From Halomonas sp. A11-A (lineage in GTDB: Bacteria > Pseudomonadota > Gammaproteobacteria > Pseudomonadales > Halomonadaceae): a stretch of 64,000 nt of DNA. A program made the position numbers and the translations under genes. Shown piece after piece: positions 1 to 64,000 of the stretch. Where the stretch lies: contig NZ_QGTM01000002.1 in NCBI RefSeq assembly GCF_003182195.1, positions 124,001-188,000 of the forward strand, in the 5' to 3' direction. How positions within the stretch are numbered: the first letter of the stretch is position 1; each line of letters starts with the position of its first letter. Under the pieces are notes generated by a model. The model did not search any database, was not told where the DNA came from, and saw nothing but the letters and a program-made list of their open reading frames with translations.

Positions 1-2999
<2,999 letters not shown>

Positions 3000-3066
3000 G
3001 GGCTTTCTCCCTCGGGTCTGGCGCCCATTCTAGGGCAATGTGCCCCGGGAAGGCAGGCGGCGGGCC

Positions 3067-3582
3067 TCAGGTCTCCTGGCAGAGCGCCCGATAGAGGGCA
3101 TCATCCTCGTCGAGGGTGCGCATCGCCTCGAAACGCGGCCGGCGTTCCTCGCCGATCAGCGGCAGGGTCTCGCGGGTGTCGCAGTTGATCAGCCAGGCCT
3201 GGTGGGTGACCAGGTCCACGTGCTGCTTCTCGAAGCGGTAGCGGATGTACTCGACCAGCCTCTCGCCGTTGGCATCGCGCTCGGCCATGCTGTCGCGATC
3301 CACCACGCTGAAGGCGTTGGCCATGGGGAAGGCGTAGGTCCAGGGGCGCCAGAACATCGAGCCGTGCTCCACCGCCACCACGCTGGCGGTGGCGGGCAGC
3401 TGTGCCTGCTTGTGGCTGAACCAGGAGTACTCGTAGTGGATCTGGTAGCCGAGCATGCCCAGGCCGCCGAACACCGGGATGATCCAGGTCGGCAGGCGCT
3501 TGCCGCTGGCCATGCGCAGCAGCATGCCGATGCCGGCGGCGCCGAGGCCGGCGAAGATCGCCGCGATCAAGTGCCAAATCAT
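3067..3582 (-). CDS. Hypothetical membrane protein (171 aa)
   Basis: I do not recognise a family. The start is the ATG at 3580-3582, with a weak AAGGA-like site upstream. Two hydrophobic segments fill residues 1-50 (a first helix, a short basic stretch 'MASGKRLPT', then 'WIIPVFGGLGMLGY'). A soluble C-terminal domain follows, rich in charged residues, with 'GSMFWRPWTYAFPMANAF' and 'AWLINCDTRETLPL'. It lies between the symporter and the sensor kinase, 95 bp after the symporter stop codon, and that gap holds two strong hairpins. Position suggests an accessory role in the transport and sensing module; that is inference only. Confidence 0.75.
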   Translation of the reverse strand: MIWHLIAAIFAGLGAAGIGMLLRMASGKRLPTWIIPVFGGLGMLGYQIHYEYSWFSHKQAQLPATASVVAVEHGSMFWRPWTYAFPMANAFSVVDRDSMAERDANGERLVEYIRYRFEKQHVDLVTHQAWLINCDTRETLPLIGEERRPRFEAMRTLDEDDALYRALCQET

Positions 3583-3601
3583 GAAGTGTCCTTGCTCAAA
3601 G

Positions 3602-3631
3602 CGATCGGGCTTCCCTAGGGAAGCCCGATCG
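3602..3631 (-). terminator. Perfect 30-bp palindrome after the symporter gene
   Basis: CGATCGGGCTTCCCT is followed directly by its exact reverse complement, with no spacer. On the minus strand it is followed only by CTTTGAGC, so the U tract is weak. It could be an attenuator, a 3'-end stabilising hairpin or a protein site. Confidence 0.5.
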
Positions 3632-3642
3632 GTGGGGAATGA

Positions 3643-3664
3643 CTGGCCCGGCGAGCCGGGCCAG
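3643..3664 (-). terminator. Hairpin just after the symporter stop
   Basis: A 9-bp stem (CTGGCCCGG at 3643-3651, CCGGGCCAG at 3656-3664) closes a CGAG tetraloop. It lies 14 bp past the symporter stop codon and immediately before the 30-bp palindrome. Two stacked hairpins suggest attenuation or mRNA processing between the symporter and the next gene. No clear T run follows. Confidence 0.45.
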
Positions 3665-3677
3665 GGGCCATTATGGC

Positions 3678-5474
3678 TTAGTGGTCGATGGCAGTGCCAG
3701 CACCCTTGGGATAGCGCACGCTCTCCACCAGGTCCTGGATCTCCTGCGGCGGCTCCTGGGTGACACTGGAGAGTGCGAAGGCAACCGCGAAGTTCATGAC
3801 CGCACCCACCGCGCCGAAGGAGAGCGGGGAGATGCCCAGGATCCAGTTGTCCGGGGTGTTGGGCAGCATGTTGGTGCCCGGAATGAAGAACCAGCCCAGG
3901 TAGGTGAAGATGTAGAGCAGGGTGGCGATCAGACCGGTCAGCATGCCGGCAACCGCGCCCACGTTGTTCACCCGCTTGGAGAAGATCCCCATCATCAGCG
4001 CCGGGAACAGCGAGGCGCCGGCGATACCGAAGGCGAGGGCCACCGTCTGGGCGGCGAAGCCCGGCGGGTTGAGGCCCAGGTAGGTGGCCAGCAGGATGGC
4101 ACCGCCCATGGAGATCCGCGCCGCCAGCATCTCGCCCTTCTCGGAGATGTTGGGGTTGATCATGGTCTTGATCAGGTCGTGGCTGATGGCCGAGGAGATG
4201 GCCAGCAGCAGGCCCGCGGCGGTGGAGAGCGCAGCCGCGATACCGCCGGCGGCGATCAGGCCGATGACCCAGGCGGGCAGGTTGGCGATCTCGGGGTTGG
4301 CCAGTACCAGGATGTCGTTGTTGACCGACAGCTCGTTGCCTGCCCAGCCGCGACGCTCGGCGACCTCGTCGAACTCCGGGTTGGCATCGTTGTAGAACTG
4401 GATGCGACCGTCGTTGTTGAGATCGTTGAAGGTGATCAGGCCGGTGTCTTCCCAGGTGCGGAACCACTCGGGACGGTCCTCGTAGAGGATCGGCTCGGCG
4501 GCGGCGGACTCGTAGTCCTCGACCTGGCCGGTCATCTCCGGATAGACGGTGGTCATCAGGTTGAGGCGCGCCATGGAGCCCACGGCCGGTGCGGTGAGGT
4601 AGAGCAGGGCGATGAAGACCAGGGCCCAGCCGGCAGACCAGCGAGCGTCGGCCACCTTGGGCACGGTGAAGAAGCGGATGATGACGTGGGGCAGACCCGC
4701 GGTACCCACCATCAGCGACAGGGTGAACAGCACCATGTTGAGCTTGTTGTCCACGTCCGCCGTGTAGTCCTGGAAGCCCAGGGCGACCACGACCTCGTTG
4801 AGCTTCTGCAGCAGCGGCACGCCGGATTCGCTATGGGTGCTGAACATGCCGAACATCGGAATGGGGTTGCCGGTCAGCTGGAAGGCGATGAAGACCGCCG
4901 GAATGGTGTAGGCGATGATCAGTACGATGTACTGGGCCACCTGGGTGTAGGTGATGCCCTTCATGCCGCCGAATACCGCATAGAGGAAGACGATGGCCGC
5001 GGCGATCCAGATGCCCCAGGTGTTGGAGACCTCGAGGAAGCGCGAGAAGGCGACGCCGGCACCGGTCATCTGGCCGATGACGTAGGTCACGGAGGCCACG
5101 ATCAGGCAGATGACGGCCACCAGGCGTGCCGCCTTGCTGTAGAAACGGTCACCGATGAAGTCCGGCACGGTGAACTTGCCGAACTTGCGCAGGTAGGGCG
5201 CCAGCAGCATGGCAAGGATCACGTAGCCGCCGGTCCAGCCCATCAGGAACGAGGAGTTGGCGTAGCCGCCGGAGGCGAGCAGGCCGGCCATGGAGATGAA
5301 CGACGCCGCGGACATCCAGTCGGCGGCGGTGGCCATGCCGTTGGTCACCGGGTGGACGCCGCCGCCCGCCACGTAGAAGTCCTTGGTGGAACCCGCACGG
5401 GCCCAGATCGCGATGCCGATGTAGAGGGCGAAGGAGGCCCCTACGAACAGCAGGTTGATGGCAAATTGGCTCAT
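3678..5474 (-). CDS. Sodium:solute symporter, VC_2705 subfamily
   Basis: Large subunit of a two-component sodium/solute symporter of the SSF superfamily, related to ActP acetate permease. At 598 aa it has the SSF helix pattern, including 'STKDFYVAGGG', 'ATAADWMSAASFISMAGLL' and 'YTQVAQYIVLIIAYT'. A loop of about 110 residues (about 295-400, 'MARLNLMTTVYPEMTGQVED' onward) is acidic and predicted to be exposed, a feature of this subfamily. The ATG at 5472-5474 lies 6 bp after the DUF4212 stop codon, so the two subunits are cotranscribed. The probable substrate is acetate or a related short carboxylate, inferred from the family and the neighbouring kinase. Confidence 0.9.
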   Translation of the reverse strand: MSQFAINLLFVGASFALYIGIAIWARAGSTKDFYVAGGGVHPVTNGMATAADWMSAASFISMAGLLASGGYANSSFLMGWTGGYVILAMLLAPYLRKFGKFTVPDFIGDRFYSKAARLVAVICLIVASVTYVIGQMTGAGVAFSRFLEVSNTWGIWIAAAIVFLYAVFGGMKGITYTQVAQYIVLIIAYTIPAVFIAFQLTGNPIPMFGMFSTHSESGVPLLQKLNEVVVALGFQDYTADVDNKLNMVLFTLSLMVGTAGLPHVIIRFFTVPKVADARWSAGWALVFIALLYLTAPAVGSMARLNLMTTVYPEMTGQVEDYESAAAEPILYEDRPEWFRTWEDTGLITFNDLNNDGRIQFYNDANPEFDEVAERRGWAGNELSVNNDILVLANPEIANLPAWVIGLIAAGGIAAALSTAAGLLLAISSAISHDLIKTMINPNISEKGEMLAARISMGGAILLATYLGLNPPGFAAQTVALAFGIAGASLFPALMMGIFSKRVNNVGAVAGMLTGLIATLLYIFTYLGWFFIPGTNMLPNTPDNWILGISPLSFGAVGAVMNFAVAFALSSVTQEPPQEIQDLVESVRYPKGAGTAIDH

Positions 5475-5480
5475 GCTGGA

Positions 5481-5741
5481 TTACTCCCCCAGACCGAATT
5501 TCTGATCGAGCTTGTTCATCTTCCAGGCGTAGAAGAAGATCAGCGCGATAAAGGTAAGGATGGAGCCCTGCTGGGCGAACCAGAAGCCCAGGTCGGTGCC
5601 GCCCACGGAAATGCCGGAGAGCAGGGGCCGGAAGAGGATGGCGCAGCCATAGGAAACGAAGGCCCAGACGATCAGGCATCCCGTGATCAGGCGTACGTTC
5701 GCCTTCCAGTATTCGGACGAATCGACTTTCTCTTCTGCCAT
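5481..5741 (-). CDS. DUF4212 symporter small subunit
   Basis: An 86-aa membrane protein of the DUF4212 (TIGR03647) family, always found with VC_2705-type symporters. It has two transmembrane helices ('VRLITGCLIVWAFVSYGCAI' and 'GSILTFIALIFFYAW') with 'FRPLLSGISVGGTDLGFWFAQQG' features between them. The ATG at 5739-5741 is preferred because GGAG sits 10 bp upstream; an in-frame GTG at 5754-5756 would add five residues. It is the first gene of the minus-strand module, so its leader and promoter lie in the 590-bp divergent region to its right. Confidence 0.85.
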   Translation of the reverse strand: MAEEKVDSSEYWKANVRLITGCLIVWAFVSYGCAILFRPLLSGISVGGTDLGFWFAQQGSILTFIALIFFYAWKMNKLDQKFGLGE

Positions 5742-5804
5742 TGTCGTGTTCTCCACTTGTTATTGGTGGGGTTGGGAACTGGGGGTCTGTCGGTTGCGGG
5801 TCAC

Positions 5805-5926
5805 CAGGGCAATCGCATGTCTTGTGTCAGGCCGTTGCGAGCCTTGGGGTAGATCCCGACTGTGAGAGGGCCGGTGGCCCGTATCTCGCCGGTGTCGGCA
5901 GGCATCGTTGTCGTGCGATTGCCCTG
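5805..5926 (-). repeat. 13-bp perfect inverted repeat with distant arms
   Basis: CAGGGCAATCGCA at 5805-5817 and its exact reverse complement at 5914-5926 enclose 96 bp, which itself contains a small GGGCC/GGCCC hairpin. It sits about 65-185 bp upstream of the DUF4212 start. It may fold as a long-range RNA stem in the leader or serve as a paired operator. Confidence 0.6.
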
Positions 5927-6087
5927 CATGATGCATGGTGGATAGTGGGCAATGAGTGGCGAAAATGAATCCCAGACTTTCGTATCATGAGAAAAATACG
6001 ATTCAATGCGGTGTCAACGAATCCTTGTCAATCAAAAGGATGGGGGCGTGTTTCTGCTGAGTTACACGAGGTACGTCAGCCAGATTA

Positions 6088-6252
6088 GGACGATGGTATA
6101 GGGGGTGTGAGAGGGGCGGTCGGGGGCGGGCGCGACACGGCTTGGACGATCGTCTAAGGAGGCGGAGGAAGACCAAAGTCGCAGGGTCGCTGCGTTCGCG
6201 GGCGAGGCTTGGACGATCGTATAGGGGGCCAAAGGGGGAGACGATCGTCTAG
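6088..6252. promoter_or_regulatory. Four repeated dyad boxes in the divergent promoter region
   Basis: Four copies of a GGACGATCGTNTAG-like box occur at 6088-6101 (GGACGATGGTATAG), 6144-6157 (GGACGATCGTCTAA), 6211-6224 (GGACGATCGTATAG) and 6239-6252 (AGACGATCGTCTAG). The core ACGATCGT is a dyad, and the last copy is a perfect 12-bp palindrome. Centre spacings are 56, 67 and 28 bp. The copies share orientation and flanking bases, so chance is unlikely. The obvious candidate ligand is the response regulator of the adjacent sensor kinase, which is not in the window. The rest of 5742-6328 also carries TTGACA-like elements near 6015-6035 and a TCGTAT/ATACGA inverted repeat at 5980-6001. Confidence 0.7.
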
Positions 6253-6328
6253 CTTATAAGGGCGACAGGGAGGTTGCTATGCTGCCACCAGTCCTACGAG
6301 ACCCAACAACAACCCCAACAATCATCTG

Positions 6329-8257
6329 GTGGCGGCCACAACGCCGTTTTCCTCTCCGGCCCCCTCGTCTGTCGATCGCCTGCTGGCGGTGGCGCGACAG
6401 GGAGGCCCGAGTCGGGATGCCGCCCGCGAGGTCTGCGCCATGGTCGAGGTCGATCTTTCCCAACCGCCGTTCACCCTGCTCGACGAGGCAGGCCGCGAGC
6501 GGGTTCGCCAGGGCGTGGACCTGGCCTACTTCGATCGCGACGAGATCATCCTCGAAACGGGGCAGGCCGGTGAGAACCTCTTCCTGATCCACAAGGGGGA
6601 GGTGGCGGAAGTCGACCCCACCCTGCCCGCGGCCCGCTCGCGCATCGGCCACTACACCCGCGGCGACCTGTTCGGCGCTATCAGCATTCTCAACGGCAAG
6701 TGCCGCTACCGCTTCCGTGCCGAGCAGGAGAGCCTCTGTTACCTGCTGCCCAAGGCGCTCTTTCTCGAGCTCTGCGATGACTGTCCCCCCTTCGCCGAGT
6801 TCTTCCGCCAGACCCTGGCCCACAAGGCGCGCCTGCTGACCGAGCAGCGTGCCGAAGGCGGGGTGACCATGGCCGGCTTCATGCTGGCCCGGGTCGACGA
6901 GTGCATGCGTGAGCCGCTGATCGTGCCGGCCGCCACGACCATCGCCGAGGCGGTGACCACCATCAACGAGCGCCATGCCGACAGCCTGCTGGTGGCGGGT
7001 GATGACGGCCCCGGCATGATCACCAAGACCGACCTGCTCAACGCCCTGGTGGTGGAGGAGCGCGACCGCGACAGTGCCCTGGACGGGATCGGCAGCGCCG
7101 AGCTGATCACGGTGGGGCCGGGGCAGTACCTGTTCGAGGCGCTGGTGGTCATGACCCGCCACAAGGTGGAGCGGGTGGTGGTGGTGGAGAAGGAGGCGCC
7201 GATGGGGGTCGTCGAGCTCACCGACGTGCTCAGCTACTTCTCGAGCCGCAGCTACGTGGTCAGCCTGCAGGTCGAGCAGGCCGAGAGCCTCGAGGCGCTG
7301 GCGGCCGCCAGTCGCCGCACCCCGGAGCTGGTCAAGGCGCTGATGGCCCAGGGGGTCAAGCTGCGCTTCGCCATGGGTCTGCTGGCGGCGCTCAACGGGC
7401 GGATCATGAGCAAGGCCTGGGGCTTCCTGGTCGACGAAGGCTATCACCGTGACAGCTGCCTGATGGTGATGGGCAGCGAGGGGCGCGGCGAGCAGATCCT
7501 CAAGACCGACCAGGACAACGGCCTGATCCTGACCGACGACCTTGAGTGGCCCAACTGCGCCGAGCAGATGCAGCGGTTCACCGAGACCCTGATCGAGCTG
7601 GGCTACCCGCCCTGTCCCGGCAACATCATGGTCTCCAACCCCGAGTGGGTCGGCACCGTGACCCAGTGGCGCGAGCGCATCGCCCGCTGGGCCGAGAGGC
7701 GGGACGGCGACAGCCTGATGAAGCTCGCCATCATGCTCGACTCCCATGCGGTGGCCGGCAACCCGGCCCTGCTCGACCGGGTACGCGACGAGCTGTTCGC
7801 GCGCTGCTCCGGGAACGAGCTGCTGCTCTCCTACTTCGCCCGCACCATCCTGCGCTTCTCCACGCCGCTGACGCTCTTCGGCTCGCTCAAGCGGCCCCAG
7901 CATGGCATCGACATCAAGAAGGGCGGCATCTTTCCCATCGTTCACGGGGTGCGGGTGATGGCCCTGGAGCGGCGCATCCGTCCCACCTCCACCCTGGAGC
8001 GGCTGGACGCCCTGGCGGCGGATGGCCGCCTAGAGCCGCGCTTCGCCGAGGACCTCGGTGAGGCGCTGTCGCTGTTCACCGAGCTGCGCCTCAAGCAGCA
8101 GCTCGCCCATCTGGACAGCGGTGGCGAGCGCAAGCCCGACCGCGTGGTGGTGCAGGAGCTCTCCTCGCTGGAGCGCGACCTGCTGCGCGAGGCGCTGCAT
8201 ATCGTCAAGGACTTCAAGCAGCGCCTTTCGCACCGCTTTCATCTGGAGTATTCGTGA
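6329..8257 (+). CDS. cNMP-binding/CBS/DUF294 nucleotidyltransferase-like protein
   Basis: Cytosolic signalling protein of 642 aa. In order it has a cyclic-nucleotide-binding fold (about 30-150, 'GENLFLIHKGEVAEVDP'), a CBS-domain pair (about 180-310), a DUF294 GlnD-like nucleotidyltransferase core ('GSEGRGEQILKTDQDNGLI', about 381-399) and a DUF294 C-terminal helical domain. The substrate is unknown. The start is uncertain. GTG at 6329 fits the reading frame but has no good Shine-Dalgarno site. A strong AGGGAGG (6267-6273) precedes an out-of-frame ATG at 6279, and the CA-rich tract AACAACAACCCCAACAA lies between them. Relatives commonly accompany VC_2705-type symporters, which supports a role in that module. 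Confidence 0.88.
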   Translation: MAATTPFSSPAPSSVDRLLAVARQGGPSRDAAREVCAMVEVDLSQPPFTLLDEAGRERVRQGVDLAYFDRDEIILETGQAGENLFLIHKGEVAEVDPTLPAARSRIGHYTRGDLFGAISILNGKCRYRFRAEQESLCYLLPKALFLELCDDCPPFAEFFRQTLAHKARLLTEQRAEGGVTMAGFMLARVDECMREPLIVPAATTIAEAVTTINERHADSLLVAGDDGPGMITKTDLLNALVVEERDRDSALDGIGSAELITVGPGQYLFEALVVMTRHKVERVVVVEKEAPMGVVELTDVLSYFSSRSYVVSLQVEQAESLEALAAASRRTPELVKALMAQGVKLRFAMGLLAALNGRIMSKAWGFLVDEGYHRDSCLMVMGSEGRGEQILKTDQDNGLILTDDLEWPNCAEQMQRFTETLIELGYPPCPGNIMVSNPEWVGTVTQWRERIARWAERRDGDSLMKLAIMLDSHAVAGNPALLDRVRDELFARCSGNELLLSYFARTILRFSTPLTLFGSLKRPQHGIDIKKGGIFPIVHGVRVMALERRIRPTSTLERLDALAADGRLEPRFAEDLGEALSLFTELRLKQQLAHLDSGGERKPDRVVVQELSSLERDLLREALHIVKDFKQRLSHRFHLEYS

Positions 8258-8323
8258 CGGCCCGAGGCCGCACGAAGGCATGACGATGCACGAAGGAACG
8301 ACAATCACAACAGGAGGCTCCAC

Positions 8324-8950
8324 ATGCTCAAGGTCCTGCGGCGCGCTGCCGACCGAAGACGGCACGCCAACGGCGACTACGCCTGGCTCTTTCACCCCTA
8401 TACCGGTGACGAGATGGTGGTCATCGATACCGAGACCACCGGGCTGGATACGCGCAGCGCGGAGTTGGTCTCCATCGCCGCCGTCAAGGTGCGCGGTGAC
8501 CGGGTGCTGACCAGCGAATCCCTGGACCTGCGTCTGGCGCGCCCGGCCTCGCTGTGTGGCGATTCGATCCGCATCCACGGCCTGCGCGGCATCGACCTGG
8601 AGGGCGGCATGGCGGTGGATGAGGCACTCAACCGCCTGCTCGATTTCGTCGGCAATCGCCCGCTGGTGGGCTGGCACCTGGCCTTCGACCTGGCGATCCT
8701 CAATCGCGAGTTGCGCCCGCGCCTCGGCTTCGAGCTGCCCAACGCCACCATCGACGTGGCCCAGCAGTATCTGCGCCGCCTGCGCCGCCGCCACCCCGAG
8801 GTGGAGTCGGCGCCGCGCTTCGAGAAGGTGGCCGAGCTGCTGGACGTGCCGGTGATGGGGCGCCATACGGCGCTGGGGGATGCGGTGACCACGGCGCTGA
8901 TCTTCCTGCGCCTGGAGCGCGAGACCAGCGCCCTGCGGGGCGACGCCTGA
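8324..8950 (+). CDS. DnaQ-like 3'-5' exonuclease
   Basis: A 208-aa DEDDh exonuclease. Motif I is 'VIDTETTGLD' with D35 and E37, motif II lies around 'GWHLAFDLAIL', and the C-terminal 'GRHTALGDAVTT' supplies the general-base His and last Asp. It is too short to be the full DNA polymerase III epsilon and resembles the PolB-associated or orphan RNase T-like group. ATG 8324 has a textbook AGGAGG site (8311-8316). It is 66 bp downstream of the DUF294 gene and probably cotranscribed. Pairing of a DUF294 protein with a small exonuclease is widespread in gammaproteobacteria, but the nucleic-acid target is not known. Confidence 0.88.
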   Translation: MLKVLRRAADRRRHANGDYAWLFHPYTGDEMVVIDTETTGLDTRSAELVSIAAVKVRGDRVLTSESLDLRLARPASLCGDSIRIHGLRGIDLEGGMAVDEALNRLLDFVGNRPLVGWHLAFDLAILNRELRPRLGFELPNATIDVAQQYLRRLRRRHPEVESAPRFEKVAELLDVPVMGRHTALGDAVTTALIFLRLERETSALRGDA

Positions 8951-9033
8951 AGCGCGATGGCGTCGCCTGACGTCGCCGGCGGTGGTAGGATGGGCGCCCG
9001 TCATTTTTGCCCGCACTGGCAGCGCCGACCGAC

Positions 9034-9966
9034 ATGCAAGACGCCGTGACCTTCGACCCCCGCGACACCGACGCCGGGACTCCCGCCGCGGGGGGCTCCC
9101 CGCAGCAGGAGGCCCCCTCGCCGCTCCTCGATGCCCTGGATGCCCGGGGCAGGCGCGAGTTCAACAAGCTCCAGAAGCGCCTGCGCCGCCAGGTCGGCAA
9201 TGCCATCATCGATTACGGCATGATCCACGAGGGCGACAGGGTGATGGTCTGCCTCTCCGGCGGCAAGGACAGCTACACCCTGCTCTCGATCCTGCGCAGC
9301 CTGCAGCGCAACGCCCCGATCGACTTCTCGCTGGTGGCGGTCAACCTCGACCAGAAGCAGCCCGGTTTCCCCGAGCAGGTGCTGCCCGAGTACCTCGAGT
9401 CCATCGGCGTCGAGTACCATATCCTCGAGCGCGACACCTACTCGGTGGTCAAGGAGAAGACGCCGGAGGGCAAGACCACCTGCGCGCTCTGCTCGCGGCT
9501 GCGCCGCGGCTCCCTCTACGGCTTCGCCGCGGAGATCGGCGCCACCAAGATTGCCCTGGGCCACCATCGCGAGGACATCCTCGAGACGCTGTTCCTCAAC
9601 CTCTTCTTCGGCGGTAGCCTCAAGGCCATGCCCCCCAAGCTGCTCTCCGACGACGGCAAGAACATCCTGATCCGCCCGCTGGCCTACTGCCGCGAGGCGG
9701 ATATCGCCGAGTTTGCCCGGCTGATGGCGTTCCCGATCATCCCCTGTAACCTGTGCGGCTCCCAGCCCAACCTGCAGCGCCAGGTGGTCAAGGAGATGCT
9801 CGCCGAATGGGAGAAGAAACACCCCGGGCGCCTGGAGAGCATGTTCAAGGCGGTGACCAACGTGGCGCCGTCGCAGCTGGCCGACCGCGAGCTGTTCGAC
9901 TTCGCGGGGCTCGAGGAGACACAGGCGCGACGGCAGGCCAGCCGCATCGAACTTTTCAATGAATAG
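9034..9966 (+). CDS. ttcA: tRNA 2-thiocytidine synthetase TtcA
   Basis: TtcA thiolates cytidine 32 of several tRNAs using ATP and an iron-sulfur cluster. The 310-aa product has the PP-loop 'SGGKDS' (75-80) and the two CxxC motifs of the family, C150/C153 ('[10 protein letters not shown]') and C238/C241 ('CNLCGSQ'). ATG 9034 is chosen over an in-frame TTG at 9007 because the upstream 27 bases do not look coding. The N-terminal 35 residues are Pro/Ala-rich and probably disordered. It converges with the anr gene, with only 3 bp between the two stop codons. Confidence 0.95.
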
Positions 9967-9969
9967 GGG

Positions 9970-10713
9970 CTACTTGGCCCCTTCCTCCTCGGCAACCTGA
10001 ATCAGCGACTCCAGGTCGAGGATATGCACCTCGCGGCCCGAGACCTCCACCAGGCCCTGGCTCTGGAAGCGGCCCAGGATGCGGCTGACGGTCTCCACCG
10101 CCAGGCCCAGGTAGTTGCCGATATCGGCCCGGGACATGGAGAGCCGGAAGCTGTAGGGGGAGTAGCCGCGCCGGCGGAAGCGGTCGGAGAGGCTGGTGAA
10201 GAAGCTGGCCAGGCGCTGGTCGGCGGTCTTGCGTGAGAGCAGGCGCATCATGCGACGGTCGTCGCGCAGCTCCTTGCTCATGCTGCGATAGAGCTGGCCG
10301 CGCAACTCGGGGAGGGACTCCGACAGCTGGTCCAGGCGATCGAAGGGAATCTCGCACACGGTGGTGGTCTCCAGGGCCACCACGCTGCCGGGATACTGCT
10401 CCTCGTCGATGCCGTCCAGCCCCACCAGCTCGCTGGGCAGGTAGAAGTTGGTCAGCTGGTCGTCGCCGCTGCCCTCGGTGGTCACCTGTTTGAGGCTGCC
10501 CGAGCGCACCGCATAGACGCTGGTGAAGGGACTGTTCTGGCGGAACAGGGTCTCGCCCTTCTTGAGGGGGGCGCGCCGGCGGATGATGGCGTCGAACTGG
10601 TCCATGTCCTGAACCTCGAGGGCCAGCGGCAGGCAGAGCGAGCTCAGGCTGCAGGTCTGGCAGCGAGTCTCGTGCAGTACAGAGTGCCGCCGTCCGGTCA
10701 GGCTATCGGCCAT
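9970..10713 (-). CDS. anr: Anr/FNR-family oxygen-responsive regulator
   Basis: Crp/Fnr transcription factor of 247 aa, expected to bind an oxygen-labile [4Fe-4S] cluster and activate genes under low oxygen. Cluster ligands are C18, C21, C27 and C120, the FNR pattern. The C-terminal HTH has 'SRADIGNYLGLAVETVSRILGRF', whose E..SR recognition helix reads TTGAT-N4-ATCAA sites. ATG at 10711-10713 follows AAGGAGGAGG. The downstream cbb3 locus (to higher coordinates, same strand) has a matching site before ccoN. In Pseudomonas the anr-hemN-cco neighbourhood is similar. The ORF overlaps nothing but nearly abuts ttcA. Confidence 0.93.
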   Translation of the reverse strand: MADSLTGRRHSVLHETRCQTCSLSSLCLPLALEVQDMDQFDAIIRRRAPLKKGETLFRQNSPFTSVYAVRSGSLKQVTTEGSGDDQLTNFYLPSELVGLDGIDEEQYPGSVVALETTTVCEIPFDRLDQLSESLPELRGQLYRSMSKELRDDRRMMRLLSRKTADQRLASFFTSLSDRFRRRGYSPYSFRLSMSRADIGNYLGLAVETVSRILGRFQSQGLVEVSGREVHILDLESLIQVAEEEGAK

Positions 10714-10747
10714 GGCCGCCTCCTCCTTGATCATGAGCATGCCGGCC

Positions 10748-10776
10748 ATTATGGGGGAAACTTCGGGCAGGGCAAA
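10748..10776 (-). promoter_or_regulatory. Candidate sigma-70 promoter of anr
   Basis: On the minus strand, TTTGCC (10771-10776) and CATAAT (10748-10753) are separated by 17 bp, about 40 bp upstream of the anr start. An ACCTCC-AA-GGAGGT hairpin (10779-10792) lies just upstream. Confidence 0.5.
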
Positions 10777-10808
10777 CCACCTCCAAGGAGGTAGGCCCGT
10801 CCGCCCCG

Positions 10809-12197
10809 TCACGCCGCCGGGGTGGCCGCGGGGTCCAAGGCGGCGAGCAGCTGGGTCAGGCCCCAGAGCCCGTCGGGGGTCACCCGTAGGCGCTCGCCGT
10901 GGCGCTCGAGCAGCCCCGCTTCGCAGAAGGGGGCGAGGCGCTCGAGGGAACCGGCCAGGGCCGCGCCGGCGTCGCGCCCATGGGCCTGCGAGAGTGCGGC
11001 CGGGTCCAGTTCGCGCCGACAGGCGAGCGCCTCGATGGCATCCCGGTGCAGGCGGTCGACCGCGTCCAGCCGGTGGGCGGCGCCGGCGGGCAGCTGGCTG
11101 GCGTCCAGCGCCGCCTCGTAGTCGGCCAGGCTCAGGGCGTTGCGGGTCAGGGTATCGCCGACCCGGCTGAGGGCGGCGACTCCGAGGCCGACCTGGTCGC
11201 CGGGCGGGTAGGGGGTGTAGCCCTGCAGGTCGCGGGCCAGGTGGCCCTCCCCCAGGGCCTGGGCCAGGCTGTCATCGGGGCGGGCAAACTGACCGAGCCC
11301 GATATGCACGTAGCCGGCGTCATCCAGCCGCTGGCGAGCCGCCGCGAGGATCGCCAGGCGGGTGGCGGCGTCGGGCAGGTCCTCGGCGTCGATCTCGCGC
11401 TGGGGGCGGTAGCGCGCCGGCAGATGGGCGTAGCGGCGCAGGGTGATGCGCGCCGGGGTCATGGCGATCACCTGCTCCACGGTTTCGCCGAAGCCGTGGG
11501 GGGTCTGCAGCGGCAGGCCCACGGTCAGGTCGAGGTTGAGGGAGTGGAAGCCGAGGCGTTCGGCCTCGTCCACCAGGGACTCGGTCAGCACCCGGGGCTG
11601 GACCCGGTTGATTGCCTTCTGGACGCGCAGGTCGAGCTCCTGGACGCCGAGGCTCAGGCGGTTGAAGCCCAGTGCCTGCAGGTGGCGCAGGGTGAAGACA
11701 TCGGCCTCGCGGGGGGCGATCTCGATGCTGAAGTCGCGCTCTCGGGCGCCGGACAGCCCGAAGCGGGCGTCGAGGCGATCGAACAGGTCGCCCATCTGGT
11801 CCAAGGAGAGGAAGGCGGGGGCGCCGCCGCCCCAGTGCAGGCGCTGCACGGCCGGGAGGCGGCCCAGCAGGCGGCTCACCAGCACCATCTCGCGGTCGAG
11901 CCGCGTGAGGTAGGGCTCGGCCTGGCGGCTGTCCCGTGAGGGTACCCGCTGGGAGGCGCAGAAGCGGTAGGCCTGCCGGCAGAAGGGCAGGCGCACGTGC
12001 AGCGCCAGCGGCGCGCCGGGGGAGCGCTCGGTCAGGGCCCGGGTCAGCGCCGCGGGGCCGCCCCCCGTCGCCAGGCGAGCGGCGTCGGGGTAGGTGAGGT
12101 AGTGCGATCCGTCGTGGTCATGGTACTGCGTCGAGGGCCTGCCGCCGGCAGTCCAGGATGGCCCGGCGCGATCGTTGCGTGTCGCCTGAACAGGCAT
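10809..12197 (-). CDS. HemN-like radical-SAM paralogue with broken cluster motif
   Basis: The product (462 aa from ATG 12197, which has GGGAG 7 bp upstream; ATG 12230 is an alternative) aligns along its length with oxygen-independent coproporphyrinogen III dehydrogenase: 'LHWGGGAPAFL', 'GFNRLSLGVQ', 'NLDLTVGLPLQTP', 'QFARPDDSLA', 'LQGYTPYP'. The radical-SAM Cx3Cx2CxC motif is degenerate: C73 and C80 remain, but the other positions are Tyr77 and Ser82 ('PFCRQAYRFCAS'). The SAM-contacting Tyr six residues before the first Cys is His, and E. coli 'DHFARPDD' is 'GQFARPDD'. It occupies the hemN position of the anr-cco locus. Classical activity is unlikely; a regulatory or heme-binding role, or decay, is possible. 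Confidence 0.85.
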   Translation of the reverse strand: MPVQATRNDRAGPSWTAGGRPSTQYHDHDGSHYLTYPDAARLATGGGPAALTRALTERSPGAPLALHVRLPFCRQAYRFCASQRVPSRDSRQAEPYLTRLDREMVLVSRLLGRLPAVQRLHWGGGAPAFLSLDQMGDLFDRLDARFGLSGARERDFSIEIAPREADVFTLRHLQALGFNRLSLGVQELDLRVQKAINRVQPRVLTESLVDEAERLGFHSLNLDLTVGLPLQTPHGFGETVEQVIAMTPARITLRRYAHLPARYRPQREIDAEDLPDAATRLAILAAARQRLDDAGYVHIGLGQFARPDDSLAQALGEGHLARDLQGYTPYPPGDQVGLGVAALSRVGDTLTRNALSLADYEAALDASQLPAGAAHRLDAVDRLHRDAIEALACRRELDPAALSQAHGRDAGAALAGSLERLAPFCEAGLLERHGERLRVTPDGLWGLTQLLAALDPAATPAA

Positions 12198-12292
12198 GAC
12201 GGCGCTCCCGGCTATGGGTGTGCTCTCCATACTAGGGCGGCTTGGCGCCGGCGGCGTTGAGCTGCGTCAATCCGGCGTGGAATAGTGCCGAA

Positions 12293-12991
12293 TCAGCCGT
12301 GACCCTGTGCGGGCAGCATCAGCCACAGCTGCCACAGGGCGAAGGCGATGATCGACAGCGCGGCGATGCTGCGGGTGGCCCGGTGACGAATCAGCCCCCC
12401 CAGCTGGCGCGCCGCCAGGCCGGTGGCGAGCAGCGCCGGCAGGGTGCCGAGGCCGAAGGCGCCCATCAGGGCGGCCCCCTTGAGCGGGTCGGCCATGGCC
12501 AGGCTCCAGGCCAGCATCGAGTAGACCAGCCCACAGGGCAGCCAGCCCCACACCGCGCCGAGCGCCACGGCCTGGGGCGCCCTCACCACCGGCATCAGAC
12601 GCCGGCCCACCGGCTCCAGGTGGCGCCACAGCCGCCTGCCCAGCGCCTCGACCCGCAGCAGCCCCTTCCACCAGTCGGCGATATAGAGCGCCATCAGGAT
12701 CAGCATCACGGCGGCAAGGCCCTGCAGGAGGAGGCGCATGCCGGGGGTGAGGCTGAGCAGGGTGCCGAGGGCGGCGGCCAGGGCGCCGGCCACCATGTAG
12801 CTCCCGATGCGCCCCAGGTTGTAGCCCAGCAGCAGGCCCGCGAGGCGCGCCGGGGAGCGCATGCTGGGGGGCACGGCGAAGGTCAGGGCACTCATGATGC
12901 CGCCGCACATGCCGATGCAGTGGGCGCCCCCCAGCAGGCCGAAGACGAAGGCCGCCGCGAGGGGCGGCAGGCCGAGACCGGTGGGGTCCAT
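12293..12991 (-). CDS. TauE/SafE-like (DsbD_2) membrane protein of the cco locus
   Basis: A 232-aa inner-membrane protein with about six helices, of the DsbD_2/cytochrome-biogenesis type often annotated 'sulfite exporter TauE/SafE family'. It has the motif 'GGAHCIGMCGGIMSAL' (about 20-35) with two Cys in the first helix and a second 'WGWLPCGLVYSML' motif. Such genes regularly follow ccoS and are thought to help copper handling or oxidase assembly. ATG 12991 overlaps the ccoS stop codon (TGATG), so it is translationally coupled to ccoS. The exact function is not established. Confidence 0.85.
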   Translation of the reverse strand: MDPTGLGLPPLAAAFVFGLLGGAHCIGMCGGIMSALTFAVPPSMRSPARLAGLLLGYNLGRIGSYMVAGALAAALGTLLSLTPGMRLLLQGLAAVMLILMALYIADWWKGLLRVEALGRRLWRHLEPVGRRLMPVVRAPQAVALGAVWGWLPCGLVYSMLAWSLAMADPLKGAALMGAFGLGTLPALLATGLAARQLGGLIRHRATRSIAALSIIAFALWQLWLMLPAQGHG

Positions 12992-13221
12992 CAGGGCTCC
13001 GGGTCGGCGTCGCGGCGCTCCTGCGCGGCGCGCTCGCGGGCCTCGCGGCGCCGCTGGCGCTCCTCGGGGGGGAGGTCGTTCTCGTCCTCGTCAAAGAGGA
13101 TGCGGTGGGCGGGGCCCTCCAGGTCCTCGAACTGGTCGTGCTTGACCGCCCAGAAGAAGGCCCAGACGGCCAGGCCCAGCAGGGTCAGCGACAGCGGGAT
13201 CAGCAGGTAGAGAATGCTCAT
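12991..13221 (-). CDS. ccoS: cbb3 oxidase maturation protein CcoS
   Basis: A 76-aa protein with one N-terminal transmembrane helix (residues 3-26) and the CcoS signature 'FFWAVKHDQFEDLEGPAHRI', followed by a charged tail rich in Glu and Arg that is longer than usual. CcoS is required to insert cofactors into cbb3-type cytochrome oxidase. Its ATG overlaps the ccoI stop in ATGA, and its stop overlaps the next gene, so it is inside one operon. Confidence 0.93.
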   Translation of the reverse strand: MSILYLLIPLSLTLLGLAVWAFFWAVKHDQFEDLEGPAHRILFDEDENDLPPEERQRRREARERAAQERRDADPEP

Positions 13222-15704
13222 GGGGTCACCCGGTCTGGTTCAGGGGATGGCGTCGGCAGCGGGGCGGCGGGCATGGCGCGGCTGCGGAAGCGGTTGAGGC
13301 GCAGGGCGTTGCCCACCACCACCAGGGAGCTGGCCGACATGCCCATGGCGGCCAGCCAAGGGGGCACCAGCCCCACGGCGGCGATGGGCATGGCGGTGAA
13401 GTTGTAGCACACCGACCAGATCATGTTCTGGCGCATCACCCGGCGGGTGGCGCGGCTGATCTCGACCGCCTCGACGATGCGTGACAGGCGCGGGCTGAGC
13501 AGGATGGCATCGGCGCTGGTGCGTGCCAGGTCGGTGGCGCCGTTCATGGCGATGGCCACGTCGGCACCGGCCAGCACCGGCACGTCGTTGATGCCGTCCC
13601 CGACCATGGCGACCTTCTCGCCCGCGGCCTGGCACTCGCGGATGCGCTCAAGCTTCGCCTCGGGGCTGGCGCCGCCGCGCCAGGTGGGGATGTCGAGACG
13701 CCGGGCGAGGTCGCCGGCGGCCTCGGGGGTGTCGCCGGAGAGCAGCTCGACCGCAAGGCCCAGCGCCTTGAGCGCTGCCACGGTGTCGGCGGCATCCTCG
13801 CGGATGCGGTCCTGCAGGGCGAACCAGGCCCGCGGCTCGCCCTCCTCGGCGAGCAGCAGCCACTGCCCCCTGCCGGGGGGAGCGAGGTCGGCCTCGGGGG
13901 CCGCAAACGCCGGCTTGCCGAGCCGCCAGCGGCGGCCGTCGAGGGTGCCCTCGAGGCCCTGGCCGGTGCGGCTGGCCATCTCGGAGGCGTGCACCGTGGC
14001 CAGCCGGTAGGGATGGAAGGCCCGGGCGATGGGGTGCTCGGAGCGCGCCTCCAGGGCGGCCGCCAGGGTGCGCGCCCGCTCGGCATCGAACCCGCCCAGG
14101 GGGCGCGTCTCCACCAGCGTCATCTGGCCGCTGGTCAGGGTGCCGGTCTTGTCGAGGATCACCCGGTCGACCTGGGAGAGCGCCTCGATGGCATCGGCGC
14201 GGGTCACCAGCACGCCGCGGCGGCGCAGCTGGCCATGGCCGGCGGTGAGCGCGGTAGGGGTGGCCAGGGCCAGGGCGCAGGGGCAGGTGACCACCAGCAC
14301 CGAGAGCATGATCCAGGGCATGCGCGCCGGGTCGATGAACCACCAGGCGATGGTGACGACGGCGGTGACCACCAGCAGGCGCAGCACGAAGAGGTGGGCC
14401 ATGCGCGCCGCCATCTGCGCCAGGCGCGGGCGGCTGGCGAAGGCGCGGTCGGTGAGGTCGACGATGCCGGCGACGCGGGCGTCGCGTCCGGCGTGGGTGA
14501 CGCGCACCACCAGGGGGCTCTCGATGTTCTGGCTGCCACCGGTGACGGTGTCGCCCAGGCGCCGGGTCACCGGCAGGTACTCGCCGGTCAGCATGGACTC
14601 GTCGAGGCTCGATTCACCGTCCTCGATCACCCCGTCGGCGGGCACGCCGTGACCGGGCTTGACCAGTACGCGGTCGCCGGCGGCCAGCTCGCTGGCCGGG
14701 AGGATGCGCTCCTCCCCCTCGTCGGTGAGGCGAATGGCCGAGAGCGGCAGGGCGCCGGCCATGGCGTTGCCGCTGTGGCCGCTGCGGCGTCGGGCGCGGG
14801 CCTCCACGTAGCGTCCGAAGAGCAGGAAGAAGGTGAACATCGCCGCCGAATCGAAGTAGACCTCGCCCTTGCCGGTGATCACCGCATAGCCGCTGGCGGC
14901 GTAGGCGAAGCCGATGGCCAGGGAGACCGGCACGTCCATGCCTAGCACCCTGGTGCGCAGGTCGCGCACGGCGTTGCGGAAGAAGGGTGCCGCCGAGAAG
15001 AACACCACCGGGGTGGTCAGGGCGAAGGAGAGCCAGTGGAAGAGGGCGTGGAAGTCCTCGCTGATGCCCTCGGGGCCGGCCACGTAGATGGGGATGGAGA
15101 ACATCATCACCTGGGCCATGCCCACCGCGGCGATGATCAACCGGCGCACGTTCATGCGCTCCTCGTGCTGCAGGCGCGCCTGGGCCTCGTCGGGCTCGTA
15201 GGGCTGGGCCTGATAGCCGATGGCGGCCATCTCGGCCAGGATCCGCGACAGCTTGACCGCCTCGGGGTCCCAGCTCACCCGCACCCGGTGGTGGGTCAGG
15301 TTGACGGCGCTGGAGGCGACGCCGGGCAGGGCATTGAGGCGGTGCTCGATCAGCCAGGCGCAGGCCGCACAGGTGATGCCGTCCACCGCCAGGGTGGCGT
15401 GGACCCGGCCACTGTCGTCGCCTTCCGCGTGCACGAACTGGCGCTGCAGCCCCGGGTCGTCGAACACCGCCCAGGTCTCGGCGCGCACGGTGTCGCGCTC
15501 GTCGGGGCGTTCCGGCAGCTCGGTGCGGAAGCGGTAGTAGCTCGCCAGGCCGCCATCGACGATGGCGTGGGCCACCGCCTCGCAGCCGGGGCAGCAGAGC
15601 GGCTGGCGGGTGTCATCGAGGGTGATCGACCAGGGGGCGCCGGGGGGAACCCGGCTGCCGCAGTGATAGCACTCCGCCGAGCCGACAGCGACAGCGTCAC
15701 TCAT
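13218..15704 (-). CDS. ccoI: Copper-exporting P1B-type ATPase CcoI/FixI
   Basis: P-type ATPase (828 aa) that moves copper out of the cytosol for assembly of the cbb3 CuB centre. It has an extra N-terminal metal-binding segment ('CYHCG' C12/C15 and 'CCPGC' 37-41), one HMA domain with 'GITCAAC' (C112/C115), TGE actuator motif (373-375), the transport-site CPC (474-476), phosphorylation motif DKTGT (518-522) and 'GDGIND' near 710. The double N-terminal metal site is typical of CcoI rather than CopA. It lies between ccoH and ccoS, 4-bp overlap with ccoS. Confidence 0.95.
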   Translation of the reverse strand: MSDAVAVGSAECYHCGSRVPPGAPWSITLDDTRQPLCCPGCEAVAHAIVDGGLASYYRFRTELPERPDERDTVRAETWAVFDDPGLQRQFVHAEGDDSGRVHATLAVDGITCAACAWLIEHRLNALPGVASSAVNLTHHRVRVSWDPEAVKLSRILAEMAAIGYQAQPYEPDEAQARLQHEERMNVRRLIIAAVGMAQVMMFSIPIYVAGPEGISEDFHALFHWLSFALTTPVVFFSAAPFFRNAVRDLRTRVLGMDVPVSLAIGFAYAASGYAVITGKGEVYFDSAAMFTFFLLFGRYVEARARRRSGHSGNAMAGALPLSAIRLTDEGEERILPASELAAGDRVLVKPGHGVPADGVIEDGESSLDESMLTGEYLPVTRRLGDTVTGGSQNIESPLVVRVTHAGRDARVAGIVDLTDRAFASRPRLAQMAARMAHLFVLRLLVVTAVVTIAWWFIDPARMPWIMLSVLVVTCPCALALATPTALTAGHGQLRRRGVLVTRADAIEALSQVDRVILDKTGTLTSGQMTLVETRPLGGFDAERARTLAAALEARSEHPIARAFHPYRLATVHASEMASRTGQGLEGTLDGRRWRLGKPAFAAPEADLAPPGRGQWLLLAEEGEPRAWFALQDRIREDAADTVAALKALGLAVELLSGDTPEAAGDLARRLDIPTWRGGASPEAKLERIRECQAAGEKVAMVGDGINDVPVLAGADVAIAMNGATDLARTSADAILLSPRLSRIVEAVEISRATRRVMRQNMIWSVCYNFTAMPIAAVGLVPPWLAAMGMSASSLVVVGNALRLNRFRSRAMPAAPLPTPSPEPDRVTP

Positions 15705-15734
15705 GGGCGCAGGAGTCCTTGCCGCTCAGGCATG

Positions 15735-16259
15735 TCAGGTGTCGCCGTCGGGCGCGGCCCGGCCGGGGGTCAGGCGCACGGACTCCTCCTCGGGGAAGCG
15801 TGCCTCGCCCACCAGGCGCCACTCGGGCTCGTCACTCTGGGGCTGCAGCTGCAGGTACCAGCGGTAGCGCAGGTTGTCGGGGGCCTGGCCCAGGTAGCGA
15901 CCGTCGCGCACGTGTTCCAGGGTAAGCTCGATGTCGCGGTCGTCCTGGGTGGGGAAGATCAGCTCGAAGTCGAGCCTCTCGGGGAAGCCGTTGCCGCCCT
16001 CCAGGTCGACGACCACGTCGCTGGTGAGCGGGTCGATGCGCAGGCTGGCGGAGAGCCCCAGTTCGGCGGCGCGCTCCTGCTTGGCCAGCACCATGTTGAT
16101 GGCGCGGCCATGTTCGTAGTAGTCCTCCTGCACCATGCCGTCGGCGCTCCTCACGGCCAGCACCGCCAGGGTGCTGCTGGCGGTGATCGAGGTGAACAGG
16201 AGGCCGAGCAGCAGCCAGGGCCAGAACTGCTTGTACCAGGGGGTCACGGTGTTGGACAT
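15735..16259 (-). CDS. ccoH: FixH/CcoH family assembly protein
   Basis: A 174-aa protein with one N-terminal membrane anchor ('FWPWLLLGLLFTSITASSTL', about 12-31) and a periplasmic domain with the FixH features 'VQEDYYEHGRAINMVLAKQ' and 'RYRWYLQLQP'. CcoH associates with the cbb3 oxidase during assembly. ATG at 16257-16259 has GGAG 5 bp upstream and immediately follows the ccoG stop, so it is preferred over a longer in-frame start at 16322 that would overlap ccoG. Confidence 0.9.
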   Translation of the reverse strand: MSNTVTPWYKQFWPWLLLGLLFTSITASSTLAVLAVRSADGMVQEDYYEHGRAINMVLAKQERAAELGLSASLRIDPLTSDVVVDLEGGNGFPERLDFELIFPTQDDRDIELTLEHVRDGRYLGQAPDNLRYRWYLQLQPQSDEPEWRLVGEARFPEEESVRLTPGRAAPDGDT

Positions 16260-16260
16260 G

Positions 16261-17700
16261 TCATCTCCGGATCTCGCCGATGAAGCGGGTCTCGCGCTCC
16301 ATGGCGATGCGTGGGTGGTCATCGGCCTCGATGCGCAGGGTGATGGGGTGGCTGGGGCGCTCGATCACCGCCGGGTCGGCAGTGATCGTCACCACGGCGC
16401 GGCGGCTGTCGCCGGCGGGCACCGTGAGGCGCTCGGTATCCAGGGCCAGCCCCGGCAGGCCCGAGGCCTCCAGGCGATAGCTGTGTTCCTGGCCGTCCAG
16501 GTTGCGCACCATCAGCACATAGACATTGCTAAGCCGGCCCTCGCGGGTCAGCTGGTAGAGCTGGGTACGTTCGCGCTCCACCTCGAAGCCCAGCGGCATG
16601 CGGTCGGTCACGGCCCAGGCGAAGACCCCGATCATCACCAGCAGCGCCGCCAGGTAGCCCATCAGGCGCGGCCGCAGGATATGGGTGGGCTTGCCCTCCA
16701 GGGCGTTCTCGGTGGTGTAGCGGATCAGGCCGCGGGGGTAGCCCATGCGGTCCATCACGCTGTCGCAGGCGTCGATGCAGGCCGCGCAGGTGATGCATTC
16801 GTACTGCAGGCCGTCGCGGATGTCGATGCCGGTGGGGCAGACCTGCACGCAGAGGTCGCAGTCGATGCAGTCGCCGTGGCCGGCGGCCCGGGCCTGCTCA
16901 TGGGTGAGCGTTTTCTTGCGGGCCCCGCGCGGCTCGCCGCGCCCCGTGTCGTAGGAGACGATCAGGGTGTCGCGGTCGAACATCACCGACTGGAAGCGGG
17001 CGTAGGGGCACATGTAGATGCACACCTGCTCGCGCAGCCAGCCGGCATTGAGGTAGGTGAAGACCAGGAAGAAGCCGACCCAGAAGTAGGACCAGCCGTG
17101 GGCCTGCAGGGTCGGCAGGTCGACCACCAGCTGGCGAATCGGCGTGAAGTAGCCGACGAAGGTCACCCCGGTGGCCAGGGCGATGACCAGCCAGATGGCG
17201 TGCTTGGCGCCCTTGCGCCACAGCGTGTCGGCGCTCATGGGCTGGCTGTCGAGCTTGATGCGTCGGTTGCGGCTCCCCTCCAGGCGGTGCTCGAACCAGA
17301 TGAACAGGAAGGTCCAGACGCTCTGCGGGCAGGTGTAGCCGCACCAGACGCGGCCGGCGAACACCGTGATGAAGAAGAGTCCGAAGGCGCAGATGATCAG
17401 CAGCCAGGAGAGCAGCATGAACTCCTGGGGATAGAAGGTGGCGGCCAGGATATGGAATTCGCGGCCGGGCAGGTCGAACCAGATCGCCGGACGGTCCCCC
17501 CAGGGGATCCAGGGCATCACGAAGAACAGCAGCATCAGGGCCCAGTTGGCGCCGCGCCTCACCCGCTGGAAGAGCCCCTTGATCTCCCGCACATAGATAT
17601 GGCGCCGCTTGGCGTACATCTCCTGCTGCACCGTGGCGCCGGGCGCATGGTGCTCGACCGGTGACGGTGTGACATCGCGGGCGGGGATCTTGTCGCTCAT
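16261..17700 (-). CDS. ccoG: cbb3 oxidase accessory protein CcoG (RdxA/FixG)
   Basis: A 479-aa polyferredoxin-like cupric reductase in the inner membrane. Five or so helices carry 'GRVWCGYTCPQSVWTFLF' and 'REQVCIYMCPYARFQSVMFD'. The cytoplasmic domain has two [4Fe-4S] sets, 'CIDCDLCVQVCPTG' and 'CITCAACIDACDSVM'. A C-terminal Ig-like FixG domain is periplasmic. ATG at 17698-17700 fits family length. It is the first gene of the ccoGHIS group, separated by 130 bp and a terminator from ccoP; a TACAAT element (17754-17759, minus) may serve its own promoter. Confidence 0.94.
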   Translation of the reverse strand: MSDKIPARDVTPSPVEHHAPGATVQQEMYAKRRHIYVREIKGLFQRVRRGANWALMLLFFVMPWIPWGDRPAIWFDLPGREFHILAATFYPQEFMLLSWLLIICAFGLFFITVFAGRVWCGYTCPQSVWTFLFIWFEHRLEGSRNRRIKLDSQPMSADTLWRKGAKHAIWLVIALATGVTFVGYFTPIRQLVVDLPTLQAHGWSYFWVGFFLVFTYLNAGWLREQVCIYMCPYARFQSVMFDRDTLIVSYDTGRGEPRGARKKTLTHEQARAAGHGDCIDCDLCVQVCPTGIDIRDGLQYECITCAACIDACDSVMDRMGYPRGLIRYTTENALEGKPTHILRPRLMGYLAALLVMIGVFAWAVTDRMPLGFEVERERTQLYQLTREGRLSNVYVLMVRNLDGQEHSYRLEASGLPGLALDTERLTVPAGDSRRAVVTITADPAVIERPSHPITLRIEADDHPRIAMERETRFIGEIRR

Positions 17701-17781
17701 GGCAGGCTCACGGCAGGGAGGAGGGGAGGGCCGGCGCTGATCTTGCGGCACTCATTGTATCGAGTCGCCGGGCCAACGAGA

Positions 17782-17808
17782 AAGGGTGCGACCTGACGCC
17801 GCACCCTT
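17782..17808 (-). terminator. Terminator of ccoNOQP
   Basis: A 9-bp stem AAGGGTGCG/CGCACCCTT with a 9-nt loop lies 22 bp after the ccoP stop. On the minus strand it runs into TTTCTCGTT, a modest U tract. Confidence 0.7.
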
Positions 17809-17830
17809 CCGCTGGTTCCTGGCTCTCGGG

Positions 17831-18760
17831 TCAGTCCCGGAAGCGCAGGCTGTAGACGTAGGCGGCCACCAGGTGGACGCGCTCCTCGCCGATGTAGGCT
17901 GCCTGGGCCGGCATGTGGCCGTTGCGGCCGTTGCGCAGGGTCTGGCGCACGGAGTCTGCCACGCTCTGACCGGGTGCCTGGTAGAGCCAGATATCGTTGG
18001 TCAGATTGGGCGCACCCAGCGCCTGGTTGCCGGTGCCGTCGGGCATGTGGCAGGCCGCGCAGACCGAGGCGTAGGTAGTGGCGCCGCGCTCGGCGCGCTC
18101 CTCGTCATGCTCCAGGCCGGAGAGGGCGAGGACATGCTGGGTGACGTTCTCGATGTTGGTCTCGCCGAGCTGCTGCCAGGAAGGCATCAGGCCGTTGCGG
18201 CCCCGCACCAGGGTCTGGACGATCTGCTCGGGCTCGCCGCCGTAGAGCCAGTCGTCGTTGGTCAGGTTGGGGAAGCCGTAGCCGCCCTGGGCGTTGGAGC
18301 CGTGGCACACCGCGCAGTTGTTGAGGTAGATGCGCTCGGCCACCTGCATGGCGTCGGCGTCGCGAGCCAGCTCGGGGATCGGGATCTCCTGGTACTGGGC
18401 GAAGATCGGCGTGAAGCGCTCCTCGGCGCGGGCGACCTCCTCTTCCCACTGCCCCTCCTGGGTCCAGCCCAGCACGCCGGCGAAGTTGCCGAGGCCGGGG
18501 TAGAGCACCAGGTAGCCCAGCGCGAAGATCACGGTGCCCACGTAGAGCTGGAACCACCAGCGCGGCAGCGGGTTGTCGTACTCCTCGATGCCATCGGCGG
18601 CGTGTCCGGTGGTCTCGATGTTGCCATCGGCGTCGGGGATCTTGTCGGTCTTGCGGTTGGCGTAGAGCAGCCAGAAGGCAAGGCCGATGGAGCCCAGCGT
18701 GATGACGATGATCCAGGCGCTCCAGAACCCGGAAAGGGAGTCACCCCAGAGATTGTTCAT
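17831..18760 (-). CDS. ccoP: Cytochrome c oxidase cbb3-type, subunit III CcoP
   Basis: Membrane-anchored diheme cytochrome c (309 aa) that receives electrons for the cbb3 oxidase. Two N-terminal helices with a short hairpin ('WIIVITLGSIGLAFWLLY' and 'LYVGTVIFALGYLVLYPGLG') precede two heme c domains with CAVCH and CAACH. The two-helix anchor marks the longer CcoP form found in pseudomonads and relatives. The ATG overlaps the ccoQ stop (ATGA). Confidence 0.96.
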   Translation of the reverse strand: MNNLWGDSLSGFWSAWIIVITLGSIGLAFWLLYANRKTDKIPDADGNIETTGHAADGIEEYDNPLPRWWFQLYVGTVIFALGYLVLYPGLGNFAGVLGWTQEGQWEEEVARAEERFTPIFAQYQEIPIPELARDADAMQVAERIYLNNCAVCHGSNAQGGYGFPNLTNDDWLYGGEPEQIVQTLVRGRNGLMPSWQQLGETNIENVTQHVLALSGLEHDEERAERGATTYASVCAACHMPDGTGNQALGAPNLTNDIWLYQAPGQSVADSVRQTLRNGRNGHMPAQAAYIGEERVHLVAAYVYSLRFRD

Positions 18761-18972
18761 GTGTTCCTGTCTCCCTTGCTCTTGCGGGAATCCGCCCCGT
18801 TCGGCGAGGCGCTCCTGTCACGGTTCGGTTGCTCATCATCATCGGCGAAGGGCAGGTGGGCCGCCTCGTCGAAATCCGGCTTGCGCCGCTTCGAGTAGGC
18901 CCACCAGGTGATGCCGAGGAAGGCCACGATCAGCAAGCCGGTGATAATGCCGCGGAAAGTCCCGGTATCCAT
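18757..18972 (-). CDS. ccoQ: Cytochrome cbb3 oxidase subunit CcoQ
   Basis: A 71-aa protein with one helix ('FRGIITGLLIVAFLGITWWAYS') followed by 'KRRKPDFDEAAHLPFADDD', the CcoQ signature, and a hydrophilic tail somewhat longer than the typical 60-residue CcoQ. It stabilises the oxidase. It starts with ATG at 18970-18972, directly after the ccoO stop, and overlaps ccoP. Confidence 0.92.
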   Translation of the reverse strand: MDTGTFRGIITGLLIVAFLGITWWAYSKRRKPDFDEAAHLPFADDDEQPNRDRSASPNGADSRKSKGDRNT

Positions 18973-18974
18973 GC

Positions 18975-19583
18975 TCAGCGGGTTCCCTCGAGTACCGTGC
19001 CGAGCTGCTGGAGGTAGGCGATCAGCGCGGTGATCTCCTGCTGGCCGCGCACCTCGCGGGTGGCGTTGGCGATGTCCTCGTCGGTATAGGGCACGCCTAC
19101 CATGCGCAGCGCCTCCATCTTTCTCGGCGTGCTGCTGCCGTCCAGGGTGCGCTCGAAGAGCCACGGGTAGGCGGGCATGATCGACTCGGGCACCACGTCG
19201 CGCGGGTTGTACATGTGGGCACGGTGCCAGTCATCGCTGTAGCGGCCGCCGACGCGGGCCAGGTCCGGGCCGGTGCGCTTGGAGCCCCACAGGAAGTTGT
19301 GGTCGTAGACCGACTCGCCGGCCACGCTGTAGTGGCCGTAGCGCTCGGTCTCGGCGCGGAACGGGCGGATCATCTGCGAGTGGCAGCCGACGCAGCCCTC
19401 GCGGCGATAGATGTCGCGGCCTTCCAGTTCCAGGGCGGAGAGCGGACGCAGCCCGTCCACCGGCTCCGTGGTCTGCTTCTGGAAGAACAGCGGCACGACC
19501 TCGGCCAGGCCGCCGAAGCTGATGACGACAAGGATCAGCACGGCGAGCAGGCCAACGTTCTTTTCGACAATCTCGTGTTTCAT
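18975..19583 (-). CDS. ccoO: Cytochrome cbb3 oxidase subunit II CcoO
   Basis: Monoheme membrane-bound cytochrome c (202 aa) with an N-terminal anchor ('[21 protein letters not shown]') and heme motif CVGCH within '[20 protein letters not shown]'; axial Met ligand in the '[10 protein letters not shown]' region. ATG at 19581-19583 matches the family start 'MKHE'. It lies 23 bp after ccoN. Confidence 0.96.
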
Positions 19584-19606
19584 TGGTGTCGGTATCCCCG
19601 GTTGGC

Positions 19607-21031
<1,425 letters not shown>

Positions 21032-21091
21032 GTCAGATTCCCATCGAACGCGGTAGCAGGGTAGTGGGTTTGGAACTACGGAAGCTGCGCC

Positions 21092-21134
21092 AGTTTGCCA
21101 CGGACCCAGCGCCCCAAGAAATGATGCAGGTCAA
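21092..21134 (-). promoter_or_regulatory. Anr/FNR box and promoter of the cbb3 operon
   Basis: The minus strand reads TTGACCTGCATCAT at 21134-21121, one base off the TTGAY-N4-ATCAA consensus. An extended -10 element TGGCAAACT follows, with the hexamer CAAACT at 21097-21092. This puts the box centre about 41.5 bp before the predicted start of transcription, as in class II FNR-activated promoters. The regulator is probably the Anr encoded at 9970-10713. Confidence 0.75.
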
Positions 21135-21214
21135 GACGGTCGGGATTCTAGCGTAGCCCGCCTCAATCCTGAACACGCCAATCGGTGTAGTCGGAGAACT
21201 CACGGGGAGATCCC

Positions 21215-21931
21215 TTGTCACATTATGCCGCTCAGGATTACGAGCCCATTACCTCGGCCCTCTGTCGCGAGCGCCTGCTCGAGGGGGAGCGTGGCCGCTG
21301 GCAGTTGCCCGAGGGCCCTCTGGAAGTGCGCGGCGAGGCCCGTGTCGGACGCCTGCTGATGGCCCATGGCGCGGGCGCCGGCCAGGATTCCACGTTTCTG
21401 GAACGCCTCCGCGATGCCCTGGCCGAGCGCGGGGTCCAGACCCTGGCCATCGAGTTCGCCTACCTGCAGCAGATGCGCCGTGAGGCGCGCCGTCGACCAC
21501 CCCCGCGGGTCGAGCGCCTGGTGGAAGAGCTGGCCCGCTGGTGCGACATTCTGACACACCATGCGCTTCCCCCGCTGTGGCTCGGCGGCAAGTCCATGGG
21601 CGGCCGCGTGGCGAGCCTGCTGGCGGCCCGCGATGGTGCCCCGGGGTTGATCCTGTGCGGCTACCCCTTCCATCCGCCGCGCAAGCCCGAGTCGCTGCGT
21701 CTCGCCCACTGGCCGCTGATTGCCTCTCCCACCCTGGTAGTGCAGGGCAGCCGCGACCCCTTCGGCAACCGCGACGAGATCGCCGGCTACGACCTGGGTG
21801 GTGCCCGGGTCCACTTGCTCGAGGATGGCGACCACGACTGGCAGCCGCGGCGCGCCAGCGGGCGTACCCAGGTATCGCTGATCGACGAGGCCGCCGAGGC
21901 GATCGCCGGGTTCATGGCCGAGCACGCCTGA
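21215..21931 (+). CDS. Alpha/beta hydrolase (KANL3/Tex30-like fold)
   Basis: A 238-aa cytosolic hydrolase. It has 'LLMAHGAGAGQDSTFLERL' (oxyanion region, about 49-67), nucleophile elbow 'GGKSMGGRVASLLAARD' with the predicted Ser at the centre of GKSMG, 'VVQGSRDPFG' (acid) and 'DGDHDW' with the catalytic His. Substrate unknown. The start is TTG at 21215, supported by GGGGAGA 5 bp upstream; no in-frame ATG is nearby. It is divergent from ccoN and alone on its strand until the tRNA cluster. Confidence 0.85.
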   Translation: MSHYAAQDYEPITSALCRERLLEGERGRWQLPEGPLEVRGEARVGRLLMAHGAGAGQDSTFLERLRDALAERGVQTLAIEFAYLQQMRREARRRPPPRVERLVEELARWCDILTHHALPPLWLGGKSMGGRVASLLAARDGAPGLILCGYPFHPPRKPESLRLAHWPLIASPTLVVQGSRDPFGNRDEIAGYDLGGARVHLLEDGDHDWQPRRASGRTQVSLIDEAAEAIAGFMAEHA

Positions 21932-22004
21932 CCTTGGGCTTGTCGAGGGGCAAGTCGATGAAATGCCGGCAAATGGTGGTTGCCGAGGGGGTGGGCAAAA
22001 AGCG

Positions 22005-22032
22005 TTGACATTGGCCGGCACCCCTGTAGAAT
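22005..22032 (+). promoter_or_regulatory. Promoter of the Val-Asp tRNA cluster
   Basis: A consensus -35 TTGACA (22005-22010) and a -10 TAGAAT (22027-22032) are spaced by 16 bp. The GC-rich discriminator after the -10 (CAGCGCC) is typical of stringently controlled stable-RNA promoters. The first tRNA begins 18 bp downstream. Confidence 0.85.
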
Positions 22033-22050
22033 TCAGCGCCACGTGACCAG

Positions 22051-22126
22051 GGGTGGTTAGCTCAGCTGGGAGAGCACCAGCCTTACAAGCTGGGGGTCAC
22101 AGGTTCGAACCCTGTACCACCCACCA
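22051..22126 (+). tRNA. tRNA-Val (anticodon TAC)
   Basis: Acceptor stem GGGTGGT/ACCACCC, anticodon stem CCAGC/GCTGG with loop CTTACAA (anticodon TAC at 22084-22086), T-arm with GGTTCGAACC, discriminator A and encoded CCA. First gene of a five-tRNA cluster. Confidence 0.97.
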
Positions 22127-22167
22127 TTGCCCTCGGGCGGTCGTGGATCACGCAGAAAGCACGCAGC

Positions 22168-22244
22168 GGACCGGTAGTTCAGTTGGTTAGAATGCCGGCC
22201 TGTCACGCCGGAGGTCGCGGGTTCGAGTCCCGTCCGGTCCGCCA
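22168..22244 (+). tRNA. tRNA-Asp (anticodon GTC), copy 1
   Basis: 77 nt including CCA. Acceptor GGACCGG/CCGGTCC, anticodon loop CTGTCAC (GTC), T-arm GGGTTCGAGTCCC, discriminator G. Identical in sequence to the two further copies in the cluster. Confidence 0.97.
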
Positions 22245-22271
22245 ACGTGTTTTCGCCAGGTGTCATCTTGC

Positions 22272-22348
22272 GGACCGGTAGTTCAGTTGGTTAGAATGCC
22301 GGCCTGTCACGCCGGAGGTCGCGGGTTCGAGTCCCGTCCGGTCCGCCA
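22272..22348 (+). tRNA. tRNA-Asp (anticodon GTC), copy 2
   Basis: Identical to copy 1 over 77 nt with encoded CCA; 27 bp after it. The preceding spacer is unrelated to the others, so only the gene body is duplicated. Confidence 0.97.
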
Positions 22349-22400
22349 CGATGATGGCCTGACAGCAGTAGAAAGTTGCAGCACGCTTTGCAGTTCACGT

Positions 22401-22477
22401 GGGTGATTAGCTCAGTTGGTTAGAGCACCAGCCTCACATGCTGGGGGTCACTGGTTCGAATCCGGTATCACCCACCA
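22401..22477 (+). tRNA. tRNA-Val (anticodon CAC)
   Basis: 77 nt with acceptor GGGTGAT/ATCACCC, anticodon loop CTCACAT (CAC) on stem CCAGC/GCTGG, T-arm GGTTCGAATCC and CCA. It is an unusual extra valine isoacceptor reading GUG, paired in one cluster with the TAC species. Confidence 0.95.
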
Positions 22478-22480
22478 CGC

Positions 22481-22557
22481 GGACCGGTAGTTCAGTTGGT
22501 TAGAATGCCGGCCTGTCACGCCGGAGGTCGCGGGTTCGAGTCCCGTCCGGTCCGCCA
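22481..22557 (+). tRNA. tRNA-Asp (anticodon GTC), copy 3
   Basis: Third identical 77-nt copy, only 3 bp after tRNA-Val(CAC). Followed by a small GTGCATG/CATGCAC hairpin (22580-22595) and then the cluster terminator. Confidence 0.97.
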
Positions 22558-22604
22558 ACTGCTGCAAGTGTTTCTGCCCGTGCATGTTCATGCACACGAC
22601 TTCT

Positions 22605-22636
22605 CGAAGCCCCGAGCCCAGCCGCTCGGGGCTTCG
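22605..22636 (+). terminator. Terminator of the tRNA cluster
   Basis: CGAAGCCCCGAG (22605-22616) pairs with CTCGGGGCTTCG (22625-22636), a 12-bp stem with an 8-nt loop, followed by TCGTTTCTG. Confidence 0.8.
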
Positions 22637-22780
22637 TCGTTTCTGCCTCCTCCCTCGTTTCTGCCCCCGTCGCTCGTTCCTGCCCCCTTGTTCCTCTGCC
22701 GTTTCCTGCATCGGGCTTTGCGCCTTCGCGCCCGCTGTCATACAGTTGTTTGAATTTGGATCAAGAACAAGGAGCATGCC

Positions 22781-24793
22781 GTGACTGCCTACCCTCATCT
22801 CTTCCGTCCCCTGACGCTGGGCCACCTGACGCTGCCCAATCGGGTGCTGATGGGCTCCATGCATACCAACCTGGAGGAGGCACCCGGCGGCTTCGAGCGC
22901 CTGGCCGCCTTCTATGCCGAGCGGGCCCGGGAGGGGGTGGCGCTGATCGTCACCGGCGGCATCGCCCCCAACCCCGAGGGTGCCGTCTTCCAGGGCGCCG
23001 CCACCCTGGAGCGGGAGGCGCAGCTGCCCGATCATCGCCGCCTGGTGGAGGCGGTTCACGCCGAGGGCGGGCGTCTCTGCCTGCAGATCCTGCATGCCGG
23101 GCGCTACGCCTATTCGCCGGAGCTGGTGGCCCCCTCGGCGATCCAGGCGCCCATCAACCCCTTCACGCCTCGGGAGCTCTCCGCCGACGAGGTGGAGCAG
23201 CAGATCGCCGACTATGTGCGCTGTGCCAGCCTGGCGCAGCAGGCCGGCTACGACGGCGTGGAGGTGATGGGCTCCGAGGGCTACCTGATCAACCAGTTCG
23301 TCTGCCGGCGCACCAACCGGCGCGATGATGCCTGGGGCGGGGCCTTCGAGAATCGCATCCGCTTCCCGGTGGAGATCGTGCGGCGCATGCGCGCGGCGGT
23401 GGGCGACGATTTCCTGATCATCTTCCGCCTCTCCATGATCGACCTGGTGGAGGAGGGCAGCACCCATGAGGAGGTGGTGGCCCTGGGGCGCGCCATCGAG
23501 GCCGCCGGCGCCAGCCTGATCAATACCGGTATCGGCTGGCACGAGGCGCGGGTGCCGACCATCGTCACCAGCGTGCCGCGGGCGGCCTTCACCGAGGTGA
23601 CCCGCCGGCTGAAGGCCGAGCTCTCGGTGCCGCTGATCACCACTAACCGCATCAACATGCCGGAGGTGGCCGAGCGGGTGCTGGCCGAGGGTCATGCGGA
23701 CATGGTCTCCATGGCGCGCCCATTCCTGGCCGACCCGGCCTGGGTCACCAAGGCCGCCGAGGGCCGGGCCGAGGAGATCAACACCTGCATCGCCTGCAAC
23801 CAGGCCTGCCTGGACCATACCTTCGAGGGCAAGGCGACCTCCTGCCTGGTCAATCCGCGCGCCGGCCACGAGACCGAGCTCGTGATCGAGCCCTCCCGCG
23901 CGCCGCGGCGCATCGCCGTGGTGGGGGGCGGTCCGGCGGGGCTGGCGGCCGCAGTGACCGCCGCTCAGCGTGGCCATGCGGTGACCCTGTTCGAGCGCGG
24001 TTCCGAGCTGGGCGGGCAGTTCAACTACGCGCGCCGTATCCCCGGCAAGGAGGAGTTCGACGAGACCCTGCGCTACTTCCGGGTGATGCTCGACAGGCAC
24101 CGGGTGCAGGTGCGCCTCAGCTGCGAGGCGGACCTCCAGGCGCTGCGCGACTTCGATGCGGTGGTGCTGGCCAGCGGGGTGCGCCCGCGCGCCCTGGCGC
24201 TTCCCGGCAGTGACCACCCCAAGGTGATGGGTTATCCCACGGCGATCCTGCACCCGGAGCGGGTCGGGCGGCGGGTGGCGATCATCGGCGCCGGCGGGAT
24301 CGGCTTCGATGTGGCGGAGCTGCTCACCCAGGGCGCGTCCTCGTCGCTGGACCGCGAGGCCTGGTGCGACGAGTGGGGCGTGGATCTCTCGGTCGCCATG
24401 CCGGGCGGGCTCAAGGCGCCGCGCCGCCCCGAGGTGCCACGCCAGGTCTTCCTGCTGCAGCGCAAAGCCTCCAAGCCCGGCCGCGGCCTAGGCAAGACCA
24501 CCGGCTGGGTGCATCGCGCCTCGCTCAAGCATCGCGGCGTCGAGACGCTGGCCGGCTGCGAGTACCTGGGTATCGACGATGACGGCCTGCATGTCCGTCA
24601 GGCGGGCGAGGTCCGCCTGCTGGCGGTGGACAGCGTGGTGGTCTGTGCCGGTCAGGAGTCGGTGCGCGAGCTGCTCGACCCGCTGCAGGCGTCGGGCATC
24701 GAGGTGCACCTGATCGGCGGCGCCGAGGAGGCCGCCGAGCTGGATGCCAAGCGTGCCATCGATCAGGGCACCCGGGTGTCGGCTGCCCTCTAG
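22781..24793 (+). CDS. fadH: 2,4-dienoyl-CoA reductase (NADPH)
   Basis: FadH reduces 2,4-dienoyl-CoA intermediates in beta-oxidation of unsaturated fatty acids. The 670-aa protein has an old-yellow-enzyme FMN barrel (1-~350), a [4Fe-4S] motif 'CIACNQACLDHTFEGKATSC', and FAD/NAD(P) Rossmann domains ('IAVVGGGPAGLAAAVTAAQ' and 'VAIIGAGGIGFDVAELL'). The start is GTG at 22781, with AAGGAG 6 bp upstream. It is monocistronic, with a strong terminator behind it. Confidence 0.95.
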   Translation: MTAYPHLFRPLTLGHLTLPNRVLMGSMHTNLEEAPGGFERLAAFYAERAREGVALIVTGGIAPNPEGAVFQGAATLEREAQLPDHRRLVEAVHAEGGRLCLQILHAGRYAYSPELVAPSAIQAPINPFTPRELSADEVEQQIADYVRCASLAQQAGYDGVEVMGSEGYLINQFVCRRTNRRDDAWGGAFENRIRFPVEIVRRMRAAVGDDFLIIFRLSMIDLVEEGSTHEEVVALGRAIEAAGASLINTGIGWHEARVPTIVTSVPRAAFTEVTRRLKAELSVPLITTNRINMPEVAERVLAEGHADMVSMARPFLADPAWVTKAAEGRAEEINTCIACNQACLDHTFEGKATSCLVNPRAGHETELVIEPSRAPRRIAVVGGGPAGLAAAVTAAQRGHAVTLFERGSELGGQFNYARRIPGKEEFDETLRYFRVMLDRHRVQVRLSCEADLQALRDFDAVVLASGVRPRALALPGSDHPKVMGYPTAILHPERVGRRVAIIGAGGIGFDVAELLTQGASSSLDREAWCDEWGVDLSVAMPGGLKAPRRPEVPRQVFLLQRKASKPGRGLGKTTGWVHRASLKHRGVETLAGCEYLGIDDDGLHVRQAGEVRLLAVDSVVVCAGQESVRELLDPLQASGIEVHLIGGAEEAAELDAKRAIDQGTRVSAAL

Positions 24794-24828
24794 TCCCTCT
24801 AGCCCCGGGCGCTTCGCGCCTCCCTCCA

Positions 24829-24856
24829 GGGCCCGCCGAGCCGTCTCGGCGGGCCC
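24829..24856 (+). terminator. Terminator of fadH
   Basis: GGGCCCGCCGAG and CTCGGCGGGCCC form a 12-bp stem around a CCGT loop, followed by TCGCCGTCTTGC. Confidence 0.75.
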
Positions 24857-24867
24857 TCGCCGTCTTG

Positions 24868-24981
24868 CGTTGGCAAAACTGCCTCCCTGCCAACGAACCC
24901 TTGGTCGTCCACAGGCTCTTAGGGGATAAGGTCCAGCGTTGATTCGATGTCCGCTAATGCTGTGCCGGACTGTCCTACGCT
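24868..24981 (+). promoter_or_regulatory. Inverted repeat and sigma-S-like -10 upstream of prkA
   Basis: CGTTGGCA (24868-24875) and TGCCAACG (24888-24895) form an 8-bp inverted repeat with a 12-bp spacer, which may be an operator. Further downstream CTACGCT (24975-24981) resembles the sigma-38 -10 element, 70 bp before the prkA ATG. In E. coli the homologous yeaGH operon is under RpoS; use here is inferred. Confidence 0.4.
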
Positions 24982-25050
24982 GTGATTGCCACGACCCGGG
25001 GCGCCCCTGACGAACCAGGCGCCGAATCATCGGGCTTTAAGGAGGCATCG

Positions 25051-26973
25051 ATGAGCATCTTCGACCATGTGCAGAACCGTTACGAGCGCGTCCAGCAGGA
25101 GGAGCTGACCCTGCAGGAGTACCTGGAACTCTGTCGACGGGAGCCATCGGCCTACGCATCTGCCGCCGAGCGGATGCTCGAGGCCATCGGCGAGCCCGAG
25201 GTGATCGATACCGCCAGGGATCCACGGCTGTCGCGGATCTTCTCCAACAAGGTCATCCGCCGCTACCCGTCGTTCTCGGAGTTCTACGGCATGGAGGAGG
25301 CGATCGAGCAGATCGTGTCGTTCTTCCGCCACGCCGCCCAGGGCCTCGAGGAGCGCAAGCAGATCCTCTACCTGCTGGGCCCCGTGGGGGGCGGCAAGTC
25401 GTCGCTGGCCGAGCGCCTCAAGCTGCTGATGGAGAAGGTGCCCTTCTACGCCATCAAGGGCTCGCCGGTCTATGAATCGCCGCTGGGCCTGTTCTCCCCC
25501 GAGGAGGATGGCGAGCTGCTCGAGAAGGAGTTCGGCATTCCGCGGCGCTACCTGAAGAGCGTGATGTCGCCCTGGGCCGCCAAGCGCCTCAAGGAGTACG
25601 GCGGCGACATCTCCCAGTTCCGGGTGGTGCGCCTCTACCCCTCGCGCCTCAACCAGATCGCCATCTCCAAGACCGAGCCCGGCGACGAGAACAACCAGGA
25701 CATCTCCTCGCTGGTGGGCAAGGTGGATATCCGTCAGCTGGAGATGTACTCCCAGGACGACCCCGACGCCTACAGCTTCTCAGGGGGGCTGTGTCGCGCC
25801 AACCAGGGCCTGATGGAGTTCGTCGAGATGTTCAAGGCGCCGATCAAGGTGCTGCATCCGCTGCTGACCGCCACCCAGGAGGGCAACTACAACCCTACCG
25901 AGGGCATGGGGGCGATCCCCTTCGAGGGCATCGTGCTGGCGCACTCCAACGAGAGCGAATGGCAGGCGTTCCGCAACAACCGCAACAACGAGGCCTTCCT
26001 CGACCGCGTCTATATCGTCAAGGTGCCCTACTGCCTGCGCGCCTCCGAGGAGGTCAAGATCTACCAGAAGCTGCTCGAGCACTCCTCGCTCAGCCAGGCG
26101 CCCTGCGCCCCGGATACCCTGCGCATGCTGGCCCAGTTCACGGTGCTCTCGCGGCTCAAGGAGCCGGAGAACTCCAGCGTCTACTCGAAGATGCGCGTCT
26201 ATGATGGCGAGAACCTCAAGGACACCGACCCCAAGGCCAAGTCGATCCAGGAGTATCGCGATACCGCCGGGGTCGACGAGGGCATGGACGGGCTCTCCAC
26301 CCGCTTCGCCTTCAAGATCCTCTCCAAGGTGTTCAACTTCGACAGCCACGAGGTGGCGGCCAACCCGGTGCACCTGCTCTACGTGCTGGAGAAGCGCCTG
26401 GAGCAGGAGCAGCTGCCCCGCGAGACCTTCGAGCGCTACCTGCGCTACATCAAGGAGTACCTGGCGCCGCGCTACGTCGACTTCATCGGCAAGGAGATCC
26501 AGACGGCCTACCTGGAGTCCTACTCCGAGTACGGTCAGAACATCTTCGACCGCTACGTCACCTACGCCGACTTCTGGATCCAGGACCAGGAGTACCGCGA
26601 CCCGGAGACCGGCGAGCTGTTCAATCGCCAGTCCCTCAACGAGGAGCTGGAGAAGATCGAGAAGCCGGCCGGCATCTCCAATCCCAAGGACTTCCGCCAC
26701 GAGGTGGTCAACTTCGTGCTGCGGGCCCGGGCCCAGAACAACGGCATGAACCCGAGCTGGCAGTCCTACGAGAAGCTGCGCGGGGTGATCGAGCAGAAGA
26801 TGTTCGCCAACACCGAGGAGCTGCTGCCGGTGATCTCCTTCAACGCCAAGGCCTCTCAGGCGGACCAGAAGAAGCACGAGGACTTCGTGGCCAGGATGGT
26901 GGATCGGGGCTACACCGAGAAGCAGGTGCGCCTGCTCTCCGAGTGGTACCTGCGGGTGCGCAAGTCGCAGTAG
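25051..26973 (+). CDS. prkA: PrkA family serine protein kinase (YeaG)
   Basis: PrkA/YeaG is an AAA-type protein kinase-like protein active in stress and stationary phase. The 640-aa product has the PrkA AAA domain with Walker A 'GPVGGGKSS' (110-118) and the long C-terminal PrkA domain ending '[12 protein letters not shown]'. ATG 25051 follows TAAGGAGG; a longer in-frame start at 24982 lacks such a site. It heads a three-gene operon with yeaH (16 bp gap) and spoVR, a conserved set in proteobacteria. Confidence 0.94.
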
Positions 26974-26989
26974 GCCGAGGAGGTCTTCC

Positions 26990-28273
26990 ATGACCTATTT
27001 CATCGATCGACGGGCCAATGCCAAGCACAAGAGCGCGGTCAACCGGCAGCGCTTCCTCGACCGCTATCGCACCCATATCAAGCGCTCCGTGGAGGAGGCG
27101 GTGAACCGCCGCTCCATCACCGATATGGAGCGCGGCGAGAAGGTGTCGATCCCGAGCCGGGATATCTCCGAGCCGGTGTTCCAGCATGGCCCGGGGGGCA
27201 GGCGCAGTATCGTGGCGCCCGGCAACCGCGAATTCGTCGAGGGCGACCGCCTGCGTCGCCCCGGCGGCGGGGGCGGTGGCGGGGCCGGGGAGGGCAGCGC
27301 CTCCGACCAGGGCGAGGGCATGGACGAGTTCGCCTTCACCCTCTCCCGCGAGGAGTTCCTCGACTTCGTCTTCGACGGCCTCGAGCTGCCCCACCTGGAG
27401 CGCAAGGCGCTGGTGGACCTCGACGAGGTGAGGCCGGTGCGGGCGGGGGTGTCGAAGGAGGGGGTGCCGGCACGGATCAATATCGTGCGCTCCATGCGCG
27501 AGGCTCAGGCGCGACGCATTGCCATGCGGGCGCCCATCCGCCGCGCCCTGCGCGAGGCGCGCGAGGCCCTGGAGGTCGAGGAGAGCAAGGACCCGGTGCT
27601 GCGCAACCCGGCGCGCATTGCCGAGCTCAAGGTGGAGATCGAGCGCCTGGAGAAGCGCCTCGAGGCGGTGCCCTTCATCGATACCTTCGACCTGCGCTAC
27701 AACAACCTGGTCAACCAGCCGATGCCCTCCAGCAAGGCGGTGATGTTCTGCATCATGGACGTCTCGGGCTCCATGACCCAGGCCCACAAGGACATCGCCA
27801 AGCGCTTCTTCCTGCTGCTCTACCTGTTCCTGGAGCGCAGCTACGAGAAGGTCGAGCTGGTTTTCGTGCGTCATCACACGGCCGCCAAGGAGGTGGACGA
27901 GGAGGAGTTCTTCTACTCCCGGGAAACCGGCGGCACCATCGTCTCCAGCGCCCTGACCCTGGTCGACGAGATCATCGCCAAGCGCTATCCCCCCGGCCAG
28001 TGGAACCTCTACGTGGCCCAGGCCTCGGACGGTGACAACTGGGACGACGACTCCGTCGCCTGCCGCGACCTGCTGCTGAAGCGCCTGATGCCGCGTCTGC
28101 AGTACTACACCTACGTGGAGATCACCCCCCATGCCCACCAGGCGCTATGGGAGGAGTACGAGACGGTGGCCGCCGAGTTTCCGTCGCGCTTCGCCATGCG
28201 CCAGATCGTCGAGGCCGGGGACATCTATCCGGTGTTTCGCGAGCTGTTCAAGCGGCGCGCCGCTGGCGGCTGA
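26990..28273 (+). CDS. yeaH: YeaH/YhbH family protein (DUF444)
   Basis: A 427-aa cytosolic protein of the DUF444 family. N-terminal part is basic ('[17 protein letters not shown]'), followed by a Gly-rich stretch (near 95-110) and a von Willebrand-A-like domain with the MIDAS motif 'DVSGSM' in '[19 protein letters not shown]'. It acts together with PrkA, which E. coli work suggests as a partner or substrate. ATG 26990 has GAGGAGG upstream. Confidence 0.92.
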
Positions 28274-28300
28274 GCGCCGACGCGGCGCCGAGGAGGGACC

Positions 28301-29851
28301 ATGACACGACGCAAGCCCATTGCCACCGGCTCCGACTGGAACTTCGAGACCCTGACCGACTTCGAACGCGAGATCGCCCGGCTGGCCGATGAGTATCGTC
28401 TCGACACCTATCCCAACCAGATCGAGGTGATCACCACCGAGCAGATGATGGACGCCTATGCCAGCGTCGGCATGCCGGTGGGCTATCACCATTGGTCCTT
28501 CGGCAAGCAGTTCCTGGCGGTGGAGCAGGCCTATCGGCGTGGCCAGATGGGCCTGGCCTACGAGCTGGTGATCAACTCCGACCCCTGCATCGCCTACCTG
28601 ATGGAGGAGAACACCCTGATGATGCAGGTGCTGGTGATGGCCCACGCCTGCTACGGTCACAACTCCTTCTTCAAGGGCAACTACCTGTTTCGCACCTGGA
28701 CCGATGCCGGCTCGATCATCGACTACCTGATGTTCGCTCGACAGTACGTGGCCGAATGCGAGGAGCGCCACGGCGTGGCCGCGGTGGAGCAGCTGCTGGA
28801 TGCCTGTCACGCCCTGCAGAACTACGGCGTCGACCGCTACAAGCGCCCCTCGCCGATCTCCGCTGCCGAGGAGTCGCGCCGCCAGAAGGAGCGTGAGGCG
28901 TACCTGCAGTCCCAGGTCAACACCCTGTGGAGCACCATCCCCGGGCGGGCGCCCGCGGATGTGCTGGCCGGCGATCACGACGAGGAGGACCCGCTGGGGT
29001 TGCACGCGGGCGGGCGCTACCCCGCCGAGCCCCAGGAGAACCTGCTCTACTTCATCGAGAAGAATGCGCCGCTGCTGGCGCCCTGGCAGCGCGAGGTGGT
29101 GCGTATCGTGCGCAAGCTGGCCCAGTACTTCTACCCCCAGCGCCAGACCCAGGTGATGAACGAGGGCTGGGCGACCTTCTGGCACTACACCCTGATGAAC
29201 CGTCTCTATGAGGAGGGGCTGGTCGACGAGGGGCTGATGCTCGAGTTCCTGCAGTCCCATACGGCGGTGGTGCATCAGCCCGCCTTCGACAGCCCCTGGT
29301 ACAGCGGGATCAATCCCTATGCGCTGGGTTTCGCCATCTTCAGCGACCTCAGGCGCCTGTGCGAGGCCCCGACGGAGGAGGATCGCCAGTGGTTTCCGGA
29401 TATCGCCGGCAGCGACTGGCGGGAGACCCTGGAGTTCGCCATGAAGAACTTCAAGGATGAATCCTTCATCCAGCAGTTCCTGTCGCCCAAGGTGATCCGC
29501 GACCTCAAGCTGTTCATGGTGGTGGACGACGACCAGGAGGAGATGCTGGAGGTCAGCGCCATCCATGACGAGCGCGGCTACCGGCGGGTCCGGGAGGCGC
29601 TGGCCACCCAGTACGCCCTGTCGCTGCGCGAGCCCAATATCCAGGTCTACTCGGCGAATATCCGCGGCGATCGTTCGCTGACCCTGCGCCACGTCCAGGA
29701 CAGCCGTCGCCCCCTGGCGCGCAGCGTCTATCCGGTGATCCGCCACCTGCACCAGCTGTGGGGCTTTCCGGTCACGCTGGAGTCGATGGAGGGAGATGAG
29801 GTGGTGCGGCGCTATCAATGGCCGCTGCCTGACGAGGCGGCCAGGGCCTGA
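28301..29851 (+). CDS. SpoVR family protein (YcgB)
   Basis: A 516-aa cytosolic protein of the SpoVR family. Visible features: 'YPNQIEVITTEQMMDAYASV', 'YHHWSFGKQFL', 'AHACYGHNSFFKGNYLF' and 'MNEGWATFWHYTLMNRLYE', where the conserved His and Glu residues suggest a metal site. The biochemical role is unknown; it is the third member of the prkA-yeaH-spoVR stress operon, 27 bp after yeaH with GAGGAGG before ATG 28301. Confidence 0.92.
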   Translation: MTRRKPIATGSDWNFETLTDFEREIARLADEYRLDTYPNQIEVITTEQMMDAYASVGMPVGYHHWSFGKQFLAVEQAYRRGQMGLAYELVINSDPCIAYLMEENTLMMQVLVMAHACYGHNSFFKGNYLFRTWTDAGSIIDYLMFARQYVAECEERHGVAAVEQLLDACHALQNYGVDRYKRPSPISAAEESRRQKEREAYLQSQVNTLWSTIPGRAPADVLAGDHDEEDPLGLHAGGRYPAEPQENLLYFIEKNAPLLAPWQREVVRIVRKLAQYFYPQRQTQVMNEGWATFWHYTLMNRLYEEGLVDEGLMLEFLQSHTAVVHQPAFDSPWYSGINPYALGFAIFSDLRRLCEAPTEEDRQWFPDIAGSDWRETLEFAMKNFKDESFIQQFLSPKVIRDLKLFMVVDDDQEEMLEVSAIHDERGYRRVREALATQYALSLREPNIQVYSANIRGDRSLTLRHVQDSRRPLARSVYPVIRHLHQLWGFPVTLESMEGDEVVRRYQWPLPDEAARA

Positions 29852-29888
29852 GGTCGGCGCCATCCCTTGAGCGACAGGGTCTGAAACG

Positions 29889-29918
29889 ACGAAACCCGCG
29901 CCGAGGCGCGGGTTTCGT
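29889..29918. terminator. Bidirectional terminator between spoVR and the HiPIP gene
   Basis: A 14-bp perfect stem (ACGAAACCCGCGCC / GGCGCGGGTTTCGT) around GA lies between the convergent spoVR and HiPIP genes. T runs inside the arm occur on both strands. Confidence 0.8.
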
Positions 29919-29953
29919 GTGCAGGGGCGGCGCGGGGATGGCCGCCCGGGGGC

Positions 29954-30268
29954 TCAGGCCTGGGCGGTCCAGGACTGACACCACCCCTTGGGCTCGACGC
30001 TGTTCTGCGGGAACAGCTGGCAGCCTTCGCTGTCGGCCTGCCAGAACATGCAGTTGTCGCACACCTCGCCGTCCTCGTAGGCCGGGTGATCGGCGGCGTC
30101 CTCGGCGACTTCGACGTAGTTCAGGGCCTGGGCCTGGTCGCTTTCCGGATCGAGGCGCGGCAGGGTGTCGGCGAAGGCGGTCTTGGAGAGGATGCCGGCG
30201 CCCAGCGGCAGGGCGGCGAGGCCCAGCAGGCTGTTGCGCATGAAGTCACGACGGCTATGGTTGGCCAT
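29954..30268 (-). CDS. High-potential iron-sulfur protein (HiPIP), Tat-exported
   Basis: Small periplasmic electron carrier, 104 aa. It has a Tat signal 'SRRDFMRNSLLGLAALPLG' ending near 'AFA' (33). The mature part has four cluster Cys: C70, C73, C83, C97 (C-x2-C-x9-C-x13-C), a shorter central loop than in the classical purple-bacterial HiPIP, with the usual aromatic residues 'CMFW' and 'GWCQSW'. ATG at 30266-30268 has AAGGAGA. It is a stand-alone gene. It could feed electrons to the cbb3 oxidase encoded nearby, but that is inference. Confidence 0.93.
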   Translation of the reverse strand: MANHSRRDFMRNSLLGLAALPLGAGILSKTAFADTLPRLDPESDQAQALNYVEVAEDAADHPAYEDGEVCDNCMFWQADSEGCQLFPQNSVEPKGWCQSWTAQA

Positions 30269-30469
30269 GGGATCTCCTTTTCGTCACGGTTGCAGGAAAG
30301 CTTCCTGTTCTTCTTTCTCTTGCGCAGGGTGGTGAGCCACCTCTTGCTCCGACAGGGGCTGCCCCGGGGAGTTCGCTGCTCTATGGTAGTAGAGTGCCTG
30401 TAGCGATGCGAACCAGCCATTGGCCGTGCGGCAATCTGTCGCGTGGCAGACGGGAGTCCAGGAGGACCG

Positions 30470-30937
30470 ATGATCTTTACCCGTTTTACCTCCCCCCTTG
30501 GCGAGATCCTGCTGTGCGCTGAGCCCGAGGGGCTGTGCCGGCTCACCCTGGCCGCGGAGGGGCAGCCCGACCCGGAGGCGGCTCGCCGGGACGATGACGC
30601 CCTGGCCGAGGCCCGAGACCAGCTGCTCGCCTACCTGGAGGGGCGGCGCCATGGCTTCAGCCTGCCCCTGTCGCCCGGCGGCAGCGACTTCCAGCGTGAG
30701 GTGTGGTCGGCGCTGCTGCGCATCCCCTGGGGCGAGACACGCACCTACGGCGAGCTGGCGCGCCGGCTCGGCCGCGAGGGGGCAGCGCGGGCCATCGGCA
30801 CCGCCAACGGCGCCAATCCGCTGCCGCTGCTGATTCCCTGCCACCGGGTGGTAGCCGCCGACGGGCTGGGCGGCTACAGCGGTGGCCTGGCGCTCAAGCG
30901 TCGGCTTCTCGAGCTGGAGGGCAGCCTTCCCGGCTGA
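30470..30937 (+). CDS. ogt: Methylated-DNA--[protein]-cysteine S-methyltransferase
   Basis: Suicide DNA repair enzyme that removes alkyl groups from O6-guanine. 155 aa with helix-turn-helix 'ARRLGREGAARAIGTANGAN' and active-site 'IPCHRVV' (C124). ATG 30470 follows GGAGGA. The length fits Ogt rather than the fused Ada protein. It is preceded by a 200-bp intergenic region shared with the divergent HiPIP gene, in which I see no clear operator. Confidence 0.92.
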   Translation: MIFTRFTSPLGEILLCAEPEGLCRLTLAAEGQPDPEAARRDDDALAEARDQLLAYLEGRRHGFSLPLSPGGSDFQREVWSALLRIPWGETRTYGELARRLGREGAARAIGTANGANPLPLLIPCHRVVAADGLGGYSGGLALKRRLLELEGSLPG

Positions 30938-31044
30938 GCCGCGATTCTGCCGGGCTGCCGGCGCTGCTATACTCGCGCCATCGCCGGTCGCCGCCGGCCG
31001 GACAACCACCAGGCCCCGCGGGGCCTTCGCAGGGAGAGTGCCCG

Positions 31045-31320
31045 ATGCAGAATGCCGTGATCCTGATCAATGCCGAGAAGGGCCAGGTCAAGGCCGTGGC
31101 CGAGCGCCTGGCCGACGTGGAGGGGATCAGCGAGGTCTACTCCACCTGCGGGCGCTATGACCTGGTCGCCATCGCCCGGACCCGCGACTTCGAGAGCCTG
31201 GCGGAGCTGGTCACCGAGCGGCTCAACGCCGTGGAGGGTATCCGCGACACCGAGACCCTCAACGCCATGCAGGTGCACTCCCGCCACGACCTGGAGACCA
31301 TGTTCTCGCTGGGCTGGTAG
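31045..31320 (+). CDS. Stand-alone Lrp/AsnC ligand-binding (RAM) domain protein
   Basis: A 91-aa protein that is only the alpha-beta ligand-binding domain of Lrp/AsnC regulators ('AVILINAEKGQVKAVAERL', 'EVYSTCGRYDLVAIARTRDF'), without a DNA-binding domain. Such proteins bind amino acids or modulate full-length Lrp relatives, but targets are mostly unknown. ATG 31045 follows AGGGAGAG. Confidence 0.88.
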   Translation: MQNAVILINAEKGQVKAVAERLADVEGISEVYSTCGRYDLVAIARTRDFESLAELVTERLNAVEGIRDTETLNAMQVHSRHDLETMFSLGW

Positions 31321-31417
31321 CCCGCGAGAGTCGCCTGTCGAGTCAGCCCCCGGGGCGGGTGGCCTCGGGTCGGCCTGCCTCCCCTCCCGTCATCTGTCGC
31401 TGGAAGCCGTTTCAAGG

Positions 31418-32281
31418 ATGAGTCGTCGTCGTTCCCCCGTCCCGCGCTGGCGCCGCCAGGTGCGCCGCTTCGGTATCACCCTGGTCTTCGTGCTGGTCAC
31501 CTCCGGCCTCTGGTATGGCCAGGAGCGCCAGGTCCGCGACCAGCTGGTCTGGATGGGGGTGCCCGAGTGGCAGAGCCCCACGCCCGCAAGCCTGCATCGG
31601 GTGCTGCGCAACGAGGGGTTTCTGGTGGGCTGGTCCGATGTGCGGGTCAATCCGCTGTGGGTCAGCTATCGCCTGTATGCCGTCGATGACCCCGCGGCGG
31701 GGCCGCGGCCGAACTTTCAGCGCGACTGGCGCACCCTCTGGCCGATCGGTACCGACCACTACGCCGGCAGCGGCTACGACCGCGGCCATATGGCGCCCAA
31801 CTATGCCATCGCCGTGGTGCACGGGCCGGATGCCCAGCGCGACACCTTCACCATGAGCAACATGTCGCCTCAGCGTCCGGATCTCAATCGGCGGCTGTGG
31901 CAGCGCCTGGAGGAGGTGGTGATCGACCACTTCGTGCCGCGCTTCGGCGAGGTGCAGGTAATCACCGGGCCGGTCTTTCCGGAGCGCTTTCTCGACAACG
32001 TGCTCAACCGGGTGGGCTTCGTGGAGATTCCCGAGGCCTTCTACAAGATCATTGCTGTGCCGGGGGAGGAGCCGCGCGTGCTGGCCTTCATCATGCCCCA
32101 GGAGGTGCGTGGGGATGAGCCGCTGGACGACTACCTGGTGAGCGTGGACGAGATCGAGGCGCGTACCGGGCTCAACTTCTTTCCCAACCTGCCCGAACCG
32201 GTCGCCGAGGCGCTGGAGGGGGAGGTGGTGACCCGCGGCTGGGCCCTGGAGGAGGTGGCGCGCCGGCCGGGTCGCTTCTGA
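31418..32281 (+). CDS. Membrane-anchored DNA/RNA non-specific endonuclease
   Basis: A 287-aa beta-beta-alpha metal nuclease with the DRGH motif (121-124, catalytic His124) in 'GYDRGHMAPN' and 'TFTMSNMSPQ', where Asn binds the metal. The N-terminus is a positively charged signal anchor ('RRFGITLVFVLVTSGLWYG', about 17-35), so the catalytic part should sit outside the cytoplasm or on the membrane. It may degrade extracellular nucleic acid. ATG at 31418-31420 follows CAAGG. Confidence 0.87.
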   Translation: MSRRRSPVPRWRRQVRRFGITLVFVLVTSGLWYGQERQVRDQLVWMGVPEWQSPTPASLHRVLRNEGFLVGWSDVRVNPLWVSYRLYAVDDPAAGPRPNFQRDWRTLWPIGTDHYAGSGYDRGHMAPNYAIAVVHGPDAQRDTFTMSNMSPQRPDLNRRLWQRLEEVVIDHFVPRFGEVQVITGPVFPERFLDNVLNRVGFVEIPEAFYKIIAVPGEEPRVLAFIMPQEVRGDEPLDDYLVSVDEIEARTGLNFFPNLPEPVAEALEGEVVTRGWALEEVARRPGRF

Positions 32282-32309
32282 CGGGGCGGGCGTAGCGGAC
32301 AGGCACAAA

Positions 32310-32333
32310 AAGCCGCGATCTCGGTCGCGGCTT
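32310..32333 (-). terminator. Terminator of the tRNA-Leu operon
   Basis: AAGCCGCGA/TCGCGGCTT with loop TCTCGG. Read on the minus strand the stem is followed by TTTTTGTG, a true U tract, so it ends the tRNA-Leu transcript. It also lies behind the convergent nuclease gene. Confidence 0.85.
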
Positions 32334-32406
32334 CCTGTGCTGGTCTTGCAGGGATGCTCCTGCTGGGTGCTCTTGTCTGGATCAGTCGGCATGAAGCGAT
32401 ATGAAG

Positions 32407-32493
32407 TGGTGCCCAGGAGAGGACTTGAACCTCCACATCCGTAAGGATACTAGCACCTGAAGCTAGCGCGTCTACCAATTCCGCCACCTGGGC
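32407..32493 (-). tRNA. tRNA-Leu (anticodon CAG), copy 3
   Basis: 87-nt class II tRNA with encoded CCA. Acceptor GCCCAGG/CCTGGGC, anticodon loop CTTCAGG (CAG), long variable arm. The variable arm (TATCCTTACGGATG) differs by compensated base changes from the other two copies. Confidence 0.96.
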
Positions 32494-32533
32494 GCATCAT
32501 GCATCTCGTCGTGTTCGCGGGTTTCCCGAAGGA

Positions 32534-32620
32534 TGGTGCCCAGGAGAGGACTTGAACCTCCACGTCCTTACGGACACTAGCACCTGAAGCTAGCGCGTCT
32601 ACCAATTCCGCCACCTGGGC
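32534..32620 (-). tRNA. tRNA-Leu (anticodon CAG), copy 2
   Basis: 87 nt with CCA. Same acceptor as copy 3 but variable arm TGTCCGTAAGGACG-like. It is the middle gene of three leucine tRNAs read from the minus strand. Confidence 0.96.
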
Positions 32621-32689
32621 GAACACGAGCGAGTCGAGCTGATAAAGAGCAGGGGAGCGGACTCCCGATCATCGATCCCGAGGGAGCGA

Positions 32690-32776
32690 TGGTGCCCAGA
32701 AGAGGACTTGAACCTCCACGTCCTTACGGACACTAGCACCTGAAGCTAGCGCGTCTACCAATTCCGCCATCTGGGC
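32690..32776 (-). tRNA. tRNA-Leu (anticodon CAG), copy 1
   Basis: 87 nt with CCA. First gene of the operon. The acceptor stem reads GCCCAGA/TCTGGGC: the seventh pair is A-T instead of G-C, a compensated two-base change relative to its neighbours. Confidence 0.96.
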
Positions 32777-32787
32777 AAGCGACGCGT

Positions 32788-32815
32788 ATGTTACCCGATT
32801 CCATCGCCATTGCAA
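32788..32815 (-). promoter_or_regulatory. Promoter of the tRNA-Leu operon
   Basis: Minus strand TTGCAA (32815-32810), 16-bp spacer, TAACAT (32793-32788), 12 bp before the first tRNA-Leu. Confidence 0.65.
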
Positions 32816-32891
32816 GAGGGCCGGGAGCGCTTCGCGGGTTTTTTTCGCGACGCCTTTCGCCACCGTGCCGGGGCCTGGCGGCATGCCGAGG

Positions 32892-32920
32892 TTGGGTGGT
32901 GGCGCCCGCAGCGCTATACT
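32892..32920 (+). promoter_or_regulatory. Promoter of rnr
   Basis: TTGGGT (32892-32897), 17-bp spacer and TATACT (32915-32920), about 100 bp before the rnr start. Confidence 0.6.
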
Positions 32921-33021
32921 GCGGCCATGACAATAGACCCTATCAGCAAGATTCCATGCCCGCGGCGCTCGTGCGCCTTCTCCTTCCTGCCGTCCCCGAC
33001 CCTGCCAAGGATGCTCTCCGC

Positions 33022-35427
33022 ATGACCCACTGGACGCTCAGCGACGACCCGCACGCCAGCCGCGAGGCCCACAAGTACGACAATCCTGCTCCCAGCCGCG
33101 AGTACCTGCTCGCCCGGCTCGAGGAGTATGGCAAGCCGATCACCCACGAGAAGATGAGCCGCCTGCTGGGCCTCGATGACGAGGACCTCGAGGAGGCGGT
33201 CCGCCGCCGCCTGGCCGCCATGGAGCGTGATGGCCAGGTGCTGCGCAACCGCGCCGGTGCCTATGCGCTGATCGACAAGCTCGACCTGATCCGCGGTAAG
33301 GTGCTCGGCCACCGCGACGGCTTCGGCTTCCTGATCCGCGAGGATGGCAAGAAGCCCGACCTGGTGCTGCCGCCCCGGCAGATGCGCCGGGTCTTTCACG
33401 GCGACTACGTGCTGGCGCGCATCAGCGGTCGCGACCGCCGTGGCCGCGACGAGGCGACCATCGCCGAGGTACTCTCCCACAACACCCAGACCATCGTCGG
33501 CGTCTACCGCGAGAACACGCCCGAGTTCGGGGTGCTGATCCCGGAGAACCCCCGCATCACCCAGGAGGTGATCATCCCGCACAGCGCCTGCGGCGGGGCG
33601 AAGGATGGCCAGGTGATCTCGGCAAGGATCGTCCAGCAGCCCGAGACCCGGGTGCAGCCGGTGGGCGAAGTGGTCGAGGTGCTCGGCGAGCGAATGGATC
33701 CCGGGATGGAGATCGATATCGCCATCCGCAGCTACGAGATTCCTGCCGAGTTCCCGCCGGAGGTCCACGACCAGATCGCCGGCATGTCCGCCGAGGTGGT
33801 GGATGCGGACAAGCACCACCGCATCGACCTGCGCGACGTGCCGCTGGTCACCATCGACGACGAGAGCGCCAAGGACTTCGACGACGCGGTCTGCGCCTGG
33901 AAGACCAAGTCCGGCAGCTGGAAGCTGCTGGTGGCCATCGCCGACGTCTCCCACTATGTGCGTCCGGGCAGTGCCCTGGACCAGGAGGCGATTCGCCGCG
34001 GCAACTCGGTCTACTTCCCGGGGCAGGTGGTGCCCATGCTGCCGGAGCTGCTCTCCAACGGCCTCTGCTCGCTCAACCCGGCCGTCGACCGGCTGGCGCT
34101 GGTCTGCGAGATGAACATCTCCCAGAGCGGCACCATCAGTCGCTACCGTTTCTACGAGGCGGTGTTCCAGTCCCATGCGCGCCTCACCTACAACAAGGTG
34201 GCGGCGATTCTCGACGAGGACGATCCCGCCGGGGATGCGCTGAGGGAAGAGCACCGTGAACTGGTGCCCTCGCTCAAGAACCTGCACGCCCTCTACCGGG
34301 TGCTGCGCGAGGCCCGCGAGGCCCGCGGCGCCATCGACTTCGAGACCACCGAGACCGCCATCGTCTTCAACGACGAGCGCAAGATCGAGAAGATCGTGCC
34401 GCGCAGCCGCAACGATGCCCACAAGATCATCGAGGAGTGCATGCTGGCGGCCAACGTGGCCACGGCGCGCTTCCTCGACAAGCATGACCTGCCGGCCCTC
34501 TATCGCATCCACGAGCGCCCCTCGCCGGAGCGCCTCGACAAGCTGCGGCTGTTCCTCGCCGAGCTCGGGCTCTCGGTGGGCGGCGGCGACGAGCCGACCC
34601 CCCAGCACTACCGTGACCTGGCCGAGGCGATTCGCGGGCGGCCGGATGCCGACGTCATCCAGACGGTGATGCTGCGCTCCATGAGCCAGGCGGTCTACTC
34701 GCCCCAGAACGAGGGCCACTTCGGCCTGGCCTATCCGGCCTACGCCCACTTCACCTCGCCGATCCGCCGCTATCCCGACCTGCTGGTGCACCGCGCCATC
34801 CGCTCGGTGATCCGCGGCCCGCGCCAGACCAACACGGTGCTGCGCGCCGACGACGCCAAGGTGGAGCCGCCCAGCAAGTGGTGCCCCTACACCTTCGAGC
34901 AGATGCTCGAGCTCGGCGAGCACTGCTCCATGACCGAGCGCCGCGCCGACGATGCCACCCGCGACGTCGAGGACTGGCTCAAGTGCGAGTTCATGTCCGA
35001 CAAGCTGGGCGAGGTCTTCGACGGCACCATCGCCTCGGTCACCCAGTTCGGCATCTTCGTGCGTCTCGACGAGGTCTATGTCGAGGGCCTGGTGCACGTC
35101 ACCTCGCTTCCCTCCGACTACTACCACTACGAGCCGGAGAAGCATCGCCTCAAGGGCGAGCGCAGCGGCATGAGCTACCGGCTGGGCGATGGCGTCAGCG
35201 TGCAGGTGGCCCGGGTCGACCTCAACGATCGCAAGATCGACTTCGCCCTGGCCGACGACAAGCCTCGCCCCAAGCGTGCGCCTCGCCGTCGCGGCAAGGG
35301 CGATGAGGCCCCGGACAAGGGGCAGGCCCGGGCCGGTGGCGGGCCGGCCGCGGCAGGCGCTGGCCGGGCGGAGGAGGGCGACGGCAAGAAGCGCGGTGGC
35401 GGTCGCCGCCGACGCTCGCGCCGCTGA
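33022..35427 (+). CDS. rnr: Ribonuclease R
   Basis: Processive 3'-5' exoribonuclease that degrades structured RNA and helps rRNA quality control. 801 aa: winged-helix N-terminus (about 20-85), cold-shock domains (about 90-235), RNB catalytic domain with 'DDESAKDFDDAV' acidic cluster and 'HFTSPIRRYPDLLVHRAI', S1 domain ('GEVFDGTIASVTQFGIFV') and a Lys/Arg/Gly-rich basic tail. ATG 33022 ('MTHWTLSDDP') is preferred over the in-frame ATG 32956 on family grounds. It is followed by rlmB, as in most gammaproteobacteria. Confidence 0.95.
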   Translation: MTHWTLSDDPHASREAHKYDNPAPSREYLLARLEEYGKPITHEKMSRLLGLDDEDLEEAVRRRLAAMERDGQVLRNRAGAYALIDKLDLIRGKVLGHRDGFGFLIREDGKKPDLVLPPRQMRRVFHGDYVLARISGRDRRGRDEATIAEVLSHNTQTIVGVYRENTPEFGVLIPENPRITQEVIIPHSACGGAKDGQVISARIVQQPETRVQPVGEVVEVLGERMDPGMEIDIAIRSYEIPAEFPPEVHDQIAGMSAEVVDADKHHRIDLRDVPLVTIDDESAKDFDDAVCAWKTKSGSWKLLVAIADVSHYVRPGSALDQEAIRRGNSVYFPGQVVPMLPELLSNGLCSLNPAVDRLALVCEMNISQSGTISRYRFYEAVFQSHARLTYNKVAAILDEDDPAGDALREEHRELVPSLKNLHALYRVLREAREARGAIDFETTETAIVFNDERKIEKIVPRSRNDAHKIIEECMLAANVATARFLDKHDLPALYRIHERPSPERLDKLRLFLAELGLSVGGGDEPTPQHYRDLAEAIRGRPDADVIQTVMLRSMSQAVYSPQNEGHFGLAYPAYAHFTSPIRRYPDLLVHRAIRSVIRGPRQTNTVLRADDAKVEPPSKWCPYTFEQMLELGEHCSMTERRADDATRDVEDWLKCEFMSDKLGEVFDGTIASVTQFGIFVRLDEVYVEGLVHVTSLPSDYYHYEPEKHRLKGERSGMSYRLGDGVSVQVARVDLNDRKIDFALADDKPRPKRAPRRRGKGDEAPDKGQARAGGGPAAAGAGRAEEGDGKKRGGGRRRRSRR

Positions 35428-35483
35428 GCGAGTCCGGTCCGTGAGGGGCGGCCGCCGGCGCCCCTGCTCGTTTCCCTGCGTGG

Positions 35484-36287
35484 ATGAATGCGATGAAACA
35501 GAAGCGATCCCGCCGCCCCGTCGGCGGCAACTCCGGCACACCCGGGGGGCTGGAGGCCGTGTTCGGCGTGCACGCGGTGCGGGCCCTGCTCGAGCGCGGC
35601 GAAGCGCCCCGGGAGCTGTGGGTCCAGGAGGGTAGCGCCGGCGGCCGCCTCGCCGAGCTGGTGGAGGCGGCCGCCGGTCGCGGCGCCCGCATCCAGGCCC
35701 GCCCTCGCGACGACCTGGACCGGCTGGCCCAGGGGGCGGCCCACCAGGGCCTCGTCGCCTTCACCACGCCGCTGGTCTTCGCCGGCGAGGCGGAGCTGTG
35801 GTTCCGGCTGGAGGCCTGGTCCCGGGAGGAGCCGCCGCTGCTGCTGGTGCTGGATGGCGTCACCGACGTGCACAACTTCGGGGCCTGTCTGCGCAGCGCC
35901 GACGCCGCCGGGGTGCACGGCGTGATCGTGCCCAAGGACAAGGCGGCGCCGCTCAATGCCACGGTGCGCAAGGTGGCCTGCGGCGCCGCCGAGAGCGTGC
36001 CGGTCTACCAGGTCACCAACCTGGCCCGGGCCCTGGGCAGGCTAAAGGAGCTCGGCGTGTGGATCACCGGCACCGCCGGGGAGGCCGAGGCGCTGGTCTT
36101 TGAAGCCGACTTTGCCGGCCCCACCGCCCTGGTGATGGGCGCCGAGGGAAAGGGGATGCGCCGCCTCACCCGGGAGGGCTGCGACCAGCTGGTCAAGCTG
36201 CCCATGGTCGGCAGCGTGTCGAGCCTCAACGTCTCGGTGGCGGCCGGCATCTGCCTGTTCGAGGCGGTGCGCCAGCGTCGTGGCTGA
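35484..36287 (+). CDS. rlmB: 23S rRNA (guanosine-2'-O-)-methyltransferase RlmB
   Basis: SpoU-family methyltransferase for Gm2251 of 23S rRNA, 267 aa. N-terminal substrate-binding domain 'VFGVHAVRALLERG', then the knotted SPOUT domain with motif 1 'NFGACLRSADAAG', motif 2 'MGAEGKGM' and motif 3 'SLNVSVAAGICLFE'. It starts at ATG 35484 or the in-frame ATG at 35493. A basic N-terminal extension of about 25 residues precedes the domain. Downstream of rnr in the usual rnr-rlmB pair. Confidence 0.95.
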   Translation: MNAMKQKRSRRPVGGNSGTPGGLEAVFGVHAVRALLERGEAPRELWVQEGSAGGRLAELVEAAAGRGARIQARPRDDLDRLAQGAAHQGLVAFTTPLVFAGEAELWFRLEAWSREEPPLLLVLDGVTDVHNFGACLRSADAAGVHGVIVPKDKAAPLNATVRKVACGAAESVPVYQVTNLARALGRLKELGVWITGTAGEAEALVFEADFAGPTALVMGAEGKGMRRLTREGCDQLVKLPMVGSVSSLNVSVAAGICLFEAVRQRRG

Positions 36288-36298
36288 CGCGCCGCCGC

Positions 36299-36327
36299 TT
36301 GCTATATCGCCCCGCACTCCCTAGAAT
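36299..36327 (+). promoter_or_regulatory. Promoter of the rpsF operon
   Basis: TTGCTA (36299-36304), 17-bp spacer, TAGAAT (36322-36327). The transcript would begin near 36334, giving a leader of about 105 nt. Confidence 0.75.
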
Positions 36328-36332
36328 ACCTG

Positions 36333-36368
36333 CGCCCGTTCGTCCATCGAGCGGGCGTTCGTGTTTTT
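36333..36368 (+). promoter_or_regulatory. Leader hairpin of rpsF operon
   Basis: A 10-bp stem (CGCCCGTTCG at 36333-36342, CGAGCGGGCG at 36348-36357, one G-U pair) with loop TCCAT is followed by TTCGTGTTTTT, so it looks like an attenuator right at the transcript start. Ribosomal operons with rpsF-rpsR are known to be autoregulated by the S6:S18 complex in other bacteria; whether this leader carries that RNA motif is not settled by eye. Confidence 0.45.
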
Positions 36369-36437
36369 CCGAATCACCTCCTTGCTTCCCTGGAGCCAAG
36401 ACCTCCCGAGGAAGCTGCCAAACCGCAAGGAGAACCC

Positions 36438-36830
36438 ATGCGTCACTACGAAATCGTGTTCATGGTCCACCCGGACCAGAGCGAGCAGGTTCCCGCCATG
36501 GTCGAGCGCTACACCAGCCTCGTCACCGAGAACGGCGGCACCGTGCATCGCCTCGAGGATTGGGGTCGCCGTCACCTGGCCTACCCGATCAACAAGATCC
36601 ACAAGGCTCACTACGTGCTGATGAACGTGGAGTGCGAAGGCGAGACCCTCGACGAGATCGAGAACATCTTCCGCTTCAACGACGCCATCATTCGCAGCCT
36701 GGTGGTGCGCTGCAAGGAAGCGATCACCGAGGCTTCCCCGATGATGAAGCCGGTGGAAGAGAAGCGCGCGCGTCGCGACGATCGTGACGAGAAGCCCCGC
36801 GACGAGAAGCCCCGCGCCGCAACCGCCTGA
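36438..36830 (+). CDS. rpsF: 30S ribosomal protein S6
   Basis: Ribosomal protein S6, 130 aa: '[18 protein letters not shown]', '[20 protein letters not shown]' and a charged C-terminal tail with the repeated unit 'DEKPR' (three times). ATG 36438 follows AAGGAGAA. Unlike in enterobacteria, no priB lies between rpsF and rpsR. Confidence 0.97.
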
Positions 36831-36863
36831 TCTCACCCACCGCACGTCTGAAGGAGTCTTCAC

Positions 36864-37091
36864 ATGGCACGCTTTTTCCGTCGCCGCAAGTTCTGCCGTT
36901 TCACCGCCGAGGGCGTGAAGCAGATCGACTACAAGGATCTGGACACCCTCAAGGCCTACATCACCGAGACCGGCAAGATCGTTCCCAGCCGCATCACCGG
37001 TACCAAGGCCCGTTATCAGCGCCAGCTGGCCTCCGCCGTCAAGCGTGCCCGCTACCTGGCCCTGCTGCCCTACACCGATAGCCACCAGTAA
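36864..37091 (+). CDS. rpsR: 30S ribosomal protein S18
   Basis: 75 aa, '[20 protein letters not shown]' and '[19 protein letters not shown]'. ATG 36864 has AAGGAG. It forms the S6:S18 heterodimer in the 30S platform. Confidence 0.98.
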
Positions 37092-37103
37092 GCGCCTGGC
37101 GTG

Positions 37104-37955
37104 ATGCTCGCGATTGCCCGCTGGATGATGCGGGGCACGCCCTACGCCGCCGGCGGGGCCGCCCTCTCCACGCTGATTCCGTGGCTGTTCTGGCTGGGGG
37201 CCGCCATCGCGGCCCTGGTCACCCTGCGTCGCGGACTGTCCTCGGCGCTGCCGGTGATCGTCGCGGCCGGGATTCCCGCCGGCTGGTGGTGGGCCCAGGG
37301 CGACGTCATCCCGCTGTCCAGCGTGCTGCTGGTCACCCTGATGGCGGTCGTGCTGCGCGCCCGGATGCGCTGGAGCGAGTCGCTGATCATCGGTGCCCTG
37401 GTCGGGGCGGGGATGATCCAGCTCGGCGTCTTCCTGCCGCCGGGGGGTGCCGGCCCCATGCTGGAGCAGCTGCGCCAGGGGTCTCCCGAGGTGGAGCGCC
37501 TGCTCGCCGAGCTGGCCAGCCAGGGGCTCGACACCGAGCAGCTGGCCGGGGTGCTGATCGGCGGGATCACGGGGCTCGTGGTGCTGGTCGCCTCCGTGGC
37601 CTGCCTGGCCCTGGCGCGCAGCTGGCAGGCGGGGCTCTACAATCCCGGGGGCTTCCGCGAGGAGTTCCATGGCCTGCGCCTGACGCCCCGCGAGCTGGCC
37701 GTGCTGGTCGTTCTCGGCGTCGTGGGTGCTGTGCTGGGCCTGCCCGCCCTGGGCATGCTGCTGTGGATCCCGCTGCTGGTCGCCGGCATCGCGCTGGTAC
37801 ATGGTTATATCGGACTGAAAGGGATGAACGGGCTGTGGCTGATCCTCTTCTATGTGCTGTTGATCACCACCTGGCCCATGATTCTGATCGTGCTGCTGCT
37901 GGCCTTCATCGACGTCTTCGCGGACTTCCGCGGACGCATTGCCAGCCGCAACTGA
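37104..37955 (+). CDS. DUF2232-like polytopic membrane protein
   Basis: A 283-aa inner membrane protein with about eight hydrophobic segments and one hydrophilic loop (about 113-145, 'MLEQLRQGSPEVERLLAELA'). It sits between rpsR and rplI, where pseudomonads and relatives carry a conserved membrane protein of this kind. Function unknown. The start is uncertain: GTG 37101 or ATG 37104, neither with a good ribosome-binding site, and the rpsR stop codon is only 12 bp upstream, so translation may be coupled. Confidence 0.8.
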   Translation: MLAIARWMMRGTPYAAGGAALSTLIPWLFWLGAAIAALVTLRRGLSSALPVIVAAGIPAGWWWAQGDVIPLSSVLLVTLMAVVLRARMRWSESLIIGALVGAGMIQLGVFLPPGGAGPMLEQLRQGSPEVERLLAELASQGLDTEQLAGVLIGGITGLVVLVASVACLALARSWQAGLYNPGGFREEFHGLRLTPRELAVLVVLGVVGAVLGLPALGMLLWIPLLVAGIALVHGYIGLKGMNGLWLILFYVLLITTWPMILIVLLLAFIDVFADFRGRIASRN

Positions 37956-37970
37956 CAAGAGGTTAACGAG

Positions 37971-38417
37971 ATGGAAGTCATTCTGCTCGACAATATCGGC
38001 AAGCTGGGCGGCCTGGGTGACCAGGTGACCGTCAAGCCCGGCTACGGCCGCAACTACCTGGTGCCCTACGGCCTCGCCGTGCCGGCCACCAAGGAAAACA
38101 TCGAGGCCTTCCAGGCCCAGCGTGCCGAGCTCGAGGCCCAGGCCGCCGAGCGCAAGGCCGAGGCCGAGGCTCGCGCTGAGCAGCTCAACGAGATCGAACT
38201 CTCCCTGGTCGCCAAGGCCGGCGACGAGGGCAAGCTGTTCGGCTCCATCGGTCCCCGCGACCTGGCCGAGGCGATCGCCTCTGCCGGCTTCGACGTGGCC
38301 AAGAGCGAAGTGAAGATGCCGGAAGGCCCGATCCGCGCCACCGGCGAGTACGACATCCACCTGCAGCTGCATGCGGAAGTCGACGCCACCGTGCGCGTGG
38401 TGGTCGTGGCCGAATAA
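37971..38417 (+). CDS. rplI: 50S ribosomal protein L9
   Basis: 148 aa: the N-terminal L9 domain '[19 protein letters not shown]' and '[15 protein letters not shown]', long central helix rich in Ala/Glu, and C-terminal domain '[16 protein letters not shown]'. ATG 37971 follows AAGAGG. Ends in a strong terminator. Confidence 0.98.
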
Positions 38418-38436
38418 GCCGCGTCCGCAGCGCCTG

Positions 38437-38472
38437 ACGAGGGGCGCGGGGAGAGATCCCCGCGCCCCTCGT
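38437..38472 (+). terminator. Terminator of the rpsF-rplI operon
   Basis: A perfect 15-bp stem, ACGAGGGGCGCGGGG (38437-38451) with CCCCGCGCCCCTCGT (38458-38472), loop AGAGAT, then TGCGTTCC. It separates rplI from dnaB. Confidence 0.85.
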
Positions 38473-38560
38473 TGCGTTCCGGCGTCGGGACGCACCCATG
38501 GGGACTGCCGCCCGTCTGGGGTAGAATGGCCTCCCCGCAACGCCCAGGTCGAGTCACGCC

Positions 38561-41452
38561 ATGCCAGAGATCCTAGAGCACGACACGGAAACCGCCGCCC
38601 TCAAGGTGCCGCCCCACTCGGTGGAGGCGGAGCAGTCGGTGCTGGGCGGGCTGATGCTCGACAATCAGGCCTGGGACAACGTGGCCGACCGCCTGGTGGC
38701 CGACGACTTCTACCGTTACGAGCATCGGCTGATCTTCAACGTCATGGCGCAGCTGGCCGAGGCGGCCCGGCCCCTGGACGTGGTGACCCTCTCCGAGGCG
38801 CTGGAGGGACGCGACCAGCTCGACACCGTGGGGGGGCTGGCCTACCTGGCGGAACTGGCCCGCAACACCCCCTCGGCCAGCAACATCCGCGCCTACGCCG
38901 ATATCGTTCGCGAGCGCGCCACCCTGCGCAAGCTGATCCGCGCCGCCAGCCAGATCGCCGACGGCGCCTTCAGCCCCCAGGGGCGGCCGGCGGACGAACT
39001 GGTGGACGAGGCCGAGCGGCTGGTGTTCCAGATCAGCGAGGAGCGCCCCAAGTCGGGCGGCCCCATCGGCATGAGCGAGCTGCTCGCCAAGGCGGTGGAC
39101 CGCATCGACGAGCTCTTCAACATGAAGGGGGAGATGACCGGCCTCTCCACCGGCTTTCGCGACCTGGACGAGATGACCTCGGGCCTGCAGCCCTCGGACC
39201 TGGTGATCATCGCGGGGCGGCCCTCCATGGGCAAATGCATCATGGCCGGCTCGCGCCTGGTGGACCCGGCCAGCGGTGCGCTGGTCACCATCGATGAGCT
39301 GGTGGCCCGACAGCAGGCCGACCTGCTCTCTCTGGGTGATGACTTTCGTCTGGCGCCGGCGTGCGCCAGCGCCTTCGTGGATGATGGGTGCAAGCCCGTC
39401 TTCCGGGTTCGCACGGCGCTGGGCCGCGAGATCTGCACGACCCTGACGCACCCCTTCCTGACGGGCGACGGCTGGCAGCCTCTGGAGCGCCTCGCGGTAG
39501 GGGAGCGTGTGGCCGTGCCGAGGCGGTTGCCGGTCTTCGGCCGGGAGCGCCTGCCGGAGCATCAGGTGAAGGTGCTGGCCTACATGATCGCGGACGGCGG
39601 CACGACCCAGACCAATGCGCTCTTCACCAACGCCGACCCGCGCCTGCGCGCGGAGTTCGACGAGGCGGTGGCGGCCTTTCCCGGGCTGGTGTGCCGGCCG
39701 GTGGAGAGCGCCGGGCGCACTCCCGCCCTGCGTGTGAGCCGTGAGCCCCAGGCCCTGGTGACGGCACGCGAGGCCTTCGGCAGGGCGCTTCGCGGGGCCC
39801 TGGCTCGGGCCGGGATGACCGGGGAGGTCCTGGCGGGTGCGCTCAACGTCAGCAAGGCGGCGGTGAGTGGCTGGTGCCAGGGCCGGGCCATGCCCGCCGA
39901 GGCAACCTTCGGGCGGCTCTGCCACGTACTGGAGGTTCCGCCGGCCGAGCTCGAAGTGGACGACTACGCCCGGGCGGCGAAGAATGCCAGCAGCCCGATG
40001 CGGCGCTTCCTGGAGGCCCATGGGGTATGGGGGATGAAAGCCACCGCAAAGCGGATGCCTGCCGGAATCTTCCGACTCGAGAAGCCGCTGCTGGCACTCT
40101 TCCTCAACCGGCTTTTCGCCTGTGACGGCAGCGCCTTCGTGCAGGCCAGCGGCCAGGCCAGGGTCAGCTACGCCTCATCCAGCCGGGAACTGATCCGTGA
40201 GGTGCAGCACCTGCTGCTGCGCTTCGGCATCCTGGCCAAGGTGCGTGAGAAGCCCCACGCCAAGGCCAGTCCTGACTGCCTGCCCTGGGAGCTGGAGATT
40301 CTCGACCGCGCCAGCATCGAGACCTTTGTCGCCGAGATCGGGATCTTTGGCAAGGAGTCACGGCTAGCCGAGGTCCAGGCGTGTCTGGGCGGCAAGCGGC
40401 ATCACAGCAATCGCGACAGCCTTCCGCGCTCGGTCAATCGCTATGTGAAGGCGATCAAGGGAGAGCGCTCCTGGCGTCACCTGTTCGAAGCGGCCGGTCG
40501 CCGGCTGCCCGAGGGTGGTAATCTGCACCTCAGCGGCGGCAGCGAGCGCTGCCTGTCGCGGGCGCGCGCGGCGGAGCTCGCCGCTGTGCTGGAGGATGAG
40601 TACCTGGCGAACCTGGCCGACTCGGACCTCTACTGGGACGAGATCGTCGAGATCACCCCTCTGGGGCATCAGCAGGTCTATGACCTGACCGTGGACGGGA
40701 CCCATAACTTCGTCGCCGAGGATGTCTGCGTCCACAACACCACCTTCGCCATGAACCTGGTGGAGCATGCGGTGATCGCCAGCGACCGTCCGGTGATGGT
40801 CTTCTCCATGGAGATGCCCGCCGAGTCGCTGATGCTGCGCATGCTCTCGTCGCTGGGGCGCATCGACCAGACCCGGGTGCGGACCGGCCAGCTGGAGGAC
40901 GAGGACTGGCCGCGGCTCACCTCGGCGGTGAACCTGCTCAAGGACAAGCAGCTGTTCATCGACGACACCGCGGCGCTCTCCCCTAACGAGATGCGCTCGC
41001 GCATCCGGCGGGTGGTGCGCGAGCACGGCAACGTCGGTCTGGTGATGATCGACTACCTGCAGCTGATGCAGATTCCCGGTTTCTCCGAGAACCGCACCGG
41101 GGAGATCTCCGAGATCTCCCGCTCGCTCAAGGGCATGGCCAAGGAGTTCGGCTGCCCGGTGGTGGCGCTCTCCCAGCTCAACCGCTCCCTGGAGCAGCGC
41201 CCCAACAAGCGACCGGTGATGTCGGACCTGCGGGAATCGGGCGCCATCGAGCAGGATGCCGACGTGATCGCCTTCGTCTATCGCGACGAGGTCTACAACC
41301 CGGACAACCCCGACAACCAGGGGCTCGCCGAACTGATCATCGGCAAGCAGCGTAACGGCCCCATCGGCACGGTGCACATGGCCTTCATCGGCAAGTACAC
41401 CCGCTTCGAGGACCTGGCCCCGGACAGCTACGGCGACACCTTCGGCGAGTAG
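38561..41452 (+). CDS. dnaB: Replicative DNA helicase DnaB with an in-frame intein
   Basis: Hexameric 5'-3' replicative helicase. The precursor is 963 aa: DnaB N-terminal domain (about 15-115), linker helix, RecA-like domain interrupted inside Walker A by a 501-aa intein (residues 226-726). Removing it restores 'GRPSMGKTTFAMN' and a 462-aa helicase of normal length, with Walker B 'VGLVMIDYLQLM' and 'SQLNRSLEQRPNKRP'. Because the P-loop is broken, the helicase cannot work until protein splicing occurs. ATG 38561; a TAGAAT element at 38522-38527 is a likely -10. Position after rplI is canonical. Confidence 0.97.
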   Translation: MPEILEHDTETAALKVPPHSVEAEQSVLGGLMLDNQAWDNVADRLVADDFYRYEHRLIFNVMAQLAEAARPLDVVTLSEALEGRDQLDTVGGLAYLAELARNTPSASNIRAYADIVRERATLRKLIRAASQIADGAFSPQGRPADELVDEAERLVFQISEERPKSGGPIGMSELLAKAVDRIDELFNMKGEMTGLSTGFRDLDEMTSGLQPSDLVIIAGRPSMGKCIMAGSRLVDPASGALVTIDELVARQQADLLSLGDDFRLAPACASAFVDDGCKPVFRVRTALGREICTTLTHPFLTGDGWQPLERLAVGERVAVPRRLPVFGRERLPEHQVKVLAYMIADGGTTQTNALFTNADPRLRAEFDEAVAAFPGLVCRPVESAGRTPALRVSREPQALVTAREAFGRALRGALARAGMTGEVLAGALNVSKAAVSGWCQGRAMPAEATFGRLCHVLEVPPAELEVDDYARAAKNASSPMRRFLEAHGVWGMKATAKRMPAGIFRLEKPLLALFLNRLFACDGSAFVQASGQARVSYASSSRELIREVQHLLLRFGILAKVREKPHAKASPDCLPWELEILDRASIETFVAEIGIFGKESRLAEVQACLGGKRHHSNRDSLPRSVNRYVKAIKGERSWRHLFEAAGRRLPEGGNLHLSGGSERCLSRARAAELAAVLEDEYLANLADSDLYWDEIVEITPLGHQQVYDLTVDGTHNFVAEDVCVHNTTFAMNLVEHAVIASDRPVMVFSMEMPAESLMLRMLSSLGRIDQTRVRTGQLEDEDWPRLTSAVNLLKDKQLFIDDTAALSPNEMRSRIRRVVREHGNVGLVMIDYLQLMQIPGFSENRTGEISEISRSLKGMAKEFGCPVVALSQLNRSLEQRPNKRPVMSDLRESGAIEQDADVIAFVYRDEVYNPDNPDNQGLAELIIGKQRNGPIGTVHMAFIGKYTRFEDLAPDSYGDTFGE
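39236..40738 (+). mobile_element. DnaB intein with LAGLIDADG endonuclease and embedded HTH domain
   Basis: The intein begins with Cys (codon 39236-39238) after MGK and ends with His-Asn before Thr (+1). Splicing motifs: block B 'TLTHPFLTGDGW', block F 'VYDLTVDGTHNFVAEDV' and block G 'VCVHN'. Two LAGLIDADG-type helices, 'VKVLAYMIADGG' (about 336-347) and 'LALFLNRLFACDGS' (511-524), keep their acidic residues, so the homing endonuclease may be active. Between them (about 401-468, nt 39761-39964) lies a Cro/C1-like HTH, 'VLAGALNVSKAAVSGWCQGR'. This is an unusual insertion. GC content looks like the host gene, so it is not a very recent arrival. Confidence 0.93.
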
Positions 41453-41552
41453 GCCGAGGCGCCCGGCTTGAGCCCGGCGAGTGGGGCCGTATAATGCCAA
41501 CCCCCCCAGGCCCGGGCACATCGAGCCGGGCAGTGAGAATCGAGGAGGCAGC

Positions 41553-41846
41553 ATGGCAGGCGGATTTCGGCGCGGCAATCGGCAGCGCACCCCCAAGCTA
41601 CAGGCGCGCGGCGAGCTCCAATCCCTGGAGCGTGAAGGCCCCTTCAAGGAGTGGCTGGGCATGCCCGACCTCTATCGCTACCACCTGGTGGTGGAGGGCG
41701 AGGCCTACAGCTACCAGACCGAGGACGCCGAGCTGCCGGTGCAGGTCGGCGACAGCGTGGTGTTCCGTTACAAGGAGACCAAGGCGGGTAAGTGGATCGA
41801 CCGCAACTCGCTCGGCAAGGCCATCGACCCCTCCAGCTACCAATAG
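41553..41846 (+). CDS. Small hypothetical protein (97 aa)
   Basis: Starts at ATG 41553 with GAGGAGG. The N-terminus is basic and polar ('GGFRRGNRQRTPKLQARG'); the rest ('YRYHLVVEGEAYSYQTEDAE', 'VQVGDSVVFRYKETKAGKWI') looks like a small beta-barrel, perhaps OB- or SH3-like. I do not recognise a named family. It follows dnaB by 100 bp and could be cotranscribed. Confidence 0.65.
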   Translation: MAGGFRRGNRQRTPKLQARGELQSLEREGPFKEWLGMPDLYRYHLVVEGEAYSYQTEDAELPVQVGDSVVFRYKETKAGKWIDRNSLGKAIDPSSYQ

Positions 41847-41876
41847 CCTGTAATCAGTCACTTGCGGAACCCTCCG

Positions 41877-41905
41877 GGGTGTCGAGGGTCATAGCCTCGA
41901 CACCC
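41877..41905. terminator. Stable hairpin between two small genes
   Basis: GGGTGTCGAGG (41877-41887) and CCTCGACACCC (41895-41905), an 11-bp stem with a 7-nt loop, 30 bp after the stop codon of the 97-aa gene. No T run follows. Confidence 0.5.
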
Positions 41906-41979
41906 AGACGTCACCATGGCGTCATCTGCAGGCGCCAGACTGCGTGGCACTGCAACCACAAGATCTCCTGGAGGGAACC

Positions 41980-42282
41980 ATGGAATTTGAGGACCTCAAG
42001 GCCTTCGCGGCCCATCACGACAACTTCGAGATCCGCGTCATCGGCCATGCCGGCAGCCGCTTCTATCAGGTCGAGCTGGAAGATATCGAGGGCCAGCGCC
42101 ATATGCTGACCCGCCAGGGCAAGCCGGTGCTCTATCGCTCCCTGGACGATGTCTATCTGGAGCTCAAGCGAGCCGGCATCCACCGCGCCTACCTGGTGCA
42201 GCACGTGCCCCACGACGAGGTGGTCGGCCGCGAGGCGCACTACCACGACCCGCTCACCTCGCGCATGCCGCTGGTGTTCTGA
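41980..42282 (+). CDS. DUF6482-like protein
   Basis: A 100-aa protein beginning at ATG 41980 with GGAGGG 5-9 bp upstream. The pattern 'RFYQVELEDIEGQRHML', 'GKPVLYRSLDDVYLELK' and 'LVQHVPHDEVVG' fits the DUF6482 family of small pseudomonad and halomonad proteins. Function unknown. It lies alone between the dnaB group and hemH. Confidence 0.7.
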   Translation: MEFEDLKAFAAHHDNFEIRVIGHAGSRFYQVELEDIEGQRHMLTRQGKPVLYRSLDDVYLELKRAGIHRAYLVQHVPHDEVVGREAHYHDPLTSRMPLVF

Positions 42283-42383
42283 GCCGGGTGCCAGCCGGCG
42301 CTACCGGAGAGCCGCACGGCGGTGTCCGGTCACTCATCGCCTCCCTCTTCTCTTCCCCCTCATTTCCGCCGCCGCCCCTTGAG

Positions 42384-42521
42384 CTAGCGTCCCAGGCGCA
42401 CCCGGCGGCGGGCAAACCAGCGGTATCCCGCATCCATCAGGCCGGCGACCCCAGGTAGGCAGCTGAGCCAGGCCAGCCGCCGGTAGCCCAGTACTGCATA
42501 GAGCGCCCGGCTGGCATCCAT
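42384..42521 (-). pseudogene. Remnant of a DUF393 (DCC-type thiol-disulfide) protein gene
   Basis: On the minus strand 45 codons read 'SRALYAVLGYRRLAWLSCL' and 'DAGYRWFARRRVRLGR' to a TAG at 42386-42384. This matches the C-terminal end of DCC/DUF393 proteins, including the final 'YRWFARxRxRLG' pattern. An in-frame TGA precedes it and the catalytic N-terminal DxxC motif is absent, so the gene is a degraded 3' fragment. The 404-bp gap 42283-42686 otherwise contains only the hemH promoter region. Confidence 0.5.
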
Positions 42522-42582
42522 GCCGATTCAGCTGATCGCCGAGGAGAAGTAGCGGGGGTGGGGCATGGGCTCGCCTTAAGCT

Positions 42583-42641
42583 GTACAAATATTTCCGATA
42601 GTACAACTTGATGCCCCGGGCGGCGAACGGCCTGATACACT
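42583..42641 (+). promoter_or_regulatory. hemH promoter region with a GTACAA direct repeat
   Basis: GTACAA occurs at 42583-42588 and 42601-42606, 18 bp apart, upstream of a -10-like TACACT (42636-42641) that lacks a good -35. The arrangement suggests dependence on an activator or an alternative sigma factor. hemH is light-regulated through LitR-type regulators in some gammaproteobacteria; that link is inference here. Confidence 0.45.
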
Positions 42642-42686
42642 AGCCGCATCTCATCACTTCGTGTGCATCGATCAAGGAGCCCTCCC

Positions 42687-43787
42687 ATGAGCACTGAGAC
42701 CAAGGATTCGGCCAGCGCGGCCGTGGACCGTCCCGGCGAGGGCCGCCTGGCCCATGCGCCCAGCGACCACCCGCCGGTGCCGCGTGCCCGGGTGGGGGTG
42801 GTGCTGGCCAACCTGGGCACCCCGGATGCCACCGACTACTGGTCGATGCGCCGCTACCTTAGCGAGTTCCTCTCCGATAAGCGGGTGGTCGACTATCCGA
42901 GCTGGAAGTGGCAGCCGCTGCTGCAGCTGATCATCCTCGCGCGGCGGCCCTTCAAGTCCGGCGAGGCCTATCGAAGCATCTGGAACACCGAGAAGGACGA
43001 GAGCCCGCTTCTGACCACGACCCGGGAGCAGACCCGCAAGGTGGCCGAGGGGCTCGCGGCGCGCTACGGCGAGCAGGTGATGGTCGACTTCTGCATGCGC
43101 TACGGCAACCCCTCCACCGACAGCGTGCTGAAGCGCATGCAGGCCGCGGGCTGCGAGAAGATCCTCTTCTTCCCGCTCTACCCCCAGTACGCCTCGCCCA
43201 CCACGGCGACCGCCAACGACCAGGCCTTTCGCACCCTGATGCAGCTCAAGTGGCAGCCGACCCTCCGTACCGTGCCCGCCTACTTCGAACACCCCCAGTA
43301 CATCGAGGCGCTGGCCGCTACGGTGCGCGAGGCTTACGAGGCCGCGGCGACGCCGCCCGAGGTGCTGGTGGCCTCCTACCACGGGGTGCCCAAGCGCTTC
43401 CTGATGGAGGGCGACCCCTACCACTGCCAGTGCCAGAAGACCACGCGATTGCTGCGCGAGGCGCTGGGCTGGGAGGGCGAGGCGATCCAGACCGCCTTTC
43501 AGTCCCAGTTCGGCCCCGAGGAGTGGGTCGGCCCCCAGACCGTGGAGCACGTGGCCGAGCTGGCCCGTCAGGGGAAGAAGCATATCGCGGTGATCTCGCC
43601 GGCCTTCTCCGCCGACTGCGTGGAGACCCTGGAGGAGATCGAGGAGGAGATCCGCGACGCCTTTATCGAGGCGGGGGGCGAGACCTTCACCTATATCCCC
43701 TGCCTCAACGATCGCGACGACCATATCGCCGCGCTGCTGGCGGTGATCGAGAACGAACTCGCCGGCTGGGTCAGCCGCCAGGCCTGA
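42687..43787 (+). CDS. hemH: Ferrochelatase
   Basis: Inserts ferrous iron into protoporphyrin IX in the last step of heme synthesis. 366 aa with 'VLANLGTPDATDYWSMRRYLSEFL', 'LFFPLYPQYASPTTAT', 'ASYHGVPKRFL' (metal-binding His region) and 'ISPAFSADCVETLEEI'. ATG 42687 has AAGGAG 8 bp upstream; the N-terminal 30 residues are a hydrophilic extension. It stands apart from other heme genes. Confidence 0.95.
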   Translation: MSTETKDSASAAVDRPGEGRLAHAPSDHPPVPRARVGVVLANLGTPDATDYWSMRRYLSEFLSDKRVVDYPSWKWQPLLQLIILARRPFKSGEAYRSIWNTEKDESPLLTTTREQTRKVAEGLAARYGEQVMVDFCMRYGNPSTDSVLKRMQAAGCEKILFFPLYPQYASPTTATANDQAFRTLMQLKWQPTLRTVPAYFEHPQYIEALAATVREAYEAAATPPEVLVASYHGVPKRFLMEGDPYHCQCQKTTRLLREALGWEGEAIQTAFQSQFGPEEWVGPQTVEHVAELARQGKKHIAVISPAFSADCVETLEEIEEEIRDAFIEAGGETFTYIPCLNDRDDHIAALLAVIENELAGWVSRQA

Positions 43788-43795
43788 GGCGTGAT

Positions 43796-43819
43796 GCCCG
43801 CCCCGTCAGCGGGGCAGGC
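43796..43819. terminator. Hairpin between convergent hemH and mrpG
   Basis: GCCCGCCCCG (43796-43805) and CGGGGCAGGC (43810-43819), 10 bp with one mismatch and loop TCAG. The loop is the stop codon of the antiporter subunit G gene on the minus strand. Only 18 bp separates the two genes. Confidence 0.5.
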
Positions 43820-44243
43820 GTCCCTTGCGCTTCTGGCGGCGGGAGCGCCAGGGGTGGCGCGCCTTGGCCGGGCGCGCGACCCGGCTCTGGCCCACGTCCT
43901 CGTCGCGCAGCTCCGGCACCGAGCCCCGGGTGCCGGTGGTGAAGCGCAGGTGCATGTGCAGCCCGGTTTTGGCCAGCATATGGCCGGTGACCGGCGCGGT
44001 GATGAAGAGGAACAGGGTGATCAGCAGCTCCTGGACGTGAAACTCGCCCTGGGTCACCGTGAAGTAGAGCATGGAGGCGATCAGGGTACAGCCGATCCCC
44101 AGGGTGGTGCCCTTGGTGGGGCCGTGCAGGCGCATGAAGAAGTCCTTGAACTGCAGCATGCCCAAGGAGCCGGTAAAGGCGAAGATGCCGCCCGCCACGA
44201 GCAGGAAGGCGACCACGGCTTCGGCCAGCAGATAGAGGTTCAT
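43806..44243 (-). CDS. mrpG: Mrp antiporter subunit G (operon 1)
   Basis: A 145-aa membrane protein with three helices of the MnhG/PhaG family: 'GIFAFTGSLGMLQFKDFFMRLHGPTKGTTLG'-type core (about 20-50) and 'ELLITLFLFITAPVTGHML'. The C-terminal tail (about 100-145) is unusually long and basic ('ARHPWRSRRQKRKGRLPR'). Last gene of the operon. It takes part in the multi-subunit Na+ or K+/H+ antiporter complex. Confidence 0.92.
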   Translation of the reverse strand: MNLYLLAEAVVAFLLVAGGIFAFTGSLGMLQFKDFFMRLHGPTKGTTLGIGCTLIASMLYFTVTQGEFHVQELLITLFLFITAPVTGHMLAKTGLHMHLRFTTGTRGSVPELRDEDVGQSRVARPAKARHPWRSRRQKRKGRLPR

Positions 44244-44253
44244 GGTCGGCTCC

Positions 44254-44523
44254 TTACTCGATGATGTCGCCGCGCAGCAGGTAGCGGCAGATGGCCATGG
44301 TGCCTACGAAGCCGAGCATGGCGATCAGGATCGCGGCCTCGAAGTAGGTCTTGGTGTTCAGCCAGAGCCCCAGCAGCACGATCAGCGCGATGGAGTTGAC
44401 GTAGAGGGTGTCCAGGGCCAGCAGGCGGTCCGGGACATCGGGCCCCTTGGCCAGGCGAAAGACATTCATGGCCATGGCCATCACGATCAGCGAAAGGCTG
44501 ATCATCAGCGCGGTGTCTAGCAT
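44254..44523 (-). CDS. mrpF: Mrp antiporter subunit F (operon 1)
   Basis: 89 aa, three helices, MrpF signature 'RLAKGPDVPDRLLALDTLYVN'. Starts with ATG at 44521-44523, overlapping the subunit E stop by 7 bp. Essential small subunit of the antiporter complex. Confidence 0.92.
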   Translation of the reverse strand: MLDTALMISLSLIVMAMAMNVFRLAKGPDVPDRLLALDTLYVNSIALIVLLGLWLNTKTYFEAAILIAMLGFVGTMAICRYLLRGDIIE

Positions 44524-45014
44524 TCGAAGATCTCCTTGAGCGGGCGCTCGTAGCGCTCCTGTATCTCGCGTACCAGCGCCTGCTCGTCGTGCATGTCCAG
44601 CACGTGGATCAGCAGCGAGGAGCGGTCCAGGCGGACATTGGTGGAGACGGTGCCCGGCGTCATGGTGATGGTGTTGGCCAGCAGGGTGATGGTCAGCGGG
44701 TCCTTGACCGAGAGCGGGTACTCCACGAAGCCGGGGTGGGGCTCACGCTTCGGCGAGAGGATCAGCAGGCTGACCTGAACGTTGGCCTTGACGATATCGT
44801 AGAGCACCACCAGCACGAACCAGGCCAGCTTGATGGGGTGCCTGACCTGGGGCAGGGGCTCCCAGAAGCCGCGGGTGAGCAGCGGAATCACCACGGCCAG
44901 GACGGCGCCGAGAATCAGCTGGCCGGGCGCGATGCTGCGCACCAGCAGAAGCCAGGTGATCAGCAGCACCAGCGACAGGGTAGGAGTGGGCAGCAGGCGA
45001 CCCATGGCTTTCAT
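44517..45014 (-). CDS. mrpE: Mrp antiporter subunit E (operon 1)
   Basis: 165 aa, MrpE family: N-terminal helices ('LSLVLLITWLLLVRSIAPGQ') and a cytosolic half with 'NTITMTPGTVSTNVRLDRSSLLIHVLDMHDE'-type beta structure. ATG overlaps the subunit D stop (ATGA). Confidence 0.92.
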   Translation of the reverse strand: MKAMGRLLPTPTLSLVLLITWLLLVRSIAPGQLILGAVLAVVIPLLTRGFWEPLPQVRHPIKLAWFVLVVLYDIVKANVQVSLLILSPKREPHPGFVEYPLSVKDPLTITLLANTITMTPGTVSTNVRLDRSSLLIHVLDMHDEQALVREIQERYERPLKEIFEC

Positions 45015-46549
45015 GGTGACTCTCCCTCGATGGTGAGCCGTCCGAACTGGAGGGCGGGGGATTCGCCGAGCAGCCGGGCGATCACCGCCTGGGGCTCGGC
45101 CAGCTGTTCGGCGGTGGCCTGGGTATAGCCGCTGACCGGCCCGGCGAAGGCGACCAGCAGGGGGGCGCTGGCCAGCAGCCAGAGCACCCCCGCCAGCTGG
45201 GGCCGGGTGACGCGACCGCTATCGACCTCGCCCTTGTAGCTGGCCCAGAAGAACACCGAGCCGGCCCGGGACATGGCGATCAGCGCGCAGAGGCCGGCCA
45301 GCAGCAGCAGCGGCCAGAGCCACAGCCGCGCCGACCCCTCGGCGGCCTGCATCAGCAGGGCCTTGCCGAGCGCCCCGGCCAGGGGCGGCAGGCCCGCCAC
45401 CGCCACGGCGGCGACCAGGAACATGCCGCCCAGCAGGTGGCGCTGATGGAGCCGGCGGCCCCGCACCAGGCGGGTGCCCGCCTTGCCGCGCTGCTGGCTG
45501 ATCAGCTCGGCGATCAGGTAGAGGGCGCCACAGATCAGGGTGGTATGGGGCAGGTAGTAGAGGAGGGCGCCGATGGCATCGATGGAGCCCAGCGCCGTAC
45601 CGGCCATCAGGGTGCCCACCGAGACCAGCACCAGGTAGGCCACCAGGGTCCGCAGGTCACGGGCCGCCAGCACCCCGACGCCCGCCAGGGCGATGGTGGC
45701 CAGCCCCGACCACCACAGCCAGGTCGCAATCGCCTCGGCTACCGGGGTGTCGGCGAAGATCAGCGACTGCACGCGCAGGATGGCGTAGAGGCCGAGCTTG
45801 GTCATGATGGCGAACAGGGCGGCCACCGGCGCCGGCGCCGCCGCATAGGTGCGCGGCAGCCAGAAGTAGAGGGGCAGCAGCGCCGCCTTGAGACTGAAGA
45901 CCACGATCAGCAGCAGGGCGCCGGCGGTGACCAGGGCCGCCTGGTCGCCGGACATCTGCGCCACCCGGCGCGCCATGTCGGCCATGTTGAGGGTGCCGGT
46001 GGCGCCGTAGAGCACCCCCAGGGCGACGATGAACAGCGCCGAGCCGGCCAGGTTGAGGATCACATAGTGCAGGCCGGCGCCGATGCGCTCCTTGCCGCCG
46101 CCGTGCATCATCAGGGCGTAGGAGGCGAGCAGGGTGATCTCGAAGAAGACGAAGAGGTTGAACATGTCGCCGGTCAGGAAGGCGCCGTTGAGCCCCATCA
46201 GCTGCAGCTGGAAGAGCCCGTGGAAGTTGGTGCCGCGGGCGTCCTCGCCGGCGCAGGCGAACAGCACGCTGCCCAGTGCCAGCACGGCGGTCAGGGTCAG
46301 CATCAGCGCCGAGAGGCGGTCGAGCATCAGCACGATGCCGAAGGGGGCGTGCCAGTTGCCCAGCGCATAGAAGAGCATCTCGCCGCCGCCCGCCACCGAC
46401 AGCAGCCAGGCCGCCACCAGCACCTGGGCCACGCAGAGGGCGGTGCTGAGCTGGCGCCTCCGGGTATCGCTGGCCTGGTTGAAGAGCAGCAGGGCAAGGG
46501 CGCCGATCATGGGGATCAGGATCGGCAGGGTCACGAGGTGCTGGCTCAT
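45011..46549 (-). CDS. mrpD: Mrp antiporter subunit D (operon 1)
   Basis: 512-aa proton-pumping-like subunit homologous to NuoM/NuoN of complex I, about 14 helices. The conserved helix 'LFVFFEITLLASYALMM' contains the essential Glu, and 'FSLKAALLPLYFWLPRTYA' the essential Lys. Operon 1 subunit overlapping C and E. Confidence 0.95.
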   Translation of the reverse strand: MSQHLVTLPILIPMIGALALLLFNQASDTRRRQLSTALCVAQVLVAAWLLSVAGGGEMLFYALGNWHAPFGIVLMLDRLSALMLTLTAVLALGSVLFACAGEDARGTNFHGLFQLQLMGLNGAFLTGDMFNLFVFFEITLLASYALMMHGGGKERIGAGLHYVILNLAGSALFIVALGVLYGATGTLNMADMARRVAQMSGDQAALVTAGALLLIVVFSLKAALLPLYFWLPRTYAAAPAPVAALFAIMTKLGLYAILRVQSLIFADTPVAEAIATWLWWSGLATIALAGVGVLAARDLRTLVAYLVLVSVGTLMAGTALGSIDAIGALLYYLPHTTLICGALYLIAELISQQRGKAGTRLVRGRRLHQRHLLGGMFLVAAVAVAGLPPLAGALGKALLMQAAEGSARLWLWPLLLLAGLCALIAMSRAGSVFFWASYKGEVDSGRVTRPQLAGVLWLLASAPLLVAFAGPVSGYTQATAEQLAEPQAVIARLLGESPALQFGRLTIEGESP

Positions 46550-46887
46550 TTGGTGTCCCCCGTCTCGCCGGACTGGCCGTCCACATGGTCGCTGCCCAGC
46601 TCGCTGCGGGCGCGGATCGCCAGGATCACCACGAAGGCGGTCATGGCGAAGCCGATCACGATGGCGGTGAGCACCAGCGCCTGAGGCAGCGGATCGGCCG
46701 GGCTGATCGACTCGCCGATCACCGCGGCGGCGTGGGTGTTGAGCCCCCCGGTGGAGAACAGGAAGAGGTTCACCGCGTAGCCGAGCAGGGCCAGGCCGAT
46801 GATGACCGGGAAGGTGCGTCCGCGCAGCAGCAGGTAGATGCCGCTGGCGGTGAGCACGCCGACCACCAGGGAAAAGAGGGCTTCCAT
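46546..46887 (-). CDS. mrpC: Mrp antiporter subunit C (operon 1)
   Basis: 113 aa, homologous to NuoK; three helices with 'LALLGYAVNLFLFSTGGLNT' and 'DPLPQALVLTAIVIGFAMTAF'. It begins at ATG 46887, overlapping the subunit A stop by one base (TGATG). Confidence 0.94.
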   Translation of the reverse strand: MEALFSLVVGVLTASGIYLLLRGRTFPVIIGLALLGYAVNLFLFSTGGLNTHAAAVIGESISPADPLPQALVLTAIVIGFAMTAFVVILAIRARSELGSDHVDGQSGETGDTK

Positions 46888-49709
46888 CAGCGTTCCTCCA
46901 GCGTCGGGCGGTGGATCGTGGTGACCCGGCCCAGGTTGATCAGGATCATCAGGGTGGCGCCGACCACGGCCAGGTAGACCCCGAGGTCGAAGAGCATGGC
47001 CGAGGCCAGCTCGATCTCACCGATCAGCGGGATATGGAAGTGGCCGAAGGTCGAGGTCAGGAAGGGGTAGCCGAAGAGCCAGCTGGCAAGGCCGGTGGCC
47101 ACGGCGACGACCAGGCCGGAGACCGCCACCACCGGGTAGGAGATCGGCAGCCGCTCCCGGGTCCAGTCGTGGCCGCGAGCCATGTACTGCAGGATCAGCG
47201 CCACGGCGGTGATCAGACCGGCGATGAAGCCGCCTCCGGGCTGGTTGTGGCCGCGCAGGAAGATGTACACCGACACCAGCAGCGCCAGCGGCAGCAGGAT
47301 CTGGGCGATCACGGCGAGGATCATCGGGTAGCGGTGGCGCGACCAGCGGATCCCCTCCAGGTTGCCCGCCGGCATGAACAGCTTCATGCGGTTGAGCAGC
47401 TTGAAGGTGGCCAGGCCCGCCAGGGTCAGCACGGTGATCTCGCCCAGGGTATCGAAGCCGCGGAAGTCCACCAGGATGACGTTGACCACGTTGGTGCCGC
47501 CGCCGCCGGGCACCGCCTCGCGCAGGAAGTAGTCGGCGATGGAGATGGTCTCCCGGGTCAGCAGGGCGTAGTTGAGCATCGCCACCGCCAGGCCCAGGGA
47601 GACCGCCAGCACCAGATCGCGCAGGATGCGCCGCTGGGAGACCAGCAGCGGCGGGCGCTGGGGCAGGAAGAAGAGCGCCAGGATGAAGAGGATCATCGAG
47701 ACCACCTCCACCGAGAGCTGGGTCAGTGCCAGGTCGGGGGCGGAGAAGCGCACGAAGGTGAGCGAGACGGTGAGGCCCACCACCGAGAGCATCAGCAGGG
47801 AGACCAGCCGCCAGCGGTGGCTCAGGGCGCTGCCGATGGCGCCGAAGGTGATCAGTGCCGCCCCGAGCACCAGCATGCCGTCCACCGGCTGCTGGCCCAG
47901 GGGGCCTGTCAGGGCGTCGAGCCGGGTCAGGCCCACGGCCACCATGGCCAGGGCGGTAAGCAGCAGCAGCGCCTGATAGCGCTGCAGGGAGCCGTTCTCC
48001 AGGCGCTGGGTGAGCCACAGTGCGGCCTTGATCACCCTCAGCACGGCGGCCTCGAAGATGCGCCCGGCATCCCGTGCCGGGAAGAGGGCGGCGATGTTGG
48101 CCAGGCGGCGATGGTGACGCACCAGCAGGATGCCGCCGATGACCGCCATCAGGCTCATGGCAAGGGGCAGGTTGAGGCCGTGCCACAGCGCTAGGGAGAT
48201 CAGCGGGGTGGTATCACCCTGGACGGCGAGGCTGGCGGCGTTGACCAGCGGGGCGGCCAGGGTCATGGGAAAGAGCCCCACTGCCAGGCTCATGGCGGCC
48301 AGGAAGAGGCCAGGAGCCAGCATGCCCCGGGCCGGGTCATGGACGTGCATGGGCGGCTCGGCCTTCTGCTCCCGGGTGAGCTTGGGCGCGGCGAAGAAGA
48401 GGCTCCAGATCAGGCGCAGCGAGTAGGCCACCGAGAGGGTGGCGGCCACCATCACCAGCAGCGGAATCAGGCCGCTCAGGGCCCCCAGCACGTCGTTGAT
48501 CAGGCTCTGCTCGAAGAGCATCTCCTTGGAGAGAAAGCCGTTGAAGGGGGGGAAGCCGGCCATGGCGGCGCCCGCCAGGATCACCATGGTGCCGGTGAGC
48601 GGCATCATCGACCACAGGGCGCCCAGGCGGTCGATGTCACGGGTGCCGGTCTCGTGGTCGATGATGCCCACGCTCATGAACAGCGCCGCCTTGAAGGTGG
48701 CGTGGTTGAGGATGTGGAACACCGCGGCGACGATGGCCAGCGGGCTGCCCAGCCCCAACAGCAGGGTGATCAGGCCCAGGTGGCTCACCGTGGAGAAGGC
48801 CAGGATGCCCTTGAGGTCGCGCTCCATGAGGGCGAACCAGGCGGCATAGAGCATGGTGGCGAGGCCCACCAGGGAGAGCGATACTGCCCACAGCGTGCTG
48901 TCGCCCAGCGCCGGGGTGAGCCGGGCCATCAGGAAGACCCCCGCCTTGACCATGGTGGCCGAGTGCAGGAAGGCGGAGACCGGGGTGGGCGCCGCCATGG
49001 CGTGGGGCAGCCAGAAGTGGAAGGGGAACTGGGCGGACTTGGTGAAGGCGCCGAACAGCACCAGCGCCAGGATCAGCGGGTAGTGCGCCGAGGCGCGGAT
49101 GACGTCGCCGGCGGCCAGCACGTCCGCCATGGCGAAGCTGCCCACCACGTTGCCGATCAGCAGCAGGCCGGCGAGCAGCGCCAGGCCGCCGGCGCCGGTG
49201 ACCGCCAGCGCCATGCGCGCACCGCGGCGGGCGTCGCTCCTGTGGCCCCAGAAACCGATCAGCAGGAAGGAGGAGACGCTGGTCAGCTCCCAGAAGAGCC
49301 ACAGCAGGATAAGGTTGTCCGCCATGGCGATGCCGACCATGGCGGTCATGAACAGCATCATGTAGGCGAGGAAGCGACCGTCATCCTCGTCGGCGCTGAG
49401 GTAGTGGCCGGCGTAGTAGAGGATCAGGCTGCCGATGCCCAGAATCAGCAGCGCAAAGAGCAGCGTCAGGCCGTCGATGCGCAGCGCCAGGTCGAGGCCC
49501 AGCAGGGGCATCCAGGCAAGCGAGACGGAGACGATCTCACCGGCCAGCACCGCCGGGGCATGGATCAGCACCAGGAAGAGGGCGAGGAGGGGGGCCGCCA
49601 GGGTGGCAAGGGTGCAGAAGCGTCGGCCGTGGCGAGAGGTGGCAACCGGCACCAGGGCGCCGAGCAGGGTGAGAAGGGGAATCCACAGCAGTGCCATCGG
49701 TATGCTCAT
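46887..49709 (-). CDS. mrpA: Fused Mrp antiporter subunit A-B (group 2/Pha type)
   Basis: 940-aa subunit in which MrpA (NuoL-like, about 1-620, with '[20 protein letters not shown]' and '[19 protein letters not shown]'), a DUF4040 region (about 620-770) and an MrpB domain (about 790-940, '[19 protein letters not shown]') are one chain. This fusion defines the Pha-like group 2 of Mrp systems. There is no separate mrpB in the operon, which agrees. ATG 49709; the ribosome-binding site is weak. It converts proton motive force into Na+ or K+ export. Confidence 0.93.
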
Positions 49710-49869
49710 CCACTCAGTGGCGGGAGCGTACCTTCCAGGCCGCGGACACCGCCCCGGTGCCTGTGGCCCGGGCAGTCACGTCACCGCCCGGCTCATCTTC
49801 ATTCCGCTGGCCAGGGGCCATCGGAGCGCTGGGGTGCGGCAACCGGGCAGGCCAGAAAATCGCATGGTA

Positions 49870-49953
49870 ATCATTCACTAATGATAAGATGCCGACTTCC
49901 GTTTAAGGTAAGGCGCAGCCCGTTCTTGCCACTCGCCGGCGAGAGTCTATAGG
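49870..49953. promoter_or_regulatory. Intergenic control region between the two antiporter operons
   Basis: The 371-bp divergent gap (49710-50080) holds an AT-rich inverted repeat ATCATT-CACT-AATGAT (49870-49885) and a candidate rightward promoter TTGCCA (49926-49931), 16-bp spacer, TATAGG (49948-49953). A perfect 12-bp palindrome CTCGCCGGCGAG (49932-49943) fills most of that spacer and could be an operator. No gene is visible in the gap. Confidence 0.45.
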
Positions 49954-50080
49954 CTTTCTCTATTGATAAACAGGCTCCGGGGTGCTGCGCTGCGTCATCC
50001 ATTAGGCGAATGCTGATCCAGATCAGGCCGCCTGCCATGCGCCCTTGGACCCTAGGACGAACACGACCAGGAGAGCCCCC

Positions 50081-52414
50081 TTGATCCAATTTGCCGTGCT
50101 GTCGGGATTCCTGCTGGCCGCCCTGGCGCCGCTCTTCCATCGCTGGTTCGGCGATCGCACCAGCTTCTTCCTGGCCGCCTTCCCCGCCTCCCTGGCGCTC
50201 TGGTTCCTGACCCAGCTGCCGGCGGTGATGGCCGGCGAGACCCTGGTGTTTGCCATGGAGTGGGTGCCGTCGCTCGGCATGAGCCTGACCTTCGTGGTCG
50301 ACGGCCTCTCGATGCTGTTCGCCCTGCTGGTGACCGGCATCGGCACCTTCGTGCTGATCTACGCCGGGGGCTACCTGAAGGGGCACCCGGACCTGGTGCG
50401 CTTCCACCTGGCGATCCTCGCCTTCATGGTCTCCATGCTGGGGCTGGTGCTGGCCGACGGCCTCTTCACCCTGTTCGTCTTCTGGGAGCTGACCAGCATC
50501 ACCTCCTACCTGCTGATCGGCTTCAACCACACCGATCTGGAGGCGCGCAAGTCGGCCCGGCAGGGGCTCTTCGTCACCGTGGCGGGGGGGCTGGCGCTGA
50601 TGGCGGGCCTGGCGATGCTGGGGGTGGCCGGCGGCAGCTGGTCGCTCTCCGAGCTCAATGCCATGGACGACGTGCTGCGCGACCATGGCCTCTACACGCC
50701 GCTGCTGATCTGCCTGCTGCTGGGCGCCTTCACCAAGTCGGCCCAGTTTCCCTTCCATTTCTGGCTGCCCAACGCCATGGCGGCGCCCACCCCGGTGTCG
50801 GCCTACCTGCACTCGGCCACCATGGTCAAGGCGGGCATCTACCTGCTGGCGCGGCTGCAGCCGGGCCTCGGCGGCACCGAGATGTGGACGGTGACGCTCT
50901 CGGTGGTGGGGGCGCTGACCATGTTCACCGGCGCCTTCCTGGCCATCCGCCACACCAATATCAAGAAGCTCTTGGCCTACTCCACGGTGATGGCCCTGGG
51001 CACCCTGACCATGCTGCTGGGCATCGGCACCGAGGGGGCGATGATCGCCTTCGTCACCTTCCTGCTGGCCCACTCGCTCTACAAGGGGGCCCTGTTCATG
51101 GTGGCCGGCATCCTCGACCACGAGACCGGCACCAAGGACGTCACCGCCATGGGCGGCCTGCGGCCGCTGATGCCGATCACAGCGGTGATCGCCATGGTGG
51201 CGGCGCTGTCGCTGGCCGGGGTGCCGCCGCTGTTCGGCTTCATCGGCAAGGAGCTGATGTTCGAATCGGTGCTCGACGCCAGCGCCTGGCGGGCGCTGGT
51301 GGTGCTGCTAGCCTTCAGTGCGGCCATCCTGACCATCGCCGTGGCGGCCATCATTGCCCTGCGCCCCTTCTTCGGCCAGCGACGCCAGACGCCGCGGGTG
51401 GCCCACGAGGCGCCGGCCTCCATGCTGCTGGGGCCGGCGGTGCTGGCCACGCTCTCGCTGCTGCTGGGCCTGCTGCCTGCCCTGGCCGGCACCGGCCTGC
51501 TCACCGCCGCCGCCTCGGCGGTGGTCGGCGCGCCGGTGGAGGTCAAGCTCTCACTGTGGCACGGCATCAACCTGCCGCTTCTGATGTCGGTGGTGAGCCT
51601 GGTACTGGGCTATCTGCTCTTCCAGCGCTGGGATCGGGTGCGGGCCCGCCTGGCACGGCTCGACCCGCTGATCGCCCGGGGTCCCGAGTCCGGCTATGAC
51701 GCCTTCATGGACGGCGTGGTGGTGGTCTCCGAATGGCAGACCCGTATCCTGCAAAACGGCTATATGCGCAACTACATCCTGGTGATGATCGTCACCCTGA
51801 TCGCCCTGATCGGCAACTCGCTGCTGCTGCGCCACTCCCCCCAGCTGGCCTTCGACCTCGATGTCCAGTTCCACGAGGCGATCGTGGTCGGCACCATGGT
51901 GCTGGGGGCGCTGTTTGCCGCCATCTCCCGCTCGCGGCTCGGCGCGGTGGTCTCGGTGGGCATCATGGGCTTCTCCATCGCGCTGATCTTCATCCTCTTC
52001 AGCGCCCCCGACCTGGGCATCACCCAGCTGCTGGTGGAGACCCTGACGGTGATCCTGCTGGTGCTGGTGCTGTTCCGCCTGCCGCGCTTCTCGAGCCTCT
52101 CCACTCCCCTGGAGCGGGTGCGCGACGTGGCCGTGGCCGGCAGCCTGGGCGGGCTGATCACCCTGCTGGTGCTCACCTCCTGGAGCATCGACCAGTTCGT
52201 GCCGATCTCCGACTACATGATCGCCAACAGCGCGCCCCTGGCCTACGGGCGCAATATCGTCAACGTGATTCTGGTGGACTACCGTGCGCTGGATACCCTG
52301 GGCGAAATCTTCGTGCTGGCGCTGGCCGCCATCGGGGTCTTCGCCATGCTCAAGCTGCGCGCCCCGGAGAAGCCGAAGAAGAGTGCTGCGACCAAGGAGA
52401 ACGCCGATGGTTAA
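50081..52414 (+). CDS. mrpA: Mrp antiporter subunit A (operon 2, group 1)
   Basis: 777-aa NuoL-like subunit with C-terminal DUF4040, but without fused MrpB. Motifs: '[20 protein letters not shown]', '[20 protein letters not shown]', '[18 protein letters not shown]'. The start is TTG 50081, chosen because AGGAG lies 7 bp upstream and the protein then begins 'MIQFAVLSG'; an upstream in-frame TTG at 50045 has no such site. First gene of the second operon, divergent from operon 1. Confidence 0.93.
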
Positions 52415-52838
52415 GTCCGGCACCATCATCCTCAACACGGCGGCACGGATGCTGATGCCGCTGCAACTGTTGTTCTCTATCTTCCTGCTGCTGCGCGGCC
52501 ACGACGAGCCCGGCGGCGGCTTCATCGCCGGCCTGGTGGCCGCCGGTGCCTTCACCCTCTACCTGTTCGCCTTCGGGGTCAGCGCCACCAAGGGGGTGCT
52601 GCGCATGATCGACCCACGGGACCTGGTCGGCATGGGCCTGCTGCTGGGCATGATCTCGGTGGTGCCGGCCTGGTTCGTCGGCGAAGCCTTCCTCACCGCC
52701 CAGTGGTGGGAGATTCCCGGCATCGACTTCAAGGCCTCGACGCCGCTGATCTTCGATATCGGCGTCTACCTGGCCGTGCTCGGCTCGGTGCTGACCATGG
52801 TGATGACGCTGATGGAGGTGGACAAGGATGAGCCCTGA
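52407..52838 (+). CDS. mrpB: Mrp antiporter subunit B (operon 2)
   Basis: 143 aa with four helices and the MrpB signature '[19 protein letters not shown]'. ATG 52407 follows AAGGAG and overlaps subunit A by 8 bp. Its presence as a separate gene marks a group 1 Mrp system. Confidence 0.94.
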
Positions 52839-52868
52839 GAACGCCGCCCACCGGACAGGAGATGCCCC

Positions 52869-53216
52869 ATGGAACCCGTGATGGCGCTGGCCATCGGCAT
52901 GATGTATGCCGCCGCGATCTTCCTGATGCTGCGTCGCTCCATCGTCAAGCTGGTGATCGGGCTGATGCTGCTGTCGAACGCCGCCAACCTGCTGATCTTC
53001 ACCTCGGCGGGCATGACCCGCGGGGCGCCGCCGCTGATTCCCGAGGGCATGCTGGCGCCCGCCGGGGCGGTGGCCGACCCGCTGCCCCAGGCGGTGGTGC
53101 TGACCGCCATCGTGATCGCCTTCGGCGTGCTGGCCTTCGCCGTGGTGCTGATTCGCCGGGCCTACGAGATCGTCAAGGCCGATGACCTGGACAAGATGAA
53201 GGATACCGACACGTGA
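52869..53216 (+). CDS. mrpC: Mrp antiporter subunit C (operon 2)
   Basis: 115 aa, NuoK-like, with '[20 protein letters not shown]' and '[20 protein letters not shown]'. ATG 52869 follows CAGGAGA. Its stop overlaps the GTG start of subunit D. Confidence 0.94.
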
Positions 53217-54790
53217 GGCCCGAAGTCGCACTTCCCGTCCTCCTGCCGCTGCTGTCGGGCGCCATCTCGCTGCTCTTCTGGCGCTCGCGGCCCATGCAAC
53301 GCTTCACCGCCGTGGCCGGCAACCTGGCCCTGCTGGTGGTCTCGCTGTGGCTGTTCACCTCGGTGCACCAGGATGGCTACGTGACCATCCAGATGGGGGG
53401 CTGGGAGGCCCCCTATGGCATCACCCTGGTGGCCGACATGCTCAGCGCGGTGATGATCGTGCTCACCGCCCTGATCGGCCTGGCGCTGGCCGTCTACTCG
53501 CTGGCCTCCACCGGGCCGGATCACGAGAAGTTCGGCTACTACCCGCTGATGCACCTGCTGCTGGCCGGGGTCGCCGGTGCCTTCCTCACCGGCGACATCT
53601 TCAACCTCTACGTCTGGTTCGAGGTGATGCTGGTGGCGAGCTTCGCGCTGCTGATCCTCGGCGGCGAGAAGGCCCAGATGGAGGGGGCGATCAAGTACGT
53701 GACCCTCAACCTGCTGGCCTCGGTGATCTTCCTGACCGCCATCGGCCTGACCTACGGCATGGTAGGCACCCTCAACATGGCCGACATCGCCCTGCGCCTC
53801 CACGAGGCGGAGCACCAGGGCATGGTGGAGGTGCTGGCGGTGATGTTCATGGTGGCCTTCGGCATCAAGGCGGCGGCCTTCCCGCTGTTCTTCTGGCTGC
53901 CGGCCTCCTACCACACGCCGCCGGTGGCGGTGTCGGCGCTGTTCGCCGGCCTGCTCACCAAGGTGGGGGTCTACTCGCTGTTCCGGGTCTTCACCCTGAT
54001 GTTCGACGAGACCCTGGACTACACCCAGGACCTGCTGATCTGGGGCGCGGCCCTGACCATGGTCACCGGGGTGCTGGGGGCGGCGGCCCAGTACGAGTTC
54101 CGCCGCATCCTGTCGTTCCATATCGTCAGCCAGATCGGCTACATGATCCTGGGCCTGGCGCTCTACACGCCCCTGGCGATCGCCGGCGGCATCTTCGCGG
54201 TGATGCACAACATCGTGGTCAAGACCAACCTCTTCCTGATCAGCGGCATCACCCGGCGCCTGCAGGGCACCTACCAGCTCAAGAAGATGGGCGGGCTCTA
54301 CAAGGAGCGCCCCTGGCTCGCCGTGGCCTTCTTCCTCTCCGCCTTCTCCCTGGCCGGCATCCCGCCGCTGTCGGGCTTCTTCGCCAAGTTCGTGATCGTG
54401 CGCGCCGGCATCGAGGCCGAGGCCTACGTGGTCACCGGCATCGCCCTGGCGGTGGGCTTGATGACCCTCTACTCCATGGTCAAGATCTGGAACGAGGTGT
54501 TCTGGAAGGCGCTGCCCGAGGAGAACCTGGTGCCCGAGCAGGAGACCGTGGTGGGCGACGATGGCCGCATGGTCAAGCCCAGCCTGTGGCTGATGACCCT
54601 GCCGGTGGGGGTGCTGGCGGCGCTGTCGCTTTTGATCGGCGTCTTCGCCGAGCCGCTGATGGGCCTGATGAACACCATCGGCGAGCAGCTGATGAACCCC
54701 CAGGGCTACATCGAGGCCGTGCTGGGCGGTAACGTGGATGTCAGCGAGGCCCTCATCGAGGCGCCGGCAAGCGAGGAGGCAAGCCCATGA
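53213..54790 (+). CDS. mrpD: Mrp antiporter subunit D (operon 2)
   Basis: 525-aa NuoM-like subunit, about 14 helices; '[20 protein letters not shown]' holds the conserved Glu and '[20 protein letters not shown]' the Lys. Start is GTG 53213 (GTGA overlap with mrpC). Sequence differs clearly from operon 1 subunit D, so the operons are not a recent tandem copy. Confidence 0.94.
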
Positions 54791-55260
54791 CCGGAGCCAT
54801 CTGGAACCTGCTGCTGGCCCTGGCCTGGGTCGTGCTGAGCGGCGACTTCACCGGCCTCAACCTGGTGGTGGGGCTGGTGTTCGGCTACATCGCCCTGGTG
54901 CTGATCGAGCCCCAGGTGGAGGCCCTGCAGGGCTATCCCGCGCGTATCCCGAGGATCCTGGGCTTCATCGGCTTCTTCATCAAGGAGCTCTTGATGGCCA
55001 ACCTCAAGGTGGCCTTCGACATCCTGACCCCGCCCTGGCACATGAAGCCCGGGGTGATCGCCATGCCCCTGGAGGCGCGTACCGAGCTCGAGATCACCAT
55101 GGTGGCGAACCTGATCTCCCTGACCCCCGGCACCCTGAGCCTGGACGTCTCCGACGACCGCAAGGTGCTCTACATCCACGCCATGTTCCTCGACGATGAG
55201 GAGGAGCTGCGCCGCAACCTCAAGGAAATGGAATACCGTGCCCTGGAACTGTTTCGCTGA
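54787..55260 (+). CDS. mrpE: Mrp antiporter subunit E (operon 2)
   Basis: 157 aa; N-terminal helices ('LVVGLVFGYIALVLIEPQ') then 'TMVANLISLTPGTLSLDVSD' typical of MrpE. ATG overlaps the subunit D stop (ATGA). Confidence 0.93.
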   Translation: MTGAIWNLLLALAWVVLSGDFTGLNLVVGLVFGYIALVLIEPQVEALQGYPARIPRILGFIGFFIKELLMANLKVAFDILTPPWHMKPGVIAMPLEARTELEITMVANLISLTPGTLSLDVSDDRKVLYIHAMFLDDEEELRRNLKEMEYRALELFR

Positions 55261-55281
55261 GCCTGGCCGCGAGGTACCCGC

Positions 55282-55551
55282 ATGGATATCGTGATACTGA
55301 TCAGCCAGGTCATCATGAGCCTCGCCCTGATCCTCTGCTTCGTGCGCGTGGTGCGCGGGCCGAGCCTGCCCGACCGGGTGGTGGCCCTGGAGCTCTTCGC
55401 CAGCATCGTCGTGGGCCTGGTGGGCGTCTACGCCATCAAGTCCGACGTCTCGAGCTTCATCGATGCGGCCATCGTCATCGCCCTGATGGGCTTCCTGGCC
55501 GCCATCGGTTTCGCCCGCTTCCTGGAACGTGGAGGACCGCGCGATGATTGA
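55282..55551 (+). CDS. mrpF: Mrp antiporter subunit F (operon 2)
   Basis: 89 aa, three helices with 'RVVRGPSLPDRVVALELFAS'. Stop codon overlaps the start of subunit G by 8 bp. Confidence 0.93.
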   Translation: MDIVILISQVIMSLALILCFVRVVRGPSLPDRVVALELFASIVVGLVGVYAIKSDVSSFIDAAIVIALMGFLAAIGFARFLERGGPRDD

Positions 55552-55948
55552 GTTCATCAAGGGCACCTTCGTCATCGCCGGCGCCCTGCTGATGCTGCTG
55601 GCGTCGCTGGGCATCCTGCGCCTGCCCGACCTGTTGACCCGCATGCACGCCACCACCAAGGCCGCGGCCCTGGGGGTGATCCTGGTCATGCTGGCGGTGG
55701 CGATGCACTTCGCCGAGGTGGGGGTGGCGGCTCGCGCCTTCGCCATCATCGTCTTCATCCTGATGACCGCCCCGGTGGCGGCCCACATCATCGGCCGAGC
55801 CGGCTACTTCGTGGGTTCCAAGCTGTGGAGCGGCACGGTCAAGGATGAGCTGCGTCCCAACTATGACCCGCTCACCCACGAGCTGAAGAGCGGCCACGAG
55901 ACCGAGGCCAACGCCCGGCGCGAGCCGAAGGAGAGCGACCCCTCCTGA
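55544..55948 (+). CDS. mrpG: Mrp antiporter subunit G (operon 2)
   Basis: 134 aa with three helices and 'ILRLPDLLTRMHATTKAAAL'. ATG 55544 has GGAGGA 8 bp upstream. The hydrophilic C-terminus is acidic, unlike the basic tail of the operon 1 paralogue. Confidence 0.92.
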   Translation: MIEFIKGTFVIAGALLMLLASLGILRLPDLLTRMHATTKAAALGVILVMLAVAMHFAEVGVAARAFAIIVFILMTAPVAAHIIGRAGYFVGSKLWSGTVKDELRPNYDPLTHELKSGHETEANARREPKESDPS

Positions 55949-55969
55949 TCCATGCTGACGCTGCCCGTC

Positions 55970-55993
55970 GAAGGCCGCCTCCGGGCGGCCTTC
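55970..55993 (+). terminator. Terminator of antiporter operon 2
   Basis: GAAGGCCGCC/GGCGGCCTTC, 10-bp stem with TCCG tetraloop, 22 bp after the subunit G stop; U tract weak. Confidence 0.7.
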
Positions 55994-56059
55994 TGCCGTG
56001 AGGAGGGTAGGGGGGGGGTTGAGTTATGCATTTGTTGTACGATAACAATATTCTGTCCA

Positions 56060-56131
56060 TGAAGATGGGCCCCGTCGTGCACCTCAAACCTCGCCTGGCT
56101 GCGCCACGACCTGCGCCTCGCCGGCGGCTAG
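56060..56131 (+). pseudogene. Possible remnant of a photolyase gene start
   Basis: The frame bounded by TGA 56060-56062 and TAG 56129-56131 reads 'SNLAWLRHDLRLAGG', very like the N-terminal strand of DNA photolyases ('LVWFRNDLRLxDNPAL'). A further piece in another frame reads 'VVVVPFLRDDRRNAMPW' up to about 56180. The nearest ATG (56059) is one base out of frame, and nothing of the FAD domain remains. It is followed directly by the transglycosylase gene. A TTGTAC motif lies just upstream (56034-56039). Short, so only a suggestion. Confidence 0.35.
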
Positions 56132-56199
56132 GGGGTGGTGGTGGTACCGTTTCTGCGCGATGATCGGCGCAATGCCATGCCATGGAGAGCGTAAGCGTG

Positions 56200-57471
56200 A
56201 TGAAACGGACAGCGACCCTCGGCCTGATGCTGGGCCTGCTTGCCGGCTGCCAGAGCGGCCCGGCCCGGGACGCCCGGGCGGCGGATGAGCCTGCCGCCGA
56301 CGCCACCCCGACGGTGGCCGAGGCGACCGCCAGCGAGGCCGAGCCGGCCCCGCCTGCCAACTTCGACGCCTGGCGCGCCCAGTTCCGCCGGGAAGCCCGC
56401 CAGGAAGGCATCTCCGAGGCGACCCTGGCGCGCGCTCTGGATGGTGTCCGCTACCGGCCGAGGGTGATCGAGCTGGACCGCTCACAGCCGGAGTTTGTGC
56501 GTCCCATCTGGCAGTATCTGGACAGCGCCGTCTCCGCCCAGCGGGTCACCCAGGGGCGCGCCAAGCTGGCCGAGCATCGCGACACCGCACGGCGCATGGA
56601 GCAGCGCTACGGCGTTCCCGCCGAGGTGGTCGTGGCGATCTGGGGCATCGAGAGCAACTACGGCGGCAACTTCGGCAGCTTCTCGACCCTCGACGCGCTC
56701 TCCACCCTGGCCTTCGACGGTCGCCGTCGCGACTTCGCCCGCGGCGAACTGCTCGCCGCCCTGCGCATCATCGAGGCCGGCGACATCGCCCCGGAGCGCA
56801 TGGTCGGCTCCTGGGCCGGCGCCATGGGCCATACCCAGTTCATTCCCTCGAGCTTCGAGGCCTACGCCGTGGACGGCGACGGTGACGGACGCCGCGACAT
56901 CTGGGACAGCATTCCCGACGTCATGGCCTCCACCGCCAACTACCTGGCCCGGGCCGGATGGGTCCCGGGCCAGCCCTGGGGCGTGGAGGTCGTGCTGCCG
57001 GACGACTTCGACTACGCCCAGGCGGAGCTCGCCAACCGGCGCTCGGCCCGGGAGTGGGCCGACCTCGGCGTGCGCCCGCTCGGCGGCGGTCGCCTGCCCG
57101 ACTTCGAGGCGGCCTCGGTGATCGTGCCCGCCGGGGCCCGCGGCCCGGCCTTCCTGGTGGGTCCCAACTACCGGGCGATCCTGCGTTACAACAACGCCAC
57201 CAGCTATGCCCTGGCGGTGGGGTCCCTGGCCGACCAGATCGCCGGCCGCGGCGGCATCCAGGCCGGTTGGCCCCGGGACGAGCAGCCGCTGAGCCGTGAT
57301 CAGGTGCGCGAGATGCAGCGCTCGCTCAACGCCCGCGGTTTCGATGTGGGAACCCCGGACGGCATCATGGGCCCCAACACCCAGCGTGGGCTGCGGGCCT
57401 ACCAGCAGTCGATCGGCGCCACGCCGGACGGTTTCGCCACCCTGCGGCTGCTGGAGCGCCTCCAGCGATGA
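56200..57471 (+). CDS. MltB-type lytic murein transglycosylase (lipoprotein)
   Basis: 423-aa peptidoglycan lytic transglycosylase. Signal peptide with lipobox 'LLAGC' (C17 lipidated), a low-complexity Ala/Pro/Glu linker to about 55, SLT_2 domain with catalytic Glu in 'IWGIESNYGG' (E151) and 'GSWAGAMGHTQFIPSSF', and a C-terminal peptidoglycan-binding domain (about 360-423, 'MQRSLNARGFDVGTPDGIMG'). It should sit in the outer membrane facing the periplasm. ATG 56200 has GGAGAG about 11 bp upstream; ATG 56182 is an alternative but would spoil the signal peptide. Confidence 0.93.
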   Translation: MKRTATLGLMLGLLAGCQSGPARDARAADEPAADATPTVAEATASEAEPAPPANFDAWRAQFRREARQEGISEATLARALDGVRYRPRVIELDRSQPEFVRPIWQYLDSAVSAQRVTQGRAKLAEHRDTARRMEQRYGVPAEVVVAIWGIESNYGGNFGSFSTLDALSTLAFDGRRRDFARGELLAALRIIEAGDIAPERMVGSWAGAMGHTQFIPSSFEAYAVDGDGDGRRDIWDSIPDVMASTANYLARAGWVPGQPWGVEVVLPDDFDYAQAELANRRSAREWADLGVRPLGGGRLPDFEAASVIVPAGARGPAFLVGPNYRAILRYNNATSYALAVGSLADQIAGRGGIQAGWPRDEQPLSRDQVREMQRSLNARGFDVGTPDGIMGPNTQRGLRAYQQSIGATPDGFATLRLLERLQR

Positions 57472-57588
57472 GGGCGGCGAGCGCGTCGGGTTTGCCGCTC
57501 GGTGCGCCAGCGGGGAACCCTCGGTCCTCCATGCGGTCCATCTGCACGTTTTGTGCATTTTCTCTCTGTCCCTGAAAGGAGGCCACCC

Positions 57589-58164
57589 ATGGGTTTCGCT
57601 GCCTCGACGCGCCGCATGGCGCGCCCCCTCGTCCTGGCTGCCGGGCTTCTGGCTGGCATGGCCCAGGCCGGCGCCGACGACAAGGTGTTCGGCTGGGTCG
57701 AGCGCGCCACCATCGAACCCTGGGGCGTGGCGGTGAAGGCCAAGCTGGACAGCGGGGCGCTGACCTCGTCGCTGGATGCCCGGGAGATCGAGACCTTCGA
57801 GCGCGACGGCGAGGAGTGGGTGAGGTTCCGGCTCAAGCTGGAGGATACCGCCAGCGGCGAGGCCTTCACCGAAGAGCTCGAGCTGCCACTCTATCGCGAC
57901 CTGCGCGTGCGCGGGGCGGGGGGGCGCGACGAGCGGCCGGTGGTGCTGATGAAGGTCTGCCTGGGTGATACTGTCTATGAGGAGCAGTTCAGCCTGCGTG
58001 ACCGCGAGGAGATGAACTATCCGCTGCTGCTGGGCCGGCGCACCATCTCTCACCTGGGCCTGCTGGACGTGCGCGAGACCTTCATGCAGCCCCCGAACTG
58101 CAGCGAGGAGTCACCGCTTCGCGAGCATGAGCCCGACGAGATGGGCGAGGGCCACGACGGCTGA
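57589..58164 (+). CDS. Secreted retropepsin-like (PF05618, 'ATP-dependent zinc protease') protein
   Basis: 191 aa with signal peptide (1-27, 'LVLAAGLLAGMAQAGA'). The mature part has the aspartic-protease triad 'AKLDSGALTSSLDA' (D54-S-G-A) and a second-half motif 'MNYPLLLGRRTISHLGLLDV'. Proteins of this family are retropepsin-like aspartic peptidases although often named zinc proteases. Cytoplasmic relatives partner with RimK; this one is predicted periplasmic. ATG 57589 has AAAGGAGG. It follows the transglycosylase gene by 117 bp. Confidence 0.85.
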   Translation: MGFAASTRRMARPLVLAAGLLAGMAQAGADDKVFGWVERATIEPWGVAVKAKLDSGALTSSLDAREIETFERDGEEWVRFRLKLEDTASGEAFTEELELPLYRDLRVRGAGGRDERPVVLMKVCLGDTVYEEQFSLRDREEMNYPLLLGRRTISHLGLLDVRETFMQPPNCSEESPLREHEPDEMGEGHDG

Positions 58165-58181
58165 CGCCGCCGCGTCCGGGG

Positions 58182-58895
58182 TTAGAACAGCCGGGCCAGC
58201 AGGGCGGTCACCGCGGTCTCCACGCGCAGGATGCGCGGCCCCAGGTGGATGCCCTCGCAGCCCGCCTCGAGCAGCTTCTCCACTTCCCAGGGAATGAACC
58301 CGCCCTCCGGCCCCACCAGCAGCAGGGTGGGGTCGTCTATCCCCCGCGGGCAGGCCTGGGCCATGCCGGGGTGGGCCAGCAGGGCGCGCCGCCTCTCGAG
58401 CAGGCCGGGCAGGCGTTCCTCCATGAAGGGGCGAAAGCCCTTCTCCAGGGTGACTGTGGGCAGCAGGGTGTCGCGGGCCTGTTCGAGCCCCAGCACCAGG
58501 TGCTGGTGGATCTTCTCCGCGGCCAGCTCCGGCGATTGCCAGTAGCTCTTCTCCACTCGGCGAGTGTGCAAGAGGGTGATCGCCTTCACGCCCAGCGCGG
58601 TGGCATGCTCCAGGCTTCTCGCCAGCATGCGCGGCCGCGGCAGGGCCAGCACCAGGTGTACCGGCAGGGCCGGGGGCGGCGGCTGGTCGAGGCCGTCCAG
58701 GCGGAAGGTGGCTTCCCGGTCGTCGAGGGCGAGCAGCTCGCCCTGGCCGATGCCGCCACCCAGCACCCCCAGCGTCAGGCGGTCGCCCGGCGTGGCGCGA
58801 TGCACCTCGCGCAGGTGGCGCAGCCGGCGCGGGTCGGTGATCCGGGCCAGGCGGTGGTTCTCGATATCCTCCAGAGCAAGCAGGATCAGGTTCAT
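58182..58895 (-). CDS. rsmE: 16S rRNA (uracil1498-N3)-methyltransferase RsmE
   Basis: 237-aa SPOUT methyltransferase for m3U1498. N-terminal PUA-like domain 'HLREVHRATPGDRLTLGVL', C-terminal knot with 'LLVGPEGGFIPWEVEKLL' and 'LGPRILRVETAVTALLA'. ATG at 58893-58895. It converges with the retropepsin-like gene with 17 bp between stops. Confidence 0.94.
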   Translation of the reverse strand: MNLILLALEDIENHRLARITDPRRLRHLREVHRATPGDRLTLGVLGGGIGQGELLALDDREATFRLDGLDQPPPPALPVHLVLALPRPRMLARSLEHATALGVKAITLLHTRRVEKSYWQSPELAAEKIHQHLVLGLEQARDTLLPTVTLEKGFRPFMEERLPGLLERRRALLAHPGMAQACPRGIDDPTLLLVGPEGGFIPWEVEKLLEAGCEGIHLGPRILRVETAVTALLARLF

Positions 58896-59005
58896 CGGTG
58901 CCTCGCGTTGGCGGCAATGTCGTGCATGGCCTTGCATGGATGGTGTCGCGGTGCACAATAGCCGTACAGGGGCACACGCCCTCACATCGACCGAGGAGCA
59001 GCGCC

Positions 59006-59458
59006 GTGCGCGTGATTCGCAAGTATGCCAACCGCAGGCTCTATGATACCGAACAGAGCCGCTATGTGACCCTCGAGGATCTGCGCCAGCTGGTGCTCGA
59101 TGACGTGCCCTTCCGCGTCGAGGACGCCAAGAGCGGCGAGGACCTGACGCGCACCATCCTGCTGTCGATCATCATCGAGCAGGAGCAGGCCGACGGTGAT
59201 GCCGAGGTGTTCTCCAATGACCTGCTGGCCCAGTTCATCCGCGTCTACGATATGGCCCAGCCGCTGCCTCTGGCCCGCTATCTGGAGCAGGGGACCCGGC
59301 TGATGATGGAGCAGCAGCAGCGCATGCAGGATCAGTGGCAGCAGGCCATGCGCCACTCGCCCATGGAGCTGATGCGTGAGCTGGCCGAGGAGAACATGAA
59401 GTTCTGGCAGCAGACCATCGGCCAGGCCGGCGGCAAGAACGATGATGAGACGAAGTAA
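59006..59458 (+). CDS. phaR: Polyhydroxyalkanoate synthesis regulator PhaR
   Basis: 150-aa DNA- and PHA-binding repressor. The N-terminal PhaR domain 'VIRKYANRRLYDTEQSRYVT' and 'DLRQLVLDDVPFRVEDAKSG' is followed by the PHB accumulation regulatory domain and a Gln/Met-rich helix ('MMEQQQRMQDQWQQAM'). The start is GTG 59006 with GAGGAG 7 bp upstream. It normally represses phasin genes until PHA granules bind it. No phaC or phasin gene is in the window. Confidence 0.93.
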   Translation: MRVIRKYANRRLYDTEQSRYVTLEDLRQLVLDDVPFRVEDAKSGEDLTRTILLSIIIEQEQADGDAEVFSNDLLAQFIRVYDMAQPLPLARYLEQGTRLMMEQQQRMQDQWQQAMRHSPMELMRELAEENMKFWQQTIGQAGGKNDDETK

Positions 59459-59546
59459 GGCCCGGGCGCAGGCGCACGCTTTCTGACATAATGCCGCCTC
59501 GTTACGGCTCGTCGAGCTTTCGATTCGCAGAATGCAGGTGGAACGA

Positions 59547-60839
59547 ATGAAGGTGCTGATCATCGGCGGCGGTGGCCGCGAACATGCCTTGGCCTGGAAG
59601 GTCGCCCAGTCGCCTCTGGTGGCACAGGTCTTCGTGGCGCCCGGCAATGCCGGAACCGCCCGGGAGGCTGGCCTGGCCAACGTTGACATCGCGGTGGATG
59701 ACCTCGATGGCTTGGTGGCCTTCGCCCGGGACGAGGGCATCGACCTGACCATCGTCGGTCCGGAAGCGCCGCTGGTGGTCGGTGTGGTCGATCGCTTCCG
59801 CGAGGCGGGCATGGCGATCTTCGGCCCCACGGCCGGCGCCGCCCAGCTCGAGGGCTCCAAGTCCTTCACCAAGGACTTCCTGGCCCGCCACGCCATTCCC
59901 ACCGCTGACTACCGCACCTTCACCGAGGTGGCGCCGGCGCTTGCGTACCTCGCCGAGCAGGGCGCCCCCATCGTCATCAAGGCCGATGGCCTGGCCGCCG
60001 GCAAGGGCGTGATCGTGGCCATGACCCTCGACGAGGCCGAGGCCGCGGTGCGCGACATGCTGGAGGCCAACGCCTTCGGTGACGCCGGCGCGCGGGTGGT
60101 GATCGAGGAGTTCCTCGACGGCGAGGAGGCCAGCTTCATCGTCATGGTAGACGGCGAGACCGTGCTGCCCATGGCCACCAGCCAGGACCACAAACGGGTG
60201 GGCGAGGGCGACACCGGCCCCAACACCGGGGGCATGGGCGCCTATTCCCCGGCCCCCGTGGTCACCGACGAGGTGCATCGCCGCATCATGGAGCGGGTGA
60301 TCCTGCCCACCGTGAAGGGCATGGCGGCCGAGGGGCACCCCTACACCGGCTTCCTCTACGCGGGGCTGATGATCGACGCCGAGGGCAACCCCAAGGTGAT
60401 CGAGTACAACTGCCGCTTCGGTGACCCCGAGACCCAGCCGATCATGCTGCGGCTGCAGTCCGACTTGGCCGAGCTGTGCCTGGCCGGCGCCCGGGGCGAA
60501 CTGGCCGGCAAGGCGTGCGACTGGGATCCCCGCGCCGCGGTGGGCGTGGTGCTGGCCGCCGGCGGCTATCCCGGCAGCTACCGCAAGGGCGATGTGATCG
60601 AGGGCATCGAGGCCGCCGAGGCCACCGGCTGCAAGGTCTTCCATGCCGGCACGGCGGAGCAGGATGGCCAGCTTGTCACCGCCGGCGGGCGGGTGCTCTG
60701 CGTCACCGCCCTGGGCGAGGGGGTCTCGGCCGCGGCCGGGCAGGCCTACCGCGGCGTCGACGCCATCCGCTGGGAAGGCGTGCTCTGCCGTCGCGACATC
60801 GCCTACCGGGCCATTGCCCGGGAGCGCGATCAGGCCTGA
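59547..60839 (+). CDS. purD: Phosphoribosylamine--glycine ligase PurD
   Basis: 430-aa GAR synthetase of purine biosynthesis. ATP-grasp enzyme: 'MKVLIIGGGGREHALAWKV', 'GAPIVIKADGLAAGKGVIVA', 'GPNTGGMGAYSPAPVV' and 'EYNCRFGDPETQPIMLRL'. ATG 59547 with AGGTGG is chosen; an ATG five codons earlier (59532) lacks this support. The usual neighbour purH is not upstream here. Confidence 0.96.
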   Translation: MKVLIIGGGGREHALAWKVAQSPLVAQVFVAPGNAGTAREAGLANVDIAVDDLDGLVAFARDEGIDLTIVGPEAPLVVGVVDRFREAGMAIFGPTAGAAQLEGSKSFTKDFLARHAIPTADYRTFTEVAPALAYLAEQGAPIVIKADGLAAGKGVIVAMTLDEAEAAVRDMLEANAFGDAGARVVIEEFLDGEEASFIVMVDGETVLPMATSQDHKRVGEGDTGPNTGGMGAYSPAPVVTDEVHRRIMERVILPTVKGMAAEGHPYTGFLYAGLMIDAEGNPKVIEYNCRFGDPETQPIMLRLQSDLAELCLAGARGELAGKACDWDPRAAVGVVLAAGGYPGSYRKGDVIEGIEAAEATGCKVFHAGTAEQDGQLVTAGGRVLCVTALGEGVSAAAGQAYRGVDAIRWEGVLCRRDIAYRAIARERDQA

Positions 60840-60897
60840 GGCCGCCCCCACCCGCAAGCGCCCTCGACCACAACAAGAGCGATACAAGGAGGCAGGC

Positions 60898-61338
60898 ATG
60901 GAGCGCGTCAGGCTCGAGTTTCCCGAGACGGCCATCGTGCACCGTCATCCGCTGACGGTGCGCGTCACCGACATGAACTACGGCCGCCATCTGGGCCATG
61001 ACACCCTGGTGTCGCTGCTCCACGAGGCGAGGATCCAGGCCTTCGGTGCCCTGGGCCTCACCGAGTGGGACCTCGGCGGCTACCCAAGCGTGGTGGCGGA
61101 CCTCGCCGTGCAGTACCAGTCCGAGGCGCGCTGGCCCGATGCCCTGGTGGTGGAGACGGCGATCCCGACCCCCGTCGGGCGGGCGATCACCGTCTACCAC
61201 CGCGTGCGCCACGCCGAGGGCGGCCGCCCCGTGGCCACCGCCCGGCTCAACGTGATGCTGGTCGACCCGGCCACCGGGCGCCCGGTGGCGGTGCCCGAGG
61301 CCGTGGTCGCGGCGCTTGCCGGAGCAGGGGGCGCCTGA
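60898..61338 (+). CDS. Acyl-CoA thioesterase (4HBT hotdog fold)
   Basis: 146-aa single hotdog-domain protein: 'VTDMNYGRHLGHDTLVSLLHEARIQ'-type active-site helix with conserved Asn/His and Glu (about 24-45). It hydrolyses acyl-CoA thioesters; chain preference cannot be read from sequence. ATG 60898 has AAGGAGG. The stop codon overlaps the start of the kinase gene (TGATG), so the two are translationally coupled. Confidence 0.85.
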   Translation: MERVRLEFPETAIVHRHPLTVRVTDMNYGRHLGHDTLVSLLHEARIQAFGALGLTEWDLGGYPSVVADLAVQYQSEARWPDALVVETAIPTPVGRAITVYHRVRHAEGGRPVATARLNVMLVDPATGRPVAVPEAVVAALAGAGGA

Positions 61339-62210
61339 TGTCCCGCGAATATCCGATCATCGCCGTAACCGGCTCCTCCGGGGCCGGCACCACCACGGTC
61401 AAGCGTTCCTTCGAGCGCATGTTCGCCCGCGAGGACGTCCATGCCGCCGTGGTCGACGGCGACGCCTTCCATCGCTATACCCGGGAGGAGCTGGCGCGGA
61501 TCTTCCGCGAGGAGCCCGAGCGCAAGGACGAGCTCTCCCACTTCGCCGTGGAGGCCAACCTGCTCGACGAGCTCGAGGCGCTGTTCCAGGAGTACGGCGA
61601 GCAGGGCAGTGGCACCTATCGCCACTATATCCACGCCGAGGACAAGCGGATGATTGAGGCCGGCTACCGGGTCGGCACCTTCACCGAGTGGCAGTCGCTG
61701 CCCTACGGCACCGACCTGCTCTTCTACGAGGGGCTCCACGGTGGCCTGGTGACGCCCGAACACGACATCGCTCGCCATGTGGATCTGCTGGTGGGGGTGG
61801 CGCCCACCATCAACCTGGAGTGGATCCAGAAGATTGTGCGCGACACCAAGCTGCGCGGCCACTCCCAGGAGGCGGTGATTGACACTATCCTCGGGCGCAT
61901 GGACGACTACGTGCGCTACATCCAGCCGCAGTTCTCGCGCACCCACATCAATTTCCAGCGAGTCCCCACGGTGGATACCTCCAACCCCTTCGAGGTGCAG
62001 GATATCCCCACCGATGCCGAGTCCTTCGCGGTGATCCGCTTCCGCGATCCCGCCACCGTGGACTTTCCCTACCTGCTGGCGATGATTCCGGATTCCTTCA
62101 TGAGCCGCCCCCATACCCTGGTGGTGCCAGGGGCGCGGGTGTCGCTGGCCATGGAGTTGATCCTCGCGCCGCTGGTGCGCCACCTGCTGGCCCAGCGGCG
62201 CTTCCGCTGA
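61338..62210 (+). CDS. prkB: Phosphoribulokinase-like protein (PrkB)
   Basis: 290-aa P-loop kinase of the phosphoribulokinase/PrkB family. Walker A 'GSSGAGTTT' (12-20), 'DGDAFHRYTREEL', 'FYEGLHGG' and 'FSRTHINFQRVPTVDTSNPF'. E. coli carries the same orphan gene near crp; its true substrate is unsettled. No RuBisCO or other Calvin-cycle gene is visible, so a role in carbon fixation is not implied. Coupled to the thioesterase gene upstream. Confidence 0.92.
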   Translation: MSREYPIIAVTGSSGAGTTTVKRSFERMFAREDVHAAVVDGDAFHRYTREELARIFREEPERKDELSHFAVEANLLDELEALFQEYGEQGSGTYRHYIHAEDKRMIEAGYRVGTFTEWQSLPYGTDLLFYEGLHGGLVTPEHDIARHVDLLVGVAPTINLEWIQKIVRDTKLRGHSQEAVIDTILGRMDDYVRYIQPQFSRTHINFQRVPTVDTSNPFEVQDIPTDAESFAVIRFRDPATVDFPYLLAMIPDSFMSRPHTLVVPGARVSLAMELILAPLVRHLLAQRRFR

Positions 62211-62247
62211 GCACCACCCTCCAGAGCTCCGACCAGGGAGAGACGCC

Positions 62248-62589
62248 ATGGCCTGCCTATTCTGCCGGATCATCAACCGCGAGATCCCCGCCACCATCGT
62301 CTTCGAGGACGACGAGGTGCTGGCCTTTGAGGACATCGCTCCCCAGGCCCCGGTCCACCTGCTGGTGATCCCCAAGCGCCATATCGCAACCCTCAACGAC
62401 CTCGACGAGGGCGACCGCGCCCTAGTCGGCCGGCTGCCCATCGTGGCCGCCAGGCTGGCCCGCGAGCGGGGCTTCCATGAGGCGGGCTACCGGGTGGTGA
62501 TGAACTGCAATGACGACGGCGGCCAGACGGTCTATCATATTCATATGCACCTGATGGGCGGTCGACGCTTCACTTGGCCGGCTGGCTAG
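62248..62589 (+). CDS. HIT family protein (HinT-like)
   Basis: 113-aa purine-nucleoside phosphoramidase of the HIT family with the triad 'HIHMH' (His97, His99, His101) in '[16 protein letters not shown]'. The N-terminal CxxC pair (C3 and C6) suggests a zinc site. ATG 62248 has AGGGAGA. Followed by a 10-bp hairpin. Confidence 0.93.
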
Positions 62590-62651
62590 CCGGCGCCCTG
62601 CGGGCAACCGCGCAAGCCCAGGCGTTCGACGCATCGGGTGCAGCTTCTTTT

Positions 62652-62675
62652 CGACGCCACCGCCAGGTGGCGTCG
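62652..62675 (+). terminator. Hairpin after the HIT gene
   Basis: CGACGCCACC (62652-62661) and GGTGGCGTCG (62666-62675) with loop GCCA. No T run follows on the plus strand; a weak T-rich stretch (CTTCTTTT) precedes it. Confidence 0.5.
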
Positions 62676-62759
62676 GCCGTTCAGGGCGGTGCTTCAGGCG
62701 GTAGGTGGCCTCGGCTACAATGGGGCATCCATTCCGGACCGAGGCGCGACGAGGTCGTC

Positions 62760-63404
62760 ATGAACCGCAAGCTCTCTCCCAGCGACAACCTGATCCACCA
62801 GTTCGATACCGTGCTGCGCACCCTGGTGCCCCATGCCGCCCGGGCATCGCGGCCGTCTCCGGCGACCCCAGAGGTGCAGGATGCGCCCATGGACGAGGAG
62901 GAGCGCCGCCATGCGGCCGGGCTGATGCGCATCAACCACACCGGCGAGGTGTGCGCCCAGGCGCTCTACCAGGGCCAGGGGCTGACCGCCAAGTTGCCCG
63001 ATGTGCGTGACCAGATGGAGGAGGCGGCCAGGGAGGAGATCGACCACCTGGCCTGGTGCGACGAGCGGCTCGTCGAGCTGCACGACCGCCCCAGCCTGCT
63101 CAACCCGCTCTTCTATGCCGCCTCCTTCGGCATTGGCGCGGTGGCCGGAGCCGTGGGCGACCGCATTAGCCTCGGCTTCGTGGCCGCCACCGAGGAGCAG
63201 GTGGGCCGCCATCTGGAGGACCACCTGGTGAAGCTGCCGGCGGGGGATCAGCGCTCCCGGGCGGTGCTGCGCCAGATGGCCATCGACGAGGCCCACCACG
63301 CCCAGCTGGCGCTGGAGGCCGGTGGCGCCCGCTTCCCCGCCCCGGTCAAGTTCGGCATGACGCTGATGTCCAAGGTGATGACCAAGAGCGTCTATCGAGT
63401 CTAG
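62760..63404 (+). CDS. coq7: 2-polyprenyl-3-methyl-6-methoxy-1,4-benzoquinone hydroxylase Coq7
   Basis: 214-aa diiron monooxygenase of ubiquinone synthesis, the alternative to UbiF. Iron ligands lie in '[15 protein letters not shown]' (E63), '[10 protein letters not shown]' (E93, H96), '[12 protein letters not shown]' and 'DEAHHAQLA'. ATG 62760 starts '[10 protein letters not shown]'. A possible -10 TACAAT sits at 62716-62721. In related genomes coq7 is next to an osmC-like gene and crp; the same order seems to begin here. Confidence 0.94.
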
Positions 63405-63447
63405 GCGCCGAACGCCAGGAACCAAGGGTCAGGGCCACGATTCAGCG

Positions 63448-63532
63448 GGAGGCGCCGGTAGTAGGCCGAAGAGGAGGTCTGAGGACCAGGGATGGCCGAA
63501 GTAGCGTACAAGGGTGTATTTACAGCGCCTCC
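63448..63532. repeat. Intergenic palindromic element (possible REP-like unit)
   Basis: GGAGGCGC (63448-63455) and GCGCCTCC (63525-63532) bracket the element; inside it GGCCGAAG is repeated at 63464-63471 and 63494-63501, 30 bp apart, followed by GTAGCGTACAAGGGTGTA. Nothing coding is apparent in the 165-bp gap between coq7 and the convergent osmC-like gene. Halomonas genomes have dispersed elements of this style, from memory; only this copy is in the window. Confidence 0.4.
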
Positions 63533-63569
63533 TCGCAGGCCTACTCCCGGGTCAGCCTTCTGCGCAGGC

Positions 63570-63989
63570 TTATTCCTCAACGATGGTATACGAGTGCGTC
63601 ACCTCGACGCCGCCCTTCACCAGCATGATGGAGGCGCTGCAGTACTTCTCCGCGGAGAGCTCCACGGCGCGCTGTACCTGCTTCTCCTTCAGCCCCTTGC
63701 CGGTGACGGTGAAGTGCACGTGGATCTTCGTGAAGACGCTGGGCACCTCATCGGCGCGCTCCGCCTCCAGGCTCGCCACGCAATCGCTCACCGGGGCGCG
63801 GGACTTCTCGAGGATCTCCAGCACGTCGAAGGAGGTGCAGGCGCCCAGGCCCATCAGCAGCATCTCCATGGGGCGCGGGCCGGTGTTGCGGCCGCCGTGG
63901 TCGGGCGGGCCGTCGATCACCACGCTGTGGCCGCTGCCGCTTTCGGCAACGAATTGACGTCCATCGGTCCATTTTACGCTGGCTTTCAT
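63570..63989 (-). CDS. OsmC family protein (YhfA-like)
   Basis: 139-aa OsmC-fold thiol peroxidase-like protein. Two conserved Cys, C51 ('GLGACTSFDV') and C117 ('EKYCSASIML'), form the reactive pair. YhfA-type members are distinct from osmotically induced OsmC; function not settled. ATG at 63987-63989. Converges with coq7. The neighbouring crp-like gene would lie beyond the right edge if synteny with pseudomonads holds. Confidence 0.88.
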   Translation of the reverse strand: MKASVKWTDGRQFVAESGSGHSVVIDGPPDHGGRNTGPRPMEMLLMGLGACTSFDVLEILEKSRAPVSDCVASLEAERADEVPSVFTKIHVHFTVTGKGLKEKQVQRAVELSAEKYCSASIMLVKGGVEVTHSYTIVEE

Positions 63990-64000
63990 GGCAAGGGTTC

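Follow-up and report, generated by a model that had tools for sequence, protein, structure and literature searches.

The window, that is, the whole stretch of 64,000 nucleotides of Halomonas sp. A11-A analyzed here, carries a gene for a HemN homologue beside anr. This anr-linked homologue is called HemN2 in this text. The genes and features of the locus are as follows, the altered copies counted in one line being those of relatives described below:

9970..10713, minus strand: anr, gene of an Fnr-type regulator (NF008365, 288 bits), the next gene downstream of hemN2
10809..12197, minus strand: hemN2, gene of the anr-linked HemN homologue, 462 amino acids from the ATG at 12197, with GGGAG 7 bases 5' of the start
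11952..11954, minus strand: Ser93 (TCC), at the place of the fourth Cys (Cys71, not a ligand) of E. coli HemN; this loss is common to the nearest relatives
11958..11960, minus strand: Cys91, equivalent to the cluster ligand Cys69, kept
11967..11969, minus strand: Tyr88 (TAC), at the place of the cluster ligand Cys66, which is lost in the window genome only among 42 altered copies
11979..11981, minus strand: Cys84, equivalent to the cluster ligand Cys62, kept
11997..11999, minus strand: His78, replacing HemN Tyr56
12257..12270, minus strand: Anr/FNR-type box TTGACGCAGCTCAA upstream of hemN2, a match to TTGAYN5TCAA
12293..12991, minus strand: conserved upstream neighbor of 232 amino acids, supported by synteny, with no NCBIfam match
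13218..15704, minus strand: gene of a copper-type P-type ATPase (TIGR01511, 468 bits)

We take the P-type ATPase to be CcoI from its position, and the 232-amino-acid neighbor is presumably TauE/SafE-like. The place of hemN2 beside anr and cco, pointed out in an earlier note made from the letters alone, is borne out by the profile matches of the neighbors and by synteny. In Pseudomonas, hemN adjoins anr, which is the same place as that of hemN2 in the window. An alternative in-frame ATG at 12230 gives an ORF of 473 amino acids (10809..12230, minus strand). Residue numbers are those of the 473-amino-acid form, in which C84, Y88, C91 and S93 correspond to C73, Y77, C80 and S82 of the 462-amino-acid form.

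The reading of HemN2 as a full-length HemN homologue with the motif C-x3-Y-x2-C-x-S holds by profile, alignment, predicted fold and the letters themselves. HemN2 scored 340 bits against the HemN equivalog TIGR00538, only 15 bits above the cut-off of 324.95, and E. coli HemN (PDB 1OLT) aligned with its residues 35-455 (E 1.1e-78). The predicted structure (33-row alignment, mean pLDDT 86, pTM 0.85, low confidence for residues 1-42) matched 1OLT with TM scores of 0.86/0.94 and an rmsd of 1.6 over 428 columns, and the second-best structural match reached 0.38/0.42. The frame of 473 amino acids is uninterrupted and thus is not broken as in a pseudogene. The closest named records are from Halomonas (at most 87% identity), and those farther away are from Vreelandella, Franzmannia, Bisbaumannia and Kushneria. 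TIGR00538 accepts HemN2, and automatic annotation would probably name it coproporphyrinogen oxidase despite the missing cluster ligand.

The motif reads C84-RQA-Y88-RF-C91-A-S93, with both replaced codons confirmed directly in the sequence, and Tyr occupies the second position of the CX3CX2C that holds the cluster ligands of HemN. The fourth Cys, which none of the 125 comparison rows lacks (26 other HemN, 27 HemN1 and 72 anr-linked copies from genomes without HemN1, the second HemN described below), is Ser93. The earlier note had stated that the protein lost its radical-SAM cysteines; two of the four are indeed gone, but just one of them, at the Tyr88 site, is a cluster ligand. Its statements that the SAM-contacting Tyr is His and that the Asp of DHFARPDD is Gly both hold: His78 stands where HemN has the Tyr in stacking contact with the second SAM, and Gly313 and Gln314 take the places of Asp288 and His289. 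HemN2 of the window therefore has no equivalents of Cys66, the fourth Cys, Tyr56, His58, Thr114, Asp288 and His289. It differs in 33 of the 116 columns that are conserved across the 125 intact HemN, and the copy of a same-species genome (G004) differs in 29. Equivalents of Glu145, Gln172, Arg184 and Asp209 are present; we assume roles in HemN for the first three, and Asp209 is presumably the counterpart of Asp196 of NocN. According to PMC13266988, both SAMs are bound by NocN Asp196, and catalysis depends crucially on Tyr56, which is stacked against the second SAM.

Relatives separate the two Cys losses. The same-species copy, 93% identical to that of the window, reads CRQACRFCAS, and so do G066, G061, G062 and G047. 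Hence Ser93 is found in all five nearest relatives readable there and Tyr88 in none. The earlier note had proposed checking whether orthologues share both changes; they share the Ser, but Tyr at the second ligand position occurs in 0 of 41 other altered anr-linked copies. Among the 42 altered copies (six truncated copies are set apart and the truncated G103 is included), Cys62 is kept in 42, Cys66 in 41 (the window copy being the exception) and Cys69 in 41 (G214 being the exception), so that 40 of the other 41 copies have all three ligands. The fourth Cys is kept in 3 of the 42, all three among these other 41, and lost in 39, and Tyr56 is kept in 21 and lost in 21. Where the tree contains altered copies only, a kept column undergoes about 10.6 changes on average, and the three ligands taken together undergo two. 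The lineage thus kept its radical-SAM cluster cysteines and one strain lost one ligand; a clade-wide loss of the radical-SAM cysteines is ruled out, since relatives keep the three cluster Cys. Because the ligand change is recent and private, it fits loss of function better than new function.

The window strain has a second HemN (HemN1) on contig 8, as the earlier note had suggested looking for, with an intact motif (CKSLCYYCAC), 37% identity to HemN2 and 583 bits against TIGR00538. It lies 5.6 kb from nosZ, in a region (contig 8, 78000-92000) with genes carrying nos-propeller (nosZ), Fer4_5, Rrf2 and ribonucleotide reductase (large-subunit gene) domains. We take the Fer4_5 gene to be NosR from its place. 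The Rrf2 ORF has an FNR-type box at its 5' end. The strain also has a HemF gene and HemW, the latter recognized by its motif and by a 171-amino-acid piece scoring 206 bits against TIGR00539 (cut-off 205.4). Since genes for HemN1, HemF and HemW are all present, heme synthesis in this strain should not need hemN2, and the idea that an essential, only hemN is decaying here is ruled out.

HemN1 is present in 111 of the 250 family genomes (called at 60% or more identity to the HemN1 of the strain, with 14 genomes whose best match is 49-53% not counted), nosZ in 68 and both in 67. In these 67 genomes HemN1 and nosZ are always on one contig at most 40 kb apart, and in 58 at most 12 kb apart. HemN1 also occurs outside nosZ carriers, since 44 of the 111 genomes with HemN1 gave no nosZ match. 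G264 is the sole genome among the 250 with nosZ but without HemN1, and the motif of its anr-linked HemN is intact, as expected if the anr-linked HemN serves denitrification there. Among the 90 genomes of the genus, 13 have HemN1 plus just one further match each, which is taken to be HemW, and show no anr-linked gene. In six others (G006, G011, G014, G022, G032 and G086) neither kind of HemN was found, but one weak match each in the HemW range (E 1e-14 to 1e-23); oxygen-independent coproporphyrinogen oxidation seems dispensable in them.

Across the family, 168 anr-linked loci were found among the matches listed, a set in which altered copies of other genera may be undercounted. An Anr-like ORF is present in all 168, this being the condition of selection, and a tauE-like neighbor in 148. 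Within the genus, most full-length hemN2 products beyond the nearest relatives are 46-63% identical to that of the window, and those of anr 78-92%. A tree of 220 HemN places the 167 anr-linked rows in a single clade and the 27 HemN1 rows, all of which have the Tyr and four Cys, in another. When a copy is called intact if it has the Tyr plus four Cys, the genomes without HemN1 hold, among the matches listed, 73 anr-linked copies, of which 72 are intact and one is cut by a contig end (G185, left out). Those with HemN1 hold, among the matches listed, 95 copies, 44 of them intact and 51 altered, three of the latter being broken or fragmentary. After six rows were dropped from tree and table (G185; the broken or fragmentary G060, G072 and G069; and G102 and G033, which have the longest branches), there are 46 altered and 44 intact copies with HemN1 against 0 and 72 without (Fisher 1.8e-15, with ancestry ignored). 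The independent-pairs test, which corrects for ancestry, found 7 pairs, with an average of 2.1 in the expected direction and 0 against (p 0.25-1), which is too few pairs. At least nine HemN1-less genomes with a HemN match (G114, G116, G131, G140, G150, G152, G162, G169 and G176, of genera g3 and g5) and G166, with 3 weak matches, are outside these counts; five other genomes of genera g3 and g5 have an intact HemN, counted as other HemN and outside the 72.

On the tree, the fourth Cys changed at least 8 times, and the Tyr and the cluster ligands at least 3 times each. The median root-to-tip distance is 1.31 for altered copies, 0.65 for intact copies without HemN1 and 0.61 for intact copies with HemN1. 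The median fraction of conserved columns kept falls from 0.99 in intact copies with HemN1 to 0.80 in altered copies with Tyr56, 0.66 in those without it and 0.37 in the six truncated copies. Many altered copies have lost the N-terminal PRYTS stretch, His58, Thr114, Asp209, Asp288-His289 and Arg308-Gln311, although the window copy retains Asp209 and every altered copy that retains Tyr56 has His58 and Thr114. Gly112, Pro115, Arg184, Gly213, Pro215, Gln217 and Asn339 are retained.

Selection was estimated as omega in a codon model (GY+F3X4) on start-trimmed frames. In the clade of the window, omega is 0.113 for hemN2, 0.017 for anr, 0.064 for the upstream neighbor and 0.043 for HemN1. For hemN2 it is 0.122, 0.131 and 0.138 in three other altered clades, 0.175 in a truncated clade of three, 0.127 in a mixed clade where five of the eight motifs are intact, 0.068 in an intact clade with HemN1, and 0.074, 0.098 and 0.108 in three clades without HemN1. 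The ratio of hemN2 to anr is 6.6-8.1 in altered clades, 7.0 in the truncated, 6.0 in the mixed, 4.3 in the intact clade with HemN1 and 1.6-2.7 without HemN1; part of this contrast is accounted for by anr, which is slower in the genus of the window (0.015-0.025 vs 0.036-0.057). An omega of 1 was rejected for three clades, that of the window, the K-type one and the truncated one, with doubled log-likelihood differences of 590, 882 and 149, and 16 neutral simulations built for the truncated clade gave 0.52-0.95 against the 0.175 observed. Pairwise NG86 values between the window strain and G004 (dN/dS 0.45 for hemN2, 0.03 for HemN1) come from stop-to-stop frames, which reach past the starts on the 5' side and give values that are too high for anr and tauE; the codon model and the branch counts below were relied on instead.

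Changes were also counted on the branches to the window strain and to G004, with G066 as outgroup (codons 424 and 455 of the hemN2 alignment count on both branches). For hemN2, the window branch has 25 replacement and 17 silent changes and the G004 branch 8 and 11; 25 versus 8 is significant (p 0.0046), but the replacement-to-silent ratios do not differ significantly (Fisher p 0.27). The corresponding counts on the window and G004 branches are 0 and 6 against 2 and 11 for HemN1, 4 and 8 against 1 and 9 for anr, and 2 and 5 against 2 and 4 for the upstream neighbor. Against neutrality, the window branch (25 replacements of 42 changes) gave p 0.001, 0.026 or 0.15 depending on the mutation model, its ratio being below the neutral expectation under two of the three models, and the G004 branch gave p 0.0002-0.017. 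The window branch is thus under weaker constraint, with neutrality unproven. From the intact frame the earlier note had argued for selection for another function rather than simple decay; purifying selection is indeed seen in the altered lineage as a whole (omega 0.11-0.14), but on the branch of the window strain itself replacements exceed those of the sister 25 to 8, and the outcome of the test against neutrality depends on the mutation model. What speaks directly for the functions that the note suggested (heme or porphyrin binding, oxidase maturation or regulation) is the location of the gene beside anr and cco.

Seven copies have no C-terminal domain (G030, G058, G035, G050, G033, G102 and G103) and end 5-23 residues past a GRLA-like stretch (judged by eye for G035), at the usual distance from anr (median 131 vs 152). 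Two or more separate lines have their stop at almost the same position: G103, whose sister G117 is full-length, and the G030 group are separate truncation events on the tree, and G033 and G102 are on long branches of unsure placement. Five of the seven, all except G033 and G103, have also lost the cysteine motif, and one truncated group without it is still under purifying selection.

The box upstream of hemN2 is the sole match in the window to TTGAYN5TCAA, which we take to be the Anr/FNR consensus. Since at least one match occurred in 14 of 100 shuffles (mean expected 0.18), the single match proves little. TTGAN6TCAA stands upstream of 40 of 41 altered copies, that of the window included, 31 of 44 intact copies with HemN1 and 37 of 72 without; with G103 here classed as truncated, it precedes 2 of 7 truncated copies and 2 of 4 broken ones. 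Because the box could also serve the downstream anr, its conservation is no proof that hemN2 is needed.

Among known systems, HemN (TIGR00538, PDB 1OLT) shares whole-length homology and fold with the window copy, which differs in having no equivalents of Cys66, Cys71, Tyr56, His58 and the DH of DHFARPDD. According to PMC11442138, HemW has no fourth Cys and carries heme. Most altered copies resemble HemW (TIGR00539) in keeping CX3CX2C while lacking the fourth Cys. The window copy, however, lacks the second cluster ligand as well and scores 73.5 bits against the cut-off of 205.4, which rules out HemW membership, and its genome has a separate HemW. Four altered full-length copies gave 73-91 bits with this model, below one intact copy (122) and HemN1 (160). 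PsgB (TIGR04419), by its name a HemN-related non-iron pseudo-SAM protein, is likewise a cluster-less HemN relative, but at 23 bits against a cut-off of 300 membership is ruled out and there is no specific relation. HemN2 of Pseudomonas donghuensis is also reported as one of several hemN copies in a genome (PMC11200716), and the name in common is a coincidence. Altered hemN2 in Halomonas is not named in the titles and abstract openings found among open-licence papers, which is weak evidence of absence.

We consider it likely that a redundant anr-linked HemN was released by the denitrification-linked HemN1 and came under weaker selection, and that the copy in the window, having lost a ligand, is probably dead or dying. 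On this reading the anr-linked HemN became redundant once HemN1, which stands beside nosZ in many relatives, arrived and took over oxygen-independent coproporphyrinogen oxidation. We infer the take-over and its direction from the presence of HemN1, its intact motif, its strong constraint and its linkage to nosZ, which are observed. The resident copy then lost residues of the HemN reaction in several lines, namely the fourth Cys, the Tyr in half of the altered copies and further conserved residues. Because the three cluster Cys, the Anr-type box and moderate purifying selection were kept, the product of the altered lineage is probably still an Fe-S protein, though its role would be smaller or different. 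In the window strain, the second ligand Cys turned into Tyr on its own branch, among the 25 replacement changes. With this ligand lost, formation of a normal [4Fe-4S] cluster and cleavage of SAM are very probably beyond the window copy, which is most likely inactive or in the course of being lost. Several results tell against this explanation. With ancestry corrected for, the association of alteration with HemN1 does not reach significance in the pairs test, 44 of the 95 HemN1-bearing genomes among the matches listed keep an intact anr-linked copy, and nosZ went unmatched in 44 of the 111 HemN1 genomes. Omega in altered clades (0.113-0.138) is little above that in intact clades without HemN1 (0.074-0.108), the mixed clade standing at 0.127. 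The ratios on the window and sister branches do not differ significantly, the former is below the neutral expectation in two of three models, and the Tyr codon might be a base-calling error.

It is less likely, though worth considering, that the altered HemN is a new Fe-S class, with or without SAM chemistry, which handles heme or porphyrin for the neighboring cbb3 oxidase in parallel to HemW, with the window copy as a natural variant. The place of hemN2 beside anr and cco genes, the box in 40 of 41 altered copies, the two ligand losses in 42 altered rows against 10.6 changes per average column, and omega values of 0.113-0.138 in four altered clades and 0.175 in the truncated, cysteine-less clade (0.52-0.95 in the neutral simulations built for the latter) are consistent with this, and the missing fourth Cys is a signature of HemW (PMC11442138). 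On the other hand, the four altered copies score lower against HemW than the one intact copy and HemN1 do, just 8 columns at an 80% threshold separate Tyr-less from intact copies, the 13 HemN1-bearing genomes of the genus mentioned above show no such gene, the box may serve anr, and the window copy itself is without one cluster ligand. The altered lineage may have gained a new function, of which the window copy is the weakest example.

It is improbable that the Tyr codon stems from a base-calling or assembly error and that the true protein has CX3CX2C followed by Ser as in its relatives. Tyr is one base from a Cys codon and occurs in no other examined row, and the window genome is a draft of 63 contigs; but the same branch has 24 other replacement and 17 silent changes in hemN2, and HemN1 with 0 replacements on it speaks against a generally error-rich assembly. 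Continued function of the window protein as a coproporphyrinogen oxidase, perhaps at a lower rate or in a specialized form, is very improbable. The score above the equivalog cut-off, the kept fold and the equivalents of Glu145, Gln172, Arg184 and Asp209 speak for it, the seven lost residues listed above and the 33 changed columns against it.

Starting from the release of the anr-linked HemN by HemN1, a bolder account may be offered as a tentative one, more doubtful than not. In Halomonas and its relatives, the arrival of HemN1 would have freed the anr/cco-linked HemN. Several parallel lines would have made of it an Fe-S protein without the two-SAM reaction, reaching a HemW-like protein by a route independent of that of HemW; some lines would have shed the C-terminal domain, with ends almost at one point, and some the cluster, staying selected as a cluster-free pseudoenzyme, and the window strain would represent the moment at which the first ligand goes. 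The parallel of altered copies to HemW in their motif is suggestive, although the four scanned at full length score below the intact one with the HemW model.

In conclusion, the HemN2 protein of the window is very probably no longer the enzyme that its annotation would name. This gives a practical warning, because the standard equivalog model passes a protein without one cluster ligand as oxygen-independent coproporphyrinogen III oxidase. In one family, stages of the retirement of an enzyme stand side by side: intact, with the HemN-specific residues gone but the Fe-S site kept, truncated, and absent. They form a natural series for asking what the fourth Cys and the second SAM do, and whether HemW-like proteins arise readily from HemN.
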